Assembly: GCA_027365485.1 (NCBI GenBank) | Contig: DAHXNH010000046.1 | Span: 1 to 44,959, forward strand | Length of the DNA stretch: 44,959 nt | Reading direction: 5' to 3' | Origin: Clostridiales bacterium | Lineage (GTDB): Bacteria; Bacillota; Sulfobacillia; Sulfobacillales; Sulfobacillaceae | Shown: positions 1-44,959 of the stretch, in pieces | Position numbering within the stretch: the first letter of the stretch is position 1 | Layout of the letters: each line of letters begins with the position of its first letter | Notes under the pieces: generated by a model | What the model was told of the DNA's origin: nothing | Seen by the model: only the letters and a program-made list of their open reading frames with translations | Database searches by the model: none | Program-made: the position numbers and the translations under genes

Positions 1-1018
1 GGGGAACTGTCATGACTGCGTCCACGGGCCGTGAGACCCTGGAGTGATCTTCCGGACTCGTCACGGCTTATCCCACCAGCAACCTGCCGGGGTTCAGCCG
101 GACTACGCCTTAACGCTCCCCGGAAGGGAACGGGACGGCGATACGTGATCCGTGTGATTTCACCACGTCAGATTCTAATGCTACTTTTATAGTGGCCACG
201 AGGGTTCGCCTGTTTTATCGTCTGGTCGTGACGGCGCGATACATTTTACACTTCCCACGATTGCGAGAGGCAACCGCACGAACGTATCCAGTGGTCAAAG
301 AACGAACATGCGTTTTTTAGTAAAAGATTTGCCTGACGGCAACGCCTTGTATCTTTGCCCGAAACGGCGGAGTTTTACGGCGCATTTGAATAAAAAACCT
401 GCGCCCCATCCTAACTATCTCGAGATCGGCTCCTTGATTAAGGGTTCAGAGATCGCCGGCATGCCCGGTTCGGTCTCCGGATCGAGTGTTCGGTACAAAG
501 GCTCCGCTTTCTCGTCGGGAACGCGAGCCGTCAAGCTTGGCACTGGCCGCAAACCACTCGTCTTTTTGATCAAAGATTCAGCACGGTCCATGAGCCCGCT
601 GCCGACAGCATCCGACGCTCGTGAATCCCGTAAAAAGCGCTCGGAGAGCGTCTCGGTCTCGATACCAACCCCTCCCAATTCATTTTCCCGTGAGCGCTTA
701 GGAAAAACGCCTGCGGCGGCTGAAGGCTCAAACGCGGATGTTTGGGTTCGGTGCGCCACCTCCCGGGATTCGCACTGAGCGCAGCCGGCGGCCACCGGAG
801 AAGGTCCTTCCAACACTGCGGACGACAACTGCTCGGCCGGGCCGCCGCTCCAGGAGGCTTCACTTTTTTCCGCCCTTGTGTGCTAAAGTGGGAACGAGGA
901 TAGACCCGACGGTGAATAGGAGCGCCTGGATGCCTTTGGGACATTGTGCGGGCAGTCGTGGTAGTCCGCATGCGGCCATCGAGCGCTTGGTAACCGTATC
1001 GTCCGAGGCCAAAGGAGC
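1..1018. other. Region without a confident gene, left edge
   Basis: No reading frame here is convincing. Frame 3 carries a short open tail ending at a TGA at 45-47 (last residues GTVMTASTGRETLE), which could be the end of a gene running off the left edge; its style recalls TnpB tails, but it is far too short to assign. At about 92-123 CCGGGG and CCCCGG can pair as a stem. Two opposing frames overlap across roughly 308-828; the minus one is listed separately as a weak candidate. No promoter for deoA could be fixed: TTGTGT near 875 with GATAGA 17 bases later is a poor match. Confidence 0.4.
415..828 (-). CDS. Possible small hydrophilic protein, unknown
   Basis: I do not recognise this protein. 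The minus-strand frame is open for 137 codons, is very hydrophilic and charged, and its C-terminal 90 codons (a stretch with ETETLSERFLRDSR and later DPETEPGMPAISEP) have codon use like the neighbouring real genes. It has no membrane segment, no cysteine cluster and no clear Shine-Dalgarno site at the TTG at 828; a later GTG or TTG start is equally possible. An overlapping plus-strand frame (308-778) is about as long, so either may be the shadow of the other, or both may be spurious. Treat as a hypothesis only. Confidence 0.22.
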   Translation of the reverse strand: MSSAVLEGPSPVAAGCAQCESREVAHRTQTSAFEPSAAAGVFPKRSRENELGGVGIETETLSERFLRDSRASDAVGSGLMDRAESLIKKTSGLRPVPSLTARVPDEKAEPLYRTLDPETEPGMPAISEPLIKEPISR

Positions 1019-1027
1019 TTGACATGG

Positions 1028-2323
1028 ATGTTAGATTTTATCGAAAAGACGCGGGACGGCATCGCACTAAGTACGGAAGATATTCAGCGGCTCGTCACTG
1101 GGATTGTCGCTGAGACCTGGCCAGACTATCAACTCGCCGCATGGCTGATGGCGGTGGTGCTTCGGGGTCTCACTGAGCAGGAAACCTTCGAACTGGCCGG
1201 TGCGATGGCATTTTCAACCGGTCGACCCACCCCTTTGGGAGTCGTAGACAAGCACTCAACCGGCGGCGTGGGCGATAAGACGACGTTGGTGCTAGCCCCC
1301 CTGTTAGCTTCCCTGGGGCTGCCGATGGCTAAAATGTCAGGACGGGGCCTTGGCCACACCGGTGGCACCGTCGACAAACTGGAGAGCATCCCTGGCTTTC
1401 GAACCTCTCTCACGATTGACGAAATACGCCGGCAAGTGGACGATATTGGCGTCGCCGTCGTGGCCCAATCGGAAGAATTGGCCCCGGCGGACCGCCGCCT
1501 CTATGCCTTGCGCGACGTTACCGGCACAGTCAACAACGTGTCGCTGATCGCTTCGTCCATTATGTCTAAAAAATTAGCCTCGGGAACGCCCAACCTGGTC
1601 TTAGATGTCAAGGTGGGCAGCGGGGCGTTCATGGCCAATCTCCCCCGGGCCCGGTCTTTGGCTCAGCTCATGGTGAACATTGGCCATCATCACGGGTTAA
1701 AGACGACCGCACTCATCACCAGCATGCAGCAGCCCTTGGGTTGGGCGATAGGCAATGCCATCGAAGTGAATGAGGCCATGGATTGCCTGCATCACGCAGG
1801 ACCAAGCGACTTGCAACACGAAGTCATCGAATTGGCGGCCGAACTCCTAGGTTTGGCCCGAGGCACTTCCCTCGCTAGCGCCCGCTTAGAAGCCGACCAG
1901 GCCTTGACCGACGGGCGCGCGTGGGCACAATTTCAACAATGGATTATCCGCCAAGGCGCTTTCCCCGGAACATTGGACCTTCCGTTGCGGTTGGCGCCTA
2001 TCCGCCGGGAATACAAAGCGTCCTATAATTCTGCGATCCATGCCATTCACACCCGAGCCCTTGGCGAAATCGCGCTCAATTTGGGAGCGGGCCGCCACCG
2101 AATCGACGATCCCATCGACCCTGAAGTCGGTCTTTTGTGTTATGCCAAAGCAGGGCACACGGTGAGAGTCGGTGACCTTTTAGCAGTCGTTTATGCCCGC
2201 AACCCCGAGGATGCGGACAGGGCGCTTCGGGACTTGCCACTAGCGTTTCAGTTGGGTGAACCTAGTGCCCCGTCCCCCTTGGTCTTGGATCGAATCGGCG
2301 AGTTATCCACGAAAGGACGTTAA
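1028..2323 (+). CDS. deoA: Pyrimidine-nucleoside / thymidine phosphorylase
   Basis: Cytosolic enzyme that splits (deoxy)uridine or thymidine with phosphate to give the base and (deoxy)ribose-1-phosphate. The family signature is clear: SGRGLGHTGGTVDKLESI near residue 105, preceded by DKHSTGGVGDKTTL (phosphate-binding loop) and followed by SIMSKKLASG and LDVKVGSGAFM. Length of 431 residues matches the family. The start is taken at ATG 1028, ten bases after AGGAG (1013-1017); a TTG at 1019 is in frame but lies on the ribosome site. deoB starts 5 bases after the stop, so the pair is surely one operon for nucleoside salvage, the sugar phosphate passing straight to DeoB. Whether thymidine or uridine is preferred cannot be told by eye. 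Confidence 0.95.
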   Translation: MLDFIEKTRDGIALSTEDIQRLVTGIVAETWPDYQLAAWLMAVVLRGLTEQETFELAGAMAFSTGRPTPLGVVDKHSTGGVGDKTTLVLAPLLASLGLPMAKMSGRGLGHTGGTVDKLESIPGFRTSLTIDEIRRQVDDIGVAVVAQSEELAPADRRLYALRDVTGTVNNVSLIASSIMSKKLASGTPNLVLDVKVGSGAFMANLPRARSLAQLMVNIGHHHGLKTTALITSMQQPLGWAIGNAIEVNEAMDCLHHAGPSDLQHEVIELAAELLGLARGTSLASARLEADQALTDGRAWAQFQQWIIRQGAFPGTLDLPLRLAPIRREYKASYNSAIHAIHTRALGEIALNLGAGRHRIDDPIDPEVGLLCYAKAGHTVRVGDLLAVVYARNPEDADRALRDLPLAFQLGEPSAPSPLVLDRIGELSTKGR

Positions 2324-2328
2324 AACCC

Positions 2329-3498
2329 ATGCGCATCGCTGTTATGGTCATGGATTCCGGCGGCATCGGCGAGGCGCCAGACAGCGCCGACTTTGGCGAC
2401 TCCGGAGCCAATACCATCGGTCATACCGCCCAGGCTGTAGGCGGTATCAGTCTTCCTCATTTGAGCACTATGGGACTGACGCAGTTGGTCCCGATTCCCG
2501 GCACCAACGATCAAGCGCTCAAAGGCGTAGCCTATCCGGTGTACCCCAAGGCTCGCGGCAAAGACACCCTGGCCGGACATTGGGAGATGATGGGGGTCAC
2601 CCTCAGGGAACCTTTTCAAACCTTTCCTCAGGGATTTCCGGAGGAAGTCGTGGCAGCCCTTGAGCATCAATTCGGTCGATCACTGATTGGCAATGTGGCG
2701 CTATCGGGGACGGAAATGCTCGACCGATTCGGTCCCGAACACCTAGCGACGGGTTCGCCGATCGTTTATACGTCAGCCGACAGTGTTCTGCAAATTGCTG
2801 CCCACGAACACGTAGTACCGCTGGCGACGCTTTATGACTGGTGCCGCGCTGCCCGCGAGATCATGCAAGGCTCATACCGGGTCGGGCGCATCATTGCGCG
2901 ACCCTTCGTCGGAGTGCCCGGCGGCTTTGTTCGCACTGTCAACCGCCATGACTTTGCCGTCGAACCTCCATGGCCGACCATGGTCGATAACCTCACGCAA
3001 GCCGGAATCAAAACCGTGGCCGTGGGCAAGATCTCTGACATTTTTTCAGGCCGAGGCTTCACCCAAACGATCGCTACCACCAGCAATCGAGACGGCTTAG
3101 AAAAGACTTTGGCCGTCTTGCAGGCCTCCACGGTAGAACCGGAGTTTATCTTCGTCAATTTAGTCGAGTTTGATTCCCACTTTGGACACCGACGCGATCC
3201 TCAAGGGTACGCCCGCGCCTTGAAAGAACTTGACGAATTTTTACCGCAGTTATGGATGGCTCTCGGGGCTTCGGACCAACTATGGATTACCGCCGATCAT
3301 GGCTGTGACCCTACCTACAGCGGTACCGACCACACCCGCGAAACGTTGCCTTGGATTGCTTGGGGACCTCAGTTGACCGGATTCGCAGGGGCTCCCCGCC
3401 AAGGACTGCAAGACATCGCAGCCACCTTGTCGGCCTTATTCCAAGTGCCGGCGGTCGGCCATGGCATCCCCGCACAAGAACTGCTCAGGCCGTATTGA
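2329..3498 (+). CDS. deoB: Phosphopentomutase
   Basis: Interconverts (deoxy)ribose-1-phosphate and (deoxy)ribose-5-phosphate, linking nucleoside breakdown to the pentose phosphate pool. It is an alkaline-phosphatase-superfamily metalloenzyme. Metal and active-site motifs seen: MVMDSGGIGEAPD at the N-terminus, GKDTLAGHWEMMG near residue 80, VNLVEFDSHFGHRRD near 280 and ITADHGCDPTYSGTDHTRE near 320. Length of 389 residues is normal. An AAAGGA ribosome site lies in the last codons of deoA, 5 bases upstream of the stop, so translation is probably coupled. About 220 bases separate it from purK, which has its own promoter. Confidence 0.96.
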   Translation: MRIAVMVMDSGGIGEAPDSADFGDSGANTIGHTAQAVGGISLPHLSTMGLTQLVPIPGTNDQALKGVAYPVYPKARGKDTLAGHWEMMGVTLREPFQTFPQGFPEEVVAALEHQFGRSLIGNVALSGTEMLDRFGPEHLATGSPIVYTSADSVLQIAAHEHVVPLATLYDWCRAAREIMQGSYRVGRIIARPFVGVPGGFVRTVNRHDFAVEPPWPTMVDNLTQAGIKTVAVGKISDIFSGRGFTQTIATTSNRDGLEKTLAVLQASTVEPEFIFVNLVEFDSHFGHRRDPQGYARALKELDEFLPQLWMALGASDQLWITADHGCDPTYSGTDHTRETLPWIAWGPQLTGFAGAPRQGLQDIAATLSALFQVPAVGHGIPAQELLRPY

Positions 3499-3675
3499 CC
3501 TTAACCTTTAGCCATTTTCCCCTCGCTCGACGCCAACCGGCCCATCATGGGGGTAGGCGAGAAAACGTCGGCGACCCGCGGTTCTCTCAAGCGACGGTTA
3601 GATCGCCAAATAAAGCGGCCTTGGCCGGGGATTTCAACCGCGAGGATGACCTTGGCCTCATAGACGCCTCGATCT

Positions 3676-3684
3676 TGCTATAAT
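3676..3684 (+). promoter_or_regulatory. Extended -10 promoter of purK
   Basis: TGCTATAAT at 3676-3684 is a perfect extended -10 element. No good -35 lies 16-18 bases upstream, which is acceptable for an extended -10 promoter. Transcription would begin near 3691 and leave a leader of about 30 bases with GGAGG at 3709-3713 before ATG 3720, too short for a purine riboswitch. Confidence 0.65.
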
Positions 3685-3719
3685 AGGGCACAAAGAACAA
3701 CCAATAGCGGAGGGCAAGC

Positions 3720-4847
3720 ATGCGCTTAGGTATTTTAGGTGGCGGCCAATTAGCCAAAATGACGGTGGCAGCGGCGGCCCAACTGGGTATAGAAACCGTG
3801 GTGTGGTCTCTCACCCCGGGATTGCCCGCATCGCAGGCCTGCACCCTCACCATGGTCGGAGGCTTAGAGGATCCGGTGGTGCAAGCTCAAATGATCGCAG
3901 CCAGTGATGTCATCACGTTGGAAAGCGAGTTCATCCCGGCAGATATTTTGCTTCAGTTGCAATCCCGAGGCGCTAGGGTTTTGCCGACTCCGGCATCGGT
4001 GGCGGTGGTTCAGGACAAGTGGACGCAAAAAACGGCGCTCTCGGCCCACCACCTGCCGGTCAGCCCGGGTCGAGCGCTGCCTGACTTGGCATCGGCCCTT
4101 GACGCGGGCAAAGAGTTGGGCTTTCCGCTAGTGATTAAGACCCGGCGGCTGGGTTACGACGGCCATGGTACCTTTCAGGTCGAAGGGCAAACGGAAGTGG
4201 AAGCGCTGTTTAGGCGTCTGTCGCCGCCGCCGGACTTACTGATCGCCGAACGTTCAATTCCCTTTATCCGCGAGCTTTCGGTGATTGTCACCCGACGCCA
4301 AGATGGAAGCTTAGTCTCCTATCCCGTGGTTGAGACCCGTCAACCTCAATTTGTCTGTGAAGAGGTCTTGGCTCCCGCTCCCATCAGCCAAACCCTTGCC
4401 GCTCGAGCCAAGACGCTGGCCGAAGCTGCCGCCCAGGCATTAAATTTAGTGGGCACGTTGGCGGTGGAGATGTTCTTGGCCGCCGATGATAGCGTCATGA
4501 TTAACGAAATCGCCCCCCGCCCCCATAATTCTGGCCACTTTAGCATTGAGGCTAGCCATACGTCGCAGTTTGAGAACCATGTCCGCGCGGTTTTTGACCT
4601 GCCTTTGGGCTCCCCGGAGATGGCCTCGTCGGCGGCCGTCATGGTCAATATTCTAGGTCAGTCCGAGACCACCATCACGCCACTCGATCTCGCCCCGGCT
4701 TTGGCCATCCCCGGGGTTCACGTGCACTGGTATGGCAAGGATGCCGTCCGGCCAATGCGAAAAATGGGTCACATCACCGCGCTGGCGGACACCGTAGAAC
4801 AAGCCCAGGGCCAAGCCTGGAAGGCCCGCCGAGCTCTCAGATTCTAA
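3720..4847 (+). CDS. purK: N5-carboxyaminoimidazole ribonucleotide synthase
   Basis: ATP-grasp enzyme of de novo purine synthesis that carboxylates AIR with bicarbonate to N5-CAIR, the substrate of PurE. The N-terminal Rossmann-like motif is [15 protein letters not shown]-grasp segments include [18 protein letters not shown] (about residues 137-155), [20 protein letters not shown] and the conserved [12 protein letters not shown]. Length of 375 residues is typical. Start ATG 3720 follows GGAGG by 6 bases. purE follows after 38 bases. Placement next to deoAB groups nucleotide salvage and synthesis, though purK has its own promoter. Confidence 0.96.
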
Positions 4848-4885
4848 GTCCTGGCCAGGGAATTGGCCGGAAAGGGAGTGGTGTT

Positions 4886-5419
4886 ATGCCAGATCAACGA
4901 GTCAGCATCATCATGGGCAGTGATTCGGATTGGGAGATCATGCAAGCTGCAGAAGGAGTTCTGCGTGAGTTTGTGGTTCCCTACGAAGTTCGGGTGGTCT
5001 CCGCTCACCGTACTCCCCAATGGATGGCGGAGTACGCCGACACCGCTCACAGCCGAGGCATTGCGGTAATCATTGCCGCTGCTGGCGGCGCCGCCCACCT
5101 GCCTGGAATGGTCGCCGCGCATACCCCCATTCCTGTCATCGGCGTACCCATTCCCAGCCGCCACCTTCAGGGACTCGACTCCCTGCTCTCGATCGTGCAG
5201 ATGCCAAGCGGCGTGCCCGTAGCCACGGTCGCCATCGGTGGTGCCGGTAATGCCGCGCTCTTAGCCATATCCATCATTTCCCTTGGGGATGAAGCGCTCT
5301 TCGATAAGCTGGTAGCCTACCGAAAACACTTGGCCGAGGCGTCGATGGCCAAAGATCTGAAACTCGGGCATTCATCTGAGTCGACTCCGTATGAGTCGGA
5401 TCCCTCAGGGATACCCTAG
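4886..5419 (+). CDS. purE: 5-(carboxyamino)imidazole ribonucleotide mutase
   Basis: Class I PurE: moves the carboxylate of N5-CAIR to C4 giving CAIR. Motifs are [15 protein letters not shown] at the N-terminus (phosphate binding), [30 protein letters not shown] (about residues 65-85) and [31 protein letters not shown]. Residues through about 160 cover the family fold; a polar tail of about 15 residues (rich in S, E, D, P) follows. Starts at ATG 4886 after AAAGGGAG. No terminator is seen before the downstream sdh genes, 44 bases away, so read-through into them is possible. Confidence 0.96.
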
Positions 5420-5463
5420 GACGGGATCCGCCGAAAGGCAATCGCGGGGTCCCGGAGGAGATC

Positions 5464-6216
5464 TTGTCGGTGGCCCAATCCCCATCTAGAGAAAAATCTC
5501 AACTCAAGCCCAAAGGCGAGACCGCCTGGTGGCTCGCCCCTAATCTGACCTTGGTGGTGTTTAGTCTCTTTGTTCTCTATTCCGCCTGGGAGGTCTTGAC
5601 TCACAATGTTGGGCGTTATCAAAACTATCTCTCGCCCTATTTTTCGCCCGATGTCGGTCTATGGCTCGGAGTGCCCTTCTTGCCAGCGGTGCTGGTGGCT
5701 TGGATCCCGCTGGGCTTTCGCGCTAGTTGCTATTACTATCGGCGCGAATACTATCGAGGATTTTTTCGTGATCCGGCAGCGTGTGGCATTCGCGACCGGG
5801 CCAAAAGGTACCAAGGGGAGACCCGAGCGCCATTATCTTGGAACAATCTTCACCGATTTTTTCTTTATCTCGCCTTGGTCGTCGTGGTCTTTTTATGGAA
5901 GGACGCGGTCGATGGATTGTGGTATCAAGGCCACCTTGAGGTCGGCCTCGGTTCCGTGATTTTGCTCTTAGACGCTATTTTATTGTCTTTCTATACATTT
6001 TCCTGCCACGCCTTCCGCCATTTGGTCGGTGGCAACATCGACTGCTTCAGCTGCCAATCAAGGGGACGTTCGAGATATCGTTGGTGGCGTACGATCTCCA
6101 CCCTAAACCAACGCCATGGCCTCTTCGCCTGGACCTCAATGTTCATGGTTTGGGGAACCGACCTCTATATCCGGCTGCTGTTAAGCGGCGTCATTCATGA
6201 TGTCAAGTTTTTCTAA
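5464..6216 (+). CDS. sdhC: Succinate dehydrogenase (Sdh1-type) membrane anchor
   Basis: Membrane subunit of a succinate:quinone oxidoreductase, carrying electrons from the iron-sulfur subunit to quinone. About 5 hydrophobic spans are visible, with YYYRREYYRGFFRDP, AACGIRDRAKRYQGETR and the conserved LHRFFLYLAL. These resemble the anchor of actinobacterial Sdh1 (the mycobacterial Rv0249c type) from memory. Histidines in CHAFRHLVGG and QRHGLFAW are possible heme ligands. It begins with TTG 5464 close behind GGAGGAG (5454-5460); GTG 5470 is the alternative. In the related actinobacterial operons the flavoprotein gene follows immediately; here only a 223-base gap follows and then sdhB. Confidence 0.8.
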   Translation: MSVAQSPSREKSQLKPKGETAWWLAPNLTLVVFSLFVLYSAWEVLTHNVGRYQNYLSPYFSPDVGLWLGVPFLPAVLVAWIPLGFRASCYYYRREYYRGFFRDPAACGIRDRAKRYQGETRAPLSWNNLHRFFLYLALVVVVFLWKDAVDGLWYQGHLEVGLGSVILLLDAILLSFYTFSCHAFRHLVGGNIDCFSCQSRGRSRYRWWRTISTLNQRHGLFAWTSMFMVWGTDLYIRLLLSGVIHDVKFF

Positions 6217-6439
6217 TCCCCTCTAGCGTTTTGCCCCGGATGCGGGCATGACGACGCTTCCCGCTCGACCCATGGGCAAGATGTTCTGAGAGGTGGAACG
6301 CCACCCTAAGCGCCAGCCCAAAGGGCGGCTTGCGCTCTCACGGTGCTCGGCGACGGCCCGGGATCTCAGGGCCAGACCGAGGACGATCCTGGCCGCCATC
6401 GGTCAATGAAGGTTTCACAGCTTGCAAGGAGGGATACTC

Positions 6440-7210
6440 ATGGCCACGGACACCACTACCATCTACATTTATCGCGGCGACGCCAGCGGAGGCGAAGAAC
6501 GCCCCTATTTGGTCGAAATCAGTCCCGGGATGGTCATTTTGGACGCTATTCACTACATTCAAGCGAATGATGCGCCAGACCTCGCCGTGCGCTGGAACTG
6601 CAAGGCGGCGCACTGTGGTTCTTGCAGCGCAGAAATCAACGGCCATCCTCGTCTGCTGTGTAAGACCCGGCTCGACGATTATTTGGCGACCGACACGCCT
6701 GTGCATGTGCGACCCATGAAGACTTTTCCCATTATCCGCGATCTCGTCACCGACGTCTCATGGAACTATCGGATGGCCAAACGCATCCCTCCCTTTCATC
6801 CCGCCCATCGTGCGCCATTTACTCTATATCAGCGCGATGTGGCAAGAATCCAAGAGTTCAGACGGTGCATCGAGTGTTTCTTGTGCCAAGACATTTGCCA
6901 CGTCATTCGCGACCACGACGCAAAGGACGCCTATATGGGGCCGCGATTCATGGCCAAGTTGGCCGAGTTGGAAATGCATCCCATGGATACCGAAAACCGC
7001 ATTCCTTTTGTCAGAAACGACGCCGGGTTAGGCTGGTGCAACGTCACCCACTGTTGCTCGGAAGTGTGCCCCGAAGGGATTGAGATTACCGGAAACGCCA
7101 TTATTCCTCTCAAAGAACGGCTAGCCGATCAATTCTGGGACCCTGTGCGCCGGATCTTTCGGCGGTCATCGTTAATGGACGTTGGCCAGCATGAACCCAA
7201 AGATCCCTAA
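6440..7210 (+). CDS. sdhB: Succinate dehydrogenase/fumarate reductase iron-sulfur subunit
   Basis: Iron-sulfur subunit of complex II, passing electrons from the flavoprotein to the membrane anchor. Cluster ligands are present: the 2Fe-2S region RWNCKAAHCGSCSAEING with a further Cys in LLCKTR, then CIECFLCQDICHV and CNVTHCCSEVCPEGI for the 4Fe-4S and 3Fe-4S clusters. The sequence follows the Sdh1-type SdhB closely (DLAVRWNCKA, TFPVIRDLVTDVS-like). Start ATG 6440 follows AGGAGGG by 6-7 bases. The last codons overlap the convergent ctaB gene by 39 bases. The partner flavoprotein is not in the window, so a complete enzyme needs an sdhA elsewhere. Confidence 0.9.
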   Translation: MATDTTTIYIYRGDASGGEERPYLVEISPGMVILDAIHYIQANDAPDLAVRWNCKAAHCGSCSAEINGHPRLLCKTRLDDYLATDTPVHVRPMKTFPIIRDLVTDVSWNYRMAKRIPPFHPAHRAPFTLYQRDVARIQEFRRCIECFLCQDICHVIRDHDAKDAYMGPRFMAKLAELEMHPMDTENRIPFVRNDAGLGWCNVTHCCSEVCPEGIEITGNAIIPLKERLADQFWDPVRRIFRRSSLMDVGQHEPKDP

Positions 7211-8077
7211 AAGGTAGAGGAGGGAATAGCGAAAAGACCGCTTCGCCCACTCTAATTGGGGGGCTTGTTCTCGCAATAACCTCGCTAAAATCACCAAAAA
7301 CCCTAGTCCAAGCACTAAAGCCGCCACCAAATAGACGCGACCGACGACATGAGTCTCATACAACAGTACGGAACTCGCTAACAGCAACACCGCATAGATT
7401 AAGCTTTGCCACTTGGTGGAGCGCTCTCCCTGGACGACCGGCATCATGGGAATGTTGGCTTTAATATAGTCCTCATTTTTATAAAGGGCCAAGGACCAAA
7501 AGTGCGGTGGGGTCCACAGGAAAATCACTAAAAACATCAAAACCGCCGGCCAGGCCAAATGCCCTGTCGCCGCGGCCCAGCCCACCAACGGTGGAAAGGC
7601 ACCGGCGCCGCCGCCAATCACAATGTTCTGCGGCGTCCTGCGCTTCAACCACATGGTGTAAATTACCACGTAGTAGATGAAACCGCCAAAGGCCAGCAAA
7701 GCAGTTAAGCCATTCACCCCAAAGCCCAAAATCACTAAGGCCAAAGCCTCCAAACCCAACCCCAAGCCCAGCGCGGTCCGTTCAGAAATTCGCCCGGCAG
7801 GAATAGGACGGCTTTGTGTTCTGCCCATCACCTGATCAATATCCCGGTCATACCACATATTCAAGGCGGCAGCGCCACCCGTCGAACATCCCAGTCCGAC
7901 CAACGTCAACACGGTCATCGACCACGACGGCACATGGCCCAGGGCCACAATCATGGCACTGAAGCCGGTAAATAATAGCAACACCATAATTCTGGGCTTG
8001 GTTAGTGCCACCAAGTCCCTCATCATACTGTTCGGCCCGCCGCCCATACCCGTTCTCTGTCTCGCCGCTAGCTGCAC
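7172..8077 (-). CDS. ctaB: Protoheme IX farnesyltransferase (heme O synthase)
   Basis: UbiA-superfamily membrane prenyltransferase that adds farnesyl to heme B, giving heme O for conversion to heme A by CtaA. It shows the diphosphate-binding motif NMWYDRDIDQVMGRTQSRP near residue 80-98 and the second conserved stretch RRTPQNIVIGGGAGAFPP; about 8-9 transmembrane helices. It starts at GTG 8077 with AAAGGA about 11 bases upstream; an internal ATG (MRDLVALTKPR) is possible. It is the last gene of the minus-strand heme A set and overlaps sdhB tail to tail. An A+T-rich TATACT near 8130 may serve as its -10, without a good -35. Confidence 0.95.
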   Translation of the reverse strand: MQLAARQRTGMGGGPNSMMRDLVALTKPRIMVLLLFTGFSAMIVALGHVPSWSMTVLTLVGLGCSTGGAAALNMWYDRDIDQVMGRTQSRPIPAGRISERTALGLGLGLEALALVILGFGVNGLTALLAFGGFIYYVVIYTMWLKRRTPQNIVIGGGAGAFPPLVGWAAATGHLAWPAVLMFLVIFLWTPPHFWSLALYKNEDYIKANIPMMPVVQGERSTKWQSLIYAVLLLASSVLLYETHVVGRVYLVAALVLGLGFLVILARLLREQAPQLEWAKRSFRYSLLYLLGIFGFMLANVH

Positions 8078-8172
8078 TCCATCACCACATCCTTTACTCC
8101 TAAACCTGACATCGCCGGTGCGCTCTTCATAGTATAGATCTAGATCCCCGCTGCTGTATCGTACGCCACATG

Positions 8173-9510
8173 CTAGCCCCCTGAAGGCGACACGCTATCA
8201 TCCACAGTGCGCCCATGCCCGGGGACGAACAGAAAAGCAATCATGCCCACCACGGACGCAACCGCCACCTCGGCATACATTCCTGAAAAGCCGCGCGACG
8301 CCTCGGCCAGTGTCAGCAAAATCGGCCCGGCGGCCATCCCCACCGATCGAAAAACCGCCATCAACGATAAGGCTTCTGCGGATTGATCTTGGCGATAGAG
8401 CGAGAGTCCGATGCGATTGAGCGGAGCGCCCATGGTAAACGCGGTACCGATCCCCAAAAGCACCATGGCAATGATAAAACGGGTCCACACTAGAGGACTC
8501 CAGGCCAAAAGGACACCCCCTGCGGCCGCGGCGGTCAAGCCCATAACCAACACTCGACGCGCCCCGATTCGGTCCACCATCACCCCCCCCACCCCGGCCA
8601 ATACTGCACCCGAAAACGCTGCTGGCATGAGCGCGAACCCTGAAGCCAGCGCCCCTAATTTGAAGGCTTGTTGCGCAAAAGCCGGAACGAAGACGGCCGA
8701 AGACATGTCTAGCCCAATCAACGCGGCCCCTACCATAAGAAAAATTCCCGCTCGATTGGCCAACGGCCCAGAATCCACAAAGGGCACTGTCGCCCGATGT
8801 TGGCGTCGGGTAAACCAGAACACGGCGAACGCTGCCACCGCAAGAAAAATGATGCGCTGGTCCCAGAGATGACTAGAAATTGCCAAAAGTCCAAATGCCA
8901 GCATCACCGCAAAGCTGGCCCCCCCTTGCCAATCGGGAATGCCTCGGCCAGCGGCAGCCACGGAATTAGGCAATCGCCTTATTCCCAGCAACGCGATGGC
9001 CGCCAAGGGCACATTGATCAAAAAGATAGCTGGCCAACCCAGAAACTGAGTTAACGCGCCTCCCACGTTCGGCCCAATGATGCTGGCCACGCCAAAGACC
9101 GCTCCAAAGAGCCCCAGCGCCATTCCGCGCTTGGCTGAAGGGAACTGCGCCAATCCTTCTGCTTGAGCATTAGGATAGACCGCGCCAGCCCCGGCTCCTT
9201 GCAACACCCGCGCCAGCAAAAACACGTCGAGATTGGGAGAGACCGCCGCTACCAACGAAGCCAAACCAAAGAGGGCGACTCCCAGACTAAATAAACGGCG
9301 GTGCCCAAAACGGTCGCCGAGTCCGCCAGAAAGCGCCGTCGAAGCGACATAAGCCACTGAATAGGCGGTAATCGTCCAGGCAGTCACGGCAAGACTGACG
9401 TGAAAACTGGAGGCGATCGAACGAAATGCCGGCCCCAATACGTTGGTGTCTAACGCACCGATTAACACGCCTAGCAAATAGATGCCCAACACTCGATAAT
9501 TCGGCCGCAC
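8173..9510 (-). CDS. MFS drug-type efflux transporter
   Basis: Major facilitator permease of 445 residues with about 12-14 hydrophobic helices. N-terminal motif LDTNVLGPAFRSI, motif A as GGLGDRFGHRRLF near residue 62, and motif C-like GAVFGVASIIGPNVGGALTQ resemble drug:proton antiporters; substrate unknown. GTG start at 9510 follows AGGAGGG by 6 bases; that ribosome site lies inside the last codons of ctaA, whose stop is 3 bases before the start, so translation is coupled. The exporter sits between ctaA and ctaB, where no transporter is needed for heme A synthesis as known; it may simply ride in the operon or move a porphyrin-like compound (speculation). Confidence 0.85.
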   Translation of the reverse strand: MRPNYRVLGIYLLGVLIGALDTNVLGPAFRSIASSFHVSLAVTAWTITAYSVAYVASTALSGGLGDRFGHRRLFSLGVALFGLASLVAAVSPNLDVFLLARVLQGAGAGAVYPNAQAEGLAQFPSAKRGMALGLFGAVFGVASIIGPNVGGALTQFLGWPAIFLINVPLAAIALLGIRRLPNSVAAAGRGIPDWQGGASFAVMLAFGLLAISSHLWDQRIIFLAVAAFAVFWFTRRQHRATVPFVDSGPLANRAGIFLMVGAALIGLDMSSAVFVPAFAQQAFKLGALASGFALMPAAFSGAVLAGVGGVMVDRIGARRVLVMGLTAAAAGGVLLAWSPLVWTRFIIAMVLLGIGTAFTMGAPLNRIGLSLYRQDQSAEALSLMAVFRSVGMAAGPILLTLAEASRGFSGMYAEVAVASVVGMIAFLFVPGHGRTVDDSVSPSGG

Positions 9511-9513
9511 CTC

Positions 9514-10482
9514 TTACCCTCCTATCGGTCGATTGACCGAAGACTCGTATCCTGCTCGGTCATAGCGTGCCCGCTCGGGACTGATTTGCCACAAAAGATA
9601 ACACTCGGCGCTAAAAAGTCCCATCATGCAGGCAACGTGCGTCATAAACGAGGGCACCGAAGCATGACTGAGGGCCACATACGCCCCGGTGAGCGATTGG
9701 ATCAGCACCAAAACCAGAATCCCTGAAGCGCTTCGATAGAGATCTAGGCGATGGACTCGCCACTTTCGCGCCTCGATCCATACGGACCCAATCATCACGG
9801 TCAATACCACAGCCGCGAGCCGATGCACGAAATCTACAGCGCCAGCCCCAGACTGAGGAATCCAGCGCGATTGGCATAAAGGCCACCCTCGACAAGCCAA
9901 GCCATCGCCCAGAAAAGCGACATAGGCCGAATAGTACACGACGATGAACGTAAAACCCAGAAGTATCCCGACGCGCTGCCGCAATCGGCGGAGTTGCCGC
10001 CGCTGACCTTCGTCGCTCTCAAAGGCAACCGATGGCTGCTGCAAGGTCACCGCTAACAGAAAGAATCCAACCAACGCTAGAAGCGAACAGCCAAAATGAA
10101 AGGCGAGTATCCACCTAGGATTCACAAACACTACGGCCAACGCACCCAGCCCCGCCTGCGCCCCCATAAAGACAAGCCCCACGGTCGCAAAGACTGTGAC
10201 CTGCCGCCCTGCTCGCTGAGACCTCAGCGCCCACACTGCCGTGCTGACCGCCAACACTACGGCCAGCGTGACCATTCCGCGATGTCCGAATTCAACCGCG
10301 CGACCCAAGTTCCACTGAGCAGGGATCACTTGGCCGCTGCAAAGCGGCCAGTTCTGGCCGCAACCCAAAGCCGAATCGGTGATGGTATCCAAAAACCCCA
10401 TCAAATTCACCACAAATATCGCTCCGACAGCGCTCCAAGCCAAACGTTTGAGCCCCGGGTGAACCGTCTTCCCAGTCCCCAT
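9514..10482 (-). CDS. ctaA: Heme A synthase
   Basis: Membrane monooxygenase-like enzyme that oxidises the C8 methyl of heme O to a formyl, giving heme A for aa3-type oxidases. It has 8 helices in two homologous halves; the heme-ligand histidines appear as EFGHRGMVTLAV, LAFHFGCSLLAL, VDFVHRLAAVVL and FMTHVACMMG. The extracellular cysteine pair (GCGQNWPLC) in the first half and another (LACRGWPLC) in the second are conserved features. ATG start at 10482 follows AAAGAGGG. It lies downstream of the DUF420 gene (95 bases) and overlaps the ribosome site of the MFS gene. This implies an aa3/caa3 terminal oxidase elsewhere in the genome. Confidence 0.95.
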   Translation of the reverse strand: MGTGKTVHPGLKRLAWSAVGAIFVVNLMGFLDTITDSALGCGQNWPLCSGQVIPAQWNLGRAVEFGHRGMVTLAVVLAVSTAVWALRSQRAGRQVTVFATVGLVFMGAQAGLGALAVVFVNPRWILAFHFGCSLLALVGFFLLAVTLQQPSVAFESDEGQRRQLRRLRQRVGILLGFTFIVVYYSAYVAFLGDGLACRGWPLCQSRWIPQSGAGAVDFVHRLAAVVLTVMIGSVWIEARKWRVHRLDLYRSASGILVLVLIQSLTGAYVALSHASVPSFMTHVACMMGLFSAECYLLWQISPERARYDRAGYESSVNRPIGG

Positions 10483-10577
10483 CGTATCCCTCTTTCCAAA
10501 CCCTTGTCGTATATCCGGTTATTTCCTTTCCAAAATTTGCCCCGGCTATACCTGGATCAAGAAAGACGCGACGACGA

Positions 10578-11042
10578 CTAATGAAAGAGAACGGTTAATA
10601 GGCTGGTCGTACTGGCCCCCGATGGGAAAATAACGAACAGCAGCAAAAACACCGCCAGTCCACTAGCGGCTGATACCAGCCACAACGTGGCGGTCCAGGG
10701 CGCGACCTTGCGATGGGTGCCAAATCGCCTGCGAAACGCGAAGCGTAAAGTCAGAAACCCTAAAACCGCCGCAATGGTCGCCAAAGTGACATGGATCTGC
10801 AAGAACGTTTGGTAACTGGTCGCATATTTTTGTGGTCCGCCATACAGGACATCGCCGATGATAAAGGTGCTGAGCACATAACTGACGAAAAAAGCCGAGC
10901 CAAAAGCCGCTCCAATCAACATCATCCGACGATGGGCACGAATGTTGTGATGGCGCACATAATACCAGCCAACCGCGATGGAACAAGCACTTGCCAACAT
11001 AAAGATCTCATTAATCAAATTCCAAATGAAATGCGCGCTCAA
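10578..11042 (-). CDS. DUF420 membrane protein, CtaM-like
   Basis: Small membrane protein of about 154 residues with 4-5 helices and the DUF420 pattern: WNLINEIFMLASA, YYVRHHNIRAHRRMMLIGAAFGSAFFVSYVL, QIHVTLATIAAVLGFLTLR, with conserved histidines. DUF420 proteins (YozB/CtaM) help mature the heme a3 centre of cytochrome oxidase in Firmicutes, which fits its position directly upstream of ctaA on the same strand. The start is set at TTG 11042, because GGGAGG lies 10 bases upstream; a longer reading from TTG 11063 would place the start before that ribosome site. No clear promoter upstream. Confidence 0.85.
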   Translation of the reverse strand: MSAHFIWNLINEIFMLASACSIAVGWYYVRHHNIRAHRRMMLIGAAFGSAFFVSYVLSTFIIGDVLYGGPQKYATSYQTFLQIHVTLATIAAVLGFLTLRFAFRRRFGTHRKVAPWTATLWLVSAASGLAVFLLLFVIFPSGASTTSLLTVLFH

Positions 11043-11125
11043 GGATCTAACACCTCCCCCCAACAGGAGTCCGACTGCCTCTCGTCGAGATATTCCAACA
11101 ATTAAGGATAGCAGAGCGTTAGACT

Positions 11126-11158
11126 AAAAAAAAGGATAGGCCTCATGGCCCATCCTTT
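11126..11158 (-). terminator. Rho-independent terminator after the ferredoxin gene
   Basis: Read on the minus strand, AAAGGAT-GGGCC-ATGA-GGCCT-ATCCTTT forms a 12-bp stem (one mismatch) with a 4-base loop, and is followed at once by a run of eight T. It lies 24 bases past the ferredoxin stop. Confidence 0.93.
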
Positions 11159-11182
11159 CGGGCAGCCAATCCTGCCTCTTGA

Positions 11183-11470
11183 TCAAATAGACTTCCCGGG
11201 CCCTTCAGTGAAGAACTTCTCATTAATCGCGATGAACTCCTCGAATTCTTCAGGCAACTCTTCAACCATAAAAATGGCTTCCACTGGGCACTCGGGAACA
11301 CACGCCCCACAGTCGATGCACACATTGGGATCGATATACAGTTGCTCCGTCGCCTCAAACGCCTCGTCTCCGTCAATGTCCCGCGCCGGATGAATACAGT
11401 CCACCGGGCAGACCAGCACGCAACTTTGATCTTTGGTGTCGACGCAACGATTGGTTATCACATGGGGCAT
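11183..11470 (-). CDS. 7Fe-type ferredoxin (3Fe-4S/4Fe-4S)
   Basis: Soluble low-potential electron carrier of 95 residues. The N-terminal pattern C-x7-C-x3-CP-x2-C (in CVDTKDQSCVLVCPVDCIHP) plus CIDCGACVPECP is that of FdxA-type ferredoxins carrying one 3Fe-4S and one 4Fe-4S cluster. A short insert (ARDIDGDEAFEATEQL) separates the two motifs and the C-terminus is acidic. Two in-frame ATGs occur at 11476 and 11470; the second is chosen because AGGAAGG sits 8 bases upstream and family members begin MPHVI. It has its own promoter and terminator, so it is monocistronic. Confidence 0.93.
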   Translation of the reverse strand: MPHVITNRCVDTKDQSCVLVCPVDCIHPARDIDGDEAFEATEQLYIDPNVCIDCGACVPECPVEAIFMVEELPEEFEEFIAINEKFFTEGPGKSI

Positions 11471-11536
11471 GGTCATTCCCTTCCTTTCATCGGTTCCGCC
11501 TCGTTCGCTTAAATGGGCCGCGGCGATATCCCAATT

Positions 11537-11565
11537 AGTGTAGCGTCATCGAGCCGCGCTCGCAA
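11537..11565 (-). promoter_or_regulatory. Promoter of the ferredoxin gene
   Basis: On the minus strand TTGCGA (11565-11560) is followed after exactly 17 bases by TACACT (11542-11537). Transcription would start near 11530, giving a leader of about 60 bases before ATG 11470. The match and spacing are those of a standard vegetative sigma-A promoter. Confidence 0.7.
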
Positions 11566-12266
11566 CTCCCTTTGGACTCCCTGAGGAAAATTGACACTCT
11601 ACCACCGAACACGGTCAGAGCAACTGTCAGATTGCATAACCTACGGTCCGCCTTCGAGTCGGATCGACGCCTGTCATAGCCTCTGACCAGCCTGTCCAAG
11701 ATCCGTGGTGATTCGCCCACCTTCGCGATTCGACGCAACTCGCGGACCAAACCCGGATCGCCCCCTGTTCTTCCCGACTACAATCCGAGCTTGGGTGCCT
11801 CCAAACCCGCCTCGGATTCGGTGCCTTCACGCACTGAAGCGGCTTCCTCACGCGATGGCCGAATCCGCCCAGAATACGTTCTGGCTCAGAGATTACTCGG
11901 TATCGTTCTAATGAACTAAACCGCCTTGCCGATCGACCTCACCCTGCACGTGGCCAACGACGCCATGCTTTAGAACGCAATGGCCCTCATTATATCCTCG
12001 AGCACTCCGCTTGGGTGCAACTGGGCCTAAAAAATCCACGACTGCCCTCCTTGTGCCGACCCGCCGCCTAAGCTCGCCTGCAACTTGGCTCAGAGAGTCG
12101 CTGCCGATGAGCTTGGCCAAGATCCAAGATCCGAGTCCGCTGAACTCCGAGACAAGATCTCCCGAGTTCGGCATACAACAGAGGAGACGCCCAAGAAGCC
12201 CCGTCCGAGGAAACGGGTTTCGGCCAAAGGCGACCAGTCCATCCATAGCGAGGTGACGCCACATCC
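11566..12266. other. Long intergenic region, no gene seen
   Basis: Several frames are open for 60-118 codons here but none has a ribosome site, a recognisable motif or a hydrophobic pattern, so I see no gene. A TATAAT occurs on the minus strand near 11990 without a suitable -35. The permease gene that follows has only a modest GAGGTG site. The stretch separates two divergent units. Confidence 0.5.
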
Positions 12267-13601
12267 ATGACCCACTCAGGGCACACGCTTCGACCCGTTT
12301 TATCTCTGCCGCGACTCGTCGCGCTCACCTTGGCTGTCATCGCACCCTCGGCCTCGGTATTTCTCACCTATGGCTCGGCCTACGCCAAAGCCGGCACCGG
12401 CGTGGTCATTGGCTACGCCATCGCCGCCGGCCTGAATCTGGTGACAATGCTGGCCTACGCCGAAGTAGGCAGCGCATACCCTCGCGCGGGCGGCGATTAT
12501 TCACTGGCCGCCAGCGTGCTCGGGCGCATTGCGGCCAACTTTTACACCGTGTTCTTCGCGTTTAAGGGCATGGTCATTCCCGCGCTTTTAAGTCTCACAG
12601 CGGCCTCATACATTCACATGCTGGTCCCCACCTGCCCCGTGAGTTGGCTTGGGCTGCTCTGTCTCACGCTATTTATCGGCGTCGCTTTTTTGGAAATTAC
12701 CACCTCCAGTCGGGTGATCACCATCATGGTGGCCATTGAAGCCAGTGTCTATCTCGGATTTATGGTGACGTCGATCCTGTTTATTCACCAGCCCTGGTCA
12801 GTCCTCTTCCATCCTCTAATCGACCATGGTCAAGGCGTGGTGAATGTCTCCTGGTCCAATATTTGGGTGGCGACGACCACTGCCCTCTACGGCTATAATG
12901 GAGCCCAGGCTTGCCTCTACTATAGTGAGGAGACCAAAGCTCAGCGCAAAGACTTTGGCAAGACCATTCTTTTGACCACCATGATCACCATCGTGGTTGA
13001 GTTTCTTGGCGTGCTAGCTACGACGATGGCCCTGCCGCACCTTGGATCCGACGGTCACGGTGCCATTCCATTGATCTCGCTTTTTCGACAAACTGCCTGG
13101 GGCAGGCGCATGGCGCCACTGCTCATCATCGGCGTCAGCATCGCACTTATCGATACCGGCATCGCCACCACCATGGGCTATGGCCGTATTTATTACGCGA
13201 TCGCCAGAGACCGGCAGTGGCCTAAACTGGTCAACCGTCTGTGTTTACATATCAACGCGCGCGGAGTTCCCGTCGGCGCCTTGGTATTCTTGGCTGTCCT
13301 CAACGCCAGCATGATCCTGGTCTCAGGGGTCACTTACCTGATTCTCTTTACCGGTTCGATTCTCTTACTGATTTACTTAGGCATTCAAGTATCTGCGTTG
13401 GTCATACGCTTTAAGGGGCCTGCTCCGCCCTATCGCATGCCAATGTGGCCGCTGCCACCACTGGTAGCCACTATCGCCATAATTTTCTTATTGACCCACC
13501 TTGGTCGGTCGCAAATGATTAGCGTGGCGATTATCCTCCTTATCGGCGCTGTGTTTGCGAGCACCGATCCGCATAACCATGACCGCATCTCTGGGACATG
13601 A
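12267..13601 (+). CDS. APC-superfamily amino acid permease
   Basis: Membrane transporter of 444 residues with about 12 helices. The first helix region ALTLAVIAPSASVFLTYG, then the glycine-rich LAYAEVGSAYPRAGGDYSLA (about residues 63-85), match the APC amino acid/polyamine family; YGYNGAQACLYYSEETK is the conserved region after helix 6, and RIYYAIARDRQWPKLVNRL the loop after helix 8. The substrate cannot be told. ATG 12267 lies 11 bases after GAGGTG, a rather long spacing. It stands alone between convergent and divergent neighbours, with a possible hairpin terminator after it. Confidence 0.88.
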   Translation: MTHSGHTLRPVLSLPRLVALTLAVIAPSASVFLTYGSAYAKAGTGVVIGYAIAAGLNLVTMLAYAEVGSAYPRAGGDYSLAASVLGRIAANFYTVFFAFKGMVIPALLSLTAASYIHMLVPTCPVSWLGLLCLTLFIGVAFLEITTSSRVITIMVAIEASVYLGFMVTSILFIHQPWSVLFHPLIDHGQGVVNVSWSNIWVATTTALYGYNGAQACLYYSEETKAQRKDFGKTILLTTMITIVVEFLGVLATTMALPHLGSDGHGAIPLISLFRQTAWGRRMAPLLIIGVSIALIDTGIATTMGYGRIYYAIARDRQWPKLVNRLCLHINARGVPVGALVFLAVLNASMILVSGVTYLILFTGSILLLIYLGIQVSALVIRFKGPAPPYRMPMWPLPPLVATIAIIFLLTHLGRSQMISVAIILLIGAVFASTDPHNHDRISGT

Positions 13602-13610
13602 TGGCCTAGA

Positions 13611-13679
13611 AAGGATTGCGCCCCCTCAGCATCGACGCCGGAACACCCGGCCAATCGATGGCGGAATCCAGCAATCCTT
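13611..13679 (+). terminator. Possible long-loop hairpin after the permease
   Basis: AAGGATTGC (13611-13619) and GCAATCCTT (13671-13679) are perfect 9-base complements with a 51-base spacer, 10 bases after the permease stop; CCTTTT follows. The large loop makes this a weak terminator, and it might instead be a small inverted-repeat element. Confidence 0.3.
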
Positions 13680-13830
13680 CCTTTTGGCCGGGCTCTTTGC
13701 CCCACTTCTCAACGGAGCGCCAAGGGCGGGGTTTTAGGCGTCCACTGCCGGATCACAGACGCTAAAGCCACTCACCGGCAATCGAGGAAGTTCAAAGCAA
13801 CCCAACCACAGCCCAACTCGAGCCACCTCG

Positions 13831-15702
13831 CTACAGACTGGGCACCGGATCTTCCCCTTTGGCCTGCGAGCCAAACTGTTCTTCATACAAAACCCGATAC
13901 AACCCGCCCTCGGCCAGTAATTCCTGGTGACGGCCACGAGCCACCACACGCCCCTGGTCCACCACCAAAATCTGATCTGCTGCCAAAATAGTGGAGAGAC
14001 GATGGGCAATCGCCACCACCGTACGCCCTTGAAAGAGGTGGCCAAGGGCATCCTGAATAAGATGCTCTGAATGCGAATCCAACGAACTCGTGGCTTCGTC
14101 CAGCAGTAAAATTTCTGGATTATGCAAGATGGCACGAGCAATCGCCACCCTTTGCTTTTCTCCGCCCGACAGGCGATATCCCCGTTCTCCAACCACGGTC
14201 TCAATACCCTCGGGCAGCCGATCGACCAATTCGGCCAACTGCGCCGCCTCAACGGCCCGGTCGACGGCAGCGGCCTCAATCTCAGGGGTCCCGTAAGTGA
14301 TATTGTCGTAGAGGGAGGCGTGAAACAAGAATAATTCTTGAGTCACCAATCCGGTTAACTTGCGAAATGCGTCATTATTGAGATGACGAAGATCTTCCCC
14401 ATGCAGATACACTCGACCCTCGGTGGGATCGTAAAAACGCGCCATTAACGACAAAATCGTCGTTTTGCCGGCGCCGCTCGGTCCCACCAGGGCGACCAAG
14501 TGCCCACTTTGAACCGAAAAATCGACTCCGTGAAGTACGTGGGCGTTGTCATTATAGGCAAACTCGACGCCTTCGAAACGAATCACCGGTTGGCCGGGAA
14601 CGAGGGTGGGAATGTCAAGACCGGGGTCCGGCAATGGCACTGCCACGGGCACGTCAAGAAATTGAAAAATGCGGTCGAACAAGGCTAATCCACCGAGTAC
14701 CGTCGTGTTAATTCCGGCTAAATTAGAAGCCGGCGAATAGAGTTGGCCTAAATAAGCGGCAAACGCAACAATGGTGCCCACTTTAATTTGATGGGTAACG
14801 GCCAGGTAGCCCCCATAGCCATAGAGCAGCGCCGGACCCAAGGTTGACAGTGCCTGCACCACCACCGATAGCCACTGTCCAACCAAAGTCTGGTGAATCT
14901 GAGCCCGCCGGACCGATTCATTGGCCGCTTTGAAGCGCTCATTCTCATACTGCTGAGTGCCAAAACTCTTCACTACGATGCTGCCAGAGAGAGTGAGAGT
15001 CTCTTCTAAAAGGATCGTCATGCGCGAAAGCTCTTGTTGGGTTTCTTGGGTAGCCTGATAGCGCCGGCGGCCAAAGTGCAGCACCGGAAACGCAAAAGAG
15101 GGCAGGGCGACAGCACAAATTAAGGCTAATTTCCAATCAATCACCAGCATCGTCGCAAACGTAAAGGTAATGGTGAATACACTGGCGATAATACCGGTAA
15201 ATGTCCCGTTGAGCACCTGTTGCAAAGCGCCGATGTCGTTGATGAAGCGAGAGTGAATTTCTCCAGCCCGCGACCAGGTAAAGAAATCGAGACCCAATCT
15301 CTGACCGTGGCTGTACAATTGGTTGCGCAAATCCGCCATGACCCGTTGGGCAATCACTGTATTGACATAGTTCTGACCAATTGATGCAAAACTACCAGCA
15401 ACGGGAAAGAGCAGCATGCCTAAGGCTAAAATGACGACTTCGGTTAAGTTCCCTTGGGGGATCGCCTGGTCGATAAGCCGCCTGAGCAGTAGTGGCGGAA
15501 CCAATCCGATGATGACCCCTATCGCCACCAAACCGGTCCCGATGAGCAGATTTTTTCGGTAGGGGCGAAGAAGACCCAGCCACACGCGTTTCATGGTCTT
15601 GCGCACGTCAGGGATTTGTCCGTCTTTCAGCTGCGACAAGCTGCGCTGCTGCGACCACACCGAGCGCATTCCGCCTCCGCCCATCCCCATCCCCATGCCC
15701 AT
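13831..15702 (-). CDS. ABC transporter, fused permease and ATPase (multidrug/lipid type)
   Basis: Half-transporter of about 623 residues: six transmembrane helices (residues about 45-330) followed by a nucleotide-binding domain with Walker A GPSGAGKTT (near 405), signature LSGGEKQR (near 510), Walker B ILLLDEATSSLD (near 533) and the switch histidine in AIAHRLST. It works as a dimer in the membrane and probably exports a lipophilic drug or lipid (BmrA/MsbA-like); substrate unknown. The N-terminus is unusual: M-G-M-G-M-G-M-G-G-G-G-M. ATG 15702 is chosen because GGGGAGG lies 11 bases upstream; the TTG at 15735 would overlap the promoter. A perfect palindrome inside the promoter suggests repression by a MarR-like regulator encoded elsewhere. 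Confidence 0.93.
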   Translation of the reverse strand: MGMGMGMGGGGMRSVWSQQRSLSQLKDGQIPDVRKTMKRVWLGLLRPYRKNLLIGTGLVAIGVIIGLVPPLLLRRLIDQAIPQGNLTEVVILALGMLLFPVAGSFASIGQNYVNTVIAQRVMADLRNQLYSHGQRLGLDFFTWSRAGEIHSRFINDIGALQQVLNGTFTGIIASVFTITFTFATMLVIDWKLALICAVALPSFAFPVLHFGRRRYQATQETQQELSRMTILLEETLTLSGSIVVKSFGTQQYENERFKAANESVRRAQIHQTLVGQWLSVVVQALSTLGPALLYGYGGYLAVTHQIKVGTIVAFAAYLGQLYSPASNLAGINTTVLGGLALFDRIFQFLDVPVAVPLPDPGLDIPTLVPGQPVIRFEGVEFAYNDNAHVLHGVDFSVQSGHLVALVGPSGAGKTTILSLMARFYDPTEGRVYLHGEDLRHLNNDAFRKLTGLVTQELFLFHASLYDNITYGTPEIEAAAVDRAVEAAQLAELVDRLPEGIETVVGERGYRLSGGEKQRVAIARAILHNPEILLLDEATSSLDSHSEHLIQDALGHLFQGRTVVAIAHRLSTILAADQILVVDQGRVVARGRHQELLAEGGLYRVLYEEQFGSQAKGEDPVPSL

Positions 15703-15734
15703 GCTGTATTCGGCCTCCCCATTAAATTTCCTCA

Positions 15735-15763
15735 AGATTAAACTAAATTAGTTAATTAATCAA
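15735..15763 (-). promoter_or_regulatory. Promoter with palindromic operator for the ABC exporter
   Basis: On the minus strand TTGATT (15763-15758), a 17-base spacer and TAATCT (15740-15735) form a good promoter. The spacer holds the perfect inverted repeat AACTAA-T-TTAGTT (15741-15753), within the wider imperfect palindrome 15736-15761. MarR-family repressors bind A+T-rich palindromes of this size, often in front of drug exporters. The regulator itself is not nearby. Site identity is inferred. Confidence 0.65.
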
Positions 15764-16123
15764 TAATCCCGAGACCACTTCCTTAGTAGGCCGACACGTT
15801 GTAAGCCCGGGGCACGAGCGGTGTCGCCACCTAAATGACCGCAGCGGCACCCAGGATCCATGGCCAAGCAACTGCCATCGATGGGTCCGCTGATTACCCG
15901 AGATAGGCCGGTCCGCACGTCATCTGCGGTGAGGAGAGGTTGTGCGCGGAGTTGATAGCGGCATGGCGCCCCAATCATAACTTTTGAGTCAGCGCCAATG
16001 AGTCCCTAATCTGGTGAGACCGGGGGTCATGCTCTTAGAGAAATCCTGGTCGGACCCTGCCCACCAGGATTTGGCTGAGGGTTGGACGAACCGAAGAAAC
16101 GACACGCTGTTAATCTTTAACGG
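15764..16123. other. Intergenic region with one hairpin
   Basis: I see no gene. AATCCTGGT and ACCAGGATT (16042-16072, 13-base loop) form a perfect 9-bp stem, with only two T after it, so it is not a standard terminator. A short minus frame (15760-15978) has no ribosome site or motif. Confidence 0.45.
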
Positions 16124-16152
16124 TTTATCATCTTAACCAAACATGCTACACT
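16124..16152 (+). promoter_or_regulatory. Possible promoter of the small membrane protein gene
   Basis: TACACT at 16147-16152 is preceded by TGC (extended -10) and, 17 bases upstream, by TTTATC (16124-16129). The -35 is weak; the extended -10 is the better evidence. It lies about 40 bases before the likely TTG start at 16193. Confidence 0.4.
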
Positions 16153-16192
16153 GACCTCGACACCGTGCCGAAAACCCTTGGGGGTGAATTCA

Positions 16193-16609
16193 TTGGCCGC
16201 CCAACACCCATCGTTCAAACCGCGGTCTCATCGCGAACGTCGCCCCGGGGAGCATGCTGCCTCGCGCCCAGCGCTTCGATGGCCCTATCTCTTGTGGGCG
16301 GTTATCGTTTTGGCGCTTATGGGAATTTCCTTTTTTGCCGGCTGGTTGGTCGCTTTGGGCCCGGTCAGCCAGGCCTTGCAGCAATTGCATCGAGACATCC
16401 AAGCGGTTCAGGCGCATCGTCCGCTGATATTGCATCCGCTAAATTTCTGGACGGGGCTGGCGGGCTTTGTTCTCGGCATGCTGGTGATGGCTGGGGGCAA
16501 TCGCTGGCTTCAGGCGAAGTCATCGCCGACGCCCGCGGACGTTAGTCATCTCGACGAAGAGCCAATCGACGACAATCCCTCCGAGGTCGTGGTCCCAGCG
16601 CCAGAGTAG
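16193..16609 (+). CDS. Two-helix membrane protein, unknown
   Basis: I do not recognise the family with confidence. About 138 residues: a basic N-terminus of about 30 residues, a first helix YLLWAVIVLALMGISFFAGW, a helical linker (SQALQQLHRDIQAVQAH), a second helix LAGFVLGMLVMAGG and an acidic, proline-rich tail (EEPIDDNPSE). The topology recalls LapA/DUF1049-type proteins, but no diagnostic motif is seen. The start is set at TTG 16193, six bases after GGGGTG; TTG 16178 and GTG 16184 are in frame upstream but overlap that site. It stands alone, divergent from the ABC exporter. Confidence 0.6.
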   Translation: MAAQHPSFKPRSHRERRPGEHAASRPALRWPYLLWAVIVLALMGISFFAGWLVALGPVSQALQQLHRDIQAVQAHRPLILHPLNFWTGLAGFVLGMLVMAGGNRWLQAKSSPTPADVSHLDEEPIDDNPSEVVVPAPE

Positions 16610-16698
16610 CCTCTCCCCTCTCCTCGGCATGCAGGTTTCATCTATGGGACTTAGGCGGAAAATCCTAAAAGGATCCCGAATCACGTCATCAGCCCGCT

Positions 16699-16842
16699 TC
16701 AAATCCAGGGCTGAGGGGATGCGGCGATTGCCGGTCCACTACTCTCTTGTTCGGACAGATTTAATACCGAACTCAGGTAAAAACCGGCGGCCATCAGCAC
16801 CACCGCCCCGACAACAATCCAAATGAGCGTACGTCTTTCCAT
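16699..16842 (-). CDS. Small single-pass membrane protein, 47 residues
   Basis: Short gene supported by a near-ideal ribosome site: GGAGG five bases before ATG 16842. The product starts with MERR, has one transmembrane helix (LIWIVVGAVVLMAAGFYLSS) and ends in a short polar tail rich in S, A and P. A longer frame from 16908 exists but would ignore the ribosome site. No known family recognised. It is the second of two minus-strand small genes, 148 bases downstream of the 71-residue gene. Confidence 0.6.
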   Translation of the reverse strand: MERRTLIWIVVGAVVLMAAGFYLSSVLNLSEQESSGPAIAASPQPWI

Positions 16843-16989
16843 GAGAACCTCCGGCTTGAAACTCACACTTTGTCCAAGTGTACCACGCCGCTGAGGTTTG
16901 GCAATCATCCTAGCGTCTAAGCAAGGACGCGACGGCCGCGGATTACCCCGGCCGCTTCGTCTTCGGTATCGCGTTGAGACATTCTCGCC

Positions 16990-17205
16990 CTATCCGCTCG
17001 CTTGGCCACCAGCGTTGGTGGTCAGGATTAACACGCCGTTATGCAAGTCGTGCACGTTGGCGTTGGTTATCCGGCATATCCACATTGCAATCCGATCGCG
17101 TTCTTTGTCGTCTTCGGCATAAAAAATAGGTGCCATCCCATCCGATACCGCATCTCGTTTCGAGGTGACGACGGCAAACATTACGGGTGAAGGCGAATCC
17201 GCCAT
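16990..17205 (-). CDS. Small conserved-looking protein, possibly YIEGIA capping subunit
   Basis: Protein of 71 residues without membrane segments: VMFAVVTSKRDAVSDG, then APIFYAEDDKERDRIAMWICRI and NANVHDLHNGVLILTT. The pattern 'AVVT ... APIFYA.D..E...IA ... HDL.NG..I' recalls the small 'capping complex subunit for YIEGIA' family of spore-forming Firmicutes; I recall this from memory and cannot confirm it. ATG 17205 lies six bases after a GGGGGG ribosome site. It is divergent from the molybdenum hydroxylase operon (130 bases between starts) and may share the promoter region. The YIEGIA partner is not in the window. Confidence 0.6.
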   Translation of the reverse strand: MADSPSPVMFAVVTSKRDAVSDGMAPIFYAEDDKERDRIAMWICRITNANVHDLHNGVLILTTNAGGQASG

Positions 17206-17335
17206 GCATATTCCCCCCTTTATCCCCAAGGATTCCCAATAGGACCGGTTTTACACCCGAATCGGATCTCACATGATCTCGGCTCCGTTCGGTCATCCTA
17301 GGTCCAGTTGCCGAATTTCTGGAGGAAGCCTACTT

Positions 17336-19663
17336 ATGTCAACCATTGGACAAAGCGTGCGCCGCACGGAGGCGCCAAACAAGGTTACTGGTCGTGCCAA
17401 GTACAACGCTGACACCCACGTTCCCGGAACGCTGTGGGCCCACCTAGCGGTCAGTTCTGAAGCTCACGCAAAAATCCTTGGTATCGACCGGGACAATGCC
17501 ATGACTATGGCCGGGGTGAAAGCCATTGTCACCGGCGACGATGTGTCCTTGCTCTGTGGGGAAGTGTTAGAAGATCGCCCGCCCTTGGCCAAGAGCAAAG
17601 TGCGTTATTACGGGGAACCGATTGCGCTGGTGGTTGCGACCGGTGAGGCTGAAGCCATATTGGCTGCCCTCGCCATCCAAGTGGACTATCAAAAGTTGCC
17701 CGTGGTCCACACCCCTCTGGAGGCAATGAGCTCCGACGCACCTCTGATTCATGAGGACCTTGGCCACTATGTGATCGCCCAACCGCCGATATCCCCGCAG
17801 CCGGGAACCAACATCGCCGATGTGGTCAAACTGCGCAAAGGTGACATGAACGTCGGCTGGAAGTCATCCGCGGTGAGCATCGAAGGAAATTTTACCCTGC
17901 CCTCGATCGACCACGCGGCCATGGAGACCCGGTCGGCCAAAGTTGAAATTTTGCACGATGGACGCGTCATCGTGCATACCACCACCCAAGCTCCCTTCGA
18001 GGTTCAAAAGTTGCTCAGCCAATATTTCGGCATCAAACAAGGAAAAGTCATTGTCAACGCTCCCCTAGTCGGCGGCGCGTTTGGCGGCAAAGCCACCGTT
18101 CAATTGGAAATCTTAGCCTATCTTGCCTCAAAAGCCGTAGGCGGTCGTCTCGTGCAACTAGTCAACAGTCGCGAACAAGACTTTAAGACTTCGCCCGTCG
18201 GCACCGGACTGCAAGCTAAAATCAAGCTCGGAGCCACCCGACAAGGTAAGTTGACCGCTGCCGAATTGACTTTTTGGGTGGACGTTGGCGCCTACACGGA
18301 TTCGTCTCCACGGATGGCTCGGGCAATCACTTCAGACTGTACGGGGCCGTATCGAGTCGACCACGTCCATTGTGACACCTATTGTCTTTACACCAACCAC
18401 ACCTACGCCACCGCCTACCGCGGCTTCGGTCATATGCCGATGACGTTTTGCATCGAACGAGCGATGGACAAACTGGCCAACGCGCTGTCCATCGATCCAC
18501 TGCAATTGCGCCGCCTCAATGCGATCCAACCTGGCCAGACCACGCCTACCGGGGTGACGCTCAATCTTAGTCGGCTGGGCAATCTTGACGCTTGTATTGA
18601 CCGCATGAATGACCTCGTCACGAAACCTCCTGGTCAGGTTACAAGGGTGGCGCCGCACCGCGTCCGCGCCACCGGTGTCAGTTGTTTTTGGAAAACCTCG
18701 AGCAGTCCCCCCGATGCCAGTTCCGGAGCCATTATCACGTTTAACCAGGAAGGCTCCATGAACCTTTCCACCGGCACCGTCGAATTTGGCGCTGGCACTA
18801 AAACTACGTCCGCGCAGATTCTAGCTGAGCGTATGGACATGAGCATCGAAGATATTCACGTCCACACGCATATCAATACCAAAGTAGACCCCGAACATTG
18901 GAAGACGGTAGCCAGCCTGTCTACCTTTATGGTTGGCCGCGCCGTCCTCGACGCCGCCGACGACGCCATTAGTCAACTCAAATCGCTGGCCGCTGTGGTC
19001 TTGCGCTGTGCCCCCACGGATCTTGCCGTTGGCCAGGGTCGGGTCTTCATCAAAGACGATCCGACCATGAATGTGGCGTTTAAAGATATCGTCCATGGAT
19101 ACCAATATCCTGAAGGCAACGCGATCGGCGGCCAAGTGATCGGGAGGGGAACGTATATTGTTCGCCATCTTTCCCCTTTAAATCCAGACGATGGCCAAGG
19201 GCGGCCGGGACCCGCCTGGACGGTAGGCTGTCAAGCCGTGGAAGTGGAATTGGATACGAGCGACGGAACCTACGAGATTCTTCGCGCGATGACCGTCGTC
19301 GACATTGGCCGCTTAATCAATCCCAAAGGAGCTCTAGGCATGGTCATGGGTGGAATGTGTCAGGGCCTCGGCTATGGCAGTCGAGAAGCCGTTCGCTACG
19401 ACGCTCTAGGCCGACTGGTCACTGATCAGTTTCGGACCTATCGAACGATGCGCATGGGCGAACAGCCAAACTACCAGGTGGACTTCATCGAAACTCCCCA
19501 AATTGACGCGCCTTACGGGGCTCGAGCGGTCGGCGAACATGGTGTCTTGGCCATTCCCTCGGCGCTGGCGAATGCCCTCGCGCGCGCTGCCGGGGTAGAG
19601 ATTGACAGCCTGCCAGCCACGCCTGAAGCCATTTGGCGGCTAGGCACGGAGGTGCAGGCTTGA
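17336..19663 (+). CDS. Molybdenum hydroxylase, molybdopterin-binding large subunit
   Basis: Large subunit (775 residues) of a xanthine dehydrogenase/aldehyde oxidase-family enzyme; the Mo-molybdopterin site hydroxylates a substrate with water. Seen: N-terminal GQSVRRTEAPNKVTGRAKYNAD, the cofactor loop VGGAFGGKATVQLE (about residue 245), TAYRGFGHMPM (about 365) and the catalytic glutamate in GARAVGEHGVLAIPSA near the C-terminus. The active-site loop is AYRGFG rather than the AYRCSFR of form I CO dehydrogenase, so CO oxidation is not supported; substrate unknown. ATG 17336 is chosen because GGAGG lies 10 bases upstream. The stop overlaps the start of the FAD subunit (TTGA), so translation is coupled. 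No XdhC/CoxD-type maturation gene follows. Confidence 0.92.
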   Translation: MSTIGQSVRRTEAPNKVTGRAKYNADTHVPGTLWAHLAVSSEAHAKILGIDRDNAMTMAGVKAIVTGDDVSLLCGEVLEDRPPLAKSKVRYYGEPIALVVATGEAEAILAALAIQVDYQKLPVVHTPLEAMSSDAPLIHEDLGHYVIAQPPISPQPGTNIADVVKLRKGDMNVGWKSSAVSIEGNFTLPSIDHAAMETRSAKVEILHDGRVIVHTTTQAPFEVQKLLSQYFGIKQGKVIVNAPLVGGAFGGKATVQLEILAYLASKAVGGRLVQLVNSREQDFKTSPVGTGLQAKIKLGATRQGKLTAAELTFWVDVGAYTDSSPRMARAITSDCTGPYRVDHVHCDTYCLYTNHTYATAYRGFGHMPMTFCIERAMDKLANALSIDPLQLRRLNAIQPGQTTPTGVTLNLSRLGNLDACIDRMNDLVTKPPGQVTRVAPHRVRATGVSCFWKTSSSPPDASSGAIITFNQEGSMNLSTGTVEFGAGTKTTSAQILAERMDMSIEDIHVHTHINTKVDPEHWKTVASLSTFMVGRAVLDAADDAISQLKSLAAVVLRCAPTDLAVGQGRVFIKDDPTMNVAFKDIVHGYQYPEGNAIGGQVIGRGTYIVRHLSPLNPDDGQGRPGPAWTVGCQAVEVELDTSDGTYEILRAMTVVDIGRLINPKGALGMVMGGMCQGLGYGSREAVRYDALGRLVTDQFRTYRTMRMGEQPNYQVDFIETPQIDAPYGARAVGEHGVLAIPSALANALARAAGVEIDSLPATPEAIWRLGTEVQA

Positions 19664-20493
19664 TCCCGTTTTCCTTCGAATATCACCGAGCCGATTCCTT
19701 AGAGGAGGCTGCGCTGGTCTATCAGCAGATCCAGGCCAGTGGACAAAAGCCAATCTATTACGGCGGCGGCACCGAAATTTTGACAATGGCTCGACTAGCC
19801 CAGATCCACTTTGATGCCGTCATCGACATCAAGCAGATTCCACAATGCCAACGTTTGGAACGTGCTGACGACGCCATCGTATTCGGGGCTGGAGTCAGCC
19901 TCGACCGGATCGGCCAGGCGAATCTCTGGCCTCTTTTAAGCCAAGCTGGAGCCAGGGTCGCGGACCATTCTGTGCGCTGCAAAATTACTCTCGGCGGCAA
20001 CTTAGCGGGAACGCTCCCCTACCGAGAAGTGGCATTGCCGTTTATGCTGTTTTCATCTGATGCCCATGGCCTCGTGTTCGGACCCGGCGGCTCGCGTGAT
20101 GTCCCCTTTAAGGAGCTATTCAACGGCCAACTGAACCTCCGACCCGGCGAATTTTTGGTGGAGCTCCGAGTCGCTCAGTTCGCGGCTGAAGTGCCGGCGC
20201 TGAGCGTCAAAAAGACTCGGCTCGATTGGGTAGACTATCCCCTGTTCACAGTGGCCATGGTCCGTGTAAACAGCGAAATCCGAGTCGCCTTCAGCGGCGT
20301 CACTGGATGCCCATTTATCTCTGACGCCATCAACCGCACGCTGAGCGCAGCCGCGTCATGGGACGATCGTGCACAAAGTGCGGTCGCCCATATCTCAGAC
20401 TCGGTCGTTGACGACCTGCATGGTTCGGCGAAGTATCGCAGATTTTTGTTGACCCGAACGCTGGCCGACATGCTGGCCAAAATCGAGGAGTGA
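19660..20493 (+). CDS. Molybdenum hydroxylase, FAD-binding medium subunit
   Basis: 277-residue FAD subunit that carries electrons from the iron-sulfur subunit to an acceptor. FAD-binding motifs: YYGGGTEILTMARL (about residues 37-50) and the second, TLGGNLAGTLPYREVALPFML (about 108-128). The latter resembles the clostridial/bacillar XdhB-like form with LGGN.C/AG..YRE rather than CoxM proper. The start is TTG 19660, overlapping the large-subunit TGA, with GGAGG seven bases upstream inside the large-subunit gene; the longer reading from 19633 is rejected for that reason. The small-subunit gene follows after 6 bases. Confidence 0.9.
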   Translation: MIPFSFEYHRADSLEEAALVYQQIQASGQKPIYYGGGTEILTMARLAQIHFDAVIDIKQIPQCQRLERADDAIVFGAGVSLDRIGQANLWPLLSQAGARVADHSVRCKITLGGNLAGTLPYREVALPFMLFSSDAHGLVFGPGGSRDVPFKELFNGQLNLRPGEFLVELRVAQFAAEVPALSVKKTRLDWVDYPLFTVAMVRVNSEIRVAFSGVTGCPFISDAINRTLSAAASWDDRAQSAVAHISDSVVDDLHGSAKYRRFLLTRTLADMLAKIEE

Positions 20494-20499
20494 TGGTTC

Positions 20500-20973
20500 G
20501 TGTTTTCTTATACCACCCGCCAAAGCCTGATCCTTCAAGTCAATCAGGACGCGCTGACGGTCACACCGCGGCCTAGCGACACCCTGCTTTACACGCTGCG
20601 CCAGGAACTAGGATTCACCGGGGCCAAACCGGGATGTGAAAATGGGGATTGTGGAGCGTGTACCGTTATTTTCGACAACCTTCCCCTGAAATCGTGCCTA
20701 ATGTTGACGGCCGAAGCTGTAGGCCACGAGATTACCACTGTCGAAGGACTCCACCATACGGCCTTGCAAGACGCATTTATGGACCATTGGGCCTTCCAAT
20801 GCGGCTACTGCACCTCGGGATTTCTCACCACAGCTCATGCGCTTTTGACCCGCCATCCCGACGCCGACCGTCAAACCATGGTCGAGTGGCTGCGGTCCAA
20901 TCTCTGTCGATGCACCGGCTATCAAGAGATCGGTGACGCGGTCTGGTCCGTGTTGCAAGCTCGCCAAACGTGA
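20500..20973 (+). CDS. Molybdenum hydroxylase, 2Fe-2S small subunit
   Basis: 157-residue electron-transfer subunit with two 2Fe-2S clusters. The plant-ferredoxin-like cluster is in CENGDCGACTV with a further Cys in LKSCLML; the helical-domain cluster is in FQCGYCTSGF and NLCRCTGYQEI. All expected ligands are present. GTG 20500 lies 9 bases after AGGAG in the last codons of the FAD gene. It ends the three-gene operon (order large, FAD, small), 37 bases before a long hairpin that probably terminates transcription. Confidence 0.95.
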   Translation: MFSYTTRQSLILQVNQDALTVTPRPSDTLLYTLRQELGFTGAKPGCENGDCGACTVIFDNLPLKSCLMLTAEAVGHEITTVEGLHHTALQDAFMDHWAFQCGYCTSGFLTTAHALLTRHPDADRQTMVEWLRSNLCRCTGYQEIGDAVWSVLQARQT

Positions 20974-21010
20974 TTCGTTTCGATCCAACCGAGTGGAAAA
21001 ACTAGAAGAT

Positions 21011-21063
21011 GGCGGTTCCCCTTCGCCCGAAACATCCCTGATGTTTTTCGAAGGGGAACCGCC
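21011..21063 (+). terminator. Long hairpin after the molybdenum hydroxylase operon
   Basis: GGCGGTTCCCCTTCG (21011-21025) pairs perfectly with its complement at 21049-21063; inside, AAACATC-CCT-GATGTTT adds a second 7-bp stem, so almost all 53 bases are paired. No T-run follows, so it may act with Rho, protect the 3' end or be a mobile repeat rather than a simple intrinsic terminator. Confidence 0.6.
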
Positions 21064-21470
21064 ACCGATCATCCCTCCCCCCATTCACCCCGAAGGTCGA
21101 GCATAGAAGTAGACGGCCCCCGAGCAAACACCGAACCACTCGAATCGGCTGTGACCCTGCCTTGAGCCCAACTCACTGGGGGTTTTTCCGCTATGGCCCA
21201 CAGCGTAGGCTCCGCCCCCTCATGATCCTGGTCGGAACCTAACCCACGCCGCCGCATTCGTCGACCACCGGGTTGAAGGCTTGGCCGGCCGGCATAACCA
21301 AGAGGGTAATCGGAAGTTTCCAAAGTTCCCAAACCTCCCCATGGCTAAAGTTATCTTAAGCCGAAAGCTGAAAATCGTTGCGACAAGCTGTCTCATTCGT
21401 TGTAGACGTTTCTATGAAGAAGGTTCTGGTACCAAGATAACCGAGTCTTGTGGGCGTGATGGATGTAAAA
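21064..21470. other. Region between the hairpin and the IS element
   Basis: I see no firm gene. A plus-strand frame from ATG 21341 (MAKVILSRKLKIVATSCLIRC) runs without a ribosome site into the left end of the IS element at 21471; it could be a gene broken by the insertion, but no continuation is recognisable beyond the right end at 23145. Confidence 0.4.
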
Positions 21471-23144
21471 ACTTGAGTTTCGCACCCCCACAATACGGTG
21501 GATTCAGACGCCGACGATCCTGTGAGCCCTTGGGCCCCTTCACTTTGTCTCAGTCCACTGTGCCGATTTCGGCGACCCTATTGAGACTTTGCAATTGATT
21601 GCCCAAGAAAGACGCCTCAAATAGGTCTTTGAGGGCGGCATATTGAGGCGAACTTTGAAATTGTTTGAGATCCATCGGGCCGGAGTCGGCCACCGAGGTG
21701 AGAACGGCCTGAAGCAGCTCCTCAAATAACACCCACAGGCGCTGTGCCACGTTTTTCTCCCGCAATTCGGCTACGATCCCCTCAAATAGTCTGCCTAAGG
21801 ATTCATAGGCCTCGACCCGACGCAAGTATGCGAGCAAGGTGTAAGTGATACAGCACAGGGTAACGTGGGCGATTTGAGCATCAAAATCCCGGGATTGGCA
21901 CCGTCCTAACCGCAGATGTTGCTTCATCTCTTTGAAAAAGACTTCGATGGTCCAGCGCGTCATCTAGAGTTCCATCATCTCCACGAAGGAGAGTGACGGG
22001 TCGGTGGACAGAAATAGCCGCCATTCCTTCGCATAGGGGAATCGGCAGAAGTACAGCTTGACCTCGCCCACGCCTTCATACTGCACTACCACTTCAAAAT
22101 ATCGGGTGTTGAGTCTTCGGCAACGCTTCGCGTTGCCTGCTTGCTTCAACTGGGCCAGGAGGGCTTGGGCGTCGACCTGGCTGCCCTGGTAGCCATACTT
22201 CCGCTTGTCTTTTCGGACGCCACACACCACGTGCATCGTGTGACGCTTGATCTGTCGAATCGCTTAGATGAAGCGTTTGCTACTGAACCAGCTATCGGCT
22301 AAGACATCGTGCGCCTTGATTCCGTGCTTGACCGCACGTTTAATCATTGTGATCGCTTGGGTGATTTTATCCACCGAGCATTCTTTGCGTCGCTTGGCTC
22401 CGGGCGAATCCGGCACACATTCCTTCTGGTACTGCGCTTTTCGGTGCTTTCCGCGTAACGGTTTTTCCGCATGGATACTGAAATCCAAGGGAATGAAGCT
22501 GGTGCCGTCAAACCATCCGAGCACGAGGTCTTTGAATCCCAACTTGGCCCCCTTTTTGCCCGCCATATGATCGTAGACATACGATATCTTTTCGATTTTC
22601 CGCCCAACCCGAGCGTCTGTCGTATCGTCGATAATAAGCGCCGAATTCGGCGCGACAGTTTTTCCCGGATTGACCAGCACTTGAAAGCGCTTCAGCACCC
22701 CGTAGAGGATCGCTCGCCACGGGACGTGTTCGTTATTTTGCAAGCGATAGATGGCATCCTTCTTCATCTGCGTGATCTGTTGAAAATCGCTGGGGTACAA
22801 GCTATACACGCTTTTGAGCACGAGAAACGGGAGCAACATCATCAGGGTGATAATTTCGACCACACCATAACCTGGTTGCTTTTCAAATCCCGCCTTCCTC
22901 ACAATAGATTGCAATTTGAAGATTTTCGCGGTCTCCACTAACACGCTCGTCATCGAGTACTGATGTTTTTTCAGGACTTTGCCGATCTCCGAAACCTCCT
23001 CGCGCATCATCACCCCTCGTTTTTGGTCTATTTGGATCTTCACTTGATAATGCCAAAACCCCAGTGTTCATGCGGATTTGATCCGATTTTTGTCGGCGTC
23101 AAATGGAGAAGATTTGCGATGTTTGCGGGGTGCGACACTCAAGT
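21471..23144 (-). mobile_element. IS4-like insertion sequence with terminal inverted repeats
   Basis: The element is about 1.67 kb and holds one transposase gene on the minus strand. Its ends are near-perfect inverted repeats of about 17 bases: ACTTGAGTTTCGCACCCC at 21471 and, on the other strand at 23144, ACTTGAGTGTCGCACCCC (one mismatch). No target duplication is visible (GATGTAAAA to the left, AATTAGGAT to the right), which suggests an old insertion or later rearrangement. It separates the molybdenum hydroxylase operon from gabT. Confidence 0.8.
21550..23010 (-). pseudogene. IS4-like DDE transposase with two in-frame stop codons
   Basis: One continuous frame of about 486 codons encodes an IS4-type transposase, but it is broken by TAA at 22264-22266 and TAG at 21964-21966. 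The three pieces are in the same frame, with no frameshift. The catalytic residues are all visible: first D in SALIIDDTTDARVG, second D in VLADSWFSSKRF, and the glutamate region MTRWTIEVFFKEMKQHLRLG. The second stop falls just before that region. The likely start is ATG 23010 (or the adjacent ATG 23007) after GAGGGGTG. The protein would be inactive unless both stops are read through; most likely a recently dead copy. Confidence 0.85.
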
Positions 23145-23275
23145 AATTAGGATTCCCGTGGTTGCGCCCCGGCATCGATTCAATGCCGACCCGAGCACCA
23201 CCCTCTTGTGGTATCTTGGAACCGACCAGGTCTTTTATTCGGTGATCTAGACGAATCTAAAAAGGAGGAGATAGG

Positions 23276-24622
23276 ATGGCAATCCCAGGACCGCGTTCTA
23301 TCGATCTTATGCGTCGTCGCCAATCTGCGATTCCGCGAGGTGTCAGTCAGGCGACGCCGATCTTCGTTGAACGGGCTGAGGGCGCGAAGATCTGGGACGT
23401 GGATGGCAACGAGTACTTGGATTTCGCAGGTGGCATTGGAGTACAAAACTTGGGCCATCGTGCGGACTTTGTGGTGTCGGCGGTCAAGCAGCAGTTGGAT
23501 CGATACATCCACACCTCGATCAACGTCGTGCCCTACGAGCCGTACATTGAGTTAGCTGAGCGCCTTGCCGCGATCACCCCCGGAGACTGGGCGAAGAAAG
23601 TGCTCTTTATCAATTCCGGAGCGGAGGCCGTCGAGAACGCGGTCAAGATTGCGCGTAGTTACACCAAGCGATCTGCCATTGTGGCGTTCCATTACGGATT
23701 TCATGGACGCACGTTGCTGACGATGACCCTAACCGGTAAGGCTCAACCCTATCGCGCGGATTTCGGGCCCATGGCTCCCGAAATCTACCACGTTGCCTAT
23801 CCGTATCCCTATCGCGATCCCTTGGGCCACCAAGAGAATTTTGGCCTCATCGCCGCCAATCGCTTGCTCGAACTGTTCCAGACCGAGATTGCCGGCGATC
23901 AGGTAGCCGCCGTCATTGTCGAACCGGTAGCTGGCGAGGGAGGTTTTATCGTGCCGCCCAAAGACTTTTTGCCCCGATTGCGGGAAATTACGAGTCAATA
24001 CGGCATTTTGTTAATTGCCGACGAGATTCAGACCGGGTTTGGCCGCACGGGTACACTGTTCGCCTGTGAACCCAGCGGAGTCGAACCCGATTTGATCACC
24101 GTAGCCAAATCCTTAGCGGCGGGCCTCCCGTTGTCGGCCGTGATCGGTCGGGCAGAGATTATGGATGCGCCGGCCGTCGGTGGACTCGGAGGAACCTATG
24201 GCGGTAATCCTCTGGCGCTGGCGGCAGCCCTCGCGGTGGTCAAAGCACTGGAACAGGACTCCTCCTGGTTGGAGCGTGCCAAGGCCATCGGCGAGAGAGT
24301 CGCTCGGAGTTTTGAATCGTTTCATCAGCGCTATCAGATCGTGGGCGAGGCCAGGGGACTGGGAGCTATGCAGGCACTGGAACTGGTCGACTCTCAGGCG
24401 AGTCGCCAACCCTCGACGCGTTCTGCTGAATACTTGGCGCAATATGCCTACGAGCATGGACTGATCGTCATGCGGGCAGGGATGGAAAATCACGTCATCC
24501 GTACGCTGATGCCTTTGGTTATCAGCGACGAGGAATTGGACCAAGGTTTGGAGGTTATGGACCGGGCTTTGGCGTATGCTTCGCAAAAAGTTGCCGCGAC
24601 CCCGACCCCTCCAGCACCATGA
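23276..24622 (+). CDS. gabT: 4-aminobutyrate (or related omega-amino acid) aminotransferase
   Basis: Class III pyridoxal-phosphate aminotransferase of 448 residues; moves the amino group of 4-aminobutyrate to 2-oxoglutarate, giving succinic semialdehyde. Key parts: FINSGAEAVENAVKIAR (near 112), FHYGFHGRTL, VEPVAGEGGF, ADEIQTGFGRTG (near 249) and the cofactor lysine K278 in TVAKSLAAG. Close relatives use other omega-amino acids or ornithine, so the substrate is likely but not proven. ATG 23276 follows GGAGGAG by 5 bases. It begins 131 bases past the right end of the IS element and is followed by two hairpins. No succinate-semialdehyde dehydrogenase gene is adjacent. Confidence 0.9.
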   Translation: MAIPGPRSIDLMRRRQSAIPRGVSQATPIFVERAEGAKIWDVDGNEYLDFAGGIGVQNLGHRADFVVSAVKQQLDRYIHTSINVVPYEPYIELAERLAAITPGDWAKKVLFINSGAEAVENAVKIARSYTKRSAIVAFHYGFHGRTLLTMTLTGKAQPYRADFGPMAPEIYHVAYPYPYRDPLGHQENFGLIAANRLLELFQTEIAGDQVAAVIVEPVAGEGGFIVPPKDFLPRLREITSQYGILLIADEIQTGFGRTGTLFACEPSGVEPDLITVAKSLAAGLPLSAVIGRAEIMDAPAVGGLGGTYGGNPLALAAALAVVKALEQDSSWLERAKAIGERVARSFESFHQRYQIVGEARGLGAMQALELVDSQASRQPSTRSAEYLAQYAYEHGLIVMRAGMENHVIRTLMPLVISDEELDQGLEVMDRALAYASQKVAATPTPPAP

Positions 24623-24712
24623 GCCGCACACAGTGAACGAATGCCCGGGCGACTGCCAGAGCTGAGTGGGAAGCTAGTGCACCGCTCTAGCTCCTCGGCC
24701 CCCCTATTCCCC

Positions 24713-24784
24713 GCCAAAGCGAGAAGCGAAAAACCCGCTTTGGCCTTACGCTTGGGGCGAAGAAAGAGGGGTCGCCTCTTTCTT
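24713..24784 (+). terminator. Two tandem hairpins after gabT
   Basis: The first pairs CCAAAGCG with CGCTTTGG (about 24714-24742, 14-base loop). The second, AAGAAAGAGG-GGTCG-CCTCTTTCTT (24760-24784), is a perfect 10-bp stem with its T-rich arm at the 3' end, as in bidirectional terminators. Confidence 0.65.
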
Positions 24785-25155
24785 CCTGGAGCGGGCGTCT
24801 TTGCGGCTGGCCACACCCCGACCCTTTAAGTACGGACTATATATTGCATCCATCTTCTCGGTATGACAGCTAAAGCTGGTCGAAGTCAGGCCCTATGGTG
24901 GACGAACAGAGCATTCGGGCCCAGAGATGCATCCAGAAAGAGGCGCCGTTTAAACCGGACGGGTTTCGGCCCATCGCGGGGACCTTGACCTACCTCCTAG
25001 ATTCCAGTAGCCTTCGATCATTATGGCCCAATGGGTGTGATTGGGTTTGGGTGAAGGGAACCCGAACACCCAGGCTATCCACGTCACCGCATGCAACGCA
25101 CCGTGATGAGTCGGCCCTGGTGAATCTATATACTCTGAACAAGGAGCCATCCGCT
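24785..25155. other. Intergenic region before the DHA2 exporter
   Basis: The exporter frame is open upstream to 24895, but that part has no hydrophobic pattern or ribosome site and is judged non-coding. TATACT at 25129-25134 could be a -10, without a good -35. No other gene seen. Confidence 0.5.
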
Positions 25156-26928
25156 ATGAATCCAACCGAATCTACATCCGATCCTCGCCGCTGGTGGGCC
25201 TTGGTGGCCATCGCATTCGGTCTTTTTATGTCTTTACTGGATGTCACCGTGGTGAATGTCGCCCTGCCTACGATACAGCACGACTTACACGAGTCTTTCA
25301 ACTCGCTGCAATGGATAGTCAATGCCTATGCCCTGGTGGTGGCGGTCGCTTTGGTGACCGCGAGTCGACTCGGCGACTTTTTTGGCCGAAAACGTTTATT
25401 CCTTGTTGGGATGGCGGTGTTTGCTCTTGGATCATTATTGTGCTCTATCTCCGCTCATATCCATGTCGCCTCATTAAGCCCGGCCGATGTCCTCAATATT
25501 TCTCGGGGCATTCAAGGCATCGGTGGTTCTGCCATGGTGCCGCTCTCCTTGTCTCTGATCACCGCCACCTTCCATGGGCGTGAACGCGGTACGGCATTTG
25601 GCATTTGGGGTGGGGTCAGCGGTCTAGCCACTGCACTAGGTCCGCTCGTCGGTGGGCTTTTAGTGAGCAAAGTAGGCTGGCAATCGATATTCTACTTAAA
25701 CGTGCCTATCGGAGCGATAGGAATGGGGATGGGGATTTGGGCGATCCGCGAATCCCGCGACATTCATATGAAACGTGCGGTCGATGTTTACGGGTTAGTC
25801 ACGCTCACCATTGCCTTGTTCTGCTTGGTTCTCGCGCTGATGCAAGGCGGGCAAAAGGGTTGGTCGTCTACCTATGTTGTTACGCTGTTTATCGTCGGCG
25901 GCGTGAGCCTCTTGGCCTTTGTCTTGGGTGAATTGAAGATTACCCATCCTATGCTGGACCCTCGGTTATTTAAGATTCCTAGCTTTACCGCATCGACCAT
26001 CGCGGCGTTTACTCTGAGCGGCGGACTCTACGCCTTGCTTTTCTATCTTTCGCTCTATATGCAAAATTATTTGGGCTTTAGTCCCCTCCAGGCCGGGCTT
26101 CGCTTTTTACCTCTGTCTGCGTTGGTATTAATTGGAGCGCCTTTGGCCGGCCGGTTTACCGACCGGATCGGTCCCAAGTGGATTCTTGCCACCGGCCTGC
26201 TGTTTGTCGTCGTGGGCACCGGACTCTTAACCCGGCTGGTTCACGCCACCCTTCCTGACCAGTGGGTGTTGCTGTTACCCGGCTTAATTTTAGCCGGAAT
26301 CGGCAATGGCATTGTCAACCCGCCAATTTCTACGCTGGCCATGGGCACGGTGGAACCGAGGCAAATGGGCATGGCCTCAGGAATCAGCAACGTCGCCCGT
26401 CAGACCGGGGTAGCTTTTGGTATCGCTGCCTTGGCCGCCCTCTTGGGCAACCGTTATAACTATTGGATGCGAATTAAGACCGATCGCCTTTCGGTCACTC
26501 AACTCGGCGGTCCCCACGTCCGCGATGCCATCCTCTCGGGCTTGCGATCGGCCGGCCCTATCGCCGGCAGCCTGGGATTGAAGAGTGCGGGAGCCGCCTA
26601 TACTCGTCTGCCATATTTTGCACAACTAGCGATCTTCGCCCGGTCCTCATTTTTGTTGGGCACCCGTGATGCCGTGTTCGCCGGCGCGTCATTGGCGACC
26701 GTAGGCCTTTTGGCGACCGTCTTTATGGTGCACCGGCGCGACTTGATTCATCACCGAGACTCGGCGCTCCAGCCGGCGCTTCCTCAATTCTCGCGCCAGC
26801 ATCTTCTCGCCCTGGCTGTGACGGCGGCTTGGCGCGCTCGCGATGGTGCCAACCCCGACGCCTCCTTAGACCAAGTCAATCGGCTGCGGCGGGCGCTGGC
26901 TCTCTTAGTCATGGCACTGGGTGGTTAG
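25156..26928 (+). CDS. DHA2-family MFS multidrug exporter (14 TM)
   Basis: Proton-driven drug antiporter of 590 residues with about 14 helices. DHA2 features: LFMSLLDVTVVNVALPTI at the N-terminus (motif D1), SRLGDFFGRKRLF (motif A, about residue 72) and ALGPLVGGLLVSKVGWQSIFYLNVPIG (motif C region). Substrate unknown. ATG 25156 lies 9 bases after AAGGAG. The last 60 residues form a soluble tail, longer than usual. It stands alone, downstream of gabT's hairpins and about 40 bases before the promoter of the next gene; no TetR/MarR regulator is adjacent. Confidence 0.9.
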   Translation: MNPTESTSDPRRWWALVAIAFGLFMSLLDVTVVNVALPTIQHDLHESFNSLQWIVNAYALVVAVALVTASRLGDFFGRKRLFLVGMAVFALGSLLCSISAHIHVASLSPADVLNISRGIQGIGGSAMVPLSLSLITATFHGRERGTAFGIWGGVSGLATALGPLVGGLLVSKVGWQSIFYLNVPIGAIGMGMGIWAIRESRDIHMKRAVDVYGLVTLTIALFCLVLALMQGGQKGWSSTYVVTLFIVGGVSLLAFVLGELKITHPMLDPRLFKIPSFTASTIAAFTLSGGLYALLFYLSLYMQNYLGFSPLQAGLRFLPLSALVLIGAPLAGRFTDRIGPKWILATGLLFVVVGTGLLTRLVHATLPDQWVLLLPGLILAGIGNGIVNPPISTLAMGTVEPRQMGMASGISNVARQTGVAFGIAALAALLGNRYNYWMRIKTDRLSVTQLGGPHVRDAILSGLRSAGPIAGSLGLKSAGAAYTRLPYFAQLAIFARSSFLLGTRDAVFAGASLATVGLLATVFMVHRRDLIHHRDSALQPALPQFSRQHLLALAVTAAWRARDGANPDASLDQVNRLRRALALLVMALGG

Positions 26929-26964
26929 ACGTTTTTGCCCCGAACCGAAACGCTCCGAAAAAAT

Positions 26965-26993
26965 TTGGCGATCCTTGCCAAGAACCTTATAAT
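26965..26993 (+). promoter_or_regulatory. Strong promoter of the MazG-like gene
   Basis: TTGGCG (26965-26970), exactly 17 bases, then perfect TATAAT (26988-26993). Transcription should start near 27000, so the RNA begins just before a GC-rich hairpin at 27011-27034. Confidence 0.8.
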
Positions 26994-27010
26994 AGACGGG
27001 AACGGAGATG

Positions 27011-27034
27011 GTGCCGCCCCTGCCGGGGCGGCAC
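27011..27034 (+). promoter_or_regulatory. GC-rich leader hairpin upstream of the MazG-like gene
   Basis: GTGCCGCCCC-TGCC-GGGGCGGCAC is a perfect 10-bp stem with a 4-base loop, starting about 10 bases after the predicted transcription start and 25 bases before the GGAGGAGGG ribosome site. It may protect the 5' end of the RNA; a regulatory role is a guess. Confidence 0.6.
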
Positions 27035-27073
27035 GACGGTAGGCCATTCAACCATCCCGGAGGAGGGTTTCGG

Positions 27074-27415
27074 ATCGCGGACACAGATGCTCTAAGGCAA
27101 ATAGCGGAGGCGGTCGCTATGTTTAATCGCCGTCGCCACTGGGATCCTTCCGCCAAAGATTTAGCCATGTCCATCGCGATCGAGTCAGCCGAACTGATGG
27201 AACATTTTCAGTGGGGTTCAGGGGCCTCGTCCGATCCTGAGACCTTGGACGCCATCCGCTTTGAGGTCGCCGACGTCATGATCTATCTGCTCCACTTTTG
27301 CAGGACCATGGACATCGATCTCGCCCAATCCGTACTGGATAAGCTGGCTATCAACGAAGTGCGTTTTCCCGCCTCCGATTCCCCGGCACAAGCCTCTTCT
27401 CGTTCTCTGGGATAG
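27074..27415 (+). CDS. MazG-like nucleotide pyrophosphohydrolase, apparent ATC start
   Basis: All-alpha NTP pyrophosphohydrolase of about 113 residues that would hydrolyse (d)NTPs to monophosphate and pyrophosphate. Motifs: RRRHWDPSAKDLAMSIAIESAELMEHFQW (two parts, with the metal-binding E..E pair in IESAELMEHF) and RFEVADVMIYLLHF (E..D). The family N-terminus fits beginning at ADTDALRQIAEAVAMF. The ideal ribosome site GGAGGAGG (27059-27066) lies 7 bases before ATC 27074, and no ATG, GTG or TTG is suitably placed. ATG 27008 and GTG 27011 are in frame but lie at the transcript tip and in the leader hairpin; ATG 27119 would cut off helix 1. So ATC, a rare start codon, is the best reading. Confidence 0.75.
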   Translation: MADTDALRQIAEAVAMFNRRRHWDPSAKDLAMSIAIESAELMEHFQWGSGASSDPETLDAIRFEVADVMIYLLHFCRTMDIDLAQSVLDKLAINEVRFPASDSPAQASSRSLG

Positions 27416-27632
27416 GCGGCCGAAGGCACTCGGAGCGAAAGTGGACCCGTTGGCAAACGTTTCTGGGTCACGCGCAAGCCATGGTCCGTGCAACCAAGTG
27501 TTGGGACGCTCTCTCGATCGCCTCGGCAAAACCGATCTGGGACAAAGCCCGGCTTGACACTTGAAACAACCCATGCGGTTGACAACCCTCGCAAGTTTCA
27601 TAGGCAATCTAGTCCACTGGAGGTTAGCATCC

Positions 27633-28601
27633 ATGCATTATCGAACGTTAGGAAAAACTGGACTGAGCGTGTCCGAAGTTGGGTATGGCGCCTGGGGCAT
27701 TGGCCAAAGCGGCTGGGTAGGCGCGCGCGACGATGAATCGCTCAATGCCTTACATCGGGCCATCGATCTCGGCGTAAATTTTATTGACACCGCTCTCGCC
27801 TACGGAGACGGCCACAGCGAGCAACTGGTGGGGCAAGTGGTACGGAGCCGCTCCGAGCGCGTCTATATCGCCACCAAGATCCCTCCCAAAAACGGAAAGT
27901 GGCCCGCCCCCTCGAAAATCCCCAGCGACCAAGTCTTTCCTGGGAGCTATATCCGCCAGTGCACCGAGCGCAGTTTAAAGAACCTAGGTCTAGACCGGAT
28001 CGATGTCCAACAGTTCCATGTCTGGTCCGATGACTGGGTCGGCCAAGGCGACTGGCTAGAGACCATTGAGGCGCTAAAACGCGAAGGAAAAATCGGCGCG
28101 TTTGGCATTTCCATTAATGACCATCAGCCGAACAATGCGTTGCGCTTGATTGAGACTGGGGTAGTGGACACGGTCCAAGTGATTTATAACATCTTTGACC
28201 AAACGCCGGAAGATGCCCTGTTCCCCGCCTGTCAGCAGCACCAGGTAGGCGTTATCGTGCGCGTACCTTTTGACGAGGGCGGCTTGACTGGAAAGATCAC
28301 TCCGGAAACCGAATTTGCAGCTGAAGACTTTCGCTCCCATTATTTTCGCGGCGATCGCAAGCGCGAAGTCCACGCACGGGCGCTAGCCATTTCACGCGAT
28401 CTCAACATCTCAGTGGACGACCTGGCCGATGCCGCGCTTCGCTTTACTTTAGCTCCTGATGCGGTTTCGACGGTCATTCCGGGCATGCGAACGCTCTCCA
28501 ATGTTGAACGCAACTGCCAAGTGAGCGATGGTCGCAAGCTCTCTTCGGATCGTCTAGAGCGTTTGAAACGGCATCGATGGGAACGCAACTTCTACCAATG
28601 A
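27633..28601 (+). CDS. Aldo/keto reductase family oxidoreductase
   Basis: NAD(P)H-dependent oxidoreductase of 322 residues with a TIM barrel. Catalytic tetrad regions: D and Y in [18 protein letters not shown] (about residues 50-67), K in YIATKIPP (about 85) and H in [11 protein letters not shown] (about 127). The C-terminal nucleotide-binding segment is [16 protein letters not shown]. This form, beginning [24 protein letters not shown], is common in bacteria and acts on varied carbonyls; substrate unknown. ATG 27633 follows GGAGG by about 10 bases. TTGACA near 27578 may be a -35, with a weak -10. A long hairpin follows the gene. Confidence 0.92.
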
Positions 28602-28618
28602 GATTGGCACCCCGGTGG

Positions 28619-28650
28619 ACTCGACCCGAAGGATTGCCTTCGGGTCGAGT
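28619..28650 (+). terminator. Perfect 14-bp hairpin after the aldo/keto reductase gene
   Basis: ACTCGACCCGAAGG-ATTG-CCTTCGGGTCGAGT, 18 bases past the stop. The stem is perfect, but no T-run follows, so it may depend on Rho or act as a 3' end stabiliser. Confidence 0.6.
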
Positions 28651-28784
28651 GGAATCTCTCCACCCACTGACTGGGAGTGAAATCGTACCATGCGGCGTTC
28701 CTATCCCAGCCTTCAAAGAAAGACCACGCCTTTTTCTTTCTATGCTTAGCCCGGGACGCGCTTCGATAGCAGCGAGGTGATGGT

Positions 28785-31379
28785 TTGTATACGCGCGCCT
28801 ACCCCCTAGTTCGTTCTCGCGTCGCTCGAAGCCGACGGCTCCGACGCCGTTGGCCAGTTTTCGTCAGTTGGTCTTGGTGGGCCGCCGGGTTATTAGCGAT
28901 AGCCGCGGCTGTGGTGATTTCCACGCCCTTGGGCACGGCTCCAGCGGATAGCCAAAATCAATTGTTCTTCGACAATTTCTCCAGTGGAACGCTGGATCCT
29001 TTTACTGTCTACGGTGGTGATTGGCAGTTGACCTCTCATGGTGTAACCGCCAATAACTTGCTCTCAACCCACCTTGACCGACAATTTCTGTACATGCCCT
29101 ATGCCCAACCCGACGCTTGGGTCTCCACCGTCGTGACCATCAATCAACTGCCGAAAAATCCCGACTGGCGCGTAGGCCTGTTTGTCCATGGACTCGGCGG
29201 CGACAGTCCGGATAAGTGGTCGTTAGTCATTCTGCGCAACAAAATTAGCCTGCTGAACGAGAACACCGCCTGGGTCGCCTCTGCTCCCTTCCATGCCCAC
29301 CTTGGGGTCCACTATCACATGGAGCTGCTGTCTAATGGCCTGGTAGTGGACGGCATGGTGTGGCCTCAGGGATCACCTCCGCCGAAGCAATGGACCCTTT
29401 CCGCACAATTCGCCCCCAACCAAGTCGCCGAGGCCACGAACGTCGGTCTTTATGCCGGAAATATTGACGCGACGTTTTCCAACTTTACTCTGCTCGCGCC
29501 CCCGCCACCGCTGTCGATCACTCCATCCCAGGCGGCCGGGGTCTTTATGAAGGGCAATCCTTTGGCTTATGCAATTACCGTTCAAAATCCCAGCGTACGC
29601 CCCCGATCGGTGGTGGTCCGCTATACCCTCCACGGCGTGATTACGCCCGTCACCCGACAAGGCCACTTGCGGATTGACTTGAATGGCAGTCGACCGGTAT
29701 CGCATCGTCTGGTTTTGCCCCACGTCCCCAACGGTCTTTACCGCATCCGGTGGAGTTTGGCTAATACCAGCCCCCCCAAAACCGTGACCACCCGGCTTCC
29801 CGACCAGGCTCTGGCCGTCATCCCTCAGCCTCAATCCAGTTCTATAGGCACTACCTCGGGTCTAAATGAAAATCTTGCTGGGTTGGGCCAAGTCGGCTCT
29901 TTAGCTCTCTTAAAGGAGCACTTTACCCTAATGCGCGAGCAAGGCATAACCCGCTACCGACTGCAATTGCCCCTGCCTGCGCCTGGCCAGAGTTTTGATT
30001 GGTCAAAATACCGTCGGATTATCACGGCTGCCGAGTCGTCGCATCTTCAAGTGCTTGGACTCATCACTGGCCCTTCGCCAAGCAAGGCTCACCCCTGGCA
30101 CTCGTTGAAGCCGCGATACCTGGCGTTTGTCCGAGCCTTAGTCCGGCACTACCGACCTCGGCCCACGGCCTCTAACGGCGCAAAACAAGCCCCCCCGGGA
30201 ATTGCCGATTGGGAGATCTGGAATGAACCCTCGACCCGCTATTACTGGGATCTCTCCGCGGCAAAATATGGACACTTGTTGTCGCAGGCGGTCGCGGCTA
30301 TTCATTTTATCGACCCGAGTGCATTCGTACTCGGCTATGCCTATGACTTAAGCCAGGAATGGTCCGCCGTTCGCCACAAGCCCAACGGGTGGACGTTTCA
30401 CTACTATCCAGGCGTTCAAGGCCCGAATAACCCAGAGTATTCGCTCACCCAAGCAGTAGACAATCTAAGGAAGTTCCTTCAGATTCACCATGATAGCGCT
30501 CCCATCTGGATTACCGAAGTAGGGTGGAGCACAAAACAAGTCTCACCGGCAGCGCAGGCGCAAGACTTGGTTCAAGCCAGAATTGATGCCGCCGCTAGTG
30601 GGGTTGGAGCCGTGTTTTATTTCACCCAAACTTACTACGGCGGGGGCTACGGCGAAGAAAGCCCCAATTTGGCCCCCCTACCCGCCTACGCGGCTCTGGG
30701 CGCGGTTGATCGCACCTTAGACGGACTCCAGGCTGAAGATTCTGCACCAAATCTCGGCCCCATGATCGATGATGCGGCCTTTCGCGGCCACGGAGGACGT
30801 ACGGTGTTGGCGATCTGGTCCTCGACGCCCACCGCCATCACCCTGCCTAGCCAACCCGGCATCGAGATTTATTCGGCTATCGACAACCCCATCCCCGTAG
30901 AAGACAACCTGCTCCATTTCACCATAAATGCCTGGCCCACCTACGTGGTTGCCCACGACTGGTCCGTGTCTTCATTAAGCCTCTGGCTCAGTAGTTCCCC
31001 ACTCTCGGCCATTGCACCCTACCGATTGTCTATTCGGCACTTTGAACTCGCGGGACAAGCGGGCGCTAACCTCTCCGTCACCGCGGAGAACCTATCGAAC
31101 CAAACCGAAACCGGCTACCTTCGAATTACCCTCCCCGCAGGGTGGAGCACCCCGGATCCGATAACCTCTCTCTCGACCTTAGCGCCGGGGCAGACCATCG
31201 CTATCACCATCCCCCTGCAGCGTATGGGAACAAGAACGCCCCATCATTTAGCGCTGAATCTACAGGCGTTCGCCAGTGGCAACCGCACCGCCAACTTGAA
31301 CCAAATTCTTGACGTACCCCGACCCGTGGCACCTAAGTCGCCTTTTGGCCACGAAAACTTGCGCGAAGTGCCCTCTTAG
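28785..31379 (+). CDS. Secreted multi-domain glycoside hydrolase (clan A, GH39-like)
   Basis: Large exported protein of 864 residues. An N-terminal basic stretch (VRSRVARSRRLRRR) precedes one hydrophobic segment (about 30-50), a signal or anchor. Residues 60-235 look like a beta-sandwich (LFFDNFSSGTLDPF ... VGLYAGNIDATFSNF), then an Ig-like domain to about 350, then a TIM barrel about 365-670. The acid/base pair is in DWEIWNEPS (E near 480) and the nucleophile in WITEVGWST (E near 578), the clan A pattern. The last 130 residues (LSVTAENLSNQTETG) resemble a NEW3-type beta domain. It should cut an extracellular polysaccharide; substrate unknown. TTG 28785 follows GAGGTGA. Confidence 0.82.
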   Translation: MYTRAYPLVRSRVARSRRLRRRWPVFVSWSWWAAGLLAIAAAVVISTPLGTAPADSQNQLFFDNFSSGTLDPFTVYGGDWQLTSHGVTANNLLSTHLDRQFLYMPYAQPDAWVSTVVTINQLPKNPDWRVGLFVHGLGGDSPDKWSLVILRNKISLLNENTAWVASAPFHAHLGVHYHMELLSNGLVVDGMVWPQGSPPPKQWTLSAQFAPNQVAEATNVGLYAGNIDATFSNFTLLAPPPPLSITPSQAAGVFMKGNPLAYAITVQNPSVRPRSVVVRYTLHGVITPVTRQGHLRIDLNGSRPVSHRLVLPHVPNGLYRIRWSLANTSPPKTVTTRLPDQALAVIPQPQSSSIGTTSGLNENLAGLGQVGSLALLKEHFTLMREQGITRYRLQLPLPAPGQSFDWSKYRRIITAAESSHLQVLGLITGPSPSKAHPWHSLKPRYLAFVRALVRHYRPRPTASNGAKQAPPGIADWEIWNEPSTRYYWDLSAAKYGHLLSQAVAAIHFIDPSAFVLGYAYDLSQEWSAVRHKPNGWTFHYYPGVQGPNNPEYSLTQAVDNLRKFLQIHHDSAPIWITEVGWSTKQVSPAAQAQDLVQARIDAAASGVGAVFYFTQTYYGGGYGEESPNLAPLPAYAALGAVDRTLDGLQAEDSAPNLGPMIDDAAFRGHGGRTVLAIWSSTPTAITLPSQPGIEIYSAIDNPIPVEDNLLHFTINAWPTYVVAHDWSVSSLSLWLSSSPLSAIAPYRLSIRHFELAGQAGANLSVTAENLSNQTETGYLRITLPAGWSTPDPITSLSTLAPGQTIAITIPLQRMGTRTPHHLALNLQAFASGNRTANLNQILDVPRPVAPKSPFGHENLREVPS

Positions 31380-31743
31380 CTCACTCGATGCCCCAACCGT
31401 CTAAACCGCAAAAAGACGGTGACGGCGAACTGGCAGCAGGACCACCACTTCGGTCGCAAGAAATCTCAGGCAGCCTGGCCGCGTCACTCCGATGACACCC
31501 ACCGAAGGTCCTCGGTGCCAAGCCGGTGCAATAGTATTCAACTCTCCATTGCGATTGAGGGTCCTAGCCGAGGCGAAGACGCTGTTTTAGGACCGTAGCG
31601 GTGAAGAGGTCCGTAGCGTTGCAAGCGCGGCCAAGGGCTCGCTTGGACGCGGAAAAATGAAAGACGCGATGGGTGAAGACGACGGAGAAACTCGCTCAAC
31701 CCTCCCGCACATACTGTGTCTAGTCGGCGTCCCCGGGGTTGCA
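31380..31743. other. Intergenic region with short repeats
   Basis: No gene seen. GGTCCTA and TAGGACC around 31559-31595 can pair (loop about 20), and CCGTAGCG occurs twice in 30 bases just after. No clear terminator for the glycoside hydrolase gene. Confidence 0.4.
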
Positions 31744-32100
31744 CTAGGAGTTGAAGTACCTGAGGGTTTCCCACCTGGTTATTAATCCTCGATGAAACGC
31801 TCTTCTCTTGTGGTCATATTTATAGACCTCGCCGGTTTCGAGCAAGATCACCTCAAAGCGTTTACCTTTGGACCAACTCTGTTCTCGCTCCCACGATTTG
31901 ACCCGTGCACAGTGCAGCCAATCTTCATGGCAGCAGATGCTAGGCCCATTTTGTGCACTCGAGGCCGGGTAGCTAGCCAGCCTCCCTTCTTTTATGGTAC
32001 AAACGAAGCAAAGAATGCGTAGCCAGAAAGATCTGGGATCATAGTCGAGGGCTAACTCGACTTCGTCACGCAGGGTACCCGAAGTCATTAAAGACTTCAC
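31744..32100 (-). CDS. Hypothetical protein, unknown family
   Basis: A 118-codon minus-strand frame with protein-like composition: DEVELALDYDPRSFWLRILCFV, then SYPASSAQNGPS, then WSKGKRFEVILLETGEVYKYD and FHRGLITRWETLRYF. It has four cysteines but no known motif and no membrane helix. Starts could be GTG 32100 or ATG 32088; neither has a good ribosome site. It begins 10 bases from the first possible start of the divergent SDR gene. It lies at the edge of the decayed accessory zone, so it may be a relic. Confidence 0.4.
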   Translation of the reverse strand: MKSLMTSGTLRDEVELALDYDPRSFWLRILCFVCTIKEGRLASYPASSAQNGPSICCHEDWLHCARVKSWEREQSWSKGKRFEVILLETGEVYKYDHKRRAFHRGLITRWETLRYFNS

Positions 32101-32137
32101 CGGGGACGAAATGGTCGATCAACCGTGGGAGGGGTCT

Positions 32138-32899
32138 ATGTTGATCTTTGATTTTAGCGGGAAAATTGCAGTTGTGACCGGAGGAGCAAGCGGCATCGGC
32201 GCTGAAGTGGTCCGTCGGTTGGCTGAGTTCGGAGCTACGGTCATCGCTGCCGATATTAGTTTTTCCCAAGAATGGTCAGGAGCCAGCGACTTTGAAAATG
32301 TGTTCGAGGCAAGGACTGACGTTAGTCAGCATGCCTCAGTAGGACGTTTGGCCACCCGGGTCCAACACGAATTTGGCTGCCTCGATGTCTTAGTCAATGT
32401 GGCCGGCATTTTCCCCCGAGGCACCTTGTCCGAAACCAGCGACCTTCTTTGGGATGAGATCATCGGGGTAAATCTGAAGGGCGTTTTTCATTGCTGTCAG
32501 AGCTTTGTACCTTTGTTGGCTCACCGCGCCACGGGTGCTAGCATCGTCAACGTGGGCTCGGTCAATGCCACTGGTGGCGCTCCCGATTTGTTTGCCTATT
32601 CAACGTCTAAGGGGGGCGTGTCAACGCTCACCCGAAACCTAGCCCGTGCCTTGGCACCTTCCAAGATTCGAGTCAACTGCGTCCACCCAGGCTGGGTCCT
32701 TACCCCAGGCGAGGATCGCGTTCAACGGGCCCAAGGCCAACCGAAAAATTGGTCGGAGATTGAGGGAAGAAAAATACCTTTGGGAAGAATTTTACTCCCT
32801 AAAGACATCGCGCCTTCCATTCTCTTTCTGGCGTCGTCGGGAGCCAATCAGATTACCGGTCAAGAGTTTGCTATCGATGGCGGGTCGTCCCTGCGTTAA
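32138..32899 (+). CDS. Short-chain dehydrogenase/reductase
   Basis: NAD(P)-dependent oxidoreductase of the classical SDR family, 253 residues. Cofactor motif VVTGGASGIGAEVV (TGxxxGxG, about residues 11-20), NVAGIFP (the NNAG position), catalytic serine in IVNVGSVNATGG and YSTSKGG with the Y-xxx-K pair (about 155-159), then CVHPGWVLTP and the C-terminal GQEFAIDGGSS. An Asp after the second strand (IAADIS) favours NAD. Substrate unknown. ATG 32138 is chosen because GGGAGGGG lies 5 bases upstream; a start at 32111 has no ribosome site. A truncated permease follows after 83 bases. Confidence 0.92.
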   Translation: MLIFDFSGKIAVVTGGASGIGAEVVRRLAEFGATVIAADISFSQEWSGASDFENVFEARTDVSQHASVGRLATRVQHEFGCLDVLVNVAGIFPRGTLSETSDLLWDEIIGVNLKGVFHCCQSFVPLLAHRATGASIVNVGSVNATGGAPDLFAYSTSKGGVSTLTRNLARALAPSKIRVNCVHPGWVLTPGEDRVQRAQGQPKNWSEIEGRKIPLGRILLPKDIAPSILFLASSGANQITGQEFAIDGGSSLR

Positions 32900-32982
32900 T
32901 CTCGAAGCCGAACCAACAGTCTGGTTGTGCAGCACTCTCAACCATGGCTGTCGGCTAGGTCTCCATAGGGAATGAGGTCCTT

Positions 32983-33777
32983 ATGCGAAGGCGACCGGGC
33001 GGCTTTATCGCCATCCGCGATGGTAACCAGATCCTACAAGAATATGTGGATGCTTTTTTGTCACCAGCAGGAACTGGTAGTATTTACCTGGCGTCACCGA
33101 CTCGCGTGCTGGACGCTTTAGGGCGCAATGGCTACCTCCCTAAAGATCTCACCAAGATCAACCCCAAGACCGGGGTTCCCACGGTTGCTCTCATCGCATC
33201 AACGATGGTCAGTCTGATTTTTTTGGCTCCGTTTCCTGCCTGGCAGTCTTTGGTGGCGGTGATTTCGGGAGCTGCCGTGTTTACTTACATGGTGGGCCCC
33301 GTTTCTGCTGCGGTATTTCGACAGACGATGGAAGAGGTCCCTCGGCCGATTCATTTGCCCGGACTCAAATGGATTGCGCCCTCGGCCTTTGTTGGCGCAT
33401 CCTTGATTATTTACTGGGATGGTTGGGGGGCTGACGAAAAACTCCTCGGCATCATTCTAGGAGGGGTCATCGTTTATCTCATCGTCAGTGCGATTGTGCC
33501 CACGATCATTGCCAAGCCTTCATGGCAATCGTTTAAGAGCAGTGCATGGATTTTCTTGTATCTATTTTTCATGTTAGCCATGTCCTATTACGGATCAGGC
33601 GTCTTCAAAGCACCAGCCAATCACAGGCGAGGGTTTAGTCCATATCCGTGGGATCTGGTGGTAATCGCGGTGGGTGCTCTCGGCTTTTACTACTGGGGTG
33701 TGGCCAGTGGATATCGTAGTCGTGCCGCTACCGAAGTCATGAAGGCGCTTAACCAAAGTGACGAAGAGATTATCTAG
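32983..33777 (+). pseudogene. APC amino acid permease, N-terminal half missing
   Basis: The 264-codon frame matches only the C-terminal half of an APC permease: VDAFLSPAGTGSIYLASPTRVLDALGRNG and NPKTGVPTVALIAS are the conserved loop after helix 8, followed by about five or six helices. The first 20 residues (MRRRPGGFIAIRDGNQILQEY) do not fit the family, marking the breakpoint near 33040. A GAGGT site precedes ATG 32983, so the piece might still be translated, but half a transporter should not work. No second half is in the window, so a deletion or rearrangement joined it to the region behind the SDR gene. Confidence 0.75.
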
Positions 33778-33936
33778 CGGAGCTAGTTCGAGACTGAAAT
33801 AGCCTTCGAACCCGCACAGCGTCTCAGATCTCCGCATTATACAACGTTTTTGGCTGAAATGATGAATTATGCGAGGTTTTGTTGCCAAACAATTCTGACC
33901 TGTACTGTTGCCTTGGACCGACCAGTTCAGCGTTTA

Positions 33937-34370
33937 AGACATCCACTCGAATCCAAGGCGTTCGTGATCGCACCAAGCCCGCCATTGGTGATCAAGGATC
34001 AGGGCCGTCACCCTGGCTAAAGCTACCGATTCATTCTCCCAGTCCCTTATGCCATGATGCTGGGGACGGCCGGCCACACTACGATCATTCGCGTTCTCTC
34101 CTGGATCACTGCCGTTTTGGAGGGGCAAGGCAGATCGCAAGGCATAGTAAGGGATATGGCGCGGATTACACTCAAAGTACCCGATGAACGTGTACAGTTC
34201 TGCCGGGTTTTTCCAGGGCGCCGACGGATCGCGCGCAAGCGTGCAATGGCCTCATCGGTTCGACCGACCCCGAGGAGCGAAGTCATGTCATGGAGGACCA
34301 CGTTGAGGATCTTCCGGCCTTCGGGACTGCAACTTAACTGCCCTTTAGACTTTTCCTCTAAGTGATCCCG
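33937..34370 (-). pseudogene. Relic of a transposase C-terminus (ISKra4-like)
   Basis: Two minus-strand frames join into one weakly recognisable transposase tail. The upper part reads KSKGQLSCSPEGRKILNV and RTDEAIARLRAI; after a frameshift near 34190 it continues LYTFIGYFECNPRHIPYYALRS, LPLQNGSDPGENAND and WENESVALARVTALILDHQW. The order 'GY...PYY..RS.LP..GS...E...' followed by a tryptophan-rich helix resembles the tail of ISKra4-type transposases as I recall them. The N-terminal part is gone. The 131-bp element about 230 bases to the right may be related. Family assignment is tentative. Confidence 0.45.
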
Positions 34371-34604
34371 TTGGAGATCAACCGACTCTTGTGCCGGTCG
34401 TCGTTCAGCGCTCGCGCCTGGGCCATGATGTGTGGCGAAGATCTGGCAGAGCAATCGACGCCATCCCCTAGCCCCGCTCCAGCGAGAGAAACGGACCAAG
34501 GCCCGGCAAAAAGCCAAAGGCACATACAAACTGACTCTGGACTGCTTTACCGCCCTCGTCGCCAGTTACCCATACTGGGGATTCGTGCAGCGTTTAAGCG
34601 ATTG

Positions 34605-34735
34605 TATACTGCGCGCGGGTCAAAATTGACGGTTTGATGCCAAGGCTGTGGGCGTCTCAACCCCTGGTTGCATAATGGTTTTCCAAGACGATGGCGTTCT
34701 CCCAAAAACGAAAACCATGACCCGCGCGCAGTATA
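34605..34735. mobile_element. MITE-like element with perfect 18-bp inverted ends
   Basis: TATACTGCGCGCGGGTCA at 34605-34622 and its exact complement at 34718-34735 bound a 131-bp element without coding capacity. Each end begins with TA, which fits TA-target transposition of the IS630/Tc1 kind, so TA may be the target duplication. Its 95-base interior has no gene. It lies among transposase remains. Confidence 0.6.
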
Positions 34736-35057
34736 ATCACGTATTTGACGCCGCCGATTCTGCAGCATGGATGCGTTCATTCAGCAATGCCTAGCTTTCG
34801 CTATCGACCCCTCGCCCAACACGCTACGGGCCTTGCCCACGATTATGATGTGGTGAACAATAGCCTGATCTATCCGAAAAACAGTGATGGCCCCTTGAAG
34901 GCATGAACAGCCGAATAGAGATGAGACACTGGCGCGGGGGCGAACGTGCCGAACTAGCACTCCTGAACGCTTACAACAATGTGCGCGGCGGGGCAGACCT
35001 AACCGGATCGCTTAGATCTCGGCGGTGAGAAAGAGTCTGGTGAAATAGGTGTTGGTG
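34736..35057. other. Region with possible TnpB-like remnants
   Basis: No intact gene. A short plus frame near 34768 (MDAFIQQCLAFAIDPSPNTLRAL) recalls the start of IS1341/TnpB proteins (FAIDPTP-like), and near 34950 a frame reading LLNAYNNVRGG recalls their tail. Both are short and interrupted; this is a suspicion only. Confidence 0.2.
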
Positions 35058-35925
35058 CTAACTGATTTTGCCATCCCTTCGACTAACTTCCGTGTTGCAT
35101 CCCCTAAGCCACCTTAATTTGGCGGCAGACGTTTCAATCATCGGCGTCGTCCTGGCCCGCCGATTACAAATCAATAGGCTACCCGCCCGATGCCGCCATC
35201 CAAAGGCCCCCGTAGCCATGACCAGACCTTCCCCATAAATTCCTCCCAGTACACCCGCGGCCAGCGCCGCGATGGGGCCAGCCGAATTGTCGATGGTTCC
35301 TAAAATGCCGAACCTGCGCCCCATTAATTCTGGCGGGACCATTGCCTGGAAAAAGGCATGAAAGAAGCTGTTGAGCGCCGCTTGGCCAAGGCCAGCGGCG
35401 GCACAGGCGACTAGGCTCCAGGCCAGTTCATGCGACGCCCCCAACAGGGCAAAGCTGAACCCCATTAGTGCGCCCAAACCCACGAGCACTTGTCCGACCG
35501 AGAACTGTTGGGAGACCCCGCCGACGATGAGGCCACCCCCTACGCTTCCCAGGCCCGCGGCCGGCTTCAATAATGCCGAGGGCGGCTGGACTGTCGTAGA
35601 GATTGCGAAACACCACCGCCGGCAGAAGCGCGCTGACGCTGACGCCACCGAGCGTAGCGATAAAAGCCCACGCGGCCAGCGCCAGCATTAGTCGGTTGTG
35701 TTTTAGGTCCATCCACCCCGCCTTTAATTCCCTCCAAAATCCCTTACCGGCCACATGGGAGGTGCGCTCCAAGCGGGTAGTGTGGGCTTCAGAGGGTAAG
35801 GTCAGCCACCAAAAACTGGCCAGCGCAAACAGGAACGAGCCCACGACGAGCAAGAAGCCGGCCGCAGCGCCAACCGCGCTGGCTACGAGTTCTCCCCATG
35901 CTTGGCTGAAATTGCCGGACTATAC
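35058..35925 (-). pseudogene. MFS transporter, 5'-truncated and frameshifted
   Basis: Minus-strand remains of an MFS permease. The upper piece reads WGELVASAVGAAAGFLL, FALASFWWLTLPSEAHTTRL and LMLALAAWAFIATLGGVSVS, then shifts frame near 35560 (after LGIIEAG) and continues GLGSVGGGLIVGGVSQQFSV, AAAGLGQAALNSFFHAFFQ and PPELMGRRFGILGTIDN. That PELMGR motif is typical of MFS_3/enterobactin-exporter-like transporters. About 280 codons remain of the usual 400; the first third is missing and no start with a ribosome site is seen. A second lesion near 35190 may disturb the C-terminus. Non-functional. Confidence 0.8.
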
Positions 35926-36531
35926 TGGGCGTGTCGGCCTAAGCCAAGGCGCCTTGTGCCACGCAGTTCCTGTCTAATGCGTCGGCGATGCAGACGAACC
36001 TAGATTGGTTGGCGTCCTCCACACCAGATGCCTGCATGCGCCATCCGCCCCAGGGAATCACAGACCTGGCCCTCCTTGGGGTCATGCGGCCAGCATTCGG
36101 TTCTAACCGCTCCTCGGGTGTAGCCACTTCAGAGACCATACTGATTTCATCTAGAAACTATACATTCACAGTATAGCCAGAGTCTCGTACTCCATGGGCA
36201 CGCCTCGCTCCCAGGAGCAATGCTCTCTATCGGAACGGGCAGAAGGGACGGCCCAAAGACTTCTTCGATGCTACGAACTCGGCCACGGTTTGGCCTTATC
36301 GGAGCCGAATCCGACCTCAAAGACCGTCTCCCTGCCCGAATCGTGGTTCCTCATCCACCGTTTGCCGACTAAGCAAAATCCCGATCCGGTATGCAGGAAG
36401 CACGCCTTCGATGCCGAATTATTATCACCGGTAAGGCAATTCGTGTGCCTCGTACCCGAGGGCGAGCCAAAACTCATCGAAAAAGCTCGTCCAGGGATCC
36501 GCCTGAGCGAGCGTGAGCGAAAGGAGACGTT
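35926..36531. other. Intergenic region before the diguanylate cyclase gene
   Basis: No convincing gene. A 164-codon plus frame from ATG 36194 lacks a ribosome site and overlaps the start of the GGDEF gene in another frame; it is rejected. CTATAC and GTATAG (36158-36176, 7-base spacer) form a small palindrome that could be a binding site. Confidence 0.4.
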
Positions 36532-37533
36532 ATGGCCGACGAAGAGAACCGTCTGCGTGGATTTTTATATCGCACCCGACTATGGTCCAAGGCTGACCGC
36601 GGAAGCACACTGCTCCACCTTGCCGCGGAAGCGCTCAGCGTCTGGGCAGAAGTCGATGCAGGATTCTTTGTGTATCAAAGGCGCCTAGTCCGGCCTGACA
36701 CGCCGGATGCGGGCGCACGAATTTTCGAATCCTGGGGTCCTTTTGCTGATGATCCCCTACGGCTTGAATCCTGGGTGGAGGCAATGCTGGAGTCCGAAAG
36801 GACGGTCCTCCCGCTAGAGCAGTGGGTCGAACCTGAAAACACCCCGGAACCCATCCGAACCGGTGCTCGACACTTCGGCATTGCCGAATTTGGACTCTGG
36901 CCGATTGCGCCTCAGGGACACCAAGCAGGTTACCTGGTCGCGGCTCGAACTCGCCGAAAATCGGAGACCGCTGCGTCTACCGTGCACACTCAAATTATTG
37001 ACGTTTGCGCTGCGCAAATTGCCTTGGGCTTGGATTTGATGTTTGCTACCCGACTAGCCGAAGAGGCCCGCGATCACGACCTTTTGACTGGCCTGCTTAA
37101 TCGTCGTGGCCTCATCGCGAAGTGGACCTCCTTATCTACCGCACCCAGAGAATCGTCAAATTCGCTCATCGTCGGCGTGCTCGATATCAATAACCTTAAG
37201 CGAATCAATGATGATCATGGCCATCCCGCGGGCGACGCCGCACTTCAGAAGGTCGGCGAAATTCTCCAGCATGCTATGGGCCCGGATGACCTGGTCGCGC
37301 GTTGGGGGGGAGACGAATTTCTGGTCGTGCTCGAGACCAATCAAGCCACCGCGATGAATCCGACCACGGCCATGCTCCGTTTGCAAGCCATCGTCGCGCG
37401 TGAATCCAATGGGTTGTCTGCCGCCGTTGGCGGAGCACTGTGGACCGAGGAGGGTCTGACTCTCGAAGCCTGCTACCATGTCGCCGACGCTCGCCTCTAC
37501 GAAAACAAACGATGGGCTCGGTCCAACTATTAA
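36532..37533 (+). CDS. Diguanylate cyclase (GGDEF) with N-terminal sensor-like domain
   Basis: Would make cyclic di-GMP from two GTP. Residues about 1-165 form a GAF-like soluble region (EALSVWAEVDAGFFVYQRRL ... FGIAEFGLWPIAPQGHQAGYL); no membrane helix is present, so it is cytosolic. The GGDEF domain starts at HDLLTGLLNRRGL, has the metal-binding LDINNLKRINDDHGHPAGD and an intact ARWGGDEF (GGDEF at residues 259-263). The inhibitory site RxxD expected just upstream reads GPDD, so product feedback through it is probably absent. ATG 36532 follows AAAGGAG by 6 bases. No c-di-GMP phosphodiesterase or effector gene is adjacent. Confidence 0.92.
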   Translation: MADEENRLRGFLYRTRLWSKADRGSTLLHLAAEALSVWAEVDAGFFVYQRRLVRPDTPDAGARIFESWGPFADDPLRLESWVEAMLESERTVLPLEQWVEPENTPEPIRTGARHFGIAEFGLWPIAPQGHQAGYLVAARTRRKSETAASTVHTQIIDVCAAQIALGLDLMFATRLAEEARDHDLLTGLLNRRGLIAKWTSLSTAPRESSNSLIVGVLDINNLKRINDDHGHPAGDAALQKVGEILQHAMGPDDLVARWGGDEFLVVLETNQATAMNPTTAMLRLQAIVARESNGLSAAVGGALWTEEGLTLEACYHVADARLYENKRWARSNY

Positions 37534-38040
37534 GGCCGAACGCGCAGCATTGGCCCCACCCAGGCTACGATGCCCCACCTCTCCATCCCGGACCGGTTTC
37601 GCCGCTCGCCCAGCCCGTCCTCTCCGAGTTAGCCCCCCCGCGACCTTTTCGCAAATGACTGAGAGCGCTCTGCACCCAACAAACAGGATATCGTTCGGCG
37701 CCAGTGCGTCAGCCCTCGAAACAGTCGCTTCCGCGACCATCTCCAGCAGAATCCCTGGGCTATTGGCCAACGGTCTCTCCGCTCGTTCCATTCACCGAGG
37801 TCCGAATAGGAAAATACGGGCCTAGTTATGGTCCTTGCAGCTTTGACCGTGACCTTGGCTGCAATCTGCCGTAAGCCGCTCACCGAGTGTGACCCACGCG
37901 CCGTACGACTCCATGAAAATCGGATCGGCACCGCGATCATAGTTTCGGCCAAGACGTGCAGACGGCCTCAGGAGGTAGCCTACCACGGAGAAAAATACGC
38001 GAGAAACCTGATAGCCAGTATGGCTTTTGCTTATCAAGCA
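37534..38040. other. Intergenic region, no gene seen
   Basis: Open frames on both strands are shadows of each other or of the cyclase gene; none has a ribosome site or motif. No terminator recognised. Confidence 0.45.
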
Positions 38041-38091
38041 AATTCTTGTTTTTTCGGTCAATTCTTGTTTTTATGCCATGACTGCTATAAT
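38041..38091 (+). promoter_or_regulatory. Promoter with tandem A+T-rich repeats for the sqr locus
   Basis: TGCTATAAT (38083-38091) is an extended -10. Upstream, AATTCTTGTTTTT begins at 38041 and again at 38060 (period 19), and the second copy supplies a possible -35 (TTCTTG, 18 bases before TATAAT). Two repeats almost two helical turns apart suggest a dimeric regulator site, an inference. Confidence 0.5.
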
Positions 38092-38125
38092 AAATAAATG
38101 ACAGTAAGAATTAGAAGCGGTCGTC

Positions 38126-39366
38126 GTGTTAGAGTCAAACTTTGCCGACCTGGGGGAAGCACAAAAAATCCGAGAATTCACGAAGAATGCGGTGGAGATT
38201 ACCATCATCGACCGTAAACCATATCTCTTGTTTGTACCGAATATCCCCTACGAAGTCTTCGAGAACCAGAATCCCATATTCTCCATGCACATGCCAGTGG
38301 CCAAAGTGTTAACCGAAAAGGGGATTCGGTTCGTTTAGGCGGAAGTCATGAGTCTCGATCCTGAAGGGCAAACCGTAGAGTTTGTTCCGAACGAACGTCC
38401 GGGCTCACCCGTGGAAACCCTTTACTATGACTACGTCGTAGTGGCAGTGGGAGCCCATCTCGGCTACGACCAGATTGAGGGGTTTGCCGAATACGGCCAT
38501 AGCCTGAGTGACACCTATTACGGTGAAAATCTCCGCCGTTATCTCCCCGAAGACTATCAGGGAGGCCCAGTGGGGGTGGGATCGGCGCGCTTTCATCAAG
38601 GTACCATGTCTCGAAACTTGGTACCGACGGCCGAGTCCGCTTGTGAAGGACCGCCGGTCGAGGTCATGCTGCCCTTAGGTTATTGGCTGGAAACCCATGG
38701 TGGGGGCGGCCCAGAGAAAGTGACCGTATTTACCCCTGGGGAAACTATGGCCGAGGATGCGGGTCTCGCGGTGGTAAAGCCGTTGTTGGATATTGCCGGG
38801 TCTCTTGGCTATCATTATGTCAATCACACCGAAGACATTAAGGCGATTACTCAAGATGGCGTGGAGTTTGCCAATGGGACGTCGGTAGAAGCCGAATTGA
38901 AAATGGTGTTCCCGGACTGGCAAGCACATTCCTTCCTACACGATCTTCCCATCTCCGACGATCGAGGATTCATTCTAACAAACATGATGGCAAGAAATCC
39001 CCGCTATTCTAATGTGTTTGCCTGTGGCGATGCTGCTGCCGTGACCGTGCCCAAACTTGGTATCTTGGCGCACATGGGGGCTGAGGCCGTGGGCAGACAG
39101 ATTGCCTTAGACGTGGGTCGCATGTCGCCGGAAAAAACCAACGTGAACATGGCCTTTGTTCTCAATTGCATTGGTGACATGGGCGGAAACAAGGGATGTG
39201 CGATGAATTCTGACACCTGGTACGGGGGCAAGAAGTCTAGCCTCAAGATGGGCCATATTCCGTTTTTGATGAAGATGCAGTATAGGAAATGTTTTTTCGG
39301 ACCAAGGGCAAAGTACCCGACTGGGGGATTCCTGCGGCTAGTATGCTTATTGAAAAACTGAGTTGA
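38126..39366 (+). pseudogene. sqr: Sulfide:quinone oxidoreductase-like flavoprotein, broken
   Basis: Membrane-associated flavoprotein that would oxidise sulfide with quinone. Family features remain: EITIIDRKPYLLFVPNIPYEVF, VVVAVGAHLGY, CEGPPVEVMLPLGYW, VFACGDAAAVTVPKLG and a second Cys in NKGCAMNSDTW. Three kinds of damage: the FAD loop reads VVVLESNFADLGEAQKI where glycines are expected (E and D replacing G) and no good start precedes it; TAG 38336-38338 interrupts GIRFV/AEV, probably a former Gln CAG; and a one-base loss near 39288 shifts the frame, after which RTKGKVPDWGIPAASM and the stop at 39364-39366 can be read in the correct frame. It is followed by its usual helical partner, also broken. 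Confidence 0.82.
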
Positions 39367-39415
39367 ACTCAGTGGATCATGCGTGCCATTTGGCACAGAA
39401 AGGGATGGCGTGACC

Positions 39416-40561
39416 ATGCAGCAGAAGTTCGAGTCGAAGGAGGCCTCCGCTCACTCACCCCTGAGTGCCGACCAATGGCAGGGGTTAGCCCGCTTAGCGG
39501 ACTTAATTCAGGCACTGGAATCTGGCTTGGGAACAGACCTTGGCGGTGATCTGGTCAAAAACATAGGGCGATGGACGGAAGCTCTCAACGGTGACGTGCC
39601 GACGGCCCTACGGGCGGCGACCGATACCTTAACCACGCTACATCAGAACGGCATTCTCAGTCAACTCCAGATGGTATTGAAAATGGTCAGCCAAGTTCCA
39701 GAGTTTTGGCAAGAGGTGGTCCCCGAGCGCTTAATGTAATGGGCGGAGCAGATCAGCGACATTGATTGGTCGAGCCTGGTCAATCTCAGTGCCGAAGCTA
39801 GCAAAATGAAGACGCTGGCAGGAATGATGGGGTTTTTGCGGTATCTTGGTGAAGGTGACGAGTCCCCGGCCCTGTTAGATCAGATCGCCGAGCGCGCCTC
39901 GACTTTGGCCTCTCCCACACTCTTAAAGGCTCTGCCGGCTTATGCCGATCTGTTGGTGGAAATGGAAAAATCGGGGCTACTCGATCGACTCGTGGATTTC
40001 TTGGCCTATTTCCAAGGGTTTTCTGCCACCATTAAGCCTGTCCCAGTCATTGGGGTGGGGTTGGATTACCTGCAGTCTACCGACTTCATTCAGCAAATCC
40101 GGCAGATCCGGCCAGATAACTTGGCGAGACTTGCGGCAGCCGCGAGCGACACAGATACCGCTGATGTCATGACTAAGGGCCTAAGAGCCATCGGGATGCT
40201 CAAACAGACGGATCTGGTGGGTCACGTGCTCAATGAAGGCTTGAAGATTTCTAGCATGATGCTGGACCAGGAATTCTTGGACACCTTACCCGAGCTTTTG
40301 GACACAGCAACCATGCTCCAAAGGAGCGGCTTATTGGCTGCCCTTCGCAAGTTGATGATGGCGTTTCCTCAGCTCTACCATCTTCCTTGGGATGAATACT
40401 TCACCGCGATGATTGCGTTGGTCGATCAGTTGGAAGTCCGAGATTTGGCTGCGAAAATTAAAGCCGCATCCGAAGAAGCCCAACAAAATCCGGCGCGTTT
40501 AGGTGGCATAGGCGGGATGATGCACCTCATGAGGGACAAGCAAACGCAAATGATATTATAG
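39416..40561 (+). pseudogene. DUF1641-like helical protein with in-frame stop
   Basis: Long alpha-helical protein of about 381 codons interrupted by one TAA at 39737-39739, between PERLM and WAEQISDIDW; the frame is continuous on both sides, so a single C-to-T change of a CAA codon would explain it. Helices are rich in L, A, D and E, e.g. LADLIQALESGLGTDLGG, LLDRLVDFLAYFQGFS and GLKISSMMLDQEFLDTL. Proteins of the DUF1641 group often sit beside sqr-like flavoproteins, which supports the name, but no signature is certain. Start ATG 39416 follows AAAGGGA. Only 50 bases separate it from the broken sqr gene, so the two were one operon. Confidence 0.7.
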
Positions 40562-41515
40562 TTTGCCGTAAGTTTAGGAGCCCAACTGCTGCCCATGGAC
40601 CACCGTTCAGACCCCTAAACGCCTGGCAAAACCAATGCCGAGATCCTTCGTGAGAGGATTCGAGTGGCGTCGGCTGATGGCAAGTGGGCGGGGCGTCCGT
40701 GGCCTGCACTACCTGCCTAAACCGGATCCGTCGCATTCTCCCACTCAAAACGGATGGCGGCTCTTTCTCTTAATATTTACGGCATGCGCGTCAGACTTCG
40801 CGTTGGAGATGTGCGAGATCCGAACCCACAATTCCGTCGAGACGCCACCACGGCAACGCTCTCTGACCACCCCGACGCACACCGCCAAGCTGGAGAAGCT
40901 CCAGTCCCGACAGCGGATAACACCCATAAAAGCTGGCCCGCGGGGTAGCGGATAGACCGTCAGAAGCCCCCAAATGGGGGGATTTTGGGACTTGGGTTAG
41001 TAAGGCCCCTTTTCCGCCAGACCAGCTGGTGCCAACAACTTTCCGAGGCGGAGTGGCACGGATTATAACCCCTCTGGATTTTGCAATATGGCTATGCGTC
41101 GGGACTGCACTCCATCCAATACTCCTCCATGATTCCATGGGTCCAGAAGATGATGCCGACAAGACTCCGGTGGGGATGCACTCGCCGAGACCCGCGCCGA
41201 AGCGTCCACCGTATTAGGAAGCCGTCATTTGTGTCGCTAGCCGTCCAGGATTGCGAGATCCAAAATACCGTGCCCTACCAATCCGCCACTTTTGGCCAAG
41301 GTCGTCTCGAACCATCGGACCATCCCCAGGATTACCTCCACGCCAGCCTACGGCTGGCCGAACCTGTACCCCCTCCCGCCATGTTAGAGATGATGGGCTT
41401 TCGTGCTTTGCGCCGCCCGCCGAGTGACACCTCAGCCAGCAGCAAAATTATGGATTGCCCAGAGAATTTGCCTTCCACTTTGCCGTGGCTCCAGCTCCTC
41501 GCCCGGTCAATCCGC
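40562..41515. other. Long region without a recognisable gene
   Basis: Open frames here are short or run antisense into the HEAT gene and lack ribosome sites. CCCCC-AAAT-GGGGG at 40967-40980 followed by GATTTT may be a weak terminator. Otherwise nothing is seen; the stretch may be decayed coding DNA. Confidence 0.4.
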
Positions 41516-42583
41516 TTAGTCCCTTTCTTCCGTTGCATCAACCGATCGATTATCCATCTCCTGAACTACCTTCCGCCAATTCGCCATGTCCGGGTCGTGC
41601 CACCCATTGACCACGGCATTGGTATACGCTGCCTCCATGAGGTCGACCACGTCCGGCCAACAGTCCTCGGCAATGACTCCCTTCACCACCTCCATCGACT
41701 CAATGCTATAGAGATCGCATAATCCCATAGCCAAATCCAGACGCAGGGAGGGGTCGGGCTCATGCGGTAGCATCGCTAAGAGGGCTGCTTCCGACACCGG
41801 ATGTTTGAATCGAGCAACGATCCCTCCCATCCATAGCCGCACCTCCCAAGGCTCGGATGGATATCGCTGCACAATCGTTTGCACGAGTTCGGGTGAAGCT
41901 AACACCGTCAGCGTCTGTTCGGTTTCCTCGTTGAGCAGATCATTCTCCGCGGCAAAATTGTCCAGCAGCAGTTCCGCCATTTTCTCAAACGGCCCATAGC
42001 CAACGGCGGTCACGCCCAGTATTTCCCGATAGCTGACTTCGTCATGGCCTCGGTCGAAAGCCCAGGAGGCTAGGATGCTCCAAGGAGCGTCTTCGCGTCC
42101 CGCCAACTCGCGGATCAGATACATCGCATCCTGGTGGCCCGCCTCATTCCACGACTGATTACCCTGATCCGCATAACGCTCCAACCGGGCGAGCAACTCC
42201 TGGCTGTCTTTTTGCAACAATCCAAGCCTTTTTCGCGCCACTTGACCACCCTTATGGGAGAGTGCAGAGAAAAGCTCCGAATAGGATGAAAGCAATATGG
42301 GCGCTGATAACAAAAATAACGATTCCGCCAGATCACGCAATTGCGGTTGACTGATGATTATTTCGCCCAAGCGCTCAATACTCGCGGGCGTTTGGACAAA
42401 GCGGCGTGACTGGACCAGAACTGACCGCTGCTCGCGCACGTCTACTGTGGGCACAAGATCTAATACCCGAAGCATGAGATCCGGATCGTCCGAGACCGAC
42501 TCCGCAAAATAGCGTAACACTGTGCGTCGGATCACTGAATCACCATGCGTCAAATAAGCCTTGAGCTCTGATGGTCGTTTCAT
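41516..42583 (-). CDS. HEAT-repeat-like protein, unknown function
   Basis: Soluble alpha-helical protein of 355 residues with the two-helix spacing of HEAT/ARM repeats: KAYLTHGDSVIRRTVLRYFAE, MLRVLDLVPTVDV, FLLSAPILLSSYSELFSAL, MAELLLDNFAAEND and AALLAMLPHEPDPSLRLDLA. Such proteins bind other proteins; no catalytic motif is present. The start is set at ATG 42583 because GGGAGGTG lies 5 bases upstream; the frame is open further to 42634. The small gene at 42637-42849 lies 53 bases upstream on the same strand, so the two probably form an operon. It looks intact although its neighbours are decayed. Confidence 0.75.
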   Translation of the reverse strand: MKRPSELKAYLTHGDSVIRRTVLRYFAESVSDDPDLMLRVLDLVPTVDVREQRSVLVQSRRFVQTPASIERLGEIIISQPQLRDLAESLFLLSAPILLSSYSELFSALSHKGGQVARKRLGLLQKDSQELLARLERYADQGNQSWNEAGHQDAMYLIRELAGREDAPWSILASWAFDRGHDEVSYREILGVTAVGYGPFEKMAELLLDNFAAENDLLNEETEQTLTVLASPELVQTIVQRYPSEPWEVRLWMGGIVARFKHPVSEAALLAMLPHEPDPSLRLDLAMGLCDLYSIESMEVVKGVIAEDCWPDVVDLMEAAYTNAVVNGWHDPDMANWRKVVQEMDNRSVDATEERD

Positions 42584-42636
42584 CAAGGCACCTCCCGTCA
42601 ACACCATTGTCGCACGATTACGTTGGATGTGCATCC

Positions 42637-42849
42637 TCAGGGTGGTGCGGTTTCGCCTTGACTTTGGACTTTCAGGTCGTATAGGGTCCCGCCAGCATCA
42701 TCCCCGGTGTCGGTGAGGTACCTTAATGTCTCTACAAGGTGCCCGACCGCCACCGGGTCGACAGCGCTGAAGATCACGACCCATTTCCCCTCATCCAAAG
42801 GTTCCCATTTCGACTGGCTGGTTCTCTTGCCCTTTCTCCTGCCGACCAT
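42637..42849 (-). CDS. Small protein upstream of the HEAT-repeat gene
   Basis: A 70-residue soluble protein: a basic start (VGRRKGKRTSQSKWEP), then EGKWVVIFSAVDPVAVGHLVETLRYLTDTGDDAGGTLYDL. This strand-helix-helix pattern is protein-like, but no family is recognised. ATG 42849 has no obvious ribosome site; AGGAGA lies just inside the frame. It precedes the HEAT-repeat gene by 53 bases on the same strand and may act with it. Confidence 0.5.
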   Translation of the reverse strand: MVGRRKGKRTSQSKWEPLDEGKWVVIFSAVDPVAVGHLVETLRYLTDTGDDAGGTLYDLKVQSQGETAPP

Positions 42850-43341
42850 TCTCTATGCAACATGGCATCCGAACTCCAATATCCTACTTGGGCAGATTTG
42901 CATCGCTCACCATCCTGCTCCTTCTCCTGGCTGGCAGTATGGCAGTAACACAAATTCCGTCCAGAACGTCGTCGCGGTCGCTTAAGAACCGCACCCCAGC
43001 GAAATTCCAGGCCTGTGTGGTAGCTGCCCATGGCAGTCGCCGCAAACCATGCCAAGGTCCCGGTCCAGGATCCTTATGGGTTCCCAAGCACAACGCCGAC
43101 GAATCATAGGCGAGCCCCCAAAATGGGACATTCGCCGTCGCCGTGAAAACTTCATAGCGTCAGGACTCCCTACAATTCTGGCGTGAGCCTCATCCCCTCT
43201 CCGTCAAAAATCCTGAAGTCGTGCAGGACTCCACTGGTCCAGCGGTAGAGCCCCCAGCCAGTGTCACGGGAACCCAGGAGCCGAGTCGACGGAATGCGAG
43301 GTACACGTTGCCCAAAAACGGATTGGACGGGGACAACTTTC
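42850..43341. other. Intergenic region
   Basis: No gene seen. A stretch at 43226-43290 (CCAGCGGTAGAGC) looks like a tRNA D-arm, but no anticodon stem or T-arm follows. Confidence 0.45.
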
Positions 43342-43761
43342 ATGGACACTACTCCACATTACCGCAAACGCATAGCACGTGACCGTCACGGAGACCCTGT
43401 CGGGCGCGGTTTGGATCCATCGTTTGTCAACGCCATCACACGAACTGTACTCTGCTATCATCACCTGACACGAACACGGCTGGCTGTTGATGACGATCCC
43501 GATTTTTTGTTCTCTTCGCCGCAGTATGCCGTGGCCTCGGCGGTGGAGAAAGCCTCCACGTTGGTCTCCAAAGTGATGTACCCCATACCGGGGCAGTGGG
43601 GCACTACCTGGATCGATCAAGTTGGCGTTGGGGAGCATACGACCGTAATGTGGCAACGCGAAACGCTCGTCTACGCGGTTTTCGCCAACTCGGGTGTGTC
43701 ATCTGCCACTTGGCTGGTAGACTTGTTTTATCCTAAAAAGGCAGTTATTCTAGGCAGCTAG
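43342..43761 (+). CDS. Hypothetical protein, unknown
   Basis: Frame of 139 codons from ATG 43342, about 10 bases after ACGGGGA. The product starts with MDTTPHYRKRIARDRHGDPVG, then GLDPSFVNAITRTVLCYHH, DDDPDFLFSSPQYAVASAVEK and ends DLFYPKKAVILGS. No membrane helix, cysteine pattern or known motif. Composition looks genuine, and both ends are free of overlap with other genes. It lies between the HEAT unit and IS remains, so it may be accessory cargo. Confidence 0.5.
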   Translation: MDTTPHYRKRIARDRHGDPVGRGLDPSFVNAITRTVLCYHHLTRTRLAVDDDPDFLFSSPQYAVASAVEKASTLVSKVMYPIPGQWGTTWIDQVGVGEHTTVMWQRETLVYAVFANSGVSSATWLVDLFYPKKAVILGS

Positions 43762-44274
43762 CCTACGAGGCATAAGAAATCTTTAGTAGGAAATCCCTAC
43801 GGATGGGAAATAGGCTAGATCGCACGCCCAACGATGAGAAGCCGCGGCAGACACCATCGAGTATTCCGAATGCTAAGGAAAGGCTTCATGCCTGTCTTTT
43901 CTATCCGAAGTGCTGAACGATAGCGGCTTGGAGGCAGTGCTGACGCATGAACTTTGATTGGCCGATGGATGAAACGTTTGGGGGGGCGGGCTGACGATAT
44001 TTTTTCTGGTCTAGGGACTGGATTTTTTTGCTGTAGTCTGGCTCTTACGGCCTTTCTGGTATTGATAATTGACGATGTTTCGATAACGCGAACGGAAATG
44101 CGTGTGTATTGATTGTTTGCCGATGACAACATGGCAAAAATGGGATGCTCTATGAAAATAGCTCCCCCGTGGAAAGGAACGGGGGAGCGTTCGAAGCCGG
44201 GATGGCGTGGTGGACCACGCCCGGTTCGCAGTCCATCCGGGAGGGGTGTTCAGGTGATGTTGGATTGGAGTAAA
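43762..44274. other. Region with two hairpins before the ISL3 end
   Basis: A minus frame (43815-44132) is very basic and has no ribosome site; not accepted. GCTCCCCCGT-GGAAAGGA-ACGGGGGAGC (44161-44188) is a perfect 10-bp hairpin followed on the minus strand by TATTTT, so it could terminate minus-strand transcripts. GGCGTGGT-GG-ACCACGCC (44204-44221) is a second palindrome. Confidence 0.45.
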
Positions 44275-44414
44275 GGCTGCCTAGGAGTCTGTCCATTAAT
44301 TCCAGTTTCCTCCCGGATCAACACAACATATACGTATTGCTAAAAAATGATAACCATAGATGTTGTGGAAGAGGCTGACAAGACTCCGATAAATGGACAA
44401 GCTCCTAGGCAGCC
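44275..44414. repeat. Inverted repeat at the 3' end of the ISL3 transposase
   Basis: GGCTGCCTAGGAGTCTGTCC at 44275 (arm to 44297) is repeated in inverted form at 44392-44414 with two adjacent mismatches (21 of 23 match), separated by 94 bases. The right arm spans the transposase stop. The pair may be one IS end facing a remnant of another copy, or a small element of its own. Confidence 0.6.
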
Positions 44415-44959
44415 TCGGGATAAGGCTGCTGAGTAGGATCTAAATCATGGTAATACCAGGGGAGGGCGAAGAGCGCATTGAGGAGTTCCAGTCCTGCTCG
44501 TCCATACCCCCGTCGACGGACCATTTTGATTTTGTTGTTAGTCCCCTCCATGGGGCCATTGCTAATGGCCGGATAGCGTAGGCAGTTTTTCACCGCCTCG
44601 ATATCCTGTTTCAGTCCGGAGGCGAACTCCGCAATTGGTTCCGAGGCGTCGTCCTGATACGTTTGAATGAATCGGTCCAGGCCTGCCTCATCGCCGGTAT
44701 CCAGAATCGTGGTAAAGGTGGATAGGCACGTCCGTAGCCGAGCCACAATCGGGATCTTGGCTTCCAGCTCCGTATACCATTCAGCGCTGAAGATCTTGTT
44801 GGGCTTCGAAACGGGGGCGCGCGTATCAAAAATGATGGCGGCCGTGGCGTCATCGTAGGCCGTCGTATTGATCCAGGGGGAGGGCACGGACGCCGTCTCT
44901 GGTGCTTTGAGGGTCGCACTCTCGACCGAGGCCAGGCCCGTTCGGGCCTGCAAGGCCGT
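44405..44959 (-). CDS. ISL3-family transposase, C-terminal part, cut by window edge
   Basis: The frame is open to the right edge, so the N-terminus lies outside. The C-terminal 180 residues show the ISL3 (DDE) tail: AEWYTELEAKIPIVARLRTCL, FASGLKQDIEAVKNCL and the signature SNGPMEGTNNKIKMVRRRGYG followed by LELLNALFALPWYYH; the E of MEGTNN is the likely catalytic glutamate. No stop or frameshift is seen in the visible part, so the gene may be active. Its 3' end overlaps an inverted repeat. It marks the right border of the accessory zone as far as can be seen. Confidence 0.85.
   Translation of the reverse strand, partial: TALQARTGLASVESATLKAPETASVPSPWINTTAYDDATAAIIFDTRAPVSKPNKIFSAEWYTELEAKIPIVARLRTCLSTFTTILDTGDEAGLDRFIQTYQDDASEPIAEFASGLKQDIEAVKNCLRYPAISNGPMEGTNNKIKMVRRRGYGRAGLELLNALFALPWYYHDLDPTQQPYPEAA

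Follow-up and report, generated by a model that had tools for sequence, protein, structure and literature searches.

A MazG-like gene of a Sulfobacillaceae bacterium very probably starts at the rare codon ATC, as in its sister species

The stretch of DNA analysed here (the window, 44,959 nucleotides; the elements of the gene described below lie on its forward strand) carries a MazG-like gene that very probably starts at the rare codon ATC (27074-27076), as does its counterpart in a sister species of the same genus. We infer that ribosomes initiate at this codon with a low yield and under the influence of initiation factor IF3, and the following account is, as a whole, likely in our judgement. 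The mRNA would begin near 27000, from the gene's own promoter, and would carry a leader of approximately 74 nt that is untranslated in the MazG-like frame. A strong Shine-Dalgarno sequence, GGAGGAGGG (27059-27067), would hold the 30S subunit and compensate for the weak codon, and AUC would pair with initiator fMet-tRNA at all but its third position, so that the product, a 113-residue MazG-like nucleotide pyrophosphohydrolase (27074-27415), would be made at a reduced level, probably restrained by IF3. The sequence elements, the conservation of the Shine-Dalgarno sequence and of ATC, the lack of any usable canonical start in the sister gene, the agreement with the N-termini of the family and the non-canonical start codon of infC can all be read directly from the genomes compared.

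The product is predicted to be a DCTPP1-like pyrophosphohydrolase of the MazG family. It matches PF12643 with 30.1 bits (cut-off 27), and profile searches against PDB returned 4qgp (E=9e-33) and human DCTPP1/RS21-C6 (E=1e-27). The match to the DCTPP1/RS21-C6-like all-alpha NTP pyrophosphatases of the MazG superfamily (4qgp, 6sqw, 2oie) extends along nearly the whole domain and includes the ExxE and ExxD metal-binding residues, E37, E40, E64 and D67, which are invariant in 35 sequences. Unlike these proteins, the one in the window is known here from its sequence and a predicted model, and its identity to relatives outside the genus is at most about 54%.

All elements named in an earlier, sequence-only reading of this locus, namely the promoter, ATG 27008, GTG 27011, the leader stem, the octamer GGAGGAGG, ATC and ATG 27119, were found where it had placed them. 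The promoter-like sequence consists of TTGGCG from 26965, a 17-nt spacer and TATAAT at 26988-26993; matches of this kind are not above chance in the window (two found against 1.2 expected in a shuffle test), and the region from the -35 box to ATG 27008 (26965-27010) is identical at 46 of 46 positions in the sister species. A perfect inverted repeat, TTGGC-GATCCTT-GCCAA (26965-26981), overlaps the -35 box, is likewise identical in the sister species and has its sole exact match within the window at this place; it could be an operator. The octamer GGAGGAGG occupies 27059-27066, its run continuing with G 27067, and occurs once in the window against about two expected occurrences. ATC follows 7 nt past it, in frame with the open reading frame that ends at TAG 27413-27415, and is thus a near-cognate codon optimally spaced behind a strong Shine-Dalgarno sequence. 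This spacing alone is only suggestive, because an in-frame ATC stands 5-9 nt past an internal GGAGG at 4% of such sites in gene frames (8% for any of ATA, ATC or ATT), and the strength of the case comes from comparison. The gene is flanked by an EmrB-type MFS transporter gene on one side and an aldo/keto reductase gene on the other, with a perfect 14-bp hairpin (28619-28650) lying after the latter. No Rfam family matched in the window at gathering thresholds.

Close relatives of the gene are present in only 4 of 42 genomes of the order, namely the window's own genome, the sister species (G001, contig JAMCVM010000024.1, with a syntenic locus) and two members of another genus of the family; the locus itself is found only in the first two, which limits the comparison. 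The earlier reading had turned on whether close homologues carry ATG or GTG at the proposed site, or also ATC, and the codon is ATC in both members of the genus. From the Shine-Dalgarno sequence through ATC to the fourteenth codon after it, the two genomes agree at 60 of 60 positions, and the whole of 27059-27132, including GGAGGAGGG and ATC, shows zero substitutions, so that coding in 27059-27118 is not provable by substitution pattern. In the leader (27011-27058), 8 of 48 positions differ between the two species; among these differences is a deletion that rests on few reads, because the contig of the sister species was assembled from a metagenome and has a coverage of approximately 4.5x. The leader thus changes faster than the Shine-Dalgarno sequence plus coding region (Fisher p=8e-5), and no other part of the locus changes as fast. 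When the leader from CTG 27020 to ATC is read as protein, four codon changes are replacing and one is silent; from ATC to the stop, a stretch six times as long, three are replacing and four silent. CTG 27020 is in frame in both species, which counts against the ATC start.

These differences bear on ATG 27008 (27008-27010), the likely choice of an annotator, which together with GTG 27011 is canonical, in frame in the window's genome and open through to the family domain. A start at either codon would give a protein of 135 residues whose N-terminal tail is rich in Pro and Gly; we regard this as very unlikely. The equivalent of ATG 27008 in the sister species lies 65 nt from ATC and is out of frame, opening a frame of 28 codons that terminates within the gene, and GTG 27011 is replaced there by GCG. 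Even in the window's genome, ATG 27008 would stand about 8 nt into the inferred transcript, with a GGAG directly adjacent, and GTG 27011 sits within the stem of the leader hairpin, as the sequence-only reading had pointed out in placing the two codons at the transcript tip and in the hairpin. Upstream of ATC, the sister species has just two canonical codons in frame, a TTG located at its -35 box and another still farther away, both before the RNA start, and therefore no ATG, GTG or TTG in its transcript is able to start the whole protein. No usable canonical start for the full conserved protein is thus found: there is none in the sister transcript, and ATG 27008 and GTG 27011 are rejected by the comparison. 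A conserved upstream extension, which would speak against ATC, is not seen either, since the leader is so variable and its ATG does not share the gene's frame in the sister species, and no relative has conserved sequence that reaches up to the stretch behind ATG 27008. Just inside the gene, in another reading frame, the window contains a two-codon frame, ATG CTC TAA (27087-27095), at whose TAA the shifted ATG 27008 frame of the sister species ends.

The GC-rich leader hairpin, to which the sequence-only reading had also drawn attention, is present as a perfect 10-bp GC stem with a 4-nt loop (27011-27020/27025-27034) and is above chance, there being four such places in the window against approximately 0.3 per simulated window; the other three may be ordinary terminators. 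In the sister species, the register of the hairpin is disrupted, and the RNA folds into another GC-rich structure instead. Both species have a GC-rich, structured leader, with no pair-preserving changes seen between them, and this lack of structural conservation makes the hairpin a weak basis for any argument. The idea that it hides or exposes the start was dropped, as its 3' edge is still 24 nt short of the Shine-Dalgarno sequence and its structure is not conserved; it may simply stabilise the 5' end of the mRNA.

A wider view of the N-terminus was obtained from searches that returned 84 loci (a few of them duplicates), 73 of which could be scored. In 63 of the 73, a canonical start lies 17-32 residues ahead of the conserved W of the RxW motif (mode 23), and ATC, at 22 residues, falls where the N-termini of the family had been said to begin. 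The ten exceptions are the gene of the sister species, six loci with long upstream frames, two starts at 34-35 residues and one at 16, the last being the minimum that any of the scored relatives requires. Loci L023, L024, L029, L031, L032 and L043 were considered as further non-canonical cases and rejected, open frames of 188-278 aa preceding their domain; they look like N-terminal fusion proteins from Phycisphaerae and other lineages. In an AlphaFold model (mean pLDDT 86.8), the protein counted from ATC forms an all-alpha four-helix fold with helices at residues 4-20, 27-43, 55-78 and 83-97.

Both the family and the model matter for ATG 27119, because this codon is well spaced behind an internal GGAGG (27106-27110; the two together span 27106-27121) on which the sequence-only reading had not remarked. 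Initiation there would yield a 98-residue protein from a canonical codon at an 8-nt Shine-Dalgarno spacing, with both elements conserved in the sister species. Such a protein would begin only 7 residues before the conserved W, against the minimum of 16 among the scored relatives. ATG 27119 corresponds to residue 16, inside helix 1 (residues 4-20), so that 12 of the 17 residues of this helix would be lost in the model, in agreement with the earlier statement that this start removes the first helix. Moreover, the Sulfobacillus-related relatives G021 (ATG start) and G018 (GTG start) share the motif E.VA.F..RR.W with the window protein, and its E.VA part is encoded ahead of ATG 27119. A start at this codon would also leave GGAGGAGGG and the conservation of 27059-27118 unexplained, and we consider it quite unlikely as the start of the gene, although a minor shorter product may arise from it. 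Initiation at ATC predicts the N-terminal peptide (M)ADTDALR; a peptide that contains HDGRPFNHPGGGFR would be at odds with it.

The ATG and GTG starts of the more distant relatives G021 and G018 suggest that ATC is probably a derived state, and they would also suit a history in which an ancestral ATG decayed to ATC and left a gene that is hardly or not translated, that is, an early pseudogene. Against this highly improbable alternative, ATC is common to two species, the frame is intact with invariant ExxE/ExxD residues and four silent versus three changing codons, and the promoter and the Shine-Dalgarno sequence are unchanged in the sister species.

Initiation at ATC is also made plausible by infC, the gene of IF3, in the same genome. 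There, no ATG, GTG or TTG occurs between an in-frame TGA and the conserved KDLRIND, and the start region reads GGA GGC GAA GCG CCC ATT ACT. The start is ATT, preceded by GAGGAGG and without a canonical rival, both at G000:C63 (L099) and in the sister species (G001:C129, L098). In other genera of the family, infC starts with ATC in G002 and G005 (and in G003, judging by spacing) and with ATT in G004 and G006; elsewhere in the order, ATA is found in G034 and G035. From the ATT and ATC starts it follows that AUU and AUC, when preceded by GGAGG, very probably serve as initiation codons for the ribosomes of this lineage. In a 576-kb sample of the genome, the codons found 5-10 nt behind GGAGG were ATG (79), GTG (25), TTG (15) and ATC (14), and nearly all of the ATC cases proved on inspection to have a canonical start beside them. 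Only infC (ATT) and the MazG-like gene (ATC) lacked a well-placed canonical start among approximately 395 gene models, a count that is rough because the models are crude. Locus L122 was examined as a second candidate and rejected, as it appears to encode a signal peptide with its own downstream ATG. Separately, thrS shows the arrangement GGAGGAGG-5 nt-ATC-GCG-GTG in both species (G000:C123, L166; G001:C169, L165), which can be read in two ways, with initiation at ATC or, at a long spacing, at GTG.

A gene finder would choose for the MazG-like gene the ATG located 66 nt upstream, which is unusable in the sister species. To our knowledge, few non-canonical starts are known outside infC, and gene finders miss them; pcnB is another known gene with such a start. 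The combination of a comparative case with a positive control within the genome (infC at ATT) makes AUC initiation cleanly testable in an acid-mine lineage, and it adds to the evidence that strong Shine-Dalgarno sequences license weak start codons in Bacillota. It is also conceivable, if rather doubtful, that the genus-conserved AUC start places an enzyme that cleans the nucleotide pool under the control of IF3, its level rising when initiation fidelity or IF3 falls; if so, the gene would be a second one with an AUH start beside infC in this lineage, linking the state of translation to dNTP quality.

No literature linking MazG to a non-canonical start was found, and the ATC start proposed here is a new example of a kind already known from infC, pcnB, sigR and cvfC1/ccpN. 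The infC gene starts with AUU, AUC or AUA and is autoregulated by IF3 in E. coli, Streptomyces and S. aureus (PMC5472188, PMC13009471). It shares with the MazG-like gene a non-canonical AUH start that follows a strong Shine-Dalgarno sequence, but it encodes IF3 itself and thereby closes a feedback loop, whereas the MazG-like product is a predicted nucleotide pyrophosphohydrolase that is not known to be linked to initiation. In Streptomyces, sigR has a GTC start that is repressed by IF3 (PMC5472188). Here the likeness lies in a wrongly annotated start, a strong ribosome-binding site and a rare codon conserved within the genus, in a gene other than infC; the sigR start differs in being GTC rather than ATC, in being experimentally proven and in belonging to the first gene of a sigma/anti-sigma pair. 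Reporters in S. aureus showed that starts of this type, the known sites of which lie behind extended Shine-Dalgarno motifs, gave approximately 10% of the yield of AUG (PMC13009471), and it is because of this result and that for sigR that a low, IF3-sensitive yield may fairly be expected of the MazG-like gene. Staphylococcal cvfC1 (AUU) and ccpN (AUA) also start behind extended Shine-Dalgarno motifs (PMC13009471) and, like the gene described here, are cases from Bacillota in which an AUH start behind a long Shine-Dalgarno sequence is conserved among related species; the MazG-like gene differs from them in its AUC codon, in its product and in being recognised from sequence comparison.
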